Part shown: piece after piece, positions 1-64,000 of the stretch
How the letters are laid out: each line of letters opens with the position of its first letter
Numbering within the stretch: position 1 is the stretch's first letter
From: Trachythela sp. YZ-2020
Taxonomy: Eukaryota; Cnidaria; Anthozoa; Malacalcyonacea; Clavulariidae
Length of the DNA stretch: 64,000 nucleotides
Reading direction: 5' to 3'
Assembly (NCBI GenBank): GCA_016169945.1
Contig: JADLSH010000369.1
Location: 5,846,001-5,910,000, forward strand
The notes under the pieces: generated by a model
What the model saw: the letters and a program-made list of their open reading frames with translations, nothing else
Databases searched by the model: none
Told to the model about the DNA's origin: nothing
Translations under genes and position numbers: made by a program

Positions 1-28
1 TCCTATTACACGTGTTCCCCACGTGATA

Positions 29-625
29 CTATAGGATGTTACAAGGACCATTGTCCGACTTTAGCGAATGTGGAAAACCAAATCTTGCAAATATTTGAGA
101 CAGAGCAGTTATCACCTTTTGAGTTGTTGTTGAGCGCATAACGACTACTTCGTAAAACCTACTATGGTAATCCACCACAACTAACAAACTTTCTCCCGTA
201 TGCATTGGACCCATCAGGTCTATTGCAATGTCCTGCCAAGACCCCATAGGCGGTTCAGTTCTCATCATAGGTTCTGGAGGACTGAATTGTCCTACAACTT
301 GGCATCCACGACACGACTTGGACATTTTCTCAGCATCAGCATCCAATTTCGGCCACCATACCTTTGTTCTCAAGCGACTTTTCGTTTTTACGATGCCCTG
401 ATGTCCTTCATGGGCGGATTTTAAGACTGATTTCCGTAGGCTCTGAGGTATTACGATTCTGTCTCCTCGAAGCACAAGCTTTCCAATCACACACAATTCA
501 TTCTTTACACAAAGATAACTTGGCATCTTACATTGTGACCAATCTCCCGTTTGGACATAATGACGTACAATGGACAATTCCGGGTCTTTCTCCGACTCTC
601 TTTCGATTTCTCTAGGTGTCAACAA
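29..625 (-). pseudogene. Ty3/Gypsy integrase fragment (element B, 3' part)
   Basis: A 198-residue open frame resembles the N-terminal part of a Gypsy integrase. It has a zinc-binding HHCC region (HEGHQG, then CRGC) and the start of the DDE catalytic core (DLMGP, VVDYHSR, SDNGP). It lacks the rest of the core and runs off the window edge. It probably continues the element whose gag and RNase H remains lie at 4886-5853, because the RNase H frame there stops just before the point where this one begins (LTPREIE). Gypsy element A sits between the two halves, so A appears to be inserted into B. The family is clear; the joining of the two halves is inference. Confidence 0.8.
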
Positions 626-803
626 TATCCATTATAGGAGACATGATTATAGCCCTTGTAACTTTTCTTGTTCAAAAAAGTATAATGATAAAGTACTATG
701 TATTGTCCCAGTGTATGTGAACAGCTATGGTGCTGTCACCTCATAGTCATTGTGCCAAGCTGGAACTTGACGTGTTCGGCTGGACATCCGGGGCCCAGTG
801 TTT

Positions 804-3516
804 TCACATGGTTGTTGTACAGGTGTGCGACTCCTCAACGATATCTGGCACCTCTTGGATTGGAGGCTCGTTGGTCTTCTGTATGTGTCTCCTGTTACGC
901 CTGTACTCTGCGTCTCCTATCTTCACCGTGTAACTCCTGTTGGCCAGCTTTGCTGTGCAAGTTCCTGGTGTCCATTTGTCACCACCAGGTAGTTTCATGC
1001 GTACTGTCTCACCTGGGTTGATTGGCATTAGTGGTTTTGCACTCCTGTTGTAATAACGCTCCTGTCTCTGCCTCCTCATTGTCAGTGCTTTTGCCTCTGC
1101 TTCGGTATCATAACGGGGCTTCAAGAGAGTGCTGGCAATAGGCAAAAGGGTCTTGCCCCGACGACCCATTAACCGCTGAGCTGGGCTCGTGCCGACTCCC
1201 TCAGTGGGAGTGTTCCGCCAGTCTAACAATGCCAAGAACTCAGATTGACCAGACTCTTTACACTTTTTGAACAACCGTTTGACCGTTTTCACCGCATACT
1301 GAGAACTCCGTGGACGCGAACTGCGGCCCGTTATCGCTGACAAGGACGTCTGGAATCCCAAATCGTGCAAAGATTGCCTTTAGTTCTTTGATGATACTCT
1401 TTGAGGTTATGGCAGTAACGCGAGCTACTTCGACGTAATTACTATAATAGTCACAGACGACTAGTAGTGTCCGTCCATCCAGCTCGCACAGGTCAGCAGC
1501 CACTTTAGACCACGGTCTCGCTGCGAACTCGTGCTGCTGTAGAGGCTCCTTGGTTTGGGCACTTCGATATGACATACATATATCGCACTTAGTGATGTAG
1601 TCCTTTAGCTCTTTGGCCATGCGCGGCCAGAAGAGGGTATCCCGTGCTCTCCGTATGCATGCTTCTACTCCGATGTGGGAAGCATGTGATTCAGCCATCA
1701 TCTCCTTGCGAAGAGCAGCTGGTACTACAAGTTGTTGGCCCTTGAATACCAGCTCCCCTTGGACAGTGAGTTCATCTCGAATGTCATAATATGGATGCAG
1801 ACAATGGGGCAAGTCTGATTTGTTGTGTGGCCAGCCATCTTTGATCACCGATCTCAACTGTTGAAAGGCTGGATCATCTGCAGCTGCATGCACGATCTGT
1901 TGCCATCGGGCGTCACTGACCGGAAGCCATGTCTTGTGGTCAATATGCTCTAATCCGTGAACAAACTCTGATGTGCTCACCTCAGGTAGGAAAGCTCTGC
2001 TCAGCGTATCAGCTAGAAACATGTCCTTTCCCTTCTTATATTTAAGTACCAGGTTGTACTTCTGAAGTCGGAGTAGCATCCGCTGGAGTCGTTGTGGTGC
2101 CGAGTTGAGAGGTTTGAGGACAATGCTCTCTAGTGGTTTGTGGTCGGTTTCGACTGTTACCACATCTCTGCCGTAGATGTATGTATTGAATCGTTCGCAC
2201 GCGAAAACGATTGCGAGAAGCTCTTTCTCGATTTGAGCGTAACGTGTCTCTGCTGAGGTGAGCGCTCTAGATGTATAGGCTATAGGCTGGTCATTCTGTA
2301 ATAGCGCAGCCCCTAGGCCCGATTGCGATGCATCACATTGAAGTGTGACTTCATCTTCAAGGTTGTAGTAACGCAGTACCCGCGTACGAGTTACGGCATC
2401 CTTCAGTCGATCAAGCGCTCTGGCTTGCTCGTCTCCCCAATCCCATTCTACGTCTTGTTGCGTCAGTTCTCTGAGAGGTTTTGTCATGTCTGATAAGTTG
2501 GGTAGAAACTTGCTCAGGTATTGCACTAACCCAAGGAAACGCTGTACACCGGCTTTGTCTGTAGGAGCAGGCATGTCACGTATAGCTTTTACCTTAGCTG
2601 GGTCAATCCGAATACCCTCGCCGGTGGCCACGTGTCCAATGAAGGGTACTTCAGTTCGCCTCAGCTCGAGCTTATCGATGTTGAGCTTCATCCCGCGCGA
2701 CTCGCATCGCTCCAAGAAGGCTTTCAGTGTTGCATCATGATCACGTGTCGCCTCTTCGTGTGTCTGTCCATAGCCAACCACTACAAAGTCATCTGCGACC
2801 ACTTCGATATTTGACATTCCTTCAATCAGCTCGTGCATCTTTCTCTGGAAAACTTCCGGCGCCGAGCGGATACCGAAGGGCATGCGCCGCCAGCGATACC
2901 TTCCAAATGGAGTGTTGAAGGTCGTGAGGAAGGACGAGTCCTCGTCTAGCATGACATGCCAGAACCCGTTTCTCACATCAAGCTTTGTGAAGACCTTTGC
3001 GCCATGTAGTCGCGTAGCCACATCTTCGATGGTGGGAAGAGGGTAGTGTTCTCGTTGTATCGCTTTGTTCAGATCTTTGGGATCCAAACAAAGCCGTAAT
3101 TTTCCATTAGGCTTGGAAACTACTACAAGAGAACTCACCCATGGTGTTGGGGTGGTAACCGGGTAGATGATTTCCTGCTCCACCATCTTATCCAATTCTG
3201 ACTTGAGTCGATCTCGTAAGGCCACAGGCACTCGTCGGGGTGCATGTTGGACAGGATTTACCGTACTATCAACTTTGATGCGGTATTCCCCTTCAAGCTG
3301 CCCGACGTTCTCAGAAAATACCCCGGGATATCGTTCCAGGATGCTTTCTTTAGACATACTGTTGTCGTTATGGAGTGTGAAAACCGCTGACCCGTCTGTT
3401 GTGGACTTGTTGATGGCATCGTTGTCTGTATATTTGATGATATTCATGCCAATGCATGCTTTTCGCCCCAAAATAGGGCGAATGTCCTCGTTATCAACAA
3501 GTTTACAATCTAACAA
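804..3516 (-). pseudogene. Ty3/Gypsy pol: reverse transcriptase, RNase H, integrase (element A)
   Basis: The long frame (752 residues, 3516 to 1258) carries a Gypsy reverse transcriptase with LDVRNGFWHV near residue 185 and the catalytic VADD near residue 245. RNase H follows (QCDASQSGLGAAL, TDHKPL), then an integrase zinc finger (HxxxH, CDIC) and catalytic core (CDYYSNYVEV, SDNGPQF). The frame is lost near 1260-1370; a second frame (1370-804) supplies the integrase C-terminus (DWRNTP, a GETVRMKLPGG segment). This frameshift cuts the integrase, so this copy should not make an intact polyprotein. Its layout (gag-protease in one frame, pol in the next) fits the K02A2.6-like Gypsy elements common in invertebrates. 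Confidence 0.92.
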
Positions 3517-3560
3517 ACACTTCGCATTGCCCCGCCATATCCTCAGTAGTACTCTTCCAA

Positions 3561-4622
3561 CTACCGAAAGTCGGGATCCTCCGTATGCAGATATTGCTGA
3601 GTTGCCGGTGTCACATCCCTAAGCTCGGGGTCCTTGGCTGCTTTCTTGTAGAGGTGCACCGGTATGACGTTGCATTGTGCACCAGTGTCCGGCTGGAAAC
3701 GCAGGTAATTGCCAGAGTCTAGTTTGAAAGTGACCAGTTGTGAATCGTCAAGCACGGCTGCGACGTCACTAATTACATACACATCTTCATTATCCTCGTC
3801 CGAGTACTCTTCGATAGCTCTCACGCCGGTTTTCTCGGTCCTCGAATTTAGGCGTTTCTTACTTCGACACATGGCTGCAAAATGGTTACGTTTTCCACAT
3901 TCGTTGCAGGTTTTTCCGCGCGCCCTGCATTTATCCGGGTCATGCTTGCGACCGCAATTACCACATTCCTTAGTTGCCGTTGGCTCCGTGTTATTATTAT
4001 CCCATTTGTTTACACGTTGTCTGTAAGGTTTATTGTTAAAACCTACAGCGCTTACAGAATCGGTTTGGCCGACTTCTTTCATCTGGGCTGCCGTACTTTC
4101 GGACGCTCTACATATCTCGTCTGTTTTCTGTGAGGTCAACTTAGATTCCCTTAACAGTCTCTCCCTAACTTTATTGTCTCGAATTCCAAACACAATTCTG
4201 TCACGCAGGATTTCGTCAGGAGTGATGGAATTGAAATCACAGCCTTCTGCAAGCTTTCGTAGTGCCGTTTTATATTGGTCATAGCTTTCTCCCGCTTCTT
4301 GTACTCTTTGGTTAAATCGATAACGTTCGAAAGGGACATTTTTCCGAGGTTGACAATACTCAGCGAATTTCTGTAGCACTGGGGTAATTTTCGTCGAACT
4401 GCCTTCGTCTGCCCAGTCTGTAAAAGTAGAAAACACATCTCTAGCTTCCTCCCCTATGATCGTCAGAAGCGTCGCTACTTGCACCTTTTCTGCCTTTTTG
4501 TCTAGCTCCGTAGCTAGCGTGTAATTATCCCAGGCCAAACGAAACTTTTTCCATTTCTCCGCCACGTTAACGTCGTGAATTTCCAGAGCCGACGGCGGTG
4601 GCAAGTTGAATCCCGTGGCCAT
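3561..4622 (-). CDS. Ty3/Gypsy gag with zinc knuckles and aspartic protease (element A)
   Basis: A 353-residue open frame starts MATGFNLPPP and has a Gypsy capsid region (NVAEKWKKF, an FERYRFNQR segment). Two cysteine zinc knuckles follow near residues 220-255 (CGNCGRKHDPDKC, CNECGKRNHFAAMC), then the start of a retroviral-type aspartic protease with the active-site DTGA near residue 315. The frame ends just inside the protease, and pol follows in another frame, as expected for a frameshift-expressed polyprotein. A primer-binding site and a putative LTR lie just upstream. This is the most intact open frame of the element. Confidence 0.9.
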   Translation of the reverse strand: MATGFNLPPPSALEIHDVNVAEKWKKFRLAWDNYTLATELDKKAEKVQVATLLTIIGEEARDVFSTFTDWADEGSSTKITPVLQKFAEYCQPRKNVPFERYRFNQRVQEAGESYDQYKTALRKLAEGCDFNSITPDEILRDRIVFGIRDNKVRERLLRESKLTSQKTDEICRASESTAAQMKEVGQTDSVSAVGFNNKPYRQRVNKWDNNNTEPTATKECGNCGRKHDPDKCRARGKTCNECGKRNHFAAMCRSKKRLNSRTEKTGVRAIEEYSDEDNEDVYVISDVAAVLDDSQLVTFKLDSGNYLRFQPDTGAQCNVIPVHLYKKAAKDPELRDVTPATQQYLHTEDPDFR

Positions 4623-4664
4623 TTCTTTCGCTGTTCTACTGAATGTTGATCGGGTTCGTTAAAT

Positions 4665-4682
4665 CCCAAATCGCTGCCACCA
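4665..4682 (-). other. Primer-binding site of Gypsy element A
   Basis: Directly inside the putative LTR end (..TTTACA) the minus strand reads TGGTGGCAGCGATTTGGG, which begins with the TGG expected where the CCA end of a tRNA primer pairs. Forty bases later the gag ATG begins. The tRNA species was not determined. Confidence 0.65.
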
Positions 4683-4884
4683 TGTAAAGATGTTTATTAA
4701 GTATTAACTAGAAAGTACAGCACTTTATTTGTAGCTTTTAATCTTTAAACTTAAATGTTTTGTGCAACTGTTTTCATAATGTCAACAACCACCGGTATCC
4801 CCCGAGGCCATTCCGAACCTCCCCGATTAACTATTGTTCGGACTCGCGCGTCCAACGCGATCACTATTAAAGCATCTCGTTACA
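4683..4884 (-). repeat. Putative 5' LTR of Gypsy element A
   Basis: This 202-bp segment on the minus strand starts TGTAACGAG and ends CTTTACA, giving the TG...CA ends and short inverted TGTAA/TTACA expected of an LTR. It abuts the primer-binding site on one side and the interrupted RNase H of element B on the other. No matching 3' LTR was found downstream of pol (626-804), so the element appears to have lost its 3' end. Confidence 0.55.
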
Positions 4885-4885
4885 G

Positions 4886-5853
4886 CTACTGGTGTACTTT
4901 CTTGTACCACCAACCTGATCATCTCCTCAGTTTCTCTGCTAAGGTCCTTAGGTTTTGGTTGGTTCAACCTCGACAAAGCATCGGCAATGTTAGGTTACCT
5001 GGACGGTAGACTACATTGTAATTGTGGCACTGTAATCGGAGGACCCAACGCTCAATCCTCACTGATGGCTTCGATGACTTTCCAAAAATACACTGCAACG
5101 GTTTGTGGTCTGTTTCCAATTCAAACTCCCGCCCATAAACATAAGGCTGAATCTCTCACATGCCCAAACAAGAGCCAGCACCTCCTTCTCCGTCTGTGCA
5201 TAACGTCTCTCCACCTCCTTCAGATTCCTCGAAGCGAAAGAAACTGCTCTCCATTCTTCGCCATGAAGTTGTAGCAAAACTGCGCCCAATCCTTCGGGAC
5301 CTGCATCAGCTACAATTCTGGTTTTGCACTCATTCCGAAAATAAGCAAGAGCTTTACTTGCTCACATGAGCTGCTTAAGCTTCTCAAATGCTCTCTGTTG
5401 TTCAATTCCCCAATTGAAAAATTCGGTATAAACTTGGCCGAATACTGTACGAGCTGAACAAACGACCGAACTTCCGAAATGAACTTGACTCATTTGTCTA
5501 AACAAATGTCTTTCGAAAGGCACATTAACTTTTGGTACAAAATAATTATCTAGCACATCAAAACTTTCCTTCAAGCTCTTCTCCTCGTCTTCAGGTATCA
5601 AAGTGTAATACAACTCTTGAAAATCGGTACCACCAGTATGCAACAACAATGCTACCTTTTGCAAATCCACTGTAATTCCTTTTGCCCGTACATATAAGTT
5701 GAACGATCGCTTCCAGCGTTTCCAACGAATGGACAAGGTATTCGGGTCATCCTTGGGATTAAAGCAAGGAAGACCCTTGATTTCTGTTGCCAACAATTTA
5801 GCCGATTCTTGGCTAGAACTAGCTTGACTACTAGTACCCTCGTCTACTGACAT
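4886..5853 (-). pseudogene. Gypsy element B: gag remnant fused by deletion to RNase H
   Basis: Reading from 5853 leftwards, the frame starts with a short gag (FNPKDDPNTLSIRWKRWKRS, then NVPFERHLF). It then jumps without a protease into the end of the reverse transcriptase (FFNWGIEQQRAFEKLK), then RNase H (MGAVLLQL, ERRYAQTEKEVLALVWACER), and decays with stops near 4960-5060. The capsid-protease-RT centre is therefore deleted. Element A interrupts it at about 4885, and its integrase seems to resume at 625. The family is clear; the deletion model is inference. Confidence 0.75.
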
Positions 5854-5924
5854 ATTCCTTCGAAAAAAAAATCACTCCAAACAAATACCAAATCACAAAA
5901 TATTGCTCACCAACAGAGAAAAAT

Positions 5925-6145
5925 CACCATCCTCGTCGCCAATGTAGTATTCCATTTTATTAAACATAAACTAGTACTAAAATACAGCCATGTTGGAATC
6001 CTCCTATCCCATACTACCTTGCGATCCTTTACATTACGCTTCCACTTTATTACTTAAACTTCCTTTCATAACGTATCTATATCTATAAACACTACAATAA
6101 CAATTGACCTTTGTTAGCGTTCGATAGAAGAAACATTTATCTTCC
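5925..6145 (-). repeat. Possible PBS and 5' LTR of Gypsy element B
   Basis: Upstream of the element B gag the minus strand reads CTACA followed by TTGGCGACGAGGATGG, a layout like an LTR end plus primer-binding site. A TGTGGAAG start near 6145 is a possible LTR 5' end. No second LTR copy is in the window to confirm the ends. Confidence 0.4.
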
Positions 6146-6391
6146 ACAGCGTACCCAGATTGCAAAAAGGTAGCTCGAAGGAATCAATTTCAAAATGTTA
6201 TATTTAAGCAAAAATTAAGAGAAGTACTTGTCACCTATCACTCTAATAAAAATTTAGAGGGGGACAAAGTTTTAACCAACAATGCGCTGAGCATGTTTGC
6301 AAAAATTGGGTTTTTCATAAATTGACCTTTTGGGCTTCAACAACATGTGTAGTGTCACGTGGCCAAAAATGTAAACAATGTGTCAAGCCTA

Positions 6392-6460
6392 TAGCCTGCT
6401 CGCAGACGCTGTTTTTCTCACGCCAAGCGACGAAAAACAAACACGTCTGCGAGCAGGCTA
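6392..6460. repeat. 69-bp hairpin MITE with TAGCCTGC ends
   Basis: Near-perfect hairpin: TAGCCTGCTCGCAGACG at the left pairs with CGTCTGCGAGCAGGCTA at the right. The matching part of the other palindrome arm (near 8935) lacks it, so it entered after the arms formed. It shares the TAGCCTGC terminus with the MITE at 6759. Confidence 0.7.
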
Positions 6461-6602
6461 GCTACAACCATGCATAATATAATAACAAGTATAGATAACA
6501 TGACAATGTTATGGTTTTATATCATTCTTTTATAAATTTATATTAGTTTTTTATTATAATGTAGAAAATGCACAAATAGAAATCGACAATATCTAGTGAA
6601 CG

Positions 6603-7350
6603 ATGGCTTGTAATATCGATAAATCTAGCGATTTCAACAAAATGACGGTGACTGAAATAAAGAAATTTTTAGTTGACCGCGGTGTTAGTGTGAATGGCTA
6701 CAATAAGGCTGTCTTAGCCGAAATTGCTTCTGCTGTGCGGAAAATGCAACTGCCTTGCTAGCCTGCGTGGCCGGCCCTCGTTGGAAGGGAAAAGAAGAGC
6801 GGGGATTGAGGGCCTGCAAGAAAACCCGCCTTTCGTGAGTAAACGCCCTAATAAAGGCTCATTAAAATTGACCAATAAAAATGCAGCTGGACTATAAACA
6901 TGTCAATCAAGACGAAGAAATGTAGTAATATATTCCTGTGTGCGTAAACCTGTCAATTAATTCTTGGTGTTGAGCAATTAAATTCTACGTTCAAAAATTG
7001 AACGGCGTTTAGTCACGAAAGGCGGGTTTTCTTGCAGGCCCTCCATCCCCGTTCTTCTTTTCCCTTCCAACGAGGGCCGGCCACGCCTTGCATTCACAAT
7101 GTGCACGATTGAAAGTTTGCAGAGAAAATGAGGTGAATTATTTATTGCTGATATGCAAATTTGCGATCCATTCAAAATGAATAACCTCGTGAATAATTTT
7201 ATAGACTCGCTGCCATTTGGCCTTTATGATATATTTGATTTTTTGATCTGCCATTCAACTTGGCTGCAAGACCTTTCTTGCACAAGTCGTTCGATGACTA
7301 TCGGTTATTTGAAGCTGGCTACGTCGAATCTTTACTGTTCATTACTCATT
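6603..7350 (+). pseudogene. SAP-domain protein, left-arm copy, broken
   Basis: An ATG at 6603 opens a 52-codon frame (MACNIDKSSDFNKMTVTEIK...) that looks like an N-terminal SAP motif: an xLxxxGVSVNGYNKAxLxExI pattern of two helices with a turn, usually a DNA-binding module. A MITE inserted at 6759 brings an immediate TAG stop. Beyond the MITE the same protein resumes near 7091 (CIHNVH region, then DPFKMNNLVNNFIDSLPFGL, then GYLKLATSN) and then decays. The SWIM part is absent from this arm. Function unknown; similar SAP plus SWIM proteins are familiar from mobile gene families in invertebrates, from memory only. Confidence 0.6.
6759..7084. mobile_element. 326-bp MITE with TAGCCTGCGTGGCC end and GCCTTGC duplication
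   Basis: Inverted arms of about 80 bp (GCGTGGCCGGCCCTCGTTGG at the left, its complement ending at 7084) flank a unique centre. GCCTTGC occurs on both sides (6752-6758 and 7085-7091) but only once in the uninterrupted copy on the other palindrome arm (near 8037-8045). That copy acts as a pre-insertion site and proves mobility. The last ~8 bases of the right end look lost. Confidence 0.8.
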
Positions 7351-7436
7351 AGGTGATCTCACATCCATATCGATATTTTGGGTGTATGTGTGGTCGCGCT
7401 TTTTCATCTTGTGAGAAGGCAATTTACATTTCTCGA

Positions 7437-8375
7437 TCACCAATTCAGATACATCATAAGGCTTGGTGCTTGCCTGTGCCTGTGGTTTTTCAGCCCAAAG
7501 ACAAGGACCTGCACTTGCAGTCTTGTTGCACTATTTTCGCCACGCGTGTTTAGAAGTTCCTCTAACGAGTACATGGCAGCTCCTAAATGTTTACAGCCAC
7601 CGTCGCGGCCTCCCTTACACATATATTTAGCCTAAAAACGCGACCTCTATTTGCTCATTTTCCTTCAAGAATAAACCAGAGGTCGTACAACTCTTCCCGT
7701 CATCGGTTGTTGTTTTCATAGCCGGTCTGACTTTTCCGACATAAACATGAACACGCTCGTTGGTCAACATTTTGGTCAATATAAAGATTCCACCGCGTAG
7801 CCACCTTTAAATAACCGATACGATAGTCATCAAACGACTTGTAGGCTGCAAGACATTGCTTGTCGTAAGAAGTAGAATGGCAGATCAAAATATTAAATAT
7901 ATTATAAAGGCCAAATGGCGACGAGTCTATAAAATTATTCACGAGGTTATTCATTTTGAATGGATCGCCAATTTGCATATCGTGAATGAATAATTCACCT
8001 TCATTTTCTCTGCAAACTTTATCGTGCACATTGTGAATGCAAGGCAGTTTCATTTTCCGCACAGCAGAAGCAATTTCGGCTAAAGCAGCCTTATTGTCGC
8101 TTATTTATATGTTTGTGTATGTCTTGTTTTTTTATTTATATAGTTTATTGGGAGAGCAGTTATATAAAGATGGAATTTGGTTTCCCCCTATTGCCTATCC
8201 TTCCATATTGCTTACTTTTCTTTTTTTCTTCTTTTTTTTCCACATTCGTAAGTTTATGGTAAATTGTTATTAAAGTATTATTAAAGTATTTACACTAACA
8301 CCGCGGTCATAATTTATTTATTTCAGTCACCGCCATTTTGTTCAAATCGCTAGATTAACTGATATTACAAGCCAT
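7437..8375 (-). pseudogene. SAP/SWIM zinc-finger protein, right-arm copy, broken
   Basis: Read on the minus strand, the copy starts with MACNIS at 8375 (quickly stopped and disrupted by AT-rich sequence). It resumes near 8090 (AEIASAVRKMKLPCIHNVHD), runs through DPFKMNNLVNNFIDSSPFGL and GYLKVATRW to about 7700, and after frame changes reaches a SWIM-type zinc finger at 7622-7437 (CKGGRDGGCKHLGAAMYSLE, i.e. CxGGxxGxCKHxxAAMY). SWIM fingers bind DNA or protein. The order SAP, middle domain, SWIM suggests a nucleic-acid-binding protein. A C-terminal nuclease (YqaJ-like) is often attached in proteins of this type, but none is visible here. Confidence 0.6.
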
Positions 8376-8486
8376 CGTTCACTAGATATCGTCATCGTCG
8401 ATTTCTATTTGTGCATTTTCTACAGTGTAATATTCATTTATAAAAGCATGACATAAAACCATAACATTGTCATGTTATCTATACTT

Positions 8487-8903
8487 AAGGAGGGTAATGG
8501 GGTATTTTCGTGCTTCGTATAATCGTATCGAGCTAATTTTATTACTCGTGCTTCGTTTCGATAGCTCATGTTTCTATTAAACGTGTTTCGATCCCGTCAT
8601 AAATGGCGTGAATCGTGTCTGTTGCCTATTTAATATTCGTTTTCCGTTTTCAACAAAATTTGCACAGAATTAGATGTCGTAGATCATGAAAACCGTAAAG
8701 AATACGATGCCACACGAGAAAGCGACCGCATTGTGAGATGTAAAAAGATTTAGGACTTTTAGATAGGATTGCTGCAGGTACAAATAAAATTGTCTTTTTG
8801 CGTGCTTCGGCAGTTCCGTCTTAACTCTTCTATTTTTCGTGCTTCAAGATAATTGAGTATTATTTTTCATGCTTCAGGATTGGTAACCCCCATTACCCCC
8901 CTC
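8487..8903. mobile_element. 417-bp TIR element with ATACTT duplication
   Basis: Terminal repeats AAGGAGGGTAATGGGG and CCCCATTACCCCCCTC are flanked by ATACTT on both sides (8481-8486 and 8904-8909). The other palindrome arm has only one copy of this flank (near 6490) and no insertion. The interior has repeats of the form TCGTGCTTCG. No coding content. Confidence 0.8.
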
Positions 8904-9315
8904 ATACTTGTCTATATTATATTATGCATGGCTTGTACGAACTTTGACACATTGTTTACATTTTGGCCACGTGATACTACACGTGTTTTTGAGAGCCCAA
9001 AAGGTCAATTGAGCTGCAAAGAGGATCGGTTTGGTAAATACATTAATCTTGTTTCAACAGTCGTAAAACTTATGCCACACATTAAGTGGTTTCAACAGAA
9101 TCACAGGCTAGCAAAACTATAACATCTTCGCTATTTTTTTAGAAAAAAGTTATGGTTAAACGTCCTAAAAAGAAGCTTTAAAAGGGGTCCAATTTCAGCC
9201 ATGATATCTCCTAGGAATCAACTGCGATTTTAACGAATTTTTTAAGATAAAAACTTGAGATAAGAAACCTCAACATGCTTGAGATTTTTAGAGGGGGACA
9301 CCAAATCAAAAAAAT

Positions 9316-9897
9316 ATGAAATTGAAATCCAACCCAAAATTATTTCCAAAATTATCAATTAAAAAAAAATCAAGGGATTTAAGACCAACTAATCGGCTGG
9401 CTTTAAGGAAATACCTGGTAGAGGTAGACGTTCCAACCCTCATCAGAGCCAAGGCTTCCTGCGAAGATAAAGCCAATACATTAGAATTAATTATTACCTA
9501 TGGCCTAAATACCATTCTTCCAATGAGATCAAAACTTAAAATTTCGAACGAGCCCCCTTGGATCACTCAAAAACTGAAACATCTCATTCGCAGACGTCAG
9601 ATATCTCTAGCACAAGGGGATTTGGTATCATTCCGCCCTCTCAGAAATCACGTTAATCGCGAGAGAAAGACCTGCCCTCAAAGTTTTACGAAGCTAAAGT
9701 CAAAGAACTGAAAGAGAGTGCCCCAGCAAAGTGGTGGAACGAAATAAAGAAACTCAGTGGAATGTCGGAACAATTCACAACCCCCGAAGATATTATATCC
9801 CAACTGCATAATGTGGAATTTAGATCGACTATTTCGACGTCTTGTGACCCCGACCCTCATCAACTCGCCAACCTGACAAATGAAGCATTCCTGGCAC
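9316..9897 (+). pseudogene. CR1/L2-like LINE, segment between endonuclease and RT
   Basis: The frame contains the linker typical of CR1/L2-type non-LTR retrotransposons (PPWITQKLKHLIRRRQ, then RNHVNRERK). The endonuclease domain is missing, so the element is 5' truncated. A frameshift occurs near 9690, and the element is split at 9898 by a TIR insertion; the reverse transcriptase resumes after 11492. Confidence 0.8.
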
Positions 9898-11484
9898 CAT
9901 AGACTATCCAGAAGACAGGGACTGTAAACGCTGGGCAAAGCGCTAATGTTGCTGACGCGACATTCGTGATGCGCTTTTATCACGTAGCAATTGTCAGTTG
10001 CCAGGGCAACCAGCCATAATCAGAACAAAAAAAAAGTGAATCCTTTGGTAATTTGGCCTATTTAAATCCAAGTACATCTCATTAATATTGATTTTTTATG
10101 TGCCCTTAAGCACAGAGTTATTGCCAAGGTAAGTGCGTTTTTATTTTTCCATTTTGACTATAAATATTAAAATCATAATTCTAGTTTTGTCGTAGCATAC
10201 TTAGCATGTACATCACAATGGCGCACGTAAAAAGCATACGTACATAAGTAGTTTCCTTTCAAACCCTGGAACTTGACGAGAAGGCTATCACTTGTCCTTT
10301 ACAACATATATTTATCATCTCATATGCAATGTTAATGCAAATAGGGTTGTTATACAATCTTGTACAAACGAGGTTTTTTGACTCTTCTGTTTGCATGACT
10401 ACGAGAGGATCGCAATTTTTGTTGTCCTCACTTCAAACCCTGTAACTTCACTTTATATATATTTCAGGACTTCACATTTACATATTTTAAACAAGAATAA
10501 AAATGTCGATGCAACTATCGACTTTGATGGTTTAACAAAGCTAAAAAGCACCATTGAATGCGTGCGCTCCTTTTTTTACTACAAAAATGTCGCCATTGTT
10601 GTTGTTAGTGTATGCACCTACTTCAAACCCTGTAACTTCACTTCAAATATATTTCAAGACTTCTCATTTACATATTTTAAACAAGAATATAAATGACGAT
10701 GCAACTATCGCTTTTTCAAAGTTCTCCTGGATTTAATAAAACAAAAAATCACCTTTGAATGCATGCGTATTATTTTGAACTACAAAATAGCCGCCTTCGT
10801 TGTTGTTTCTGTACACACTTACTTCAAACCCTGTAACTTAATTTTAAATATATTTCAGGGTTTTTTAGCTATATATATTGAACAAAAATAGAAATGTGAA
10901 TGCAGCTATCGCTATTTCCAACTTCTCCTGGATCTAACAAAGCAAAAAAACACTTTCGAGTGCATGCGTATTATTTTGAAATACAAAAAGCTCGCCATTG
11001 TTGTTGTTCCTGTACACACCTACTTCAAACCCTGTAACTTCACTTTAAGTATATTTCAGGGTTTCTTATCTATATATAATGAACAAAAATATAAATGTCA
11101 ATGCAGCTATCGCTTTTTTAAACTTCTATTAGCTTTAACAAAGCAAAAATCACCTTTGAGTGCATGCGTATTATTTTGAACTACAAAAACTAGCCATTGT
11201 TGTTGTCGCAGTACACACATACTTCAAACCCTGTAACTTTACTTTGAATATATTTCAGGGTTTTCCATTGATATATATTGACCAAAAATATAAATGTCAA
11301 TGCAGCTATCGCCTTTTCAAAATTCTATTGGGATTACCAAAGCCAAAGATCGCCTTTGAATGCATGCGTATTATTTCGAACTACAAAAACACTCGCCATT
11401 GACATTGTTGTTCTACAGGCCGTATCACGGACAGCACGCGCAAAACAATGGCGTTCCCAGTCCCTGTCTTCTGGATAGTCTATG
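9898..11484. mobile_element. 1.59-kb TIR element nested in the LINE
   Basis: The left end CATAGACTATCCAGAAGACA matches the reverse complement of the right end (to 11484) over about 27 bases. CTGGCAC(C) lies on both sides (9891-9898 and 11485-11492), a 7-8 bp target duplication. The interior is filled by tandem repeats and has no transposase, so the element is non-autonomous. The superfamily is uncertain; 8 bp would suit hAT-like elements. Confidence 0.8.
10257..11420 (+). repeat. Tandem array of ~190-201 bp units
   Basis: The anchor TTCAAACCCTGTAACTT recurs at 10432, 10622, 10823, 11024 and 11223, with a degenerate copy at 10257. Each unit also contains ATTTCAGG, a 'AATGTC(A/G)ATGCA(A/G)CTATCGC' block, and 'TGCATGCGTATTATTTTGAACTACAAAAA'-like sequence. 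Short open frames run through it only because units are similar; I do not call genes here. The array is the interior of the TIR element. Confidence 0.85.
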
Positions 11485-11492
11485 CTGGCACC

Positions 11493-13107
11493 GACGAAAG
11501 ACTTCAATCCTACTTCCAAATAGTCCGCAACGAAATGTTGATGAAGATAAAGCGGATTTCCAAGTTACCGAATTTCAGGTCTTTAAAAGCTTATCAACCT
11601 TGAACTCAAGTAAATCCATGGGACCAGATAGCATCCCTGGATGGGTCCTTAAAGAAAACGCGGATATTTTAGCACAACCCATTGTGGACATTATAAATAA
11701 ATCATACAGTGAGACCCATTATCCTGGAAGTCCGCAGATGTTGTACCAATCCCAAAGGAAAAACCAGTGCGTGACGTAAACCGTCATCTGCGACCCATTT
11801 CCCTAACCCCGATTGTGTCGAAAGTCGCCGAGGACTATGTTGTAGACTGTTTTGTCAAACCAGCTGTACTTAAAAAAGTAGATCCCAATCAGTACGGAAC
11901 GATTCCTAATTCAAGTACCGTCCATGCCCTTGTAAGCATGCTTCACTCTTGGAGCGGATCAATAGACGGAAACGGCGGATCAACTAGAGTGATGCTGTTT
12001 GACTTTAGATCGACCTGATCGACCATCACTTGTTACTTCAGAAACTAAAAACATACGATCTACCGCAATGGACAATTGATTGGATAAAAGATTTTTGACT
12101 TGCAGAAAACAGCGGGTCAAACTGAACCATGATTGTTATTCTGAATGGGAACCAGTTACAGCAGGTGTCCCCCAAGGAACAAAACTTGGCCCATGGCTAT
12201 TCACAATAACGATTAACGACTTAGTGATCCGCACATCTGATATGTGGAAGTTTGTCGACGATTCAACTTTATCGGAAGCAATCAAAAAAGGAGATATAAG
12301 TCACATTCAAAATAAAGTTGATCAATTCACTATTCAAGCAAAAATTAATAAATTCCAACTAAATGAGGGAAAATGCAAAGAACTACGTATTGGATTTAAT
12401 CGGAATGCACCGCAATTCGACCCTATCCTAATTAATAACAACCCTATCGAAGTCGTTGAATGTGTAAAGCTCCTTGGTCTCTATGTTTCCAATAACCTGA
12501 AGTGGAATAATCATATTCACGAAATCATCAAAAAAGAGCGGAAAAGACTGTTCTTCCTAAGCCAATTAAAAAAATCTAATATCGGCATCACGGAACTAGT
12601 TCAATTCTATACTGCTTGCATCCGACCAATTTTGGAGTATGCATCCCCAGTTTTCCACGACAGTCCAACCGCCTATCTATCTAACGATCTTGAAATGATA
12701 CAAAAAAGAGCTCTGAGGATAATATTCCCTTGGGTCCCATATGATGAGGCACTTAGTGTTGCTGGCCTTCAGCAATTAAGTACACGAAGACAAAGATTTA
12801 CTGATAAACGTTTCCACGAAATAGAATCTAATGATAGCCATAGATTGCATAACTTACTACCTCCTCGTAATTTGAACCATTTTAGTTTAAGAACAAAACA
12901 TAAATTTAATGTTAACTTCCAGACAGAACGACATAGGAAAACTTTTATTGTGCATAATTCATTAAAATTTTAAGATATATTTAAATGTAAAGTATTTATT
13001 ATTCTAGTACACCATGTCATAGCAGCGATCGAGGCTTATTTTTGTAATAGTTAACACAATTCAGCCCTTGGGCTGCAAAGTTAATTTTAATCCATCTATC
13101 CCCCTAT
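11493..13107 (+). pseudogene. CR1/L2-like LINE reverse transcriptase and 3' end
   Basis: The frames carry reverse transcriptase motifs in order: HLRPISLTPIVSKVAED (from 11767), AGVPQGTKLGPWLFTI (12150) and the catalytic FVDD (12255). A thumb/C-terminal region follows, with YTACIRPILEYASPVF and a helical end typical of CR1/L2. A frameshift or deletion near 12018 removes the AFDLID-type motif region. The stop is at about 12973. The 3' UTR has a small hairpin (CAGCCCTTGGGCTG) and ends in ATCTATC-like sequence near 13107, a normal tail for this clade. The upstream half is at 9316-9897. Not functional as it stands. Confidence 0.88.
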
Positions 13108-13512
13108 CCATTTTGGTCTAATTTACATAGTACATGCATTTGTACTTCTAATAACGCAACAGCACCCATTTCCCATGCATCGCTTTTACGATTGAATTTC
13201 CGTACGAGAAAGGACACATTAGCTCATTGTTAAATAAATAGTTGTTCCTTCAGATATTTAAGTGTGTGTAAAAATAGAAATTTTCAAAACCACATGTGTG
13301 TGTTATCGTTGGGTGGGGAGGACCCAGCAATCTAGCGTTTCGGGACTCCCGGGACCTTTTTTTCCCTTACGGAACACATTCTTGAATGTATAAGCGATAA
13401 CAGGGACCATGTTGGCACACAGGCTTAGGACTTTCATACACATCTGCCCATTGCCAAAACTCGCACGGATTTTCTCGCTTAGACCCTATATTATGTTAAT
13501 GATGTTGCGCGC

Positions 13513-13682
13513 CTCATATTATGTTAATGATGTTTGAATATTTAATGATGCCCTCCCTTGCGCCCCTTACCCCCTGTATGCTAATGATCATGCCCCTCCC
13601 CATATTATGTTAACGATGTTGCGCCCGCTCATATTATGTTAATGATGTTTGAATATTTAATGATGCGCCTCCTTGCGCCCCT
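13513..13682. repeat. Two copies of a ~55-bp repeat
   Basis: CATATTATGTTAATGATGTT followed by TGAATATTTAATGATG appears at 13513-13570 and 13629-13682, with part-copies between. No coding content. Confidence 0.7.
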
Positions 13683-13734
13683 CAAAAATCCGGGTCGAAA
13701 ACTACCTACACTACCACTGGTGCCACAAAAATAT

Positions 13735-14505
13735 CGAGTCCTGACCAGAATGAGTATGAATTTCAATACGCGCAACTCACACCAAATGATGAAAAATTCA
13801 TCAATATACAAACCATTCTAGAAGATTGTTTGAAATACGATAGAGTTAATGTTAAGGGAGTATTGGTCGACGCGACGGCATCGCTTCGATTTCCGTAATT
13901 ATTTGGGATCCTCACATCGCATCAATTCAAGATGGACATGCTTATTCATTCATGTCGGCAACGGTTCGCGTTGGAAAGAAAAAAATATCTCTGGGCAAAC
14001 AAAGTAAACTATATCCTTTAACTGACAGTTCATTAAATTTAATTGAAGAAAGTCTAGTGACAATGCCTGAAGAAAATGTTATCGTGAGTACATCCATTGA
14101 ACAAGTATACTGTCAATTAACAGCGTTAATGTGTATCTTGCTTGTGCTAATTGTAAAAGAAAAATTGTTCAACTTGATCCTGGTCCGATCTGTCATCGCG
14201 ACAAATGTGGCCACACAATGAAGTCGAGTAAATGCGGTAAAAGCGTCCTCGCTATTTTTGTCGTCGAGAATGACGAGGGTGAATCAACCACAACTATCAC
14301 TGCTTCCAAGAAGCTCTTGAAATTATTATCAGTCGAGAGGATATTTATAATAAGCATGTAATCAAGGAAACCCTTCTAACTTCAACTGGTGTGGAAATTC
14401 AATATAACAAAGAGACTGTCGTGGTTATCAAGTTCGTGAAGTCTGGCCTATTGATAAATGATAATTCGCCAAAACATTATATAAACAATGACATTACTGT
14501 TAGGT
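13735..14505 (+). pseudogene. Replication protein A-like (OB-fold plus zinc finger) pseudogene
   Basis: Across three frames the segment reads like the C-terminal half of RPA1. First comes an OB-fold stretch (DRVNVKGVLVD, then ISVIIWDPHIASIQDGHAYS, then ATVRVGKKKISLG). Next is a zinc-binding OB domain (ACANCKRKIV...CHRDKCG), then ASKKLLKLL and a closing EDIYNKHVIKETLLTS stretch. Frameshifts near 13895, 14125 and 14335 break it. RPA binds single-stranded DNA. The lack of introns and the TE surroundings suggest a retrocopy or a gene carried by a rolling-circle element; Helitrons in some lineages carry RPA-like genes. Identification is by motif only. Confidence 0.5.
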
Positions 14506-14696
14506 AGTTATTATCGCTCTTGATATTGTTTTAATATTGAATATAATTTGTCGGTTTTGTTCATCAAAGACACATTCGTGGTTACCAAGTTCGTGAAGTC
14601 GTAAACAAAACATTCTGGCCTATTGATAATTCGCCAAGGCATCATAACCATGACATTACTATTAGGTAGTTATCGCTCTTCGGATATTGTTTATTG
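14413..14696 (+). repeat. Tandem duplication of ~120 bp after the RPA-like pseudogene
   Basis: The block running from GTGGTTA(T/C)CAAGTTCGTGA to TTATCGCTCTT...GATATTGTTT occurs at about 14418-14537 and again at 14577-14696 with small indels. The first copy overlaps the pseudogene's 3' end. Confidence 0.7.
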
Positions 14697-16445
14697 ATTA
14701 AGATTTGATAACAAAGTCAGTAAATTTCATACACTTTGTTGCTTCAAACCCCGTTATATTGCGGACTCTCGCTAATTCGGATACTATTGGGAGTTACCAC
14801 TGCATGTATCGATCGATCTGCTGGGAATGTACGTACCTTGCAAATTTTGTGCCTGAGACGATTATATATTACCGTCTGCGCATGCACAGGCAACTAAATA
14901 GGCCTTTTGTAACTTATCAGATAAAAAATTGTGATCAGTTATGTAACCGGCTGTGCAAATACGTAACGGCGAATTTTTGTCAAGAAAAATGAATAATTTT
15001 CAAATATTTGAATACCGGAAAAATAGGAATGAAAACGTTTTATTCGATTCACCGTTCATTGCAAACATGAAACTTTCGCACTAACTGTAGTTAACTTTAA
15101 CTACTCTTTTATACAACCGGCCCCTGAGAACGAAATAATACTTCTTTCTCGTCAAATTGTCTGGTATTCTGAATAATACAATGAGGCAAAATGTGCATTT
15201 TACTGACCCCCTGCTGTAAGATATAATCTACATTTATGTCCAATGATTATTTGGACAAATAAACACTGAACTTGGCATTTCATGTGTCCTATTCAAACTT
15301 ATTAACAACCCGTAAGAAGACCTCATGCTGGAAATCCCATTTAGTTTTAGCAAAGCTTATATGAGGCCGGATATGGCCCATATGATATATAAAATAGAAT
15401 ATGTTTATTAGTGCATTGGATCCACTAGACGAATGGCAACGGATGAACAGTAAAATCATAATCAGAAGAAAAAAGGGCCTGATGCCACTCAGCTCCAGCA
15501 AGCTATACTCCTATATATAATTTTCTAACCATATACATTGAATTACAATTATTTACATGACAAAGGTTCCTTTTATATTAAACTGTTGTTGCGATCACTA
15601 CATGAAATATGCCAGCAAAATACGTCCTTGGCTAGACATTCCTGACCATACAAGCCATAAGTTAAAATAATTATTATGTATTTTAGCGTTTTCTTGTATA
15701 CATTCCAAAGGATTTCACGCTTTAATCAATTTTGTTTATGCATATGTCACTACAGTTTGCCTGAATGCCTGATGAATCATGGGAGTTGTATCCCCATGCA
15801 AGTTCATCAGTAAGTGTAATGAACTATCATCTCATAGAAATCGAAAGCGAATAATCTAATTGTTTTAGTAGAAACAAGCAAGAAAACAGTATTTCAAAAC
15901 GTTTTTCATAATTTCTTGATATAAATTCGTTAAAAATCGCGCCGAGGAAATGGCTGTTTCGCTACTCGCTATCTATCGACAATTATATAGCGAGTAGCAT
16001 AGCCAATTAAATTACAGCATTTGCAATAGTATACTAGTATGATTCTACTGAATAACATTATGAGCTATTCCGCTGCAATCTGATTGTCATTGGTATAGAA
16101 TGCGAAACGTCCGACTAATTTAAACGACTATTATTTTTGCTCAGTTCACTGATTGACTGACTAGCCTGATCAGCCAATCAGCGTAAGCCAAATTTGGCCA
16201 AAACCATGAAGCCATGCAGACTTACAGTGTAAACAAGCAAAGCGTTGGCTACATAGGATTCATATCGGTCGCAACAGTGGATCAAACAAAAGTCTATTGC
16301 TAATAAACATGTATCAATCATGCAGTTTATATATATATATATATATATAAAGACAAGAATAATTTAAAGGTATATCACGGAGTATTTACATGTAAATGAA
16401 GCACAGTGGCATCGTAGATTCAATAAAGCCAATCATATAGGCTGC
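14697..16445. other. No gene recognised
   Basis: AT-rich sequence with only short random-looking frames and a (TA)n run at 16327-16349. I see no motif, TIR pair or splice-flanked exon I can support. Confidence 0.6.
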
Positions 16446-16450
16446 ATAGT

Positions 16451-16768
16451 GGGTGGCCCGACATTTTGCCGAAAGACACTTTGCCGAAAGACATTTTGCC
16501 GACAGACATTTTGTCGAATGGACAATTTAACGAACGTACTTTTTGAAGGGACAATAGGTCGAATGCTATTTCGTCAAAACAAATTCATCGCATTGTTTGA
16601 GACGATGACTCATTTCTCAGGTCTCAAAAGAAATCATTAGCGTTTATCAGGGTCATTATTATGAAAAGAAATCATTAGGATCATTATATAGCAGGATATT
16701 AGGGTCAGGGCAAAATGTCTTTCGCCGTTCGGCAAAGTGTCTTTCGGCAAAATGTCCGGCCGGGTACC
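16451..16768. mobile_element. ~318-bp MITE with GCCGAAAGACA repeats in its arms
   Basis: The left arm (CGACATTTTGCCGAAAGACA, repeated as GACACTTTGCCGAAAGAC) matches the reverse complement of the right arm (GTCTTTCGGCAAAATGTCCG). The GC-rich outer ends (GGGTGGCC and GGCCGGGTACC) are roughly inverted. No transposase. Confidence 0.75.
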
Positions 16769-16779
16769 GCACATGCAGT

Positions 16780-18160
16780 GAAGTCAAATATAATGAAAAA
16801 TATTGATTTAACGGAGAAAACGCCATGCACGTCTGATATTTCGAGTCAGTAAAAAGAACAAAGGCATTTTATTATGTTTTTGCGTGGTCAGTCTAGCCAA
16901 GGTCGCATTTTTTCTGCTTATAACGACGATAATCTTAATTTTATAGAACGAAGTGATAAAATATGTTGCAATGCATGCAGCAATAACAAGAAAATTCGTA
17001 TTTTATTATTCATGGATATTCCATAACATGTCAATCGAGCAAATTTAGTATCCATTCAACATTTAGTTTAGTGGAAAAGCAAAGACCAATGGACGTTGTA
17101 TAGGTATTAGACATGAATATATAGCCATCTATATATCTCACAGCAGACTCAGCAGGGCGTTAATAAACGGTATTGTAACTTCGAATCAGCACTACGTTCT
17201 CGTATATTCTGGTAAATATTTTAAATTTTTGGGCATCTAATTGCTCGATAGAATTAAATGTTGAAGGGTGTTTATATAGTTGGAAATTTCGAGCGAAATC
17301 ATAATTATACATATTTGAGACCTAAGGCTAAGCATGAGCAGTTGCGAAAAACGCAACTATATATAGGCTATGCCTAACTCCTAGTTATAGATATCAAATA
17401 TATGTATATAATTTTCGCTTATATACTCTGGCTCAATCGATTGGTATTTTGTATTTTGAAAATGTATTGTCTATATATATAGCTCAAGTTTATCTATTGA
17501 GCACTCTTATACTTGGATGAGGTCAATAAACCACAGCCATATAGGCCTATATATATATATATATATATATGAAGAATGTAAAACACCGGTCAAACAATTA
17601 TCGACTATCGTTGACTCTCTTGCATTCTCATAGTCTCATGACTCTCGTCAAATGTGAGCTGGTTCAAATTTCGATGAGAGTTAATGGTAATATCCAGTCT
17701 ACTCTCATGTAACTCTTGTTTTCGTTCGACCAGGGCATGAGAGTTGTCGAAACTTTTAATTTTGCTTCATTTAAATTCGGGAAATTAATCGGCCTTTAAA
17801 TTGCACATTGAGACGGTACTTATCACCTTGTTCAGATTTTTGGCTTATCTTGTGTTTGGGATAATTTTGTTAAAACATGCATATTACTCGCACGAGTCTT
17901 GATTCGACCATTGCCCTTGACCTGTGAAGATCCATATACCCACCTGCGTTTGTGACAAAAATCTTTTATATAATTTTGGTGACTAAAACCAGGGTTTATA
18001 GCGATTAGTTCTGTACTTGCTATTTACCGTTTTAAGTTTTTGAATTTCAATTGAAGAGCCAAACTGGTGGGTTTTGAATTTGAATTCAAGACCAGGAATT
18101 GACCAAACGTTAACCGATTGTGAGAAATACAAAATGGCGGCTATATAATAGGTTTACATA
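16780..18160. other. No gene recognised
   Basis: Contains a SINE tail fragment near 17335-17365 (GAGCAGTTGCGAAAAACGCA, matching the hairpin tail of the SINEs at 36.4 and 36.7 kb) and a (TA)n run near 17550-17571. Nothing else is supportable. Confidence 0.55.
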
Positions 18161-18244
18161 AATATGTTTCAGACTTCTGCAACAAAGTCTATTTTTATTG
18201 TTGATGGAAGGAAAATCATTTCACTTCATCGCACAAACTCAATC

Positions 18245-18900
18245 AATACGAAGTTTGAAAAAACCTCGGTCCGATATTTCACTGTACAGACCTCACGCTC
18301 GGTCAATAACCTATTAGTACAGACCGAACAAGCGAGGTCAATAAACTGTTTATTATATGGCTCTTGAGTTTGATTCTTAAATTAATTAAGGCATAAACAA
18401 GAATTTTTCGCCACCTTTCTTGTTGAGACATGAAATGGCTTCCTCGTTAGCTATTCTGTTACTTTTATCGAACAACGACGGTTGTTTGCCAGTTTGGCAC
18501 TTTGGCTTCCGTTACGATGGGCATTGTTTTTTTTTGTTTTATTAATTGCAAATTTTTAAAATTTAAAATTTTAAAAATTTTAAATTTAAAATTTTTAAAT
18601 ATTTCTGTTTTAAATTTTTAAAATTTAATTTAAAATTTTTAATTTTTTAATCCGGGACACCGGTCCGGATAACTAGTTATCCGGACCACGGTCCGGATAC
18701 GGCTTTTATCGGACCGCTCGCTAGCCAATCAGAACCGCGGATTTCATAAAGCCATATAATAAAGTGAAATATCGGACCTCTGTTTTTTAGTACGGACCGC
18801 GCTCGCTGCGCTCGCTTGGTCCGTACTAAAAAACCTCGGTCCGATATTTCACTGTACAGACCTCACGCTCGGTCAATAACCTATTATTATACAACGCATA
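18245..18900. repeat. Inverted-repeat family with CTCGGTCCGATATTTCAC
   Basis: The block CCTCGGTCCGATATTTCACT..CACGCTCGGTCAATAACC occurs at 18265-18320 and 18834-18888. At 18755-18860 it forms a long hairpin: GTGAAATATCGGACC..TTTTTTAGTACGGACC faces its complement GGTCCGTACTAAAAAA..GGTCCGATATTTCAC. A smaller palindrome (GGTCCGGATAACTAGTTATCCGGACC) lies near 18665. Probably nested MITEs. Confidence 0.7.
18535..18652. repeat. A/T-only palindromic low-complexity tract
   Basis: About 118 bases made almost solely of AAATTT/TTTAAA words, inside the inverted-repeat cluster. Confidence 0.8.
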
Positions 18901-19630
18901 AATATTTGCTAAAACATCTTCATTGCAGTGTGATAATCTTCATTTCGCCAAATTGATACAATAAACATAAAAGTATTTTCGAAATGTATCTATCTAGTTA
19001 TCACAGTATGGTGTCAACAATGTTATTGTTAATAGATATTTATCTGATCCCTGCTAGAAGTTTGACAAGGAAGTATAGTATTGATATAAGTTCCTACACT
19101 ACCTTGTTCGATCTGTTGCTCAATTGGTTTGAAAGTTTATTTTTTCCTGTATGTAAAGAATGTAAGTACAGCAAAATATCTGGTAGAACCTTCTATATAT
19201 AAGTAGACGTCAACGCATGAAAGAAAATGTATCCTCATATTCAACAGAAATCAGTGTAGTTTATGTAAAGGTCTTAATGTTATATAATTATGTATATAAG
19301 GTTGATTATGTTTACAGTATGTATATTCTATATACGAATGTTTCTATATGCGGGAGTGTAGTGCCTGAATTCTTTGCCATGGTATTTTGTAGCTGATCCA
19401 GTGGCGCGGGATATAAGACAGATTATATAGATACATATAGAATCATTTTCATAATTCATATTAAGAAATAAACCAATTAAGTGATGAATTTCAAAACTTG
19501 AATGATCAGAAAATTGAAATTGAAACCAAAAGGTGCTGCAATCATGGTCAACTGTAATGACATCATCAATAGACTAATAGTATTGTGTAATAAGGGGTGT
19601 GTGTTTATTATCCTTACTTGTAGCTGAGAG
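18900..19630. other. No gene recognised
   Basis: A 72-codon frame from 18984 to 19202 has no recognisable motif and I do not call it. The rest is AT-rich with TATATA runs. Confidence 0.5.
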
Positions 19631-20090
19631 CTAAGCTGAATTGCGAAGGCCACAGCTCAACGTGACCAAGTCGAAGGCTTTCTAGGCGCATATTGCAGCC
19701 ACCTTTTGCTCGCCATCACGGAGCACAGCTACATGTACGGTAGAAGGGCCAGTTAGGGATTAAGCCTAACCCACCATGTCAACATTCCCTGTGGGAGGAA
19801 ACCGGAGTACCCGGAGAACACCCACGACTTTCGGCAGAGCGTTGACTAACTCTTTTCACGTACTATTTCAAAAACGAGTTTGAGTGTTTGGTCACGGTAT
19901 CAAAACACGAGAATGCTCATGAATGGAGCTGTCTCACGTGACGGAATGGAGCTGTCTGATTGAGTAAATTGCTAATGAATTATTAATGAGTTTGAGAAAT
20001 AGCTATCATAAGTCGTCCCCAACGGGAATCGAACCCACGATATCGAGGTGAAAGGCGCGTGCTCTGACGATTGCGCCACCGAAGCCCCAT
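19631..20090 (-). mobile_element. tRNA-headed SINE
   Basis: On the minus strand a tRNA-like head starts near 20090 with an A box (TGGCGCAATCGTCAGAGC) and a B box (GGTTCGATTCC at about 20034). The acceptor ends do not pair, so it is not a real tRNA. The body further on contains the GC-rich core CGTGGGTGTTCTCCGGGTAC followed by TCCGGTTTCCTCCCACA, a stretch I recall from conserved SINE core domains in many animals. The exact SINE superfamily is uncertain. Confidence 0.65.
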
Positions 20091-20097
20091 TATCCGA

Positions 20098-20245
20098 AAT
20101 TCACCCTTTCGATAATTCCGAACGAATACTTCCTTGGCCTGGGAGCCCCGCTCTGATGAATCAAGACGAAATTAAAGGCAGTTCGCTCAAGACTCATGAA
20201 AACGAGGCTCCCAGGCCAAGGAGGGATTTGTGACATAATTATCGT
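20098..20245. mobile_element. MITE with TTGGCCTGGGAGCC inverted repeats (copy 1)
   Basis: TTGGCCTGGGAGCCCCGCTC near 20131 faces GAGGCTCCCAGGCCAAG near 20203, with TTCGATAATTC / ATAATTATCG at the outer edges. The same family occurs at 58254-58400. Confidence 0.65.
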
Positions 20246-20322
20246 AAGGATGTATTATATTGAATTTCTCATTAAAGGACAAGAGCGACCATATTATATA
20301 TATAGCATATATATAGTCAAAT

Positions 20323-20366
20323 CTGCAGACATGCATGTTTCGCCGTTCAACGGCTCGTCAGTGCAG
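20323..20366 (-). ncRNA. Hammerhead ribozyme motif, array unit 1
   Basis: Minus strand, 5' to 3': helix I strand CTGCA; core CTGACGA; helix II GCCGTTGAACGGC (4-5 bp); GAAA; helix III CATGCATG (self-complementary, C-G closing pair); cleavage triplet GTC; helix I return TGCAG, fully complementary to CTGCA. All invariant core bases are present. The short helix III suggests activity as a dimer or with a co-folded loop. Predicted cut follows the C at 20328. Confidence 0.85.
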
Positions 20367-20603
20367 CTTGTAACGCAGTCTAGATGCGAGTGACTTCGTA
20401 TTTATACACCATACTCTTGCCCTCACCAAGCGCATGTGGTACAATACTCAGACACATGCGCATCCAGACATGCGTGAAGTGTCTTGGGGCCAGAGTGCTC
20501 AAACGACCACAAGGGAAGTGAGCTTTTGCATTATAGCTTATAGCCACCAATTAACCTCACAGAGTGCTCAACAACACAAGTGAAGGAGCATATATAGTCA
20601 AAT

Positions 20604-20647
20604 CTGCAGACATGCATGTTTCGCCGTTCAACGGCTCGTCAGTGCAG
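20604..20647 (-). ncRNA. Hammerhead ribozyme motif, array unit 2
   Basis: Identical over all 44 bases to the unit 1 motif, with core, helices and GTC triplet intact. Confidence 0.85.
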
Positions 20648-20885
20648 CTTGTAACGCAGTCTAGATGCGAGTGACTTCGTATTTAGACACCATACTCTTG
20701 CCCTCACCAAGCGCATGTGGTACAATACTCAGACACATGCGCATCCAGACATGCGTGAAGTGTCTTGGGGCCAGAGTGCTCAAACGACCACAAGGGAAGT
20801 GTGCTTTTGCATTATAGCTTATTAGCCACCAATTAACCTCACAGAGTGCTCAACAACACAAGTGAAGGAGCATATATAGTCAAAT

Positions 20886-20929
20886 CTGCAGACATGCATG
20901 TTTCGCCGTTCAACGGCTCGTCAGTGCAG
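20886..20929 (-). ncRNA. Hammerhead ribozyme motif, array unit 3
   Basis: Identical 44 bases, although the rest of this unit is decayed by small deletions. Confidence 0.85.
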
Positions 20930-21099
20930 CGTAACGCAGTCTAGATGCGAGTTTATTTAGCACCATACTCTTGCCTCAGAAGCGCATGGTACAATACTCA
21001 GACACATGCGCATCCAGACATGCGAGTGTCTTACCACAGAGACAAGCTTGCTACGACCATATATTATGCATATAAATGGTGTTAAATACTATATTATAA

Positions 21100-21283
21100 A
21101 TGCTAATTCAGATCCTGAAGTCACTTACATCTAGACTTTGAAGCTGCTGCCGATATGCCGTTCTGGGATTTGTGCTTTCACGTTGTTGAGCACTCTGAAG
21201 TTAAATTGGTGGATAAGCGATAATTCAAGCTCAAAACTTGGTCTTTCGCTCTGGACTCAAGACACTTCACGCATGTTTACGCC
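21100..21283 (+). repeat. Diverged, inverted array unit joined to the Penelope 3' end
   Basis: In the orientation opposite to the array, the segment keeps GTTGTTGAGCACTCTG, AATTGGTGG, CAAGACACTTCACGCATG and a CTAGATG(T)AAGTGACTTC-like block of the unit, but the hammerhead has been replaced by unrelated sequence. At 21283/21284 it runs straight into the 3' end of the Penelope-like element, making a chimeric junction. Confidence 0.6.
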
Positions 21284-22497
21284 CTATTTATACTTGCAAG
21301 ACTAATTATTTACATACCAATGGTCTTACATATTTTAAGTTAAAATGTTAAAAATTATATGCTAATTTGAATACTAAAAACTGACAAAAAAATAATTAAA
21401 TATTAATAGTTCTCCCTATACAACCATTCAAATGGGTATTGGCTGCAGATTGTTTTTGTATTTCTAAAGCTTCAATGCATCTACGCTCGTGTGCATTTCT
21501 AATGTTTGCATGTAAAATACTCCAGTTGATTGCAGAGTGGTCAATTGTTTCATTGTGGGTCTTCAAATGGACATACACAGTTTGTTTGTCCATTTTGATA
21601 TGCTCTTTGATTCGCGAACCTATTGTTCGACTGGTTTCCCCCAATGTACATGTATGTCATTCCACAGTGCGAACAAATTATTTGGTACACAACATTCTTG
21701 ATAAGACAACGATTTTGGTAGCTGATATACATGTCATACAATTATCTGAACAATTTTGTTTGTCTCTTGGTGGAACAAACACTCTAGACGATGGTTTACC
21801 ATTCATAAAATGTATTTTGATTTTGGTGAGTCCAGATCGACGGATGACAGCTAGTGCGCGTCGTTTGATTTGCTCGTTAATGAACGGGAGTTTCAGGTAG
21901 ATGTACCTTTGCTCATCATCTTTACGTGGTTTGTTACGTAGCGTGTATCTAATAACAGATTTTACAAATCTCTTAGGGTATCCATTGCAAACAAATAGAT
22001 CGGTTATTTTTTGTAAAGATTCCCTTTGCGATGCAATGTTGGTTGAACGGGATACAGCTCTTCTTATTTCTCCGACTAATATCGATCGCTTGAATCCAAC
22101 CGAACCATGGCTGTCCCAAGGAGTAATGCATCTACTATGGATCGGTTTTGTATACAGTTTTGTGGAAAATGTTTTGGTTGCGGGATTGAAGGACACTAGA
22201 GTATCTAAATATGGTAATTCCTTGTTGTTGTTAGGTAGTTCGATAGTAAATTTAATGGCATCATTTAAATTGTTAGACAATGTTAACAGGCGCTCTCCGG
22301 AGATTTGTCGTGATAACAACAATACAAAATAGTCATCAATAAATCTCTTGAGACGAATGTTTCCTTCTGCTTTATCGACCATCATTAGATCAAGTTCGTT
22401 CATATAAATTATAGCTAGCGAAGGGGCTAAATTTTTTCCCATTGCCAAACCCGATTTTTGTTTGTAGCCGTTACCATCTATCAAAACACTATCATTC
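21284..22497 (-). pseudogene. Penelope-like element: reverse transcriptase plus GIY-YIG endonuclease
   Basis: On the minus strand a 268-residue frame (22484-21678) holds the back half of a Penelope-type reverse transcriptase: KSGLAMGKNLAPSLAIIYMN, then the catalytic RFIDDYFVLL, then LPYLDTLV. It leads into a linker with CSDNCMTC-like cysteines. After a frameshift near 21650-21720 the GIY-YIG nuclease follows (VYQIICSHCG, IGETSRTIGSRIKEH, HLKTHNETIDHSAINWSIL, ERRCIEALEIQ). The N-terminal RT fingers are missing: the copy is 5' truncated at a GATA repeat at 22497. A ~110-bp AT-rich 3' UTR ends at 21284. Penelope elements act by target-primed copying with this nuclease. This copy is inactive. Confidence 0.9.
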
Positions 22498-22862
22498 AGA
22501 TAGATAGATAGATAGTTTAATTAATCCAAGTTACATTGCAGTTAAGACTGAATTGCGTAACTTTACAAGTAATAGATTGGTAGTGTATAATTACATAAAA
22601 ATTACCTACTATAAAAACGTTAACTTAAACTATGTACGATATGTATAAACTTCATAAAACTTCATCAACAAGCATAAGCGAAGAAGCGTTACAAAATCTT
22701 CGTTGTATGTCCATTTGAAGACCCACAATGAAACAATTGACCACTCTGCAATCAACTGGAGTATTTTACATGGAGACATTAGAAATGCACACGAGCGTAG
22801 ATGCATTGAAGCTTTAGAAATACAAAAACAATCTGCAGCCAATACCATTATGAATGGTTGTA

Positions 22863-23014
22863 CAGGGTGAGTCAGAAAAAAGTGATGCCTTTGAAATTAA
22901 ATACAATAGGGTACAATAGATTTTTTGAAAGAAAATGCAAATATGAAGTTCAATTTCAAAAGGTTCACTATTGTATTAAATTTCAAAGGCATCACTTTTT
23001 TCTGACTCACCCTG
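22863..23014. mobile_element. 152-bp TA-flanked MITE (mariner-like) with known empty site
   Basis: Ends CAGGGTGAGTCAGAAAAAAG and its complement flank a short centre, with TA on both sides. The other Penelope copy reads GGTTGTATAGGGAG at this point (near 21410-21425, reversed), exactly the site before insertion. The TA duplication and CAGGG ends fit Tc1/mariner-type MITEs. Confidence 0.88.
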
Positions 23015-23176
23015 TATAGGGAGAACTATTAATATTTAATTATTTTTTTGTCAGCTTTTAGTATTCAAATTAGCATATAATTTTTAACATTTTAACTTAA
23101 AATATGTAAGATCCATTGGTATGTAAATAATTAGTCTTGCAAGTATAAATAGGGCGTAAGCATTGTTATAAGTTAT

Positions 23177-23215
23177 TCCTACTGAAGAAGCCTTAATCGG
23201 CGAAACGTTTAGGAT
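23177..23215 (+). ncRNA. Hammerhead-like motif at the Penelope 3' end
   Basis: 5' to 3': helix I TCCTA; core CTGAAGA; an extra A; helix II GCC-TTAATC-GGC; GAAA; C-G pair with no loop; TT; helix I return TAGGA, complementary to TCCTA. This matches the very short helix III form reported for Penelope-like elements, which would need a dimer to fold. The extra A before helix II and the weak 3-bp helix II make activity uncertain. A degraded look-alike (CTGAAGAAGTTTTAATC) follows at 23246. Confidence 0.65.
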
Positions 23216-23314
23216 ATATTAAACTATCGTTTTTAATATTTTATGTCTGAAGAAGTTTTAATCTTTGTTTTATATTCATTCGTCATCCAGACATGGTGCC
23301 TTTAACTATTTCAT

Positions 23315-23446
23315 ATTATATATAGTCAAATCTGCAGACATGCATGTTTCGCCGTTCAACGGCTCGTCAGTGCAGCTTGTAACGCAGTCTAGATGCGAGT
23401 GACTTCGTATTTATACACCATACTCTTGCCCTCACCAAGCGCATAT
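23315..23446 (-). repeat. Isolated partial retrozyme-like unit with hammerhead
   Basis: From TATATATAGTCAAATCTGCAG to CCCTCACCAAGCGCAT, about half a unit identical or nearly so to the array at 20.3 kb, ending in a TA repeat. It lies just beyond the second Penelope fragment, so retrozyme units bracket the Penelope pair. Confidence 0.8.
23332..23375 (-). ncRNA. Hammerhead ribozyme motif, isolated unit
   Basis: The same 44 bases as in the array, all conserved core positions intact. Confidence 0.82.
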
Positions 23447-23688
23447 ATATAATTTAAGGTATAACATTCAATCATCTGATTAAATTTTAACACTAAAGAC
23501 CTAATCATTTAGTGGCTTCAAATTGAAACTTTATCCAGTAGGCTTAATCGTTGAATGAAACAATATAACGGTATATATTACAATAACCAGTTGGATTACT
23601 TGATTAATTCACACAAATTTAATATTAATTTCAATTGTTGTTATCTTTTACTATATATAGCTATATAGATGCATTGTATTATTTTAGG

Positions 23689-23743
23689 ATGAGATTGTTT
23701 TTGGCACTCCTGATTTTCAGCTTTGTTGACAAGGTTTATGGAG
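23689..23743 (+). CDS. Host gene 1, exon 1: signal peptide
   Basis: ATG at 23689 opens MRLFLALLIFSFVDKVYG, a signal peptide with a hydrophobic core (LFLALLIFSF). The exon ends in GAG followed by a GTATGT donor (intron phase 1). Joined to exon 2 the sequence continues D-LCEVP, so cleavage near VYG is likely and the product enters the secretory pathway. I chose this ATG because it starts the signal peptide directly; an upstream in-frame ATG at 23635 would bury it. The promoter is not identifiable. Confidence 0.75.
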
Positions 23744-24931
23744 GTATGTCCAGTATAGATGTCATTTACTGGGTGCTAAAGATTGATGTTCCATCCTGTA
23801 GTATAGTTTGTATCAAATAGAAGCAGATACTATAGTTGATTCACAAAGTTGTCAGGACACAAGCGGCGAATAGTGCGCTATAGGACGTCTATGTATCTCG
23901 TTCTCTGAGTTCTGTGTGCATTGTTCCACTCATGTAACATCATATTCCACGATTATACGTCTAATATGAAAAGTTTGATATATAAGTTTGATATGAAAAA
24001 TAATATCACACGTATGAATGACGTCATGCTAAACACGACCAACGGTATCGCCTTCGGGCGTTCGCAGACTTATAAGGGATGCAAAATTTATAAGTAAGGA
24101 CGAAAAAGAAATCAAAACAGCGACAAAAACAGCTTTTTTGACCTATATATTTGAAAGAAAGGGGCACACTTTTCCACATTATTTTGAAGAATTTAACCCA
24201 CAATCCATTTTCGTATACACGTTGAATTTGATGTCCATTGATAATTTTTCGATCCCGCACAAGACTTAACCAGTGGACGTAATTTAATTGTTGTCAAGAT
24301 CCAATAATCTTGCATTTTGCTTTTTCGCTGTTTAGTGTCAATTTGTTCGCTGACAACCAATTTTGAACATTATATTAGATCAATGTTAAGTTTGTATTCA
24401 ATATCTATGAATAAATGCCCTTGAAATGACAAAGTTGTGTCATCTTTGTATTTGAGAATGTCTCACGACTATTTTAGTTTCTCCAACTACCTGCAGTGCA
24501 ATTCATTGTTGTATAACTTGGATGGATGGTTTGAACCGGTAGTAAAAAGTAGATGACATTCGTAAGCATCACCGTTTCTATAGGCTCAAGAACTTTTTCT
24601 CTATTTTTGCCTCGTGGGCCACTTTTTCGTTAATACCACATTATGATGTCTACTGTGTATCTATAACTGAACAGACAACGGCAAAAAGTTATTTATTTGT
24701 TTAATAGATACACAGATGACGTCATAACGTAGTAAGAACTTCTTTTTCTTCTGATATTATTAGTTTCTCGGCATTCGATACTTAGGGCCAGTTTCTATGG
24801 AGGCAAGTTGACGAGAACAGTGTAGATATTGAAAGTGCTATCCAGTTTACATAAATTAATACAATTCCACAGTACTGTGATTGACTGTGTAATTATCAAG
24901 TGACTACAAAATTAAATCGTTTTTTCTTCAG
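23744..24931. other. Gene 1 intron 1, with a small hairpin MITE
   Basis: At 24641-24730, TTATGATGTCTACTGTGTAT faces a diverged complement (ATAGATACACAGATGACGTC), an imperfect MITE-like hairpin. Nothing else is supportable. Confidence 0.5.
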
Positions 24932-25322
24932 ATCTTTGTGAAGTACCCATTGTTTATTACGCCAGCGATTCTGAGATCTACTCTTACAACACCTTGGCTG
25001 ACAATGCCTCGTCAAGCAGGATCGTGGATTCTTCTAACAGTCAACTGGTCTACGACAAACATAATCGTCAAATTTTGGTTTATAACTCTAGCAATGCTAT
25101 ATACAGTGTAAGTTTGGATGGTTCAGCAGTCGAAACCTTGGCAACAAATGAAAAGTATATTCGACGGTTTGCCTATGATGGTCGTCGCAATATTATATAT
25201 TATCTTCATGATGCAACCGAGACTATTCGTATGTTAAATCTGACAAGTATGAAAGATGTTAAGGTTGATGTTCTGGCTCATATTTTCAACATAAAAGGTC
25301 TTGATATTGATATATTAAACGA
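24932..25322 (+). CDS. Host gene 1, exon 2: beta-propeller-like region
   Basis: Acceptor TTTTTTCTTCAG, donor GTAAGT, 391 nt, frame continuous with exon 1. The protein shows repeats like LDL-receptor class B (YWTD) blades: QILVYNSSNAIYSVSLDGSA, then YIRRFAYDGRRNIIYYLHDA, each with the 'I-Y-x-x-x-L-D-G' then 'F-A-Y-D-x-x-x-x-x-I-Y-Y' pattern. The YWTD signature itself is degenerate. An extracellular ligand-binding propeller is the likely role. Confidence 0.75.
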
Positions 25323-26343
25323 GTAAGTGAACAAGCGTGATGTAATGAAAGCACGGGTGGGAAATACAGTTGGCGCGCTACCTCTTAGCGTTTAGGTCAG
25401 TCTTCTTTTGAAGGACATTGGTTCGGTATTGTTACTTTATGGGATACTACCTTGTTGTGATTTGATGTGCTTGGAAACTCGTGTTTTTGGCATCGAGGGG
25501 TTTTCTCCGGGTATACCTTGTTTTCTCACTTACCAAGAACTAACGATACCAGAAACGTGATCAGACACCACGTTTGAGCTGCATGCTTCGCAATTGAGCT
25601 CTCACAGTCTCATCTCCCCCTCCTTCTCCCTCCACCTAAACCCCTTCACCCAATAAAGAGCAGCTGCATAGACACGGCTGTATTGCTATAGTTATTGTAA
25701 GCAATACGAGGTAAATCTTTCAGCTGCCCACTGATATCGATTAGAATAATATATAATGCACTGCACAATGCAAGATTTTTTCGCGGCATTTTTTTCGCTA
25801 AAACTAATAGTACGAGGTGTTTGTAGATGGAATACTCGAATGAAAATTTATATACATTTGTATATAAATATATATAAATTTTCGTTCGAGTATTCCATCT
25901 ACAAACACTTCCTACTACACAATACACACTCCTATCAAAAAGCTTGATTTCACAAACCTAAATGGCAGATTGATAAATTTTCCGCCAGGAAATTTACATT
26001 GTTGAAATTTTCATGCTACTGTTCCGCAAATAGAACATGCAGATTTATAAGGGATGCATGCATAATCGCGTACACTGGACAAACCACTCGATAGCGCTGC
26101 AAGTAGGGATTGGTATGCTTCATGCAGATTGGATGGGTTCAAGTCCACTGTACAAAGGATATGGTTGAGATTGGGATAGACACTGGTGTTAGGGTTAAGA
26201 TTGTCTCGCGTTCCATTCACAAGTTTTATACGACTCGAAAATAATGAACACATTTTAAGAATACTTAGAAACTCGATATGCCAACAGTATACCGGATACA
26301 TTCATAATGCAACCATCAAATAAATCTTTTACCTTTATTTTAG
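25323..26343. other. Gene 1 intron 2, with a foldback element
   Basis: At 25810-25915, GTAGATGGAATACTCGAATG faces CGTTCGAGTATTCCATCTAC across a TATA-rich loop, with partial extension into the flanks. The same arms occur at 36.3-36.85 kb. No coding content seen. Confidence 0.6.
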
Positions 26344-26717
26344 CTATCTTGTTATTGTCACTACATCTCATTTATCGCTTGTCCTTTACGACCTTGGTCA
26401 AAACTCATCAGTTCGTGTCATCAGTTATGATGGTGGTTTTGGGCAATCACTCTATGTCTTTGAAGATGGAACAATATACTGGATCATCTACGATACAGTT
26501 ACTAACTCCTTTAGAGTTTTGTCCACATCGTTGCCTGGTGTAACAACAGAACTAGGTATCAGCTACGAGGTAGAAATTATGGTAGTGGTAGACAGACTGT
26601 ATCTTTATATTTTGGAAAAAGACGACAACCAACTTAATATTTATTTGAAAAGAACCTTACAGAAAGTTCGGGAACCGTTGTTAGAACCTACTGACCGAGA
26701 GTTAATCATTGCCTTTG
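26344..26717 (+). CDS. Host gene 1, exon 3: rest of the beta-propeller-like region
   Basis: Acceptor TTTATTTTAG, donor GTGAGT, 374 nt, in frame with exon 2 (phase 2 in, phase 1 out). Further blade-like strands: LVIVTTSHLSLVLYDLG, SLYVFEDGTIYWIIYD (closest to a YWTD turn), then RLYLYILEKDDNQLNIY. The exon runs directly into the first EGF exon, the usual order in LDLR-type propeller-EGF proteins. Confidence 0.75.
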
Positions 26718-27200
26718 GTGAGTATTTCATATGAATACAGAATAGATAATGTCAAGTCGCGTATTTGAAAACTCTGAATGTACGAATTAGCAGAAATTAT
26801 GTGTTTACGTGGCATCTGTATACTGAACTCCTACCCATGGCCAGTCCTGGAACATGTTTGAAAAAATATTGACGCATGATGGGAACGACGAAGGGCATCT
26901 GCCATCTACCTGTGTAAATTCTACCGACGAAGTGCATCTACCTGTGTAAATTCTATTGTTTGCAGGGAGGCCAGTGTTAACGTCATAATTATGAATTAGA
27001 ATATTCTTAATTTTGATTGGCTAAGAGTAGTGCAATTCTAATAAATCATAAATAAAATTACAGTATGGGATATATTGTGTTACACATTTAACAGGGCGAC
27101 TTTCTTCCAAGAAGTCAGCATTTACAAAAAACTTCTCGAAAACCAATTAGTATATTACATCTCAAACCATACTATTTTCACTTTTCATCTTAATTCCTAG

Positions 27201-27320
27201 ATGTTGACGAATGTTGCTTCAAGAACACATGTCACATGAACGCCACATGCTCCAACACACCTGGAAGCTTCATCTGCACTTGCAATGAAGGTTTTGAGGC
27301 GAATGGAGATGATTGCGATG
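27201..27320 (+). CDS. Host gene 1, exon 4: calcium-binding EGF domain A
   Basis: Phase 1-1 exon of 120 nt between ATTCCTAG and GTATGT. Reads D-VDECCFKNTCHMNATCSN then PGSFICTCNEGFEANGDDC. DVDEC plus the later N and aromatic residue (GSFIC) form the calcium-binding EGF pattern. It has seven cysteines, one more than normal: the residue after the first Cys is also Cys, whereas its duplicate A' has Arg there. An odd cysteine could disturb folding or form an intermolecular bond. Confidence 0.85.
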
Positions 27321-27903
27321 GTATGTATGTTCGCAGTCTTCCTTTATGGGTAATTAAAAGACTTAAAATCCTCGGAATGTTTCTTAAAATCCCTTAGATG
27401 TGAAGAATTAAAAGGTTGATGGATAAATATAATTATGTGAGAAAGGTGCAACATTTGTAGTAAAATGTTCAAAATTACTGGGCTTAATCTGATATCGAGA
27501 GTGGTATTTTGTTATACTGAAATCGTAAATTGTGACCTTCCATGGGAAAACATACCTTAACGCTTTTGAAAAACGTGCTAAAAATTCGTTCGTTATCCGT
27601 TCGTTAGGCGTTCAGGCGCTTCAGCGTTTCGTTAAAACGATTTTGGAGAACGTTCATAATTCCTAACGGCCCGTTGAAACGCATGGAAAAAAACGTATGA
27701 AAAATGTTTCAAAACCGTTCAAACATTTGGATTTCGTTCGAGCGATATTGGATTTCGTTCAAACAAACACTAAGTTCACCAACCTTTTGCAATGTTAGAA
27801 TCTTATAGGATAAGCATAGAAAGTGTTGCAGAGAAATACTCCTAGAAAGCGATTCACGCCTGCTCCTTAATACAATTTGTGTAAAAGGAAATTGGGTGTT
27901 TAT

Positions 27904-29882
27904 TATGGCGTCATATTACCGCCAATATTCATGATTGTCATCGTTCAACATGTTTCCGACATTGAAGTTATTTCGGACATTGAAGTTGTTTATTATTCAA
28001 CATATTTTCGACATTGAAGTTAAATCAGACATTGAACATGTATATTATCCAACACATTTTCGACATTGAAGTTAAATCGGACATTGAACGTACCGATTAT
28101 TCAGCACTCATCAGAAGTTGAACGTTCGAAATATGTTGAAAATTAATCAACACATGAATATGAGAAGTTGAATATTGGCGGCGATAGACCATAGCGTGAA
28201 ATGTCCGCCAATATTAATTAACATAATTAACATCACCCCCCGGTACAGACACAAAGAAAAATATCAGATTCGCCGTGTTAGTTTTAAACCAAGGTATAGT
28301 GCGAGTCCGTTTCTGTATGCGTACCTAAATAGGGAATTGTTTATAAAGTAACAGTAACATGGGCTTAAATAGAATTTATGAAGTCTAAAACTAAATATAA
28401 GAACCACACGAGCAAGACTAACTAGTATAACTTCAGTCGGAACCAAAGAACTTACGCCAAAGAAGCTAACTAGAAGGTTGTTAACTGGAAACGATCGAAC
28501 TTAATAGATGGTCAGGGCCCTGGGGATCGTCAGAAATCTTTTTATTTTTGAGCTTCTGGAGCTCAAAAATCTTGACTTTTCAGACACAAATTTCGATATA
28601 TTCCATATAGAGAGACCGTGAATATTAGGTACAAAAGTAATGCTTGCAGCATAGTTATGAGAATCTGTACTCTTCTTTGCTTATAATATAATACTTATTT
28701 TTGTATATTAAAGAAAAATTTATCACGGCACAAATTGTTTATCACTGCACCTTAAAATAATCCCTGGGGTAAAGCAGCGAATATATTGTCTCGTAATAGG
28801 CAAAGTGACTGTCAGTGTTTATCCATTGTTTATCATATTGGTATGATTAATGGCAACTGGGGTTGTAACCCTAACCGTGTTTCAAACCTACTTCTTGAAT
28901 GTTTGAAACTGCATTTTCTAACTCGGATAAGCAATTAAGCACTCTCAAACAAACCTATTCCAACTCAACTCAACCCAACCCAACCCAACCCAACCCAACC
29001 CAACCCAACCCAACCCAACCCAACCCAACCCAACCCAACCCAACCCAACCCAACCCAACCCAACCCAACCCAACCCAACCCGAAAGCGAAACGCAATTCA
29101 AACAATTAAAAGTATATAGCTCTCATGGAAATCAGCTCGCGTCGTGCCTTCATTCAAATCATTATCGCTAATAGCCCAATTTAAATTTCTTGGTCAAGCA
29201 AGATGCTCCTACAAACCTCGATAATGCGGTCACAAAAGATAACTCCTAAGTCTTTCAACGACAATGGTAATGACTTAAGTCGCCATATACAATATTTAAT
29301 TAATTGCAAAAATACACGTATTATGAGGAGTCTAATTTCAAAATAAGCTTTATAGTTTCCATTTTGGTCTTCCTCCTCACCAAGTTGTTGTTTTTTATTT
29401 CAAATGCACGGTACCGTGGACTAAAGTTACGTCTTGGTCCTGTCGTTTTCTATTTTTATAAGGTACGCATACAGAAACGGACTCGCACTATACCTTGGTT
29501 TGAAACTAACACGGCGAATCTGATATTTTTCTTTGTGTCTGTACCGGGGGGTGATGTGAATTATGTTAATTAATATTGGCGGACATTTCACGCTATGGTC
29601 TATCGCCGCCAATATTCAACTTCTCATATTCATGTGTTGATTAATTTTCAACATATTTCGAACGTTCAACTTCTGATGAGTGCTGAATAATCGGTACGTT
29701 CAATGCCCGATTTAACTTCAATGTCGAAAATGTGTTGGATATATACATGTTCAATGTCCGATTTAACTTCAATGTCGAAAATATGTTGAATAATAAACAA
29801 CTTCAATTTCCGAAATAACTTCAATGTCGGAAACATGTTGAATGATGACAATCATGAATATTGGCGGTAATATGACGCCATA
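27904..29882. mobile_element. 1.98-kb foldback element with GTTTAT duplication
   Basis: Arms of about 430 bp (27904-28330 and 29458-29882) are inverted copies beginning TATGGCGTCATATTACCGCC. GTTTAT flanks both ends (27898-27903, 29883-29888). The arms hold tandem words of the form CGACATTGAAGTTAAATCGG. The centre carries an (AACCC)n run and no transposase. Confidence 0.85.
28966..29081 (+). repeat. (AACCC)n microsatellite
   Basis: About 23 perfect copies of a 5-bp unit in the loop of the foldback element. Frames through it only encode repeated Thr-Gln-Pro-Asn and are not genes. Confidence 0.95.
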
Positions 29883-29889
29883 GTTTATA

Positions 29890-32800
29890 GGCTACTCGAA
29901 TCTTCTTCCGTGCGCTTGTCGATTCTGTCTTAGCGTGAACTACATGAAATGCTATTATTATTTTTGCCGAAATGCAATTATTTCAAGCATAACGTAAAAA
30001 AGTTTCTTTTAAAAATCTACCAATCGTTTTTGAACAGCCGGTTCAGAGGGTGCAATGATGGAAAGCGGTGCCTAAACAATTCTGTAGAGTTTCATAAAGT
30101 TCAACTGTATTGCCAGATACTTTGGCAAGGTGCTAATGAACTTACATTGTCGGAAATCCGTATATCAACAGACAACACCTAACTAAATTGAGTAATTTTG
30201 CATGGCATATGCATGCAGTTTAAATTCTACATACTGTATTTAGTCTAAGTCCGGAGCCGGAGCAACAAGATCTACTGTATACCTGTGCAGACAGGAATGC
30301 CAGCAGATTACAACACTTGTTCTGCACATGCTTGCATTGTAGCTTGCGCAGTATAACGGGCCAATATTATGCTGCTTAATTGAGCTTACAAACAGGTCTG
30401 TGTATTATGAAAGTCTGCAATGTACAAATATTTTTTGATATTATATTCGCGAAATATGACGAGAACTGAATTAATTAGCATGCCTAACAAGATAGCCGAC
30501 ACATATGACATATACATCATCATCATAACTTGCTAGATTAACCACCACAAACGAACGCAGTCACAAGATACACGTTCCTTTCAATGATATTTATAAAATC
30601 CGTGTGTTTTGTGTGTACAAGTAAAACGAACTTTAAAACAGTTCATATTTGCACTCACGCAAGTGCCCTTACACTGCAACGTTATTTTACTATACTTAAT
30701 AGCATAATGGGGTTTGTATATGTCTCTCCATTAATATAGGATTGACACCCAGGACTGACCCCCGTTGGTTTTGACGTCATATACATGCATGCTGTAGTTG
30801 TCACCACTGTAAAGTAAATCAATGCGTGCCTTCGGCTTAATTCGAGGCAAATTAATCTACTATATGGCCTACTGTACATTAGATATATGGTAAATATATG
30901 GTAATGTGGTTTAATACCGCCGAATATTTAGTATGCACCAATTCAAGCGCGGACGTTCATATACATGTTATATATTGTCGGTATAACATACGTGGTGAAT
31001 CGAAGTACGAGAAAAAAAATCTGGCGAGTCATTGTAAAATTGCATATATATGGTAAGTTCAGTTGAATATGTTTTACCAATTTAGCATACTTTACAGCCA
31101 GCTAACTATATGTACAGCAGTAAATAAGTGTCCAAGGTCTGAAGGTCGATTTTACATGTACTTTGCTCATCACTCATCAGGCAAGTTTAATGAATAACGA
31201 CTCGAAAATAAATAAATGTACTCCTATGAACCTCATGACCATAAAATTAACATTTCTGCGTTTAGTTAACTTAATCTAGCCCCCTATAAATCCACCGATT
31301 GTATTAGTATCTTTGGTGTGCACGATTTAAAACCTGCTTTAGTTTAAATATATGCTGGCTGAAAACCAAATTGGCGTTACATGACATGCCTTTTTGATAT
31401 AGTAGATACAGAACATGTTAACTAATTACTGTAGTTATCTATTATAGAAAGGTTTATCTAATGCAGTACTGGTATATAACTCGCTTTAGATTGCTTATTA
31501 TGACAAGAGGAAATTGATGTATCGTTCAGATGGACGTGAATAAACACTGATCAGTTGAAAGGTTGCCAGACCTTCAAAGTGGCTTGGCATGAGGTTTGCG
31601 TAGTTTAGCTTGGTGGTCACATAACTGGGATAATTTAAATAGGGTGCATTTACCCACACTCAAACAACAATTGCTTACCAAGTTTATAAAAACATTTTGA
31701 ATGAATTTGTGTGTAGATGCAACCTCAAAATTGCAAGGATAATAATAGGCAGGACAAGCATAAAAGATTTTGCCAGACACATGTCATTGTGTTATGTTGT
31801 TATGTTATGCTTACTTGACAATGTGGATGTCTGGGGAAGTCTTGCTTGAATTATCGTAGGTAGGCAGGAGGCACAAATTGTGTCACAAGTTGATGTCTCG
31901 AAGTGAATGAGGATCACTCTTTTGTTATATTGGTGAGTATAAACTCCCCTGTGCATGGGTTTGGGACTGTCGTTTCTATATGGGCGGCTGGAGTGTACCT
32001 TCGAACCGCTGTTTCTATATGGGCAGTTTGCTATTGCTATATGCCTTAGTAAAAAAAACTGTGCTCTATTGCTGCCAGGGTCGAGTATTAGGTTGCTTTT
32101 CAGGGTGGAAATCCGGACATTCGGAATTGCGGAACGCCGGACATTCGAATTTAAGTTGCGGAACGCCGGACGTTAACTAACGAAAATTTACCATTTATGC
32201 CAGGTCTTAGACATGGCATAATTGGTTTCCTTTTCAGGGTACTATAGCTAGCGCAGGTAGCTTAGAAACATTTAGACAGTTGACATTGTATGCTATTTTC
32301 TATCATTAATTTCTGTGTAGATGCTCTAGTATGGAGGGAAATAAAATATTTCCTGATGAAATTCTTAGAGATACATTAGTGACCACCAAGAACTTAGTTA
32401 ATTAATAACATGTATTGATCTAGAGTTAATAATTTGCGGTTGGGGACCGGCGTAAGGTGATGTCGTTAAAATAGTGTCATTTAAATGCAGTTTTCTGGAA
32501 CTACCGTATATGCAGCTTTATAGGATGTGCCGGGTTTTTTGTAGATTAACCTCGGCCTTTGTGTGGTTTTGGACACCTTAATTACGCTCCCTCACTAAAA
32601 CTGTAAAATTACTTCACCTAATTATTCCTACACCGAAAGTTGGTGAGGAACCTGTGATTAGGTGAAATTTAAAAACGGATAACAAAAAAAAATGCTGTTC
32701 AAACAGCATAACACTTGTATATGTGGTCGTGTGCTCGCAAAATGAGAGCATATAACTGCAGTGTAGGAAAAAATATGGCAACAAAAATGGCGACCTTGGA

Positions 32801-33550
32801 ATTGATGTAAATAACTAAATAAATAATAAAGAGAATGAAACCAATGTCTATAGTGTTTGCTCCCACAATATAGATACAACTTTAGATGCATCCGTTTTAA
32901 TAACATAGCTGTATTAATTGATGGAGACTGACATAAATGGCCTGCGATAATTATACCACAATGGTCACCGTCTTCACTCTTTAGTATAAATACGGCTACA
33001 GAATACAAGTTTGGTTTATAACTATATAAAAGGATTGGGCACATAATAAACATTCATATAATCTATACTCTTTAACGCGCAATAGATTTTGCTTTGATCT
33101 GTTGACAATTTTTTCTTCATAATAATTATTTCAGGCAGGAAATTAAATCAATTGGCGCGAGATTTAAGCTGCTTAAGGAGAATAGCCAGACATGCATACT
33201 ATAGAATATAGCATATCCAAAGTTCAACTGTCTAAATTATAGCCTGTGCCTTGCCTTGTTTTGGCAGCGTGGTTTCCGCACCAGAGGTTTGAAACATCTT
33301 CCAGAATAGTTATTGAATATCTCAATATATGTCAAATTTAAAGAATACTGCACAATAATTCATACTGTACAACTTCATGTAACTAATATAACTGCTGTAC
33401 TATATCTTCGAATTTTCGAACAATACTCATAGCGTAATTTATCAGAATGTTTAGTTAAATTTGTATAATATTTATATCACTTGAGTACTTTTGTGCGCCG
33501 ATAGAGGTTACTTGTTTGCCACATTATTCTATTCTGTTGACAGCTATCCT
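29890..33550. other. Gene 1 intron 4, no gene recognised
   Basis: Several short frames (for example 31574-31780 and 32658-33053 on the minus strand) lack any motif or splice context. Small local repeats near 31975-32180 (TTTCTATATGGGC, GGAACGCCGGAC). Otherwise nothing supportable. Confidence 0.55.
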
Positions 33551-33960
33551 TAATCTATGCGTTATGGCGAATTTCGTTAGGAACGTTCAATAATTTAATT
33601 CGTTCAAACGACTTCTGATAGAACGTTTTTTTATCCGTTCAAATCCTCGACTTTATTCGTTCAGATTTTTTACTCAAATCGTCAAAACGTTTTTGAGATT
33701 CATTGAAACGTTATAACAAAACCTTCTCTATCCGTTCGTTATCCGTTTTTTTGGCCGTTTCAACGAAATATCGTTAAGGTATGTTTTCCCATGGAAGGTC
33801 ACAATTTATATTAATCCCCTAGTTGGGACGAATTTTCCCCCAAGTAATTTTTTGCAGTGTCATAACCAAGTACGTTTTTGACAAGGCGTAGTCGCGTAGA
33901 CGTAGAATTCATAGAAAATAGAAAAATAGAAGGGACTTCAGGAACTATGTTCCTTCGCCT

Positions 33961-34272
33961 TCATATAAACTGATAAACCTTTATGCCCTGTGGGCTGTGG
34001 CTACCCATCGACGCTGAAGAGTGAAGAACATAATTATTGAAATAATTGCGCTTTGCAAGATCGGCGAGACCCAGTCGGGCAACCAGAGCAGATTGGTCAA
34101 CGCGGGCCCCCCTCAGTTTCACACACAAGCGTTTTGGTTTGTTTGGGCCCCACTGAGCGCTCACCATGGACATGAACGCTGTGCAGTGTTCTGGCTCCAC
34201 TATCGCCGCCTCGCCGGTAAATTTGTTCCGAAAGATTCTTATACAGTTGGGGTGCGTGTTATCGTAGGACAA
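33961..34272 (-). other. 103-residue open frame of unknown identity in a repeat-rich intron
   Basis: Starts MSYDNTHPNCIRIFRNKFTG, continues EAAIVEPEHCTAFMSMV, QWGPNKPKRLCVKLRGARVD and ALVARLGLADLAKR. It is more GC-rich than its surroundings and looks protein-like on the minus strand, against the direction of gene 1. I recognise no family. It could be a transposon-borne fragment. Confidence 0.35.
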
Positions 34273-34861
34273 AAATTTTAGAATATGTATTCTTTAAAAT
34301 GCCTTTAATCCTTACGTGTTTTGCTAACATATTATTGATTTAATTATACCATATAGTATATTCAACAAATAGGCCATATACAAGTTCGAGAAGTGACACG
34401 ATCATCCTTACACAACTTTCCGAGCCCCTTGTCTTCGAACGTACAGCCCGGGCCATGGGTACTGATTTTGATCCTCTCCCTCCCCCCGTTCTCTCGTCGG
34501 TCTTGGCACTTCGCAGAATATAATAGTATGTCTAAATCTAAACATACATATGCTATCTTTAAAATTTCACAGTTCGACACGCATCTCTTTACGTTTCATT
34601 TTCTTTTCTACCAACTTCACCTGTTCCATAAATTGGGACATTCTCATGCATTAACTTTACTAGCAGTTTAGTTTTCAATTGTTGATAGTGAGTGACGAAT
34701 TCTTCAACTTTTATACACTAATTTATGGGATCCCTAGAGATGCTTTTCTCTGGGGATTCATGAGTACCAGGAAAAAGCTATGCTTTTTAGTAGAATAACA
34801 CTGGAAATGTTTTTCTCATAATTATACATCTGAGAGAAAACAATAATCAGACAACTGTTTA

Positions 34862-34945
34862 TTGCAGGAATCGAACCAAGGTTACAGAGTCACATACATA
34901 AACTGAATACTGTGTCACCAGTACCGCTATACCTATAGCCAACAA
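34862..34945 (-). mobile_element. tRNA-like SINE fragment in gene 1 intron
   Basis: The minus strand has an A-box-like TAGCGGTACTGGTGAC and a B box GGTTCGATTCC near 34870. The same fragment is at 38383-38460 in the duplicated segment. Confidence 0.5.
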
Positions 34946-34988
34946 TTCAGGTTTGAGATTTTAAATTTCTATTTTAATGCTTTATCAG

Positions 34989-35108
34989 ATATCAACGAAT
35001 GTGATCATGGTTACTGCAGTTACCCGAATGCGAAGTGTGTAAACACGGAGGGATCATTTTACTGTACTTGTGCATCTGGCTATACTGGAAATGGACTCAA
35101 CTGCACAG
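34989..35108 (+). CDS. Host gene 1, exon 5: calcium-binding EGF domain B
   Basis: Phase 1-1 exon of 120 nt (TTTATCAG / GTAAAC). Reads [19 protein letters not shown], then [18 protein letters not shown], a complete six-cysteine cbEGF. The 7.7-kb intron before it is swollen by repeats. If the following intron were retained, translation would stop after about three codons (GKL stop). Confidence 0.88.
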
Positions 35109-35329
35109 GTAAACTATGAAATTGCATGTGACGATGTGTTCTCTAGAATTATCGTATGAAATGATGATGATCGTACATGTGTGGCCATTCGGCTATCGAC
35201 TACTCCGACGAAACAAATTTCTGCATAATCGGGAAACCAAGTTGATCCATTTGTTATTTAATCGAAGTTATTTGACTGACATTAGAAGTTTTTAAGTTCC
35301 GTACTGCAATATTTGCAGAATTCCTGTAT

Positions 35330-35718
35330 GGTGCAGCCATGAAGCTGTTCACAATCTCACATCACAAGCATATGCCTCTCAGTGACCATTGCTTTGTCGA
35401 TGAACAGACTAAGACTGGGTGTTAGAAAGCAACAAAATGAAGACACGGACACAACCTCTTGAACGAACATCGGATATTGTTAGGAAGGCGAAGTCTTATA
35501 CCTTAGCTTTCAAACACATGAAACACGCACTTGATAAGCCAACACTCGGTACTGTAATTAATGCACTTGTTTTAAGTAAGTTATTTTACTGTTTACAGGT
35601 TCTTGGTCTGAACACAACTAACAAAAATCTGAATAAACTAAAATCTGATCAGAACTTTGCTTGCCATATTTTAAGGCCTACTTTAAACGTCGCGCTTCCC
35701 ATGTGCCGAACGGCCTAA
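35330..35718 (+). pseudogene. Non-LTR retrotransposon C-terminal fragment
   Basis: Frame with TVINALVLSKLFYCLQVLG and NKLKSDQNFACHI, the pattern after the RT palm in CR1/L2-like LINEs (roughly 'SRL.YC..VWG..N...L..LQNFACRI'). Short, broken and 5' truncated. Confidence 0.6.
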
Positions 35719-35828
35719 AGGCTTTTTTCCATATCAACCGTATCGTAGCGAAACGTAACGTATTTCTTTGTTTCCTGAGCACAAGTGTGGACCTAATAAC
35801 TTCGAAACAAAAGAAAATGCTCTGGTAC

Positions 35829-35913
35829 TTACGTTACGTTACATTACGTTACGTTACGTTACGTTACGTTACGTTACGTTACGTTACGTTACGTTACGTT
35901 ACGTTACGTTACG
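35829..35913 (+). repeat. (ACGTT)n microsatellite
   Basis: About 16 copies of a 5-bp ACGTT unit, one ACATT variant. Inside intron 5 of gene 1; open frames through it are artefacts. Confidence 0.95.
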
Positions 35914-36279
35914 TTTGAAGTGGACAACGGCCTTAATTCGAAGAGTTTGGCACATATGATAAGCGCGACGTTTGAATCGATTATTTTAATTAATTACGAC
36001 ACCGATATTAAGTTCGACAAAGGCAGTCGTGCCTATTGTATTCAGTTCGTTACGGCGCGACGTCGATTCAAACGGCGAACTTCACCATGTGCCGAATCTA
36101 ACGCATTTGGTCGAGGAACGCTCCATTCAAAACAGGTAATGAAAGCTCGCAAGTTCAACGATTGAATCAACGTCGGATTTTGCTGAACTTTGCCGATCTT
36201 AATACGAATTAGGTTCGGCACATGAGACACGCGACGATTGAAGTTTGAACTAGGTCTAAATTATTTAAAATGGCTTCCT

Positions 36280-36845
36280 GTGACTATCAAGATTTTTTCT
36301 TGGCATCTCGTTCGATAGGACTAATAGTAGAAGGTGTATGTAGATGGAATACTCGAACGAAAATTTATATAGCCAGGAGCAGTTGCGAAAAATGCAACTT
36401 AGGCCCTCAGGCAAGAATTGAAGCAGCGGCCCTGCGATTCCGGTGCAGCGCCCTAACCAACTGAGCTACAGAGTTCAGTTGCCGTCTTGCCGAGTATTAA
36501 CCGCAATGTATATAAATTTTTGTTCGGGTATTCCATCTACAAACATCTTCCACAATATTAGTTCTGTCCAATGAGATGCCGAGAAAAATTCTTGATAGCT
36601 ATTTACCCATACCTAATACTGGCATCACTCCCATCATATATACCGAACTTGCGGTTAATGCTCAGCAACTGCATGGACTCTAGCTCAGTTGGTTAGAGCG
36701 CTGCACCGGAACGCAGGGCCGCAGGTTCACTTCTTGCCAGAGGGCCTAGTTGCATTTTTCGCAACTGCTCCTGGTTAGGTCTAAAAAATGTATCTAAATT
36801 TTCGTTCGAGTATTCCATCTACAAACACCTTCCTGTGACTATTCA
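36280..36845. mobile_element. Foldback element with two nested tRNA-SINE copies
   Basis: Arms with GTAGATGGAATACTCGAACG (36344) and CGAGTATTCCATCTACAAAC (36524, 36808) form foldbacks of the family also seen at 25.8 kb. Within them lie two SINE copies in opposite orientation: minus at about 36378-36508 and plus at about 36650-36780. Each has an A box TAGCTCAGTTGGTTAG, a GCGCTGCACCGGAA block, a B-box-like GGTTCA(A/C)TTCT and a hairpin tail AGTTGCATTTTTCGCAACT. Confidence 0.75.
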
Positions 36846-37663
36846 ACTATACTATTGATGGTTTTCACGTCGTCTGCCCTTCAGGTTGGTAGAAAAATAC
36901 CTTAAAACAAAGAAATATCCATAAACTATTTGCTCTGATAAACATCGGAACTTTGAAGTTGTCCACCAGCATGGCCGCTTTGACGTCACATGAAAACTAT
37001 CAATTGCACTGCAACTATTGCAGATATGCAAATGAAACAATTGTCGAATGAAATAACCATGGTGCGACGTTGATTCAAACGTCAAATTTTTCATGTACCG
37101 AATATAATGCATAAACCTGATGGAATGCTGCGGGGCTTTTATTATTCTATAGCGTATTAAATCATGACGTTTACGCAACTTAAATAAATTGTAAGTTATT
37201 AGCATTGACCCAGCGTGTGCGCCAGAAGATATCAGGTTGCGGGTCTCCTTGCGCTGTGTTGAGGTGCATGCTCTAGCTAGCTAGTGTTTGAGATTAAAGC
37301 GATGAGACTTCAGGAAAACTTGTTTTCAAGCTAAATGTACCATATTTGTCACAAGACATGAAAACGTACATCAGTTGAAATTTTGAATATTTATATCAAT
37401 GGTTTCCATGTAATGTGTTCCCACATGGAATTCCCACATGAAATTACCTAGCACCTACAGTGCGCAGCAAACCACAATGCAATGCGTTAGAAAAGTTTGA
37501 GATAAAAATCCGCTATATACAAAAATAGGTCTGCTGCGTCGCGCACATTACTCTGCACCAATCTACCGTATATATATTATACATTTAAAATACATCCCAA
37601 ACCATACATTACGATATACTTATTTAAAAAGTAACTATTTTCAATTTTCATTTTACATCCTAG

Positions 37664-37786
37664 ATATTGATGAATGTCGCTTCAACAACACATGTCACAT
37701 GAACGCCACATGTTCCAACACACCCGGAAGCTTTATTTGTATTTGCAACGAAGGTTTTGAGGCGAATGGAAACTATGATTGCAAAG
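37664..37786 (+). CDS. Host gene 1, exon 6: calcium-binding EGF domain A' (duplicate of A)
   Basis: Phase 1-1 exon of 123 nt (CATCCTAG / GTATGT), DIDECRFNNTCHMNATCSN then PGSFICICNEGFEANGNYDC, six cysteines. It is nearly identical to exon A, and flanking intron sequence (AGAAGGTGCAACATTT..TAGTAAAATGTTCA) is shared, so the exon was copied with its surroundings. Confidence 0.88.
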
Positions 37787-38132
37787 GTATGTATCTTTCT
37801 TCCTTTTACCTTAATAGGCACATAAAAACATATGAGAGAAGGTGCAACATTTTAAGTAAAATGTTCATTAGTTGGCATCCTCTGGGATAATTTTTTTACA
37901 CTGTATTGTTCGTGAAAACTACATAAAATTGAAAGATTTGGAATCATATTTTCATTCGTATCATTGTCGACAGTTTTTGAGGTTCGCTACCATATTCTGT
38001 ACTGTAACGCGTGCGAAAACCTATAAGAGAACCTGGTACCGGGGGAAAACCTACATGCTGTTAGAGTAAATCTGAAAATGCTTTTCTCATATGTCTCATA
38101 TGCATCTGAGCGGGAAAACAATAATCAGAGAA

Positions 38133-38354
38133 TTCGGCGGTGGAGTAGGATACAACTACCTGAAAAATACAATAAGAACTTCGACGTTTCGAGCGAAGGC
38201 CCTTCGTCTGAAGTTGGTAAGAAGTTAGTAACTTCCAGACGAAGGCCTTCGCTCGAAACGTCGATGTTCTTATTGCATTTTTCAAGTAGTTGTATCCTAC
38301 TCCACCGCCGAATCTTGGTTAGACTCTACCTACACTGGCACCACGCGTTCGAGT
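38133..38354. mobile_element. 222-bp palindromic insertion with hammerhead-like arms, 13-bp duplication
   Basis: AATAATCAGAGAA occurs on both sides (38120-38132, 38355-38367) but once in the duplicate intron (near 34845-34857, with one change), which is the site before insertion. The arms (CGGCGGTGGAGTAGGATACA and complement) enclose two facing motifs of the form CAGACGAAGG(G)CCTTCGCTCGAAACGTC. Each resembles a hammerhead core (GAAA, C-G, TC, helix I AACTT/AAGTT), but both have A where the invariant U of CUGANGA should be. Confidence 0.75.
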
Positions 38355-38382
38355 AATAATCAGAGAACTGTTTATTGCAGGA

Positions 38383-38460
38383 ATCGAACCAAGGTTACAG
38401 AGTGACATATGCCACCAGCACCGTTACACCTCCTAGCCTATATAGCCAACAATTCAGGTT
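38383..38460 (-). mobile_element. tRNA-like SINE fragment, duplicate copy
   Basis: Same B box (GGTTCGATTCCTGC reading the minus strand) and flanks as at 34862. It was carried by the segmental duplication, not by a new insertion. Confidence 0.5.
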
Positions 38461-38495
38461 TGAGATTTTAAATCTCTATTTTAATACTTTATTAG

Positions 38496-38615
38496 ATATC
38501 AACGAATGTGATCTGCGTTACTGTGATCCGAATGCGAAGTGTGTAAACACTGAGGGGTCATTTTACTGTACTTGTATTATATCTGGTTATACTGGAAATG
38601 GACTCAACTGCACAG
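38496..38615 (+). CDS. Host gene 1, exon 7: calcium-binding EGF domain B' (duplicate of B)
   Basis: Phase 1-1 exon of 120 nt (TTTATTAG / GTAAAC), DINECDLRYCDPNAKCVN then [19 protein letters not shown]. It is a duplicate of exon B with its upstream intron, SINE piece and downstream LINE scrap. No further exon of gene 1 was found between here and 42.9 kb, so the 3' end of the gene is unknown; a small or unfamiliar last exon may have been missed. Confidence 0.88.
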
Positions 38616-38729
38616 GTAAACTATGAAATTACATCATGTGATAATATGTTCTCTAGAATTATATTATAAAAGGATGATTATTGTACATGTAGCCATCCTG
38701 CTATCCGGCAAACCAAATTTCTACATAAT

Positions 38730-39420
38730 TGGGACCCATTTGTCATTCCTGTACGGTGCAGCCCTCTGGGTGCAGCCCTTGCTTCTATTGCTCGTCAATT
38801 TCACTAATGCTTGACCATAAAGTACAAACCTAAAAAAAATCTGAATAAACCACAATAAATTCTGAACTTTGCTTGCCGTATTGTTCGTGCATGTGGTGCT
38901 AGAAAATACGACCACGTTTTTGGATTATTTAAAATTAAATGGCATCCTGGCAGGGCCTTTTTTAACTAATGTACTGGGGGGGCAAAAGCCCCCCCAGCCC
39001 CCATGTTCGCCCCCCCAGTAAGCTATTTTTGCCCCCCCAGTGAAGGTCCCTTTTGTCCAAAGTATAAGCCAAAAATGGAAAAAAACTGAGTTTAGAGGAA
39101 AGTTATTGTATTCTCACAACAAAACCTGGCCCGTTTAGATGGGATATATCAAAAATTGTCTCTGAAAACGCAGGAAATCAAGCCACAGAGACTCAAGAAT
39201 ACAAATATTTTCTGGGGGAGGACCCCCAGACCCCCCTTCGACTTCATACACATATAATACACCACCTACTTGTTACGTCCCCTTTCAATGATGCCCCCCC
39301 ACTGATGATTTCTTAAAAAAGGCCCTGCATCCTGGGGCTACTCATCTGTACTATCCATTGAAATATTAGGTACAGAATGTGTACTCCCATCTTTTCTCAG
39401 TCAAAATTTTGTCTAATAAA
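38730..39420 (+). pseudogene. Duplicate of the LINE fragment, interrupted by a hAT MITE
   Basis: After the shared TTCCTGTACGGTGCAGCCCT flank the frame reads like ..NFACRIVRACGARKYDHV.. across frame changes, matching the C-terminal LINE fragment at 35.3 kb. It is interrupted at 38951-39327 by a small hAT-type element and then fades. Confidence 0.5.
38951..39327. mobile_element. 377-bp hAT-type MITE with CATCCTGG duplication
   Basis: Ends CAGGGCCTTTTTTAA and TTAAAAAAGGCCCTG, flanked by 8-bp CATCCTGG (38943-38950, 39328-39335). Interior rich in CCCCCC tracts, with no transposase. Confidence 0.88.
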
Positions 39421-39424
39421 GTCT

Positions 39425-39535
39425 TAGTCAGTATCTTAGGAAATCAAACAGTATCTTACGATATCTTACAGTATCTTAGCATATCATGCAGTACCTTAGG
39501 ATATCATACAATATCCTAGGATATCGTACAGTATC
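39425..39535 (+). repeat. Degenerate ~21-bp tandem repeat
   Basis: Five to six copies of a unit like CAGTATCTTAGGATATCATA. Confidence 0.8.
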
Positions 39536-39539
39536 TTTT

Positions 39540-42500
39540 TATCCATTATTCTCCCGTTTTATCCACCAACTATATAAATTGTATAACATTACCCTGTCCT
39601 AGCCATTGAACACCCCCTTTTATTCAAATTTTGTAGCTAGATAATCTTAATCACCGTTAATGACTCGCTAATGACATACAGCCTAGCAACACATAGCAAC
39701 GCATAGAATTGTGTTTGTTTCTAACGCCAAAACTATATAAATTATTTGTATGAAAACTATGCTTGTAAACGTTATTCAATTTTTGAAATCTCGTTTTAAA
39801 ATCACTGCTTTTCACACTCTGCCATATCTAAAACGTTTGAAACTTTGTAAGCATGTTTAAATCCCTGTAAGAACTGTGTTTATGTTTGTAATATAAGCGT
39901 CACTATATTGGTCGACTCAGAAAGCTATTTGCTAACACTTCGTATAAGGCAATAATAGATTACTAGATACGAGAATATACCGTATTTATTACTAATAAGG
40001 AGTTTATAAATCGAAAAGTTTACGACAACAAAGCCATATTTCTACTTGTTATTATGTAACCACAAAATATACTGAGCTCAGCAAAATTCAACATTGTTCG
40101 ATAATGCTCACTCTCACCCCCTTGCACCTCCCCCCAAAAAAACCCCTGGTCGAACGGTACCTATATTACTACTCCGAAGTCTAAAGAGTAAAATCTGAAC
40201 GACTGAAGTTTTAAGTTTTAAGTCGGAAGTTCTAAGTTGGAAGTCTGAGGTTTGAAGTCTCTCTAGGCAACAGACTTGCTAATCGACCCTAATATCGATT
40301 AGCAAATGATTTCGCAACAATTGAAGTCCGAAATCTGAAGTCCCTACCCAGCTTTCGTAATATATGGCATGCAAAGTAAACTTCTTATTGAAAATTCGTT
40401 GACTATAACTAAGCAGGCGCAAATTCCATATCCATTAAATTTTCCAAGAGGAAATTGCTCGTGTAGTACTTACGCTTACGTCTTGAAGGGAATGAAAAGT
40501 TATTGCTTGTTAGCGATATTTATATGCGACATTTATATTCGATGTTTAAAGGTACTTTTTATTATATACCTCAAATGATCTAATAGATGCCCACTCTCTA
40601 CCTATACTAAAGTACGGTTTGTATCCAATAGACGCCCGGTTAAACCAGAATTTTGCAACAGACGTCCCTCTCTATTAAACGCCTCTTATCTAATAAACGA
40701 TCCCTCATAAGAGGGGCGTTTAATAGATTTAATTAACAATTTCAATGTTAATACATCTTAGCTTTCAGCTTCGGCAGATATATATAACACAAACTTCGGC
40801 CTTAATAATTTTTTATATCATGCTCAACCTCATTCAATAATTGCTCAATATCAACCCATTAACCCTCAAAGATGAAAATTGTCTAATCAGTAAAAGGAGA
40901 AAGTAAAACACACCAAGATGCATTGTGACTTAATGGTTAAAACTATCTTTAACTTAAGTTACTTACTAACTTAGTGTAGGTAATTTTACCTATTAAGCCA
41001 CAATGCCCCCTGGTATGCCCTACTTTGTTGTTTACGCTGTCTAATGCCAGACAATTTAACTTGTCAAGATGGAAGTGTTTGACATTAATGAGTTAACTTA
41101 TTACTGTGAAATATTCCCTCATTTGCATTTCAAAACACCAGAATATTTTAACAAATGTATGTCAAACAAACTTAACTTAGCTAATTATTAATATTCATAT
41201 TCAAAAGATTAGAATATGTGTTATTATACACACCTTTTTCGCGAATACACACTTTGCTAATTTCTCGCGGGAAATCGCGGGAGGGAAACGCTGCAGGAAT
41301 GTGCGTCTGCACCACTGACCTATACAATATCTGGACTGGGTGTTCGAGGTTAAAACGGTGTCCGCCCCGATTCGGACGTCGATGCAAATTGCCGCATACT
41401 GACATTTTCCTATGGTTGTTTGTAATTGTGGGCGAATTATGTTTTTGAAAAGAGCAAGACATGAAGTTTTGAAACTTTTGTCAATTCTGTGTTGTTCCTT
41501 TTGCGAACTGTGTTATTTTTGGTAAATATTTATTACCTTCGAGTTGAGAACAACCATTGCAAAGAAGCCGACCACAAAAGCAAATATATTGATTATATTC
41601 ATGCTAGTTTGAATATCGTGCACGAAACCAGGTTGATTGGCTCTTAAAACTGCTCAAAAACAATGAAATGATCCCAGATTTTACTCGACAGGGAACAATA
41701 TTGTCATTACGTTGCACCCAAATGGAGTTATTTTAAGACGACTGGGGCTGCAGCTTCCACCCTTTCTCGCCCTCCCTCGCCGCCTTGTTCGGCTATGGCT
41801 TCGAATAGTTAAGCGGCAATTCTCATAAGTTTACATACATGGCTAAACGTGAACCTCATACCCAGACTCTTCTCTTGGAAGCTATTCGCGCACTCTGGAA
41901 GCTATTATGACCATATATGCAGCATTAGGCAGATCTTGCGCAGTTTATTGGGATGCGGGAATGCAGAAATTAACAATTTAAGGTAATTTGTCAGTTCAAC
42001 CTTTGGTTTAGCAGCAAGCATTTCATACATACCAGTTTTTCACAAATCAAGGAATACTTTTTAATCACGATTCACAGAACGATATTTTCTAATTCACGAA
42101 CCACAAAATAATGTAACTAATCACGGATCACGAAAATACCCTTGTCCCCGCACCCTCTGCAAGAGGTTACTCCAGCAAAATGAACAAGTATACCTTTGTA
42201 TCACCTACAATGAGAGTCGCGTTTACGCATTCCACAACAGATAAATACGGAATGCAATGTATTTTTTGGCATTTGGGAATTGGGATGTATGAAATAATGT
42301 GTAGAGACACTCAGTGTGTTTATTCTATTGGATATTTACACAAAACAAAGATAAACATGGCACGTACAATGTCAAAAAAATATTGGGCAAATCGAAATTT
42401 GCATTTAAATAAGAAACTTATTCTATAAAAGTCGCCATTTCACCCAGTCAATAAGCATGGCTTTTTCTAATACACCATTAAAGATACAAATGTGCTTAGA

Positions 42501-42925
42501 AAATGTCACATATCGACTTGACCCACGAGAAACGTCATATGGACGTTGGAGGGGGGGGGGGGGGGTAGTGTGATGCTTCGCTTAGAAAGATCTTGGAAAA
42601 AACCCAAAAACCGGCTATTATGTTAGGTGTGATCCTTGATAATGTTTTCAAACGTCCATATAGCGTTTCTCTAGTGCGAAATCGATATTAGTAATACTAT
42701 GCAAATCCCTAATCAGCCACATCTTCTAAACATCATACTAAGGTGAGGGTCTGAATGAGGTTAACTAATTACAAAAATTTGCCCGTATTTTTAACTGACA
42801 AATACCTAAACTCGTGCATGCATGATAGGTGGCAAATACTCAAACAGCAATTTTGGATAATTGACAGCTGACAATTATCTTGCGTTTTAGCTGAAATTGA
42901 CACGAGAACCTCCTTCCCCCATTAA
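39540..42925. other. Region between convergent host genes; one repeat copy, no gene recognised
   Basis: A 250-bp repeat at 41318-41570 (from ACCTATACAATATCTGGACT to TTATTACCTTCGAGTTGAGA) belongs to the family at 44931-45430. A poly-G run lies at 42549-42567. Short frames (40369, 42180) have no motif. The missing last exon of gene 1 and the 3' UTRs of both genes should lie here, but I cannot place them. Confidence 0.5.
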
Positions 42926-42931
42926 TACCCT

Positions 42932-43380
42932 CTATGGTAACTCTTCGTATATAGATTCGTCAGGAACTTCGTTTCTTGGACTAGTAATCATGTTCAACGA
43001 AGCATACTGCTGAACATTTTCATTATGATCTCTATGAAGTTGCTCGTAACCTTCTACATTTAAACTTTGATAATTTTCATCAATGGGAACTCTCCTGGAA
43101 CTGTCGAGTTGTGCGTATTCTGTTGGCTCTTCGTAACAACTTTCATAATTGGGTACCTGTGGCAGTCCTCTATTTGGTTGTGTGTCACCTTCATAGGCAG
43201 CATTTTGAATGTTACCATCGTCTCGCGTGTTGTTTTTTGTTGGTATTCTTCGATAGAGAAAGCAAGCCACGATGAATATTGCTGTCACTATGACAACCAC
43301 CGCTGCCACAACGGCTCCAATAATAACCCCAGTGTTACTGTTTGATGCAGATGTTGGATTGGATGAACCTGGATCGAGAA
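42932..43380 (-). CDS. Host gene 2, last exon: transmembrane helix and YxxL-rich cytoplasmic tail
   Basis: Acceptor (TTTTTAAAAG) at 43381; phase 1 start joins the upstream Calx-beta exon in frame (DND-V-LDPGSS). A short SNPTSASNSN linker leads to a transmembrane helix (GVIIGAVVAAVVVIVTAIFI) stopped by YRR, then a ~100-residue tail to a stop at 42932. The tail has at least seven tyrosines, five in YxxL motifs: YAQL, YQSL, YEQL, YASL, YEEL. YAQL to YQSL is 11 residues apart and YEQL to YASL 10, inside the 6-12 ITAM window; SIYEEL fits the ITIM form. Such motifs are phosphorylated by Src-family kinases and bind SH2 proteins, or act as YxxPhi sorting signals. Type I receptor inferred. Confidence 0.88.
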
Positions 43381-43815
43381 CTTTTAAAAAGAAAATCATT
43401 AACATAGGCGATTTGATTTACAGGTTTATATAAATTTGTTTATGATACTGAGAAACAGCCTATGCCAAATACGGCTGGGGCAATCAATTTGAATTTCATT
43501 TAGGTTAAAAAATCTATATTTTTTATTCCGGGTTGATGTTTTAGACGTTTTTTCTAAATCCATGTTCCGGAATTCGAAATGCAGAGGCGTTGATTGCTGC
43601 TCACACAACAGAAAATAGTCGTAAACCTTACGATAAATATTCTGAGATCTAATATGATAGAAAAACAGAAGTTGTAACTAGCTAGCCAAACACTGGTAGT
43701 CTGGTACAGCCTAAGTGCATTCCTTAAATTGCAATAATAATCTAGCAATATAATGAAACATATTCATACTGCATATCAACTTTGGAAAGAATGTGTGCTG
43801 TGATTGTGTACTTAC

Positions 43816-44045
43816 CATCGTTGTCATTAATGGTAATAGTTGTAACTCCATTAACCTTGTCAATTTGCACATTCGGACTTGTTGTTGATAGAGTGACAAC
43901 AAAAACTTCGTCACCTTCAATAATTGAATCATCCTTGGTTGCTATGGCAATTGTTTCGTCAGTATTGCCAGGATTAAAGTTCAATTTAGTTGACGAACGT
44001 ATACTGAAATCGTCATCACTGGCGCTTGCGAGTGTCACTGTAGCC
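43816..44045 (-). CDS. Host gene 2 exon: Calx-beta domain, second half
   Basis: 230-nt exon (acceptor CTTTTTAG, donor GTAAG), phase 2 in and 1 out. Reads ATVTLASASDDDFSI, SSTKLNFNPGNTDETIAIAT, DDSIIEGDEVFVVTLS, VTTITINDND: the core of a Calx-beta domain, with the calcium-binding acidic 'DDS..EGDE' and closing 'INDND' motifs. Calx-beta domains are extracellular calcium-binding beta-sandwiches in adhesion proteins. Confidence 0.92.
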
Positions 44046-44930
44046 CTAAAAAGGTGAAAATAGAGTACGAATAGAAACATGATCGCAGAGGTGAAAGCCA
44101 CGTGCACTAACCACTGTTCCTGCGAAACACAAAAAAATAATCGCAATAAGATTAATTTATAACTATAGCTATTTAGTTAACTGTCTGTTTGCAATCGATC
44201 AATGCCAATTTTCAAAACACACATAAGTCAGGAATTCGTCTTACTGGTTGAACGTAAAACTATTCTGAAAATTCTTAAAAGAAACCAGGAAACAATAAAG
44301 GAACTCAACTACAACTTCGATCACTTAGTAAAGGGTAAGGGACTCTTCAGGACAAACCAAGATGGCGTCGAATGACACACAGTGACGTCAAATCCAAACG
44401 AAGAATGTATCTATTCTTTAATATTTATCACCACCGCTAGGAGGTTATGTCTTGACCTCAATTTGTTTGTTTGCGTGTTTGTTCGTTAGCGTGTGCGTTT
44501 GTCGGTAAGCAGGATAGTTCCAAAACGATCAAACAGTTTAACAAAAAAATGTGGAACAGACGGCCATGTATAGACCAAGAACAAATTGATCAAGTTTTTG
44601 TTGATTTACCAAAGGTTGTCTTCTTTTCCGGCTGAAAAGAACAGAGTTCCTACAAACCGCAGGGCACTAAGAGATGCATACCTCCTCCAGAAAATTGAGT
44701 CAAGTTTCGTGAATAAATTGTATATGCACTAATTAAGCATTACGCTCTTTTCAGCCCGGAAAAGCCGTATTAATTACTGTTTAATAGTTTTTGAGTTATC
44801 CTGCCAGGCACACACATACACACACTCGGACACGAACAAACAAGCCGATATGAAAACAAAACCTCCAGGTGGAGATAATAATCAATGCATGTATAATTTA
44901 TGCATTGGCACTTGAATTTTGCTAGCGGTA

Positions 44931-45430
44931 ACCTATACTAAATGGACTGAGTGCTCGAGGTCAAAACGTGCCCTCGTCGTTGCTGACGTCATATAGGTCC
45001 TCGTGTCGATGAAAATTACCGCATGCCGTCATTTTCCTAATGTTATTTGTGTTCACGGGCGAATTGTGTTTTTGAAAATAACAAGTTTATTTTTAAAGAT
45101 TTTTTGTCAATTCTGTGGGTTTTATTTTTGCAAACTGTGTTGTTTTTTCGTAAATATTTATTACCTTCGAGGTGAGAACAACATCGTTTTTGTGAAGTTT
45201 TCTACGGCCGTTTTTTAAACACGCCAATTTCTTAAAATCACATATAGTATAACTGACATACTTTCTATAATGATTTCACAGGAATTTAAAACACGAGCCT
45301 TTTATCAACGCATTTACATGTCAGCGAGTTTACGCATGAGAGCAAAGACCTATATGACGTCAGGAGTGATGAGGACACCGAGCTCCTGACAAAATAGATT
45401 GCGCGCTCAGTCCATTTAGTATATATAGGT
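44931..45430. mobile_element. 500-bp MITE in a gene 2 intron
   Basis: ACCTATACTAAATGGACTGA at the left faces TCAGTCCATTTAGTATATAT..AGGT at the right. Left half shared with 41318-41570. No clear target duplication. Confidence 0.7.
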
Positions 45431-45576
45431 CAGTGGGTGGTATGCAGTTCTCTGAGTGCCATCTAGTTGGTTATTTTATACCTTTTATCTATTTATATAT
45501 ATACCGACTGTGCGCAAGATGATCAAATATTGCATGGTCAATGTCATTAACGTTGGACAAAAGTGATTCGACTTAC

Positions 45577-45691
45577 GTTGCAGAAACTTGAGTTGTTAGT
45601 GGTCCAGTAACCTCAACAGTAAGAACAACAGAACTTCCTTCCTCGACTATTAGATTTGGTGGGTTGCTAAAACTCACTGTCAGCGAAACCA
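45577..45691 (-). CDS. Host gene 2 exon: Calx-beta domain, first half
   Basis: 115-nt exon (acceptor ATTTTCCTAG, donor GTAAGT), phase 1 in, 2 out. Encodes VSLTVSFSNPPNLIVEEGSS then VVLTVEVTGPLTTQVSAT, the first strands of a Calx-beta domain ('V.F....Y.V.EG'). It joins in frame to the exon at 44045. Confidence 0.88.
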
Positions 45692-46384
45692 CTAGGAAAA
45701 TATCAAACAAATATTCAATATAATTCAGCTTATTATTGACATATTATCGTTATCAAGGTATTAAGATTAATTGTTATAATATTTATTCGAGGTTCTTAAA
45801 CGGCAAGATCGAGCCAAGCTAATGAATAGTACTAATGACAAGAAATAAACATTAGAATATTAAAACAACAAAGTCTTTTGCCCACTCGTTTACACCTGTG
45901 CCAGTAGCCTTTGTAACGTTAGTGATGAAGAAGTAGAATCAAGTACATTAGGCTATTACATCTAGATATTACAAGATAGACAGAAATTATGTAAATAATT
46001 ATTGGAAACCTGGAAGAGGATTGTTATATAAGTTCGAACAGTGAGAATTCTCGAGGGAAGGTATATATAAAAGAGCAGCACCCTAAATGTTTTCCAAGAT
46101 TGGTTAAGATGGTAATTCGAGGTAATGAATGGGTGAAAGGGTGAGAAGCAAATGTTAAAAAAGCATACCACAAAAGCTTTTCCCCTAGTTCACTTTTGGT
46201 AATATAGGACGCTTTAGAATTTGTCATTTATAAATGTTTTGTATTATTGTGTTGTGTATTAGTTTTTCTGTTTATTTTGTTCAATTTTGCTGTTTTGATA
46301 TGTGTTGTCAATGTAGGTTTGTTTGTGTGTCTCTAGTAATGATAAAACATTTTTAATACTTTTCAAAAATAGGATCTAAAATGC

Positions 46385-46486
46385 CAGTGCATATCCTTCC
46401 ATCTTCACTGAAACCAACTTTACATGTGCAAGTGTAATTTCCGATTTTGTTTGTACAAATACCATAGGAACGACATCTGTCGATAT
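46385..46486 (-). pseudogene. Host gene 2: decayed EGF exon
   Basis: Reads D-IDRCRSYGICTNKIGNYT then CTCKVGFSEDGRIC, an EGF-like pattern with only five cysteines and shorter (102 nt) than its relatives (117-120 nt). The expected acceptor AG is TG (TTTG before ATATCG) and the donor position reads GCATTT, so it is probably skipped. Skipping keeps the frame, since both ends would be phase 1. Confidence 0.55.
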
Positions 46487-46649
46487 CAAAGGCACGTTTT
46501 CTTTAAACTTGGAAAATACGTATAAAGAATTATTGATTGATACATATCAAATCCAAAGAAAGGAAGAACCCAATTATACCAAACCCTTTAGCTACCGAAT
46601 TGTTTTTGAGAAATTGACTTTAAATTAAGGATATATTCTTAAAAAATAC

Positions 46650-46996
46650 CCATAGTGGAAAGTCTCACTTAACAGGAATCTCCTGCGGCAAGCAAACCGG
46701 TTGAAAATTGCTGAAGCGGCAGAAATTTGCAGCAGATAAGCAGTAAAATTTCCATTGCGGCAGGATTTTACGGCAGATACACAGTAAACGAGACCAAAAT
46801 GGCAAAAAATAAACATTGTATTGTTGTGTGACAGTAGTTTAAGTTAAATCTGAGTAAAACGCAATTGCATGTCATGGACTTATGGCGAAAAGTTAGACAT
46901 CATTAAGTGGTCAGCCGTATTGCGGCAGAATAAAGGTGTGGTCACGTGGACTTGCGGCAGACTCCTGCGGCAGCCGAAGCGTACTTTCCACTATGG
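46650..46996. mobile_element. 347-bp MITE with AAAAATAC duplication
   Basis: Ends CCATAGTGGAAAGT and complement; 8-bp AAAAATAC at 46642-46649 and 46997-47004. Subterminal CTCCTGCGGCA repeats, no transposase. The 8-bp duplication fits hAT. Confidence 0.85.
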
Positions 46997-47084
46997 AAAA
47001 ATACCATAATTACTGTTGTTTTGACATTAAAGCTAACATAAGGTCTCAAAATAAAGCTTAGACATTGTTCCGAAATGTATTTTG

Positions 47085-47240
47085 TTGAAATGTACTGTAC
47101 TGTACTGTACTGTGTTGAAATATACTGTACTGTGTTGAAATGTACTGTACTGTGTTGAAATGTACTATATTGCGTTGAAATGTACTTTACTGTGTTAAAA
47201 TGTACTGTACTGTGTTGAAATGTACCGTACTGTACCGTAG
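47085..47240 (+). repeat. ~21-bp tandem repeat (TGTTGAAATGTACTGTACTG)
   Basis: About seven variable copies with TACTG sub-repeats. Confidence 0.9.
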
Positions 47241-47279
47241 TAAAAGCGCTATACTGTAATCTACACGCGTAAAAATCAA

Positions 47280-47720
47280 CAAGTTGATGCAACATTGTCA
47301 TTAACTTGTTCAACATTGTTCCCATCAAGATTGAACAATGTTGTGCTGCACCCCCCCGGACAAGTTGTCAACAATGTTGTTCATGCCTGTCGAAACAATA
47401 TTGTTTACGGTTGTTACAAGGTTTGACCAATGTTGTTGGGACAGCACAAATCAACATGATATCAGCGATGTTTTTTATTGTTTTAACAATGCGAAAACAG
47501 CCTTGCTGACATATTTGTTCAATGCTGTTTTAACAGTATCCAGCAAGATGAACAATGTTGTTGGAACAACACAAATCGACATGATATCATTCATGTTTTC
47601 TATTGTCAACAACTGTGAAAAGCATTGTTTTAACAATTCCAAAACAGCCATGATGACAACTATATTCAGCTTGTTAGAACAACTCAATTCGGGTCTGAAT
47701 ACAGGACCATCAGGGGGGAT
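47280..47720 (+). repeat. Diverged repeats of AACAATGTTGTT-type words
   Basis: Two ~125-bp blocks containing ACACAAATC(A/G)ACATGATATCA at about 47443 and 47569, with many AACAATGTTGTT near-palindromes. Frames across this stretch are not convincing genes. Confidence 0.6.
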
Positions 47721-48099
47721 TAATTGTAGCTTTCCAATGGCTGCAAGTTGCCAACATGGCAACGTAGTTTAACTATTAAATATAAACTATGCTGCGAGCG
47801 TTACCTTGAAAAGAATCCAAATCAAATAAAGGTAAAATTAAAGCACAGTTCACAATCATTTCATTTTTGCAATATAAATAATTAATGTTTGACATGTTAA
47901 ATCTGTATCAGTCACACGTACAACATGATCGATTATTTGATATATATTAACAAAAACTAAGTACTCTATATTGTTTAATTATTAAATGGCTGACTAATAA
48001 GGGTGCATTCTATATTATATGTTCTTTAATAAAGAATTAACAATCATTGCACAATTAAGAGAATCTTGAAGGAGGAAATATATTCCACATTATCATGCC

Positions 48100-50620
48100 C
48101 TACTCGACATGCTGATCAATGGCACTCCTGTCAGCTTTTGTATCAATCTGAAGTAATCTTGTGCGAGTGTTCCTACCAAACATTAGTGTAGCTGGTGGCA
48201 CTTGAGTCGTGTTATGCGGAGTAGCTCTGTAATTTAACAAAAATTCTTGCATGGTACGGCGCCAATTTTGTTTTTGAAGATGAGCCGTGCGAATGGCCTT
48301 CGTCAGTGGTTTCATGAAAGTTTCACTTCCATTTGCTTGTGGCCATAATGGAGTGGTGATCATCCATGAATAGTTTTATTTCGTTGCTCTTAAATGGTGG
48401 GCCATTGTCAGAAATGACCTCTTTGGGTAATCCAAATGTGGCAAAGATCTCGTCTAAACATGGGATTGGAAGAGGTGCATCCGTTTTCTTCATAATTTTT
48501 GTCACGGGATATCGGGAGCGTCCATCTATCAGGACAAAGAGTGTTTCTCCAGTTGGTAGTGGGCCCAAGAAGTCCATGTGTACAATGTCAAAGTTATCTT
48601 TGGGTATTTCGCGCATTTTCAGTTGGTTTTGGGCGTCTGTGGCTTGGCATGGTATGCAGCCTTCAATTTCAGATTTCACAAGTGAGTCAATCAAAGGAAA
48701 CCAAACTTTTTTCGCATTAGGCTCTTCGTTTTAACTATGCCTTGGTGGCCAACATGAGCAAGACGTATGGCATCTGCTCGTAAGCTTTTTGGAATAACAA
48801 TGCGCGTGCCTTGTAAAATGAGATTTTTGTCATTAGATACAGTCAGTTCATCTTTGACATTGCGGAGTAACTTTAGTTCGCGAACATCAACATTGGATTC
48901 CTTGGTAAAAACTGTGGTGTCTAACGTATGCCACGCGTTTTCTTGTATTAAGTGTGCAGCATGTTGCAATGTTGGGTCAATGTGTGTTGCATCTTTGATT
49001 TGTTGAAGGGTCATCGCTTTCGGGGTTGCTGATTCTGCAATAAACTGAATATAGTATTCAGAGTTCTCACTGTCTTGTAATTTCATTGAGTTCTTATTCA
49101 GTGGATGTCTCGACCTGTAATCAGATGGGTTATCGTGACCAGGACGCCGGAAGCGAATTTTGAAATCGTACGATTGTAGGCGTAAACGCCAACGTGCAGG
49201 ACAGTGTGAATTGGGATTTGGTTTATGGTCTGAATAGATCGTAAAATGAATTCCATATAGGAATAAACGAAAATGTTCACAGCCAAATACAATTGCCAAT
49301 GCCTCGCGTTCTGTCTGGCTATATCTTTGTTCTACGTCTGAAAGAGCACGACTGCCATATGCAACGACGGTTTCGTCACTCTGGTTGGGACAATTTTGCA
49401 TTAGGATTGCCGCTAGACCCGTTGGGGAGACATCTACAATGAGCCTGGTGTCTTTCGAAGGATCAAAGTATGATAAAGTGGTTTTCTCGTTCAATGTTTC
49501 TTGTATTGTATCGAATGCACGCTGTTGTGATTCTTTCCATTCGTCTTTAATTTCTTTGTAAGGGACCGGTCATTATTTATAGAAGGGGGGGAGGAGAATT
49601 TTCTATTTTGTAATTTTTTACAATTGAGAGACCCCCCTAAAAAAACCGAAATTAAATTGTGGGCCCCCCCTTCATATTAGAAAATTTCTTGTTGACCTCT
49701 TTTCATAGATAATTTCTCTTATTCATAAATACTGCCGATGGAGATATATTCCCAGACACTAAATATACATGGGATTAATCGATAAGATATCAAAGTGAAC
49801 CAACTCAAATATAACAGCAAAATGACATTGCATTGATATGTATATTAAATCAAGGACGCCAAATGCCATCATTGGGACTGGGACGATAACGATGTAAACA
49901 CAGAATATAAACAAAGTTGGCCCCGCCCCAAAACGACTGTAACCCACCTTTAAATTGTTCCTTTAAAATAAAAGAGTAATGCAAAATTCAGATTTCCATT
50001 TATTCTTGACAGTTGTTATAACCATGTCGAATTAGTGGATTAAATCCACTATACAGGCCATTTTAATTCACTGATCATAACTTAGTTGCAATATTTACCA
50101 CAGTAAATGCTAATATGGAAACCAGCTTTAGTGTAATCAAATTACTTCAATTTTTTTAATTTAATCGCATCCCAAATTTTGACCCCCCCCTTTTTCAATT
50201 ACCCTTAAAAAATCAATAGCCCCCCCCCCCTTTAGCTATTTATTTATACCTATGGCCCCCCCCCCCTATTTTTTCCCAGCCCCCCCCATCCATAAATAAT
50301 GACCGGTCCCTAAGTTTACGTAATGGCGCAGTCAGTGTTGCAAGATCTTTGATAAATCTACCGCAATACGTGACCATGCCTAAGTAGCTACGAAGTTCAG
50401 AAACATTCGCTGGCCGAGCCGGATTTAGAGACTTGATCGCTTCAATCTTTCTAGGACATGGAGATATACCATGCTTCGAGAAAACATGTCCATAAAACGT
50501 GATGCTTGGTTTATCAAATTCACATTTTTCACCGTTAAACCTTAGATTCTTTTCATTAGCACGCTTTAAGCCAGATTCTAATGTCATGTCATGTTCATGC
50601 TGTGTTTTGGCAAAAATAAG
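48100..50620 (-). pseudogene. Ty3/Gypsy element C, pol, split by a Harbinger-type MITE
   Basis: On the minus strand: RT C-terminus (50587-50314; FNGEKCEFDKPSITFYGHVF, LRSYLGMVTYCGRFI), RNase H after the MITE (49558-49100; DVSPTGLAAIL, YSQTEREALAIVFGCEHFR, YSDHKPN), integrase zinc finger (HVGHQGIVKTK, CIPC) and DDE core (DFLGPLPTGET, LIDGRSRYP, ISDNGPPF). The C-terminal part (LLNYRATPHNTTQVPP) is in another frame after 48363. RT palm, gag and LTRs are missing. It lies inside an intron of gene 2, same strand as the gene. Related to element B by its integrase. Confidence 0.88.
49562..50310. mobile_element. 749-bp PIF/Harbinger-type MITE with TAA duplication
   Basis: TIRs GGGACCGGTCATTATTTATA and its complement, flanked by TAA (49559-49561, 50311-50313). 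The flanking Gypsy frame resumes when it is ignored. G/C tracts of 7-9 lie inside both ends. The three-base TAA/TTA duplication and GGG start fit PIF/Harbinger. Confidence 0.87.
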
Positions 50621-50689
50621 TATGTCATCACTTATACTTATGCAGCCTTCAATATCTTGGAATGTAGTCTGAATAACATTTTAGGGCAA

Positions 50690-51102
50690 AGATTAAGATG
50701 CTTTCAGTTAAGACCATTTGATGTTGGTGGTGATGGTGACTATTTCTTTCGAGCTGTGTCACATCAGTTATATGGTAACCCTGAACAACACTTAGAAGTT
50801 AGAACAGCTGGTATTGCATATATATGAGAGATAATCCTGAGAGATTCATCGAAAGTAACACTGAAAACTCTTGGTTGGAATACCTTAATAATATGTCTAT
50901 GCAAGGGACATGGAGTGATGCTATGATTATACAAGCTGTAGCTGACCAGCTTAAGTTAAAAATAATTATTGCCGAGACACATGAAGGGTTTCGTGAATAC
51001 AGTATAATACAACCAGTATTATCAACACAGCAACTAAGCAATGTATATTTGGGTCACATTGATGAGTATCATTATGTATCAACATTGCCATGTTCTTCAT
51101 AA
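50690..51102 (+). pseudogene. Helentron OTU-like cysteine protease domain
   Basis: First domain of a Helentron/Helitron2-type polyprotein. RLRCFQLRPFDVGGDGDYFFRAVSHQLYG matches the OTU catalytic block DGDCLFRA, except that the catalytic Cys is Tyr (TAT for TGT). A 2-base shift near 50822 separates the halves; the second frame (50824-51102) has the conserved ending IDEYHYVS with the catalytic His (HYxxV). OTU domains cleave ubiquitin; their role in these transposons is unknown. Both changes indicate a dead protease. Confidence 0.8.
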
Positions 51103-51224
51103 TCAGTCAAATTCTCCTCAACATTAGATACTAGTAAAAATGTTGAGATTAGTATTAATCAAACTATTAGTAACAGAAAAAAAATGTGACAGTCAACACA
51201 GTGGTCTCAGTCTACGCAACTGAA

Positions 51225-51895
51225 AACACAGTACATGAGAGAATACATGAAAAGAAAACGGGATAGTGAGAGTTTCCAGCCCTCAACACCCAGTGCTGCA
51301 TCTAAGCAAAAGAAAATCCAGTACATGAATGAATATATGAAAAAAAACCCGGATAGTGAGAATTTCCATCCCTCAACACCCAGTGCTGCATCTAAGCAAA
51401 AGAAAAGCCAGTACATGAATGAATATATGAAACAAAAACGGGATAGTGAGAATTTCCATCCCTCAACACCCAGTGCTGCATCTAAGCAACAGCAAAGCCA
51501 GTACATGAATGAATATATGAAACAAAAACGGGATAGTGAGAGTTTCCATCCCTCAACACCCAGTGCTGCATCTAAGCAAAAGAAAAGCCAGTACATGAAT
51601 GAATATATGAAACAAAAACGGGATAGTGAGAATTTCCATCCCTCAACACCCAGTGCTGCATCTAAGCAAAAGAAAAGCCAGTACATGAATGAATATATGA
51701 AACAAAAACGGGATAGTGAGAGTTTCCATCCCTCAACACCCAGTGCTGCATCTAAGCAAAAGAAAAGCCAGTACATGAATGAATATATGAAACAAAAACG
51801 GGATAGTGAGAGTTTCCAGTCCTCAACACGGAATGCTGTATCTAAGCAAAAGAAAAAACAGTATATGAATGAATTCATGAAACAAAAACGTTCTG
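51225..51895 (+). repeat. In-frame 90-bp tandem repeat, about 7 copies
   Basis: Each 30-residue unit reads like QYMNEYMKQKRDSESFHPST followed by PSAASKQKKS. Copies are 90-95 percent alike, with the first and last most diverged. The lysine-rich helix-like half (EYMKQKRD) alternates with a Ser/Thr/Pro linker. The frame continues into the downstream zinc-binding domain. Confidence 0.95.
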
Positions 51896-52425
51896 AGAGT
51901 GAACCAGTGCAAAGTTTAATATCCAAATTTCATGATATCGTCTCACAAGGTCCTCTTTATATTTGCACTTGTTGTGACCAATTATGGTATAAGTATAGTG
52001 TCATCCCAGCTGCAACACTTAAAGAAAGTAATCCTGATGTTCAAAAGAGACTTTTAAATACAAAAAGTGTTGACAATGTTGAATGGTTGTGTAAAACATG
52101 TAATAAGCACTTAGAAAACAATAAGATGCCTCCTTGTGCTGCCATAAATGGAATGCAGTTCCCACAAAAGCCTTCATTTTTCGATTTAAATGAATTAGAA
52201 TGTAGATTGCTTGCTCCAAGACTTGCATTCCTAAAATTAATGCAGGCTCCTAGAGGCAACCAAAAATCAATGGAAACATTGTTAATGTTCCAGCAGATGT
52301 TGCTAATACTGTTAGCATGTTGCCAAGGTTACCAGATGAGATCAGCACCATTAAAGTTAACCTTAAGAGAAGATTACAATACAAAAATTCAGCTTTGTCA
52401 CTCAATATCAGACCAAACAAAGTAG
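51226..52425 (+). pseudogene. Helentron protein, repeat region plus cysteine-rich (DUF6570-like) domain
   Basis: The frame contains the 30-residue repeats, then LISKFHDIVSQGPLYICTCC and, later, VEWLCKTCNKHLENNKMPPC: paired CxxC motifs of the zinc-binding domain found before the Rep region in many Helitron proteins. NELECRLLAPRLAFLKLMQA is a hallmark of the same block. The frame is lost near 52290-52310, and the next 300 residues continue in another frame. Part of the Helentron running from 50.69 to 57.76 kb. Confidence 0.85.
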
Positions 52426-53270
52426 CAGAAGCTGTCAAATGGCTTATAAATAATGGTAACCTTTATAAAGAGGAAGGTATAAGTTTCAATGATACTTGGC
52501 TTGAAGGTAATTCAAATACTTTGGTATTTGATGATAGTGACAATGACCACATTTCAGAGGATTCAGAAAATGTAGTGGACTGTAATGCAGAAAACCTGAA
52601 CTGTGATACAGAGAGTAAGATCCAGCAAACATTAACATGTGATGATGATGATGATCACTGGAGTGAAGATGAGGCAGAAACACCTGCCGGAGTCACTGAC
52701 ACTATGTTAACAGCTCCAGATTTTGTGACTGATAATGAACGCCAGCATATTCTAAATGTTGCACCTGGTGAGGGCAATAAGCCAATGAGCATATTTAGGG
52801 ATAGATATGTAGAGGAAAAAGCATATCCTGGTATATTTCTTGGACAGAAACGACCTGACAATACAAATAGACTAACTAATGTCCATTATAGTGAAATTTG
52901 CAAATCTGAATTAAGACGGTCTGACCGAAGGGCTGCAATGTGTGTAGAAAATATTTTCTTTAAAACTAAGAAATTGCAAATGAAGATTTTGCTTGGGCAA
53001 TCACAAGTTGCGTTAAGAAAATGTCAACAAAATGGTGGCACAGTTACTGCTGGACAACTAAAACAGCCAGGTACAATAGATAACATGATTCACCATGATC
53101 AAGGATTTAAATTTCTAAGAGCTGTGAGGGGTTCACCTCCATATTTTGAAAAAGCCAAAAAGGATATATTTGCAATGATAAGGCAGTTAGGTGCTGATTC
53201 ATTATTCTGTAGTTTCTCTTCTGCAGAAACACAATGGATTCATCTACTCAGATCTACTACTAACATGTGA
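52317..53270 (+). pseudogene. Helentron Rep, N-terminal (Helitron-like N) region
   Basis: The frame continues with KVAEAVKWLINNGNLYK, an acidic stretch, then the Helitron N-terminal block GFKFLRAVRGSPPYFEKAKK and MIRQLGADSLFCSFSSAETQ. In intact Helitrons the HUH motif (of the type PHxH) follows about 60-100 residues later; here the sequence jumps from WIHLLR to the STEDQELLSTLVNRQVHRH region, so the HUH segment appears deleted at about 53255-53275. Confidence 0.85.
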
Positions 53271-55795
53271 AAAGTCAACTGAGGATCAAGAGTTACTTAG
53301 TACACTTGTAAACAGGCAGGTTCATCGTCATTCTCACACTTGTCAAAAGAAATCCAAAAGTGTATGTCGTTTTAATTACCCACAACCACCTATGCGATCA
53401 ACCAAAATTCTACACTCATTAGATATTGATATGAATGATAATGAACTTGAACAACATAAAGATACTTGGAAGTTTATAAAGAAAAATCTCAATGATATGA
53501 AAGAGGGTGACGACATTACATTTGACCAATTGTTGGTTAATCTTAAACTGACAGAACAACAATATTTGTTAGCTGTTCGATCCAGCCTCAAGGCACCAAC
53601 TATATTCTTAAAAAGAAAACCAAATGAATTAAGGATCAATAATTATAATTCTGCATGTCTTAGCGCATGGCGTGCAAATATGGACATTCAATTTGTACTC
53701 GATCAGGGGCGGATCGAGGATTTTTCGTACGTTAGTCAAAATTTTCGTTGGTACACAACCGGGGGGGGATAATTTTTTCGGGGGGGGGTCGAGGGAAATT
53801 GCTAAATTTTCGCACCAGTCCCAGTCAACCCTTTACCCCCTCCCCCCGCCACTTAACATACACAGAGCTGTACAAGCAATTCCCAGTAGCAGCAGATCTA
53901 ATAAACAAACTATTAAATCGAGTTAAATATTAATCTCCATTTCAAATATTTATAGTTTACACAATAACACAAACTACTGTACATGATATCAGTATTAAAA
54001 CGTGTTTTAAGAGTAAAGGATAAAATGTTCTGGTCCTGGGAAGCCAATTAGCCAAAGGCTATTTCAGAATAGGACCAATTTGCTGCCTATAGCTATATTC
54101 TATTTTTAACAAACACAATTTTACATCACATCTGAGATCGTATTAAACCATCACCATGCCATGCGGTCCAACACACATCAAGAAAAAATACGTCATATTT
54201 ATATAAGAATATTTTCGTTCGGTTGAAGACTTGAAGTCGATAATATATATCCAAACCTTAGGCGATTAATATCAAGCAACAAAAACATAAACAAAATGCC
54301 TTAATGCCTATATTTTATACAGTTCGCCCAATCGGCTGGGTTTCGACCGCAGTAATATGCAAAAATTGCAAATTTCATAAACATAGCCAGCGAGTGATCG
54401 CCTCACGCGCACAGATTGCTCTGTAAATACAAGTCGAAAATCATCACAATAAATGTAGTTAAAATAGAATATATTTGCATTAGGGCCGTAGCCGTACAAG
54501 ACTTGTTTCTTTCCCGAACATAATTCGGAATGTACGATTCGGCACTAAAATTTCGGCCCAAGCAGAAGCTTGTGTTGTTGATAGCGCTCAACAGCTCTTG
54601 GACAGAAGTCTTCGGCGAAGCGTCGATTCGCTTGTCAGATCAGCTTGAATTTTCACCAGACATTGTTCATCGTTGTTCTCAAACATGGCCTGAACGGTCT
54701 CGTAAATACTACGAGACATTGCAGTATATTCGTATTATATTTTCCGAGCTACTTCGATTAAACCTTTGCGGTCAAAGCTGCGATCAGAAAGGTCATAGAA
54801 TCATGCCGTATAAACTGAAGCCTGATGCATCTGATCGGTCAGAAAAATCTAGCCAATGGGAATTCAGATTTTTTTTCAATTTAGCCAATCGGATACCTTG
54901 TATACTAGCCCCTGATCGCTGAACTCCCCGCAGAACGCGCAAAAAGCAAATTGGCCAATCAGATAGCTGGAATCTGCCTTTAGAGCGAGCAAAACTCACG
55001 CGCTAGACCGCTTTTCTGCGCGTTATGTATCGAAGGCCTGGCCGCTGCATGAAACTTGATAACTTGACTACGAACTTTGAATATAAGCCACTGCATGAAA
55101 TATGATAACTGGACTGTTGGTTGAATAATTAATTGCGCAATTGCAAATTTTACGTTAGTCGCGTGATCGCTCTGATCACCCCTAGATCCGCCCCTGTACT
55201 CGATGTATATGCATGTGCAATGTACATTGTATCATATATATCCAAAGCCCAGAAAGGCATGAGTGAGCTATTGAGAACTGCTTGTGAAGAAGCAAGGAGA
55301 GGAAACTCCAGTATTAAGCAACAAGTGAGAGATATTGGAAATAAGTTTTTAAACAATGTTGAAATAAGTGCACAAGAAGCAGTCTACATAGTACTGCAAC
55401 TTCCAATGAGGAAATCTTCTGGTCAAGAAGTATTTATAAACACTTCACCCCCTGAGAATAGAGTTCAGTTACTAAAACCAATGCGAGAAATCAATGATAT
55501 GGAAGATGATTCTGATGAAGTCTATGCATCTGGTTTAATAAAGCGTTACACAAAACGACCAGCCAAACATGAAAATTTGTCAATTGCTGATTGGGCTGCA
55601 TGGTATGACTCTTGTTGTAAGCCATATATCAAACCATCCCGTGAACTAGACATTGATAACTATCCACTTGAGACAAATTTTGATGATAATCATGATGATG
55701 ATGATAATGAGGAACAAAAAAGTGAACAAAAGAATAAAAAAAGAAGTAAAGCCAGAATTATCCGAAATGTCTGTTTTAACAAGGAAGGTTGATTC
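53271..55795 (+). pseudogene. Helentron Rep, C-terminal part with YxxxY motif, split by a hAT element
   Basis: The first piece (to 53703) has a Cys/His cluster (RHSHTCQKKSKSVCRFNYPQ) and ends NMDIQFVLD. After the hAT insertion (53704-55196) it resumes ..VYACAMYIVSYISKAQKGMS with the paired tyrosines Y-I-V-S-Y expected of the Helitron nicking site, and goes on to 55795 (SGLIKRYTKRP, ADWAAWYDSCC). A stop and frame change follow. The Rep nicks and joins single strands in rolling-circle transposition; without HUH and with breaks this copy is inactive. Confidence 0.85.
53704..55196. mobile_element. 1.49-kb hAT-type element with TACTCGAT duplication
   Basis: TIRs CAGGGGCGGATCGAGGA and its partner TAGATCCGCCCCTG; exact 8-bp TACTCGAT at 53696-53703 and 55197-55204. 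Removing it reconnects the Rep frame. A 130-codon frame at 54530-54922 has no transposase motif, so it is taken as non-autonomous. Confidence 0.92.
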
Positions 55796-56275
55796 TGAGA
55801 AACATTACCGTGAACTAATCATGTTATTTAGCCTCCATCGCCTTAAAATTGGCGGGCAGAAATTATTTGCTGGAAAAAAAAATAGTATGCCTGCGGAGGA
55901 GGCTACATGTTATTCACATCATGGAGAAATGAAACAACCGACTTAATAAAAAATTGTTCTTCTTACCAAGAGCACTATTTACAAGTTAAAAACACAATAG
56001 ATGAGCAAATGAAACAGTATGCTATTTGTAGTGAAGACCTGAATGATATCCACGAACGATTTAATAATATAGAAGATAATCATGATAACTATGACCTTAT
56101 TGTCCCTGGAACACAAAATATTGAGCGTGAAGATGAATCTGAAGGTACCCAAGACCTTCATCCAGAATTGAATGCAAACTATGACCTATCTGGTGATCTT
56201 GGAATTCCTTCAACTGCATCAAATACTGAACAGCTAATATTACATGAAGAACAGGATAATGTTTACAGAGGATAA
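55796..56275 (+). pseudogene. Helentron region between Rep and helicase
   Basis: Frames with HYRELIMLFSLHRLKIGGQK, then ATCYSHHGEMKQ, then an acidic stretch (NIEDNHDNYDLIVPGT). Typical connector with 'RELxxLFxPWR'-like segment; broken by a shift near 55930. Confidence 0.65.
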
Positions 56276-56311
56276 AAACTAAACAAAGAACAAAAATAAT
56301 TTTTCTATCAT

Positions 56312-57235
56312 GTGTTACATCTTATTAAAACTGCTGAGAGTCCATTCTACTGTTTTCTCAGTGGAGGAGCTGGAGTTGGCAAATCGCATCTCACTAAGTC
56401 TCTTTATCAAGCAGCATTGAAGTATTACAATACAAGAGCAGGTGATGATTTCCATCAAGTAAAAATATTAATGCTTGCAGCAACTGGCAAAGCAGCTTTC
56501 AATATTAAAGGTAACACAATTCATAGTGCACTTGCAATACCAGCATGTCAGCCCTTAAAGAACTACAAACCACTAGATTCGAGCAGGCTAAACACTTTAA
56601 GATGTCAGCTTGGTGGTTTAAAACTAATATTTTTGGATGAGATCTCAATGGTCGGTAGTACAATGTTTAATGTTCAAATAAATAATAGACTGAAAGATAT
56701 CAAAGGAAGTAAAGACGACTTTGGCGGTGTAAGCATAGTTGCAATTGGCGATCTATTTCAACTAGAACCTGTAATGGATAGGTATATATTTAAGAATCTA
56801 GACAATTCAGAATATGCAGTTCTTGCTCCCAATAAATGGCAAGATTACGTCTGGTATAATATGGGTACAGTTTGACCATTCAGATGTTGGTGAGAAAACC
56901 AGACATGAAAATAGAAATCTTTATGTTCAAGGTATTGAGTCAACATGGACTCCAATAAAACCAATTACTACTCAGTTTGTTGTTGGCAGGAACCAAACTG
57001 CACAAGTTGTAAGAAAACAGTTTGCACTGAGGCCTGCTGCAGCTAAGACAATTCGTCGTTCACAAGGTGACACTGAACAAAAAATTGTTGTCAATTTTAA
57101 TAAATTGTTGTCAATTTTAATACAAGAAGAGCCATACCTCATATACATTATGTTGGTTTGAGCAGGGTAACAAAAATTGAAGGATTATATATCACTGACC
57201 TTTGTGAAGAAAAGAAAGCTGTCAATCCTCATGTT
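56312..57235 (+). pseudogene. Helentron Pif1-like helicase, internally deleted
   Basis: The first part (56312-56875) has Walker A GGAGVGKS, ATGKAAFNIKGNTIHSAL, Walker B LIFLDEISMVG and motif III AIGDLFQLEPV of the Pif1/RecD family. After NMGTV the frame breaks and central motifs are missing. The C-terminal motifs resume near 57030 (AAAKTIRRSQGDT) and 57150 (YVGLSRVTKIEGLYITDL) in shifted frames. An 18-base duplication (AATAAATTGTTGTCAATTTT, at about 57080-57120) marks one break. The helicase would unwind DNA in rolling-circle transposition. Confidence 0.88.
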
Positions 57236-57239
57236 GTAG

Positions 57240-57760
57240 TTGAAATGGAATTGTTGAACGTGTACTGAAACTTAGTGTTACTCCTATTTATAATAAAGAA
57301 CAAGTCTCTTTTAAATTATGCTACCTGAACACTCGATCATTGCACAAACATATTGATGATGTTTGACATGATCCAAATTTTACAAACACGGACATCAACA
57401 TAATAATACATGACCTCAGATAATAATATTATGTATGATATTGATGGATACACCTTGTTCAGAAATGATGGTCACACTTCAACCTCAAGACCTTTTGGCA
57501 TGGCAGTTTTAAGCCGAGTTAAATTCTTACCTGGATATCCACGTTGTCGTAATATTAATGGCATTGAGATGACCATTATGAAAGTAATGATTCTTCCACA
57601 TGTTACCATTATAGGTATATATCGATCACCCAGAATTCCAGTTCAGCAGCTGTTAGCAGCATTAAGTGAGGTTTTGATGTTATGTACTTCTCAATTTAAC
57701 ATTTTCATAGGTGACTTTAATATAAATTGGTTGGATGAAGCCAATAGAAGGCATTTATAA
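57240..57760 (+). pseudogene. Helentron endonuclease (EEP/AP-like) domain
   Basis: Frames with CYLNTRSLHKHIDDV, YTLFRNDGHTSTSRPFGMAV, IIGIYRSPRIP and IFIGDFNINWLDEA, the pattern of the endonuclease-exonuclease-phosphatase domain (GDFN catalytic block). Helentron/Helitron2 elements carry such a domain after the helicase. A stop near 57368 and truncation at 57760 break it. No 3' terminal hairpin was recognised. Confidence 0.8.
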
Positions 57761-57764
57761 TATA

Positions 57765-59075
57765 CATTTCTGATATTTATAAAAAAATAATCATTTAAAC
57801 ATCAATCTCTTATTCTTTACAAGTTACTGATTGAATGAAGTGTATTTTGTTTGTACAAAATATGTATAACTTATACACTTTACGGCCAAAGTAGAATTTG
57901 TAGAATATTACTCCTTTGGCAACAGTGGGATCACCATGAGCAGATACATGCACGCTTAGCGTACCTATTTTTATTGGTTGCAATCAATTTTCCAGTTGGT
58001 TTAAATTATCATTAGCCGGACATGGCAATTAAAATTTCGACCAAATATGTTTTTGTTGTTTTGATCAATTAATTATATTCTTTTGTTAAAACGACCAAAT
58101 ATACACATGATTGAATGGACTCTATGACGGAGACCAAAAATTACTATTTTACACTGCTGAATAGAACAAGCAATACACTATAATTTCTCGTAGGATCCTA
58201 CATCGTCCTACATGTGGATCGAATTCCAAGCATTGAGCATCGGGAATCCCATTCAATAGACTCTTTCGATAAATAAGTCATTTGGCCTGGGAGCCTCACT
58301 CCCACGAACAGTGGGCCAATCACGTTTCGTCTTGATGCACGAAAGCGAGGTTCCCAGGCCAAATAGGCGGATGTGACGTAATTATCGAAAGAGTCTATTG
58401 GTCAGGGCGTTAAGGTATATTTACACTTCTGCAATTTGTCGGGTCGAATTCAGGTTTTTCGATTGTTAATGACGAATCGTTTCAGTCTAAAGTTTCTTCA
58501 GATTTTGTTTACCTCATATTTAAAAAAAATGGACCAGTCAATTCGCAGTGTATAGGTATAGCTTATAGTGTGATCAACCGCGCGTTAAACCAGAGACCTT
58601 GGGTTCGATTCCAGGCTGGGACATTCTGAAACCAATTTTCAGGCAGTGTTTCGACTCAATTTGAACACCCCATACCCCAATGAAATTATTGTGCTTAAAT
58701 TTGTTTAGTGGCTCATTTATCCTGATAATATGCGAATTGTGCAACAAAATTAGAACACATGATATGCAAGTTTTATCCGCGAATTTATGCTCAACGCTAT
58801 CTCGTCCGTTAATCATGGACAAAACTGTCGAAAGCACATGCATGCATGCATGTGTAAGGATATTTACACTTCTATCTTAATTAGACTTCAATTAACCATT
58901 GCATTAAAGAATTACAGGCTAGTACCGGCCATCTACCCCCCTCCCCGCATGCCCCCCTATTAAATGTGGGACAGACCTAAATGGTGCTGCCTCATCCTTA
59001 GAAAAAGGACAGGGTAAAGATTTGGTTGTTTCGAATCATATTGCTACTATATTTTGTTCCTGACTGCTGTTTCAC
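57765..59075. other. Gene 2 intron sequence; one MITE and a tRNA-like scrap
   Basis: Contains the MITE at 58254-58400 and a B-box-bearing tRNA-like stretch at about 58560-58625 (GGGTTCGATTCC). Otherwise nothing supportable. Confidence 0.5.
58254..58400. mobile_element. 147-bp MITE with CAATAGACTCTTTCGATAA ends (copy 2)
   Basis: Both ends are complementary (CAATAGACTC / GAGTCTATTG) and enclose the TTTGGCCTGGGAGCC inverted repeats shared with 20098-20245. Confidence 0.85.
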
Positions 59076-59079
59076 TCAC

Positions 59080-59199
59080 CGTCACATGTCTTTCCATCGC
59101 CTCTGAAACCTGGCTTACATTGGCAATCATAAGATCCATCATTATTGATACAAATAGCATCGTCATGGCAGTCATTGGCTTGGTCACATTCATTGATAT
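59080..59199 (-). CDS. Host gene 2 exon: calcium-binding EGF domain
   Basis: 120-nt phase 1-1 exon (TTGTTTAG / GTGAGT). Reads D-INECDQANDCHDDAICIN then GSYDCQCKPGFRGDGKTC, six cysteines with the cbEGF pattern. The next functional exon downstream is at 45691 (or the decayed EGF at 46486), so the intron after it is at least 12.6 kb and holds the Gypsy and Helentron copies. Confidence 0.9.
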
Positions 59200-60876
59200 C
59201 TAAACAACAACAATAGATTAAATAATTTTATAATTGGTTGTTTTGTAGAAACACCACGTGTATCTATTTGGCAAAGCGTCCGACCCGTATTACAATTCGA
59301 TGCGACCAATTAAGGTGTTTCGTCATGCAAGCATACAAGGAACTTACCACATTTTGCGGTTAGAAATAAATTATGACTATTTTACTGCGGTGCTCACATT
59401 TGCCAGAAGTACATAGTGCACATTACTACTATCCTCAAAAATGGTGTGTGTAACATATAGGTGTAAAAAACGGGAAAAAGCTATGGATGTAATTTCCCCC
59501 GCGATTTTTTTCGATAAATTTGATATGGCAAAATAAATGAGCTCAGCAAAAGGAGAAAATGACAAATAACACTCTGTCGGTAATACTTGCGTGTGCGGTG
59601 TAATTTTGTGCGACTTTTATTAGCCGAATATTCCATTATGAGTTGCACACACAATTGTAACTCCCGAGAATGTTGGAACACGTGGCTTTCTCATGACAGT
59701 CATGCGTGCCTTCAGAATATTCATTTATATCTGTTTAAATTAAAAGGCAGAAATAGAAAGTTGACAACGTTTTGTACAGAACAGAGTTGACATATACCTT
59801 AAAGTGGCGGTCGTGTCCCTTCTGCTTGTGCTTTGTACAAAACATATTTTTATAATGCCAAATTGACAATACACAACCTAACAAAAATTCACTGCTGTGG
59901 TCCACACAATGGAATCTTATTTGAAGAGGGTCTAGATGGGGTTTAATGTTAAGTGTTAACAGGCCATATTCTATAGTGTTTAATGTTGAAACGCTAAAAA
60001 TTTTGCTGTTTACTGTCACAGAAGACTTATAGCAGTTAAGTGTTGTAATTATTATAAAAAGTCTAACGCATTCCAAAAAATACCATCTAAAGGCCTTAAG
60101 ACTACTAAATTCCAGACAAAAGAAATACGAAACTATAAAATGCGTTGTCACGCGTGTGGTTACAGGTCTTACAGGGTCCTTACAGATCTTTACAGTTTTT
60201 ACATCACTTGTCTACTCGACCTACTCGCTCTACAGACTTTCTGGCGTGAAATTACTTGTTTTTTTTACGTTTTCGGGAAATTAGCAAAATTTTACTGTTA
60301 TGTGAAATTTTTTACTGTTACTGTTAAATTGCTAAAAATCTAATGTTTACTGTTTTGGGCACCCCCCATCTAGACCCTCTTTGAAGAAGGACATTAACAC
60401 AGAATATAAGCATCTAAGGAAAATATTTTGGTTTTCCAAACAAAAGTAAACTAAAAAACGACATGAAAGAAGTACCTACCTGATTGAGACGAAATAAATG
60501 GTTTTCATTTTTTACCGTTGAGCGAAGGAAATGTAAATTAATTAAACGTGAACTATATGACAAGCTAGTGTGCATCAATATGCTTTTACCTCATCTCTAT
60601 TCTGTGCTTTTACTGTTTTAGACCACTATTTAATACACGAAGATAATGTGTATGCATGTGGTGAAAATTTAGTTGAAAATATAATGTCATATTTATCATA
60701 CATTAAATATATTTGATTTCGTAATAATATTTTGCCTGTAATGTTGATTTCATAATAATAATTTAATTTGCTAATCAATTGTTAAATGGAGATAGACTTA
60801 AACAAACATGCGCATTAGCAGAACATATTTGGCTTTTCAAATATCATAAATTTCAAACCGCGCGCGCAATACTAAC
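59200..60876. other. Gene 2 intron, with one TIR element
   Basis: Apart from the element at 59925-60380, no gene or repeat is supportable. Confidence 0.55.
59925..60380. mobile_element. 456-bp TIR element with TTGA duplication
   Basis: Ends AGAGGGTCTAGATGGGG and CCCCATCTAGACCCTCT, flanked by TTGA at 59921-59924 and 60381-60384. Interior has repeated TTTTACTGTTA-like words. No coding content. Confidence 0.8.
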
Positions 60877-60993
60877 CTATACAGTCAACACCATCTCCAC
60901 GGAAACCATCACGGCAGACGCATTTGTATGAACCTACAGTATCTTCACAAGTGGCGTTGAATGGACACACAATAGTGAGGCATTCATTTATGT
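60877..60993 (-). CDS. Host gene 2 exon: calcium-binding EGF domain
   Basis: 117-nt phase 1-1 exon (CCGTGTAG / GTTAGT). D-INECLTIVCPFNATCEDTVG then SYKCVCRDGFRGDGVDC, six cysteines, N-glycosylation site NAT. In frame with its neighbours on both sides. Confidence 0.9.
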
Positions 60994-60999
60994 CTACAC

Positions 61000-61950
61000 G
61001 GGGAAAATAAACGTGTTTTAGGTTGTTATCAGGCATGAACAATGTAAGTTAATTGTGCTGCTTGTTATGAACAGCGTTGTCGCACCATGTATCACTATGT
61101 TCATCCTTCTTTGAGAGATTCGAACGCACACCAATCGCTGATTTTCTAAGTCTTTGTTTTCACTACAGAAGTACCATACATTTTTGTACGCCATTTTGTA
61201 CGAAATGGAATACAAAATATAGATAAACGTTTAATTTCTATGTAATTTGTGGCAGTGAAATTAATAGTCGTATCAATTCGATCAATTCTAGGTCAAATGA
61301 AGAAACAAATTTTCTGGAATAGTTAAATCAACTATAAATGAATCAAAGTTAATTCAATTTAAAGACCACGTTTTATAATTACGGGGAAAGCAAAAACTTA
61401 TATTCCGCTTGTTGTGACTACATTTGCCGCTTACATGCAAAGAAAAAATTCAACGTCTTGCTCAAATCCTAGCTTTTGGCGAGTGTTTCATTTCGAGTGG
61501 CTCGCCTGTTACTAAGTCGAAAGAAAGTGGCCTGTTACTAGTTGAAAGTGGCTTTGGTTATTTTTGATAATTTCTGCACTCAATTCTCGTCCGTACGCGC
61601 AATTGCATTATGCTAATTAATTTTTCTGAATGCGCGTCTTGGGAACGAGTCATATATATGCAAAATCCGCTTGCATGCAAAAATCGAATTGGCATATAAG
61701 CGGCGGATACTGTATTCGTTTTTGTTTAATTGACCATTTTGCTAAAATAATGCAATTTTTCTAGTTCCATTCCTCCCTGCGGCCAAAACAATATTACTTA
61801 ATGGCCTTTTTAGGGCCAAATTTTACCCCCATGGAACCAGAAATTCTTTGCAAAATTGTCCATTCATCTCTTAAATTATGAGATGGCATTCTTCAGCACA
61901 TGTTTCTTTCTGTATGAAACGCGATTTGATACTCCATACCATGCATACTT
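61000..61950. other. Gene 2 intron, nothing recognised
   Basis: AT-rich with no supportable feature. Confidence 0.5.
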
Positions 61951-61956
61951 ACTTAC

Positions 61957-62186
61957 CATCACTTTATCCAATTGTTATGTTAGCAGCCCAAGGGTAAGCG
62001 ATCTGAACATTTCCATCAATTCGCGTTAAATTAAGGAAGATATGTTCACTATATTCCTCCAGCAGATCATTTGTAATATTAATTTTGTAGTAAACAGTCC
62101 GAGGTTGTCCTGGATCCAAAGTAACGTCATAAGTTATTAAAGGAAACTCTTGTGGCTCTGTTGCTGTCCCATTTGATGGTGTTAAC
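61957..62186 (-). pseudogene. Host gene 2 exon: Calx-beta second half with an in-frame stop
   Basis: 230 nt, the same length and phases as the Calx-beta exon at 43816-44045. Reads LTPSNGTATEPQEFPLITYD, VTLDPGQPRTVYYKIN, NDLLEEYSEHIFLNLT, then AANITIG-stop-SDG. The TAA falls where other copies have the acidic 'ND' of the last strand (INDND), one codon after ITI. Flanking exons are intact and in frame. Real nonsense mutation, sequencing error or use of an alternative donor are all possible. Confidence 0.8.
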
Positions 62187-62189
62187 CTG

Positions 62190-62915
62190 TTGGTTGAATG
62201 AAATAGGATCATGAAAAAAATTGCATTAAGGTATCCGGCCTAAGATGTACAACGCGTATTATAGTTCTAAGGCTGCATTATCGCGGGACCAGATGAATTC
62301 GGGACCATACTAACCGATCAAGCACAGCTAACCGAATAAAAATAATTCTAATAAAAGAAAAGTACAAGACTGTTTCATCCCATGTAATATCCCGCTTTTG
62401 CGGGATGTATCTACCTAAGAAATATACGCCATGAAGCCTCGGTGCCAGAAAATAATTTGCTTGTGGTTGAACAAACTCTATACGTTGTATTACGACTATA
62501 CCAGTGTGTGTTAAAGTCTGATAAGATCTACTAATGTTGAATGTTGAAATATGGAAAACTATACGCCGCCAAACGCCAACGGGTTAGTCTCCATCCCGGT
62601 CAAGTAAAGTGAAGCGTTCATCCCATCCTACAAGTGCCTCTCTTTATAAGCATATTGGTATTAACACTTTGTTTATTTTGTGTAAACACCACGCTTTTTA
62701 TTGGCAAAGCTTTCGTTCCCTAAGACTAAGTCTGGATCTTAATCAGTGAAAATAATAATTTTAACTTATAATTCATGATAATTTAGTTTAATTTAATCAT
62801 AATTTCAAATTTTCAATTTATGGTTCGAAAGCTTCGGAAAATATAGATAAATGTGGTGTTTTCCAGACCAGCCAAAACAATTATTGTCAGTCTTTCCTTG
62901 ATATTGTTAATCTAC
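62190..62915. other. Gene 2 intron, nothing recognised
   Basis: No exon-like or repeat structure I can support. Confidence 0.5.
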
Positions 62916-62919
62916 TTGC

Positions 62920-63028
62920 CTAACTCGTGCCGTGGTTTGAAGGACATCTTCTAGAACCAAGCCAACCAAAGCAAAGCCAGAATCTTCATCTGCTTCGTAA
63001 TGTGATGATGAAAAGTGCACTCGAAGTT
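62920..63028 (-). CDS. Host gene 2 exon: Calx-beta first half, GC donor
   Basis: 109-nt exon (acceptor TTTTTTAAG), phase 1 in, 2 out. Encodes LRVHFSSSHYEADEDSGFAL then VGLVLEDVLQTTARV, the start of a Calx-beta domain. The frame to the 62186 exon is kept only if splicing occurs at AG|GCAAGT, a GC donor. GC-AG introns are a known minor class. Confidence 0.75.
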
Positions 63029-63290
63029 CTTAAAAAAGCGATTTAATACGTACATGAGAAGGAAGGTCTGGAATTATTTACAAAAAGCATTGAAACGGTC
63101 GACGTAAATGAATTAATTTAGGCTTCAATTTAGAAGCCAGGTTTCGATTTGATATTTCGCTTACTCTTGCCTATGGCTATGATCAAAGGCGATTTAACAG
63201 TGAATCTCAACAATAGCATTAACTGAAAGAAAACTGGCTGCAAGCTCTCTTGATAAATGATATGAGTAAAAGGTCAGGTGCTGTACTTAC

Positions 63291-63523
63291 GATCATCATC
63301 AATGATGGAAACGATTGCAGTTCTGTGTGTTCCAATTGTAACTTTCGCATTTCCAGGGGACAAAGTAACAGAAAACTGCTCTGTACTTTCAACAACTTCA
63401 TCATCGACAATATTCACTGCCACTTGTTGTATTAAAGGTTCTCCTGGTCTGAACACTATTTCATGATCGGTAATTGCAGTGAAATCAGACGGCCAGGTAG
63501 CTGTATCATGAGCCGTAGACAAT
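63291..63523 (-). CDS. Host gene 2 exon: Calx-beta second half
   Basis: 233-nt exon (acceptor CATAATAG, donor GTAAGT), phase 2 in, 1 out. STAHDTATWPSDFTAITDHE, IVFRPGEPLIQQVAVNIVDD, EVVESTEQFSVTLSPGNAKV, TAIVSIIDDD. Matches Calx-beta (acidic 'VDDEVVESTE' and 'IDDD' end). Its first half and the 5' end of the gene lie beyond 64000. Confidence 0.9.
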
Positions 63524-63529
63524 CTATTA

Positions 63530-64000
63530 TGTTAAAATAACATTTAACACATACATAAGTTTAAGTATTACAAATGTTTTTTTTCACACTGCAACAGGTT
63601 GCTTTTACAAGGCAAATGCAAATTAGTACCAGTTGCATGAAATTATTATCCCTGTCCAGTTAATATCGGATATATTTAGCAAATCCTGTGCAATTACTTT
63701 TTATTATTTTGTCTCTTTTCGATATCTGTCATAAAAGCAAAACTTTTAAAACCAAATTTCTTTCAGAGTAAAATTTTCTGGTGTTAGATTGCGTTCTTCA
63801 AAGTCGGTCGGTAACATGCATGACTCATGAGGAGTTGAAAATATGAAAATATTTTTCTATTTCTGAAGATGATTCTGTTAAACAAATGAAACACTGAAAG
63901 GCCTCAAGATAAGACGTTAAGATGCAAGAAAATAACTTGCGATTGTGTACTTTTAAATTACACAAACTCGCAACGATTTCTCGTTGCCCCATCCAGCGGG
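63530..64000. other. Window edge, nothing recognised
   Basis: The next upstream exon of gene 2 (the first half of a Calx-beta domain) is expected beyond this edge; I could not find it here. Confidence 0.5.

Follow-up and report, generated by a model that had tools for sequence, protein, structure and literature searches.

A putative non-LTR retrozyme family at TA-rich sites in the octocoral Trachythela sp., with a Penelope-like element as candidate mobilizer

The window analyzed here, a stretch of 64,000 nucleotides, contains on its minus strand an array of ~281-bp hammerhead-bearing units, which we interpret with a probability of roughly 85% as a non-autonomous metazoan non-LTR retrozyme that spread by lap-wise reverse transcription into (TA)n, the enzyme likely being that of a Penelope-like element (PLE). 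Behind this reading stand the motif itself, the units, their copy number, 3' ends that are fixed in position and bordered by TA, truncated copies, and PLE ends lying in or near TA runs. Judged by its sequence, the element represents a new family among the metazoan non-LTR retrozymes, a known kind, and displays most of the sequence-level features examined for that kind; a literature search combining "hammerhead ribozyme" with "octocoral" found no report of an octocoral retrozyme. It is a natural case of settling in TA microsatellites. PLEs are a candidate source of the enzyme that mobilizes animal retrozymes, and a young, abundant retrozyme together with a PLE family whose 3' ends often lie at TA runs, and at times adjoin the retrozyme directly, makes the PLE idea testable.

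Tandem units with type I hammerheads

The array, its ribozyme motifs and related copies in the window are as follows:

20304..21043, minus strand: retrozyme array of ~281-bp units head to tail, 2.6 copies, with its 3' end on the low-coordinate side in TA-rich DNA
20323..20366, minus strand: type I hammerhead of unit 1 (structural scan), predicted cleavage at 20328/20327
20604..20647, minus strand: type I hammerhead of unit 2, identical to that of unit 1
20886..20929, minus strand: type I hammerhead of unit 3, identical to that of unit 1
23332..23375, minus strand: type I hammerhead of the fourth copy, identical to that of unit 1
23317..23444, minus strand: fourth retrozyme copy, comprising 128 bp of the 3' part and matching unit 1 exactly
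21117..21276, plus strand: older degraded retrozyme piece, inverted (alignment score 149 vs a maximum of 49 in 200 shuffles)
20286..20311, no strand: probable, imperfect target-site duplication, low side (CGACCATAT plus TA-rich sequence)
21054..21074, no strand: probable, imperfect target-site duplication, high side

Tandem Repeats Finder reported a period of 281 with 2.6 copies at 20309-21024, and the units measure 281 to 282 bp, which bears out the ~281-bp tandem array of minus-strand units claimed in the first-pass annotation. That annotation had also claimed an identical 44-nt hammerhead with an intact core in three units, and this held as well: the motif (CTGCA-CTGACGA-GCCG-TTGAA-CGGC-GAAA-CATGCATG-TC-TGCAG, minus strand) occurs four times in the window, and a structural scan for the core and helices I to III gave four matches vs none in 100 Markov-1 simulated windows. 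A looser pattern likewise matched four times vs none in 100 shuffles, and a fuzzy scan tolerating three mismatches matched everywhere and did not discriminate. Helix I (CTGCA/TGCAG) is the open helix, which makes the hammerhead type I; helix II is GCCG/CGGC, and helix III, ACA/TGT, is capped by the palindromic loop TGCA. The predicted cut follows GTC, at 20328/20327, and the site proposed earlier agrees with the motif. The covariance-model check proposed at the same time gave no confirmation: in the Rfam search of the window no family reached its gathering score, the best for the array being HH9 with 23 bits against a cut-off of 52 (search space, 1101 bases; E = 0.0054). Folded alone, the 44 nt reach their energy minimum in another pairing (-11.6 vs -8.2 kcal/mol for the hammerhead, a gap of 3.4 kcal/mol). 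Given the weak Rfam match and this other fold, cleavage by the hammerhead as a monomer is no more than plausible by rule.

The unit has a GC content of 47% and no recognizable coding, the longest stop-free stretch in the doubled unit being 69 codons, and no LTR or other repeat besides the unit itself was seen by Tandem Repeats Finder on the window or in array maps of the fetched stretches. Folded as circles, units 1 and 2 gave moderate z scores of -2.98 and -1.9, respectively, vs 100 shuffles each, with ~61% of bases paired. The string TATAAATA lies upstream of the unit 1 ribozyme and is altered in unit 2; a promoter claim for it was dropped, since such strings are common, numbering 88 and 100 on the two strands of the window.

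The three units inventoried earlier were confirmed, and the fourth copy, the older inverted copy, the adjoining PLE and the TA target are additions to that inventory. Unit 3 (20872-21041) is 5'-truncated and degraded. The 3' end of the fourth copy lies inside a short TA stretch at the 3' end of the PLE, 3' end to 3' end. The older piece spans a unit junction, being permuted relative to the array, has lost the hammerhead core and is joined to the PLE tail; many gaps mark its alignment. The two flanking stretches listed as a duplication pair reached a local score of 23 vs 13.9 ± 2.5 in a set of 2000 random pairs matched for AT content (P = 0.0045).

Genome-wide abundance and the 3' junction

In the window's own assembly (578 Mb, 396 contigs), exact copies of the 34-nt core number 3410 (1687 + 1723) and those of its reversed control 0, which supplies the genome-wide count that had been suggested. 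The core pattern had no match in the collections viral_contigs and genome_contigs, which says little because these hold viruses and prokaryotes. We then describe arrays from 40 stretches (L009-L048) that were the best matches to a three-unit query, a choice biased to long, young arrays; L014 and L048 are one region, the overlap being removed from L048, and L036 and L037, apparent duplicates by their flanks, were counted separately. Together with the window these stretches hold 68 arrays, 65 of them uncut by a stretch edge (the window's three included, duplicates kept), with 1 to 17 BLAST unit pieces per array. Among the 208 full units of the 40 stretches, 171 keep the 44 nt unchanged.

The arrays share one end. 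Their 3' ends fall at unit positions 275 to 281 in 53/65 and at exactly 278 in 44/65, and their 5' starts are scattered. The 3' end, TTTGACTAT, mostly continues into (TA)n, and AT content downstream of it is 0.95 in the first 10 nt vs 0.67 at 20 to 60 nt (n = 50). Across the genome, there are 1779 places at which the exact unit 3' end leads into a TA run of 14 letters or more (control, 0). In a sample taken in contig order (L049-L056 and L057-L076, identical copies such as L073 and L070 collapsed), which comprised 27 distinct copies, five of them internal, a TA run of at least 12 followed 18 of the 22 distinct terminal copies, vs 34 of 20000 random 62-mers of the window. The term "retrozyme-like" used in the first-pass annotation thus gains from the genome, which gives 3410 exact cores vs 0 reversed, a uniform unit length, no long open frame, 47% GC, and fixed 3' with variable 5' ends.

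TA also occurs on the other side of the arrays. For this comparison 41 arrays were used, a set excluding seven that start at unit positions 1 to 3 as well as arrays with other 3' ends, with identity below 95%, cut by a stretch edge, or from the window. A TA run of at least 9 adjoins the 3' side in 33/41, the 5' side in 17/41 and both in 13/41 (8/41 lack it at the 3' side and 24/41 at the 5' side), vs 3/41 on either side at a distance of 100 bp; these counts argue that TA is at least partly target, beyond a mere tail, and part of the (TA)n at the 3' end may still be a tail made by the enzyme. One array (L038) sits in (CTAT)n, and its junction matches that repeat. Seven stretches (L011, L018, L040, L049, L054, L057, L074) show arrays meeting 3' end to 3' end over one TA run, as is expected if a self-complementary target is struck repeatedly. 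Family-wide, the flanks of the same array scored a mean of 21.0 vs 19.9 for mismatched flanks, with 3/50 arrays at or above the 95th percentile; at the level of the family, TA runs mask target-site duplications.

These ends bear on the reading of the array as an ordinary satellite, in which unequal crossing-over and gene conversion spread the units and the hammerhead is a passenger. Such a satellite would account for tandem units, for likeness greater within than between arrays, and for as many as 17 unit pieces in one array. Against it stand several marks of retro-insertion: the copies are dispersed over thousands of places, mostly share one 3' end and a TA junction, are truncated at scattered 5' positions, and include single units that are 5'-truncated. 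We regard it as very unlikely.

Variation among units

Units of the same array differ by 3.40 changes on average (614 pairs) vs 5.74 for units of different loci (20816 pairs). In 26 of the 28 arrays with at least three full units, the one strong subfamily marker has the same state throughout, and four one-base deletions and one substitution (each in at least six arrays) are mixed within 5 to 13 of these 28. The greater likeness within arrays therefore fits one monomer copied repeatedly, by preference a circle; in view of the one-base changes mixed within arrays, multimeric linear RNA, or later homogenization and unequal crossing-over, could also be the source of the arrays. In the window, units 1 and 2 differ at the marker, which counts against a single circle there.

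Two earlier proposals concerned the ribozyme itself. The first, that the decay of unit 3 spares the motif, was correct as an observation: unit 3 differs from unit 1 by 9 deletions, 1 insertion and 3 substitutions, and none of these 13 events falls within the 44 nt. As a qualification, P is 0.027 if the events are placed uniformly, and the same events also miss the 44 nt in 17 of 182 rotations. Small deletions dominate the changes in this unit. The second proposal was that the identity of the copies reflects constraint or recent spread. Among the 208 full units, the hammerhead has 1.34 distinct changes per site and the remainder of the unit 1.62 (Mann-Whitney P = 0.50), and constraint on the ribozyme was accordingly not supported as the cause of copy identity; the older copy at 21117-21276 is without the core. 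In raw terms the hammerhead changes about one-third less often (substitutions, 0.0044 vs 0.0064 in the rest; deletions, 0.0024 vs 0.0039), and 22 of 226 sliding 44-nt windows are as low as the hammerhead or lower. Weak constraint may act on the hammerhead, the 3' half of which looks quieter. Recent spread was upheld: the median divergence from unit 1 of the window is 0.7%, and since the hammerhead's rate is not distinguishable from that of the rest, recent spread is enough to explain the identity of the hammerheads.

Other hammerheads and repeats

A second abundant hammerhead repeat was noticed at L010:4809 (+), with a variant at L046:1700 (+); its core, CTGATGATTCTTTTACAGATGAAACAGCCTGTT, has 2113 exact occurrences in the genome (control, 0). 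Paired by hand, it has helix I CTGC/GCAG and a U-U mismatch at the base of helix II, and a 32-nt string of it is present in array flanks at 17/40 stretches. For L010:4560-5260, where the structural scan detects a hammerhead, Rfam listed 67 matches, none of them to a hammerhead model and most to TA-rich microRNA-type models. At L049:875, L045:4083, L009:4251 and L076:60 the fetched flanks held additional type I hammerhead-like cores, each present once to a few times and many with GTA as their last bases, which suggests several hammerhead families in the genome.

Other elements of the window were observed in passing. Positions 20012-20260 (-) hold a stretch that by eye resembles tRNA-Glu and adjoins an imperfect inverted repeat, parts of which recur at 58325-58399; ARAGORN calls no tRNA, and the stretch is perhaps a SINE-type or MITE-type repeat. 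A Ty3/gypsy-type element occupies 1258-4658 (-), its frame at 1258-3618 being 96% identical over 98% of its length to the database protein P0066. Open frames at 51190-56875 (+) begin with a 30-residue tandem repeat, and those after it resemble a Helitron helicase. Few named relatives were found for the open frame at 42932-43417; they include Paramuricea clavata and Dendronephthya gigantea, in keeping with an octocoral host.

The neighboring Penelope-like element

Next to the array lie pieces of a PLE:

21678..22520, minus strand: PLE reverse transcriptase (RT) piece, 5'-truncated, a neighbor outside the retrozyme
21396..21656, minus strand: PLE GIY-YIG endonuclease piece, in frame with the RT piece, with in-frame stops between
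22658..22870, plus strand: inverted endonuclease fragment of the same PLE
23013..23312, plus strand: PLE 3' tail, ending in GGTGCCTTTAACTATTTC (23295-23312) and followed by a short TA-rich stretch
23176..23215, plus strand: minimal PLE-type hammerhead-like motif (Hammerhead_1, 12.1 bits, E = 6.4, cut-off 34)

The RT piece is 64% identical over 255 residues to P0002, which has RVT_1 and GIY-YIG domains; Montipora and Dendronephthya are among its relatives, and no confirmed relative was found in viral_contigs or genome_contigs (viruses, prokaryotes). The motif at 23176-23215, paired by hand, has helix I TCCTA/TAGGA and one unpaired A ahead of helix II, and its core string CTGAAGAAGCC is present in 5/5 PLE tails read. 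By eye, a small element bounded by long terminal inverted repeats (TACAGGGTGAGTCAG...) sits at 22866-23019 inside the inverted endonuclease fragment. Hammerheads of PLEs were reportedly treated by Cervera and de la Pena in 2014, and a PLE paper of 2021 is said to describe microsatellite-targeted PLEs.

With RT and GIY-YIG pieces beside the array on the same strand, its units could be taken for the pseudo-LTR of the adjoining PLE and the array for part of an autonomous element, the more so as type I hammerheads in tandem pseudo-LTRs are known for PLEs from the portion of PMC7761336 considered. A tblastn search with the window PLE and four relatives (E, 1e-3) gave no PLE match in any of the 40 other array stretches (L009-L048, flanks of ~2 kb), which argues that the array is no PLE end. 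The PLE has a 3' tail of its own, which differs in sequence and carries a separate minimal hammerhead-like motif, and its exact ends number 13 compared with 3410 ribozyme cores. A pseudo-LTR is therefore highly improbable for the array, and for the fetched stretches this identity was rejected, with 0/40 containing a PLE and PLE tails ending in other sequence.

What the two elements often do have in common is the kind of site. Four close PLE copies (RT piece 98, 96, 92 and 91% identical) terminate at a TA run. The exact 18-nt PLE end occurs 13 times in the genome, two of these ends belonging to copies outside those four (C243 and C62), and ATA is next in 13/13. A TA run of at least 12 lies within the next 40 nt in 7/13 and a shorter one (3 to 10) in 6/13. 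Retrozyme sequence is found within 25 nt of the PLE end in 6/13 (five without a duplicate, L085 and L086 being 97% identical over 452 columns; the window is one of the six) and within 400 nt in 8/13. The 6/13 is a modest excess over the share of TA runs that may hold a retrozyme in general, roughly one in ten by an estimate from the density in one window (two TA runs of at least 12 per 64 kb).

The joins themselves vary. The PLE end abuts unit position 51 directly, without intervening TA, in L084; in L080 it is followed by ~15 nt and then unit position 50, and in L085/L086 by 5 nt and then unit position 36; in L083 a 30-nt retrozyme stub lies 20 nt past it. All of these, and L079 with a shorter PLE end, join in the same sense; the junction in the window is antisense, and of the farther pairs L088 is sense and L089 antisense. 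From these sequences we read a shared target for the PLE and the retrozyme and probably a shared enzyme, and the PLE family may be regarded as a candidate mobilizer. A more specific proposal is that the GIY-YIG PLE enzyme moves the retrozyme by starting at (TA)n on circular retrozyme RNA and copying the circles lap by lap, and sometimes jumps from this template to its own RNA, which would yield PLE-retrozyme chimeras; we hold it tentatively, at somewhat below even odds. Under this proposal the same-sense joins of PLE 3' ends to 5'-truncated retrozymes within ~0 to 20 nt (L080, L083, L084, L085/L086 and L079) are possibly records of template jumps. Successive insertion into one TA run is another possible source of such joins.

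It may also be that some other enzyme, e.g., a LINE-type RT, moves the retrozyme and that PLEs share TA-rich sites as easy targets. The window has a further RT-like open frame at 12080-12973 (LINE-like by eye), the second hammerhead repeat also sits in TA runs, and with about a tenth of TA runs possibly holding a retrozyme the excess at PLE ends is modest. One PLE protein, however, is known to cut AT-rich DNA and to start reverse transcription inside its template (PMC11167929), 7/13 PLE ends lie in the same site type, and some are joined directly to the retrozyme, so we consider another enzyme possible and rather unlikely.

DISCUSSION

For the non-autonomous retrozyme that we favor, the following cycle is proposed: (i) read-through transcription of an array would give multimeric RNA; (ii) each type I hammerhead would cut once per ~281 nt; (iii) a host ligase would close the monomers into circles, as reported for other animals; (iv) at a DNA break within a (TA)n microsatellite, a reverse transcriptase would start copying at the UAUAUAU stretch just downstream of the ribozyme; (v) one or more laps round the circle would leave a tandem array with its 3' end fixed in (TA)n and a variable 5' truncation; and (vi) the enzyme would most likely come from a GIY-YIG PLE of the same genome, many copies of which end in the same site type. 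Cleavage, circles, lap-wise copying and the PLE as supplier of the enzyme are what we infer here. A purified PLE protein, that of Anolis, has been described as cutting AT-rich DNA and beginning reverse transcription within its template (PMC11167929).

Animal retrozymes are defined, in the portion of PMC7229834 used here, by type I hammerheads and short, low-GC tandem units without LTRs; coral, mussel and axolotl were studied and jellyfish and anemones are also named, and PLEs are proposed as their movers, as a strong candidate on circumstantial grounds. Animal retrozymes further range from dimers to large multimers and are expressed as self-cleaving RNA of unit length, linear and circular, with highly self-paired circles. 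The GC content of these elements is given there as <50% in the text and <45% in the legend of Figure 1, and the 47% found here is below the first value and above the second. Like the metazoan non-LTR retrozymes of Acropora millepora, Mytilus galloprovincialis and axolotl, as that portion presents them, the element has a type I hammerhead in non-coding tandem units within the 150- to 450-bp range and with GC <50%, co-exists with PLEs, and has a short helix III with a palindromic tetraloop. It differs in unit sequence and in unit length (281 vs 220 to 240 bp in Acropora), and its prevailing (TA)n 3' junction and direct junctions with PLE 3' ends are features that the same portion of PMC7229834 does not describe for metazoan retrozymes.

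The hammerheads of PLEs and Terminons, as far as PMC7761336 was drawn on, are likewise type I and in tandem, and an AT-rich target is shared with PLEs (PMC11167929). Those hammerheads, in contrast, are minimal, without helix III or loop-loop contacts, and lie inside RT-bearing elements, whereas the retrozyme described here has helix III and its unit encodes nothing recognizable. The plant LTR retrozymes, in the passages of PMC7761336 and PMC7229834 used here, are similar in being non-autonomous tandem hammerhead elements thought to move via circular RNA; they differ in their type III hammerheads, their size of ~700 bp, and their LTRs of ~350 bp with a primer binding site and polypurine tract, and they make 4-bp target-site duplications, whereas those of animal retrozymes, when present, exceed 4 bp.
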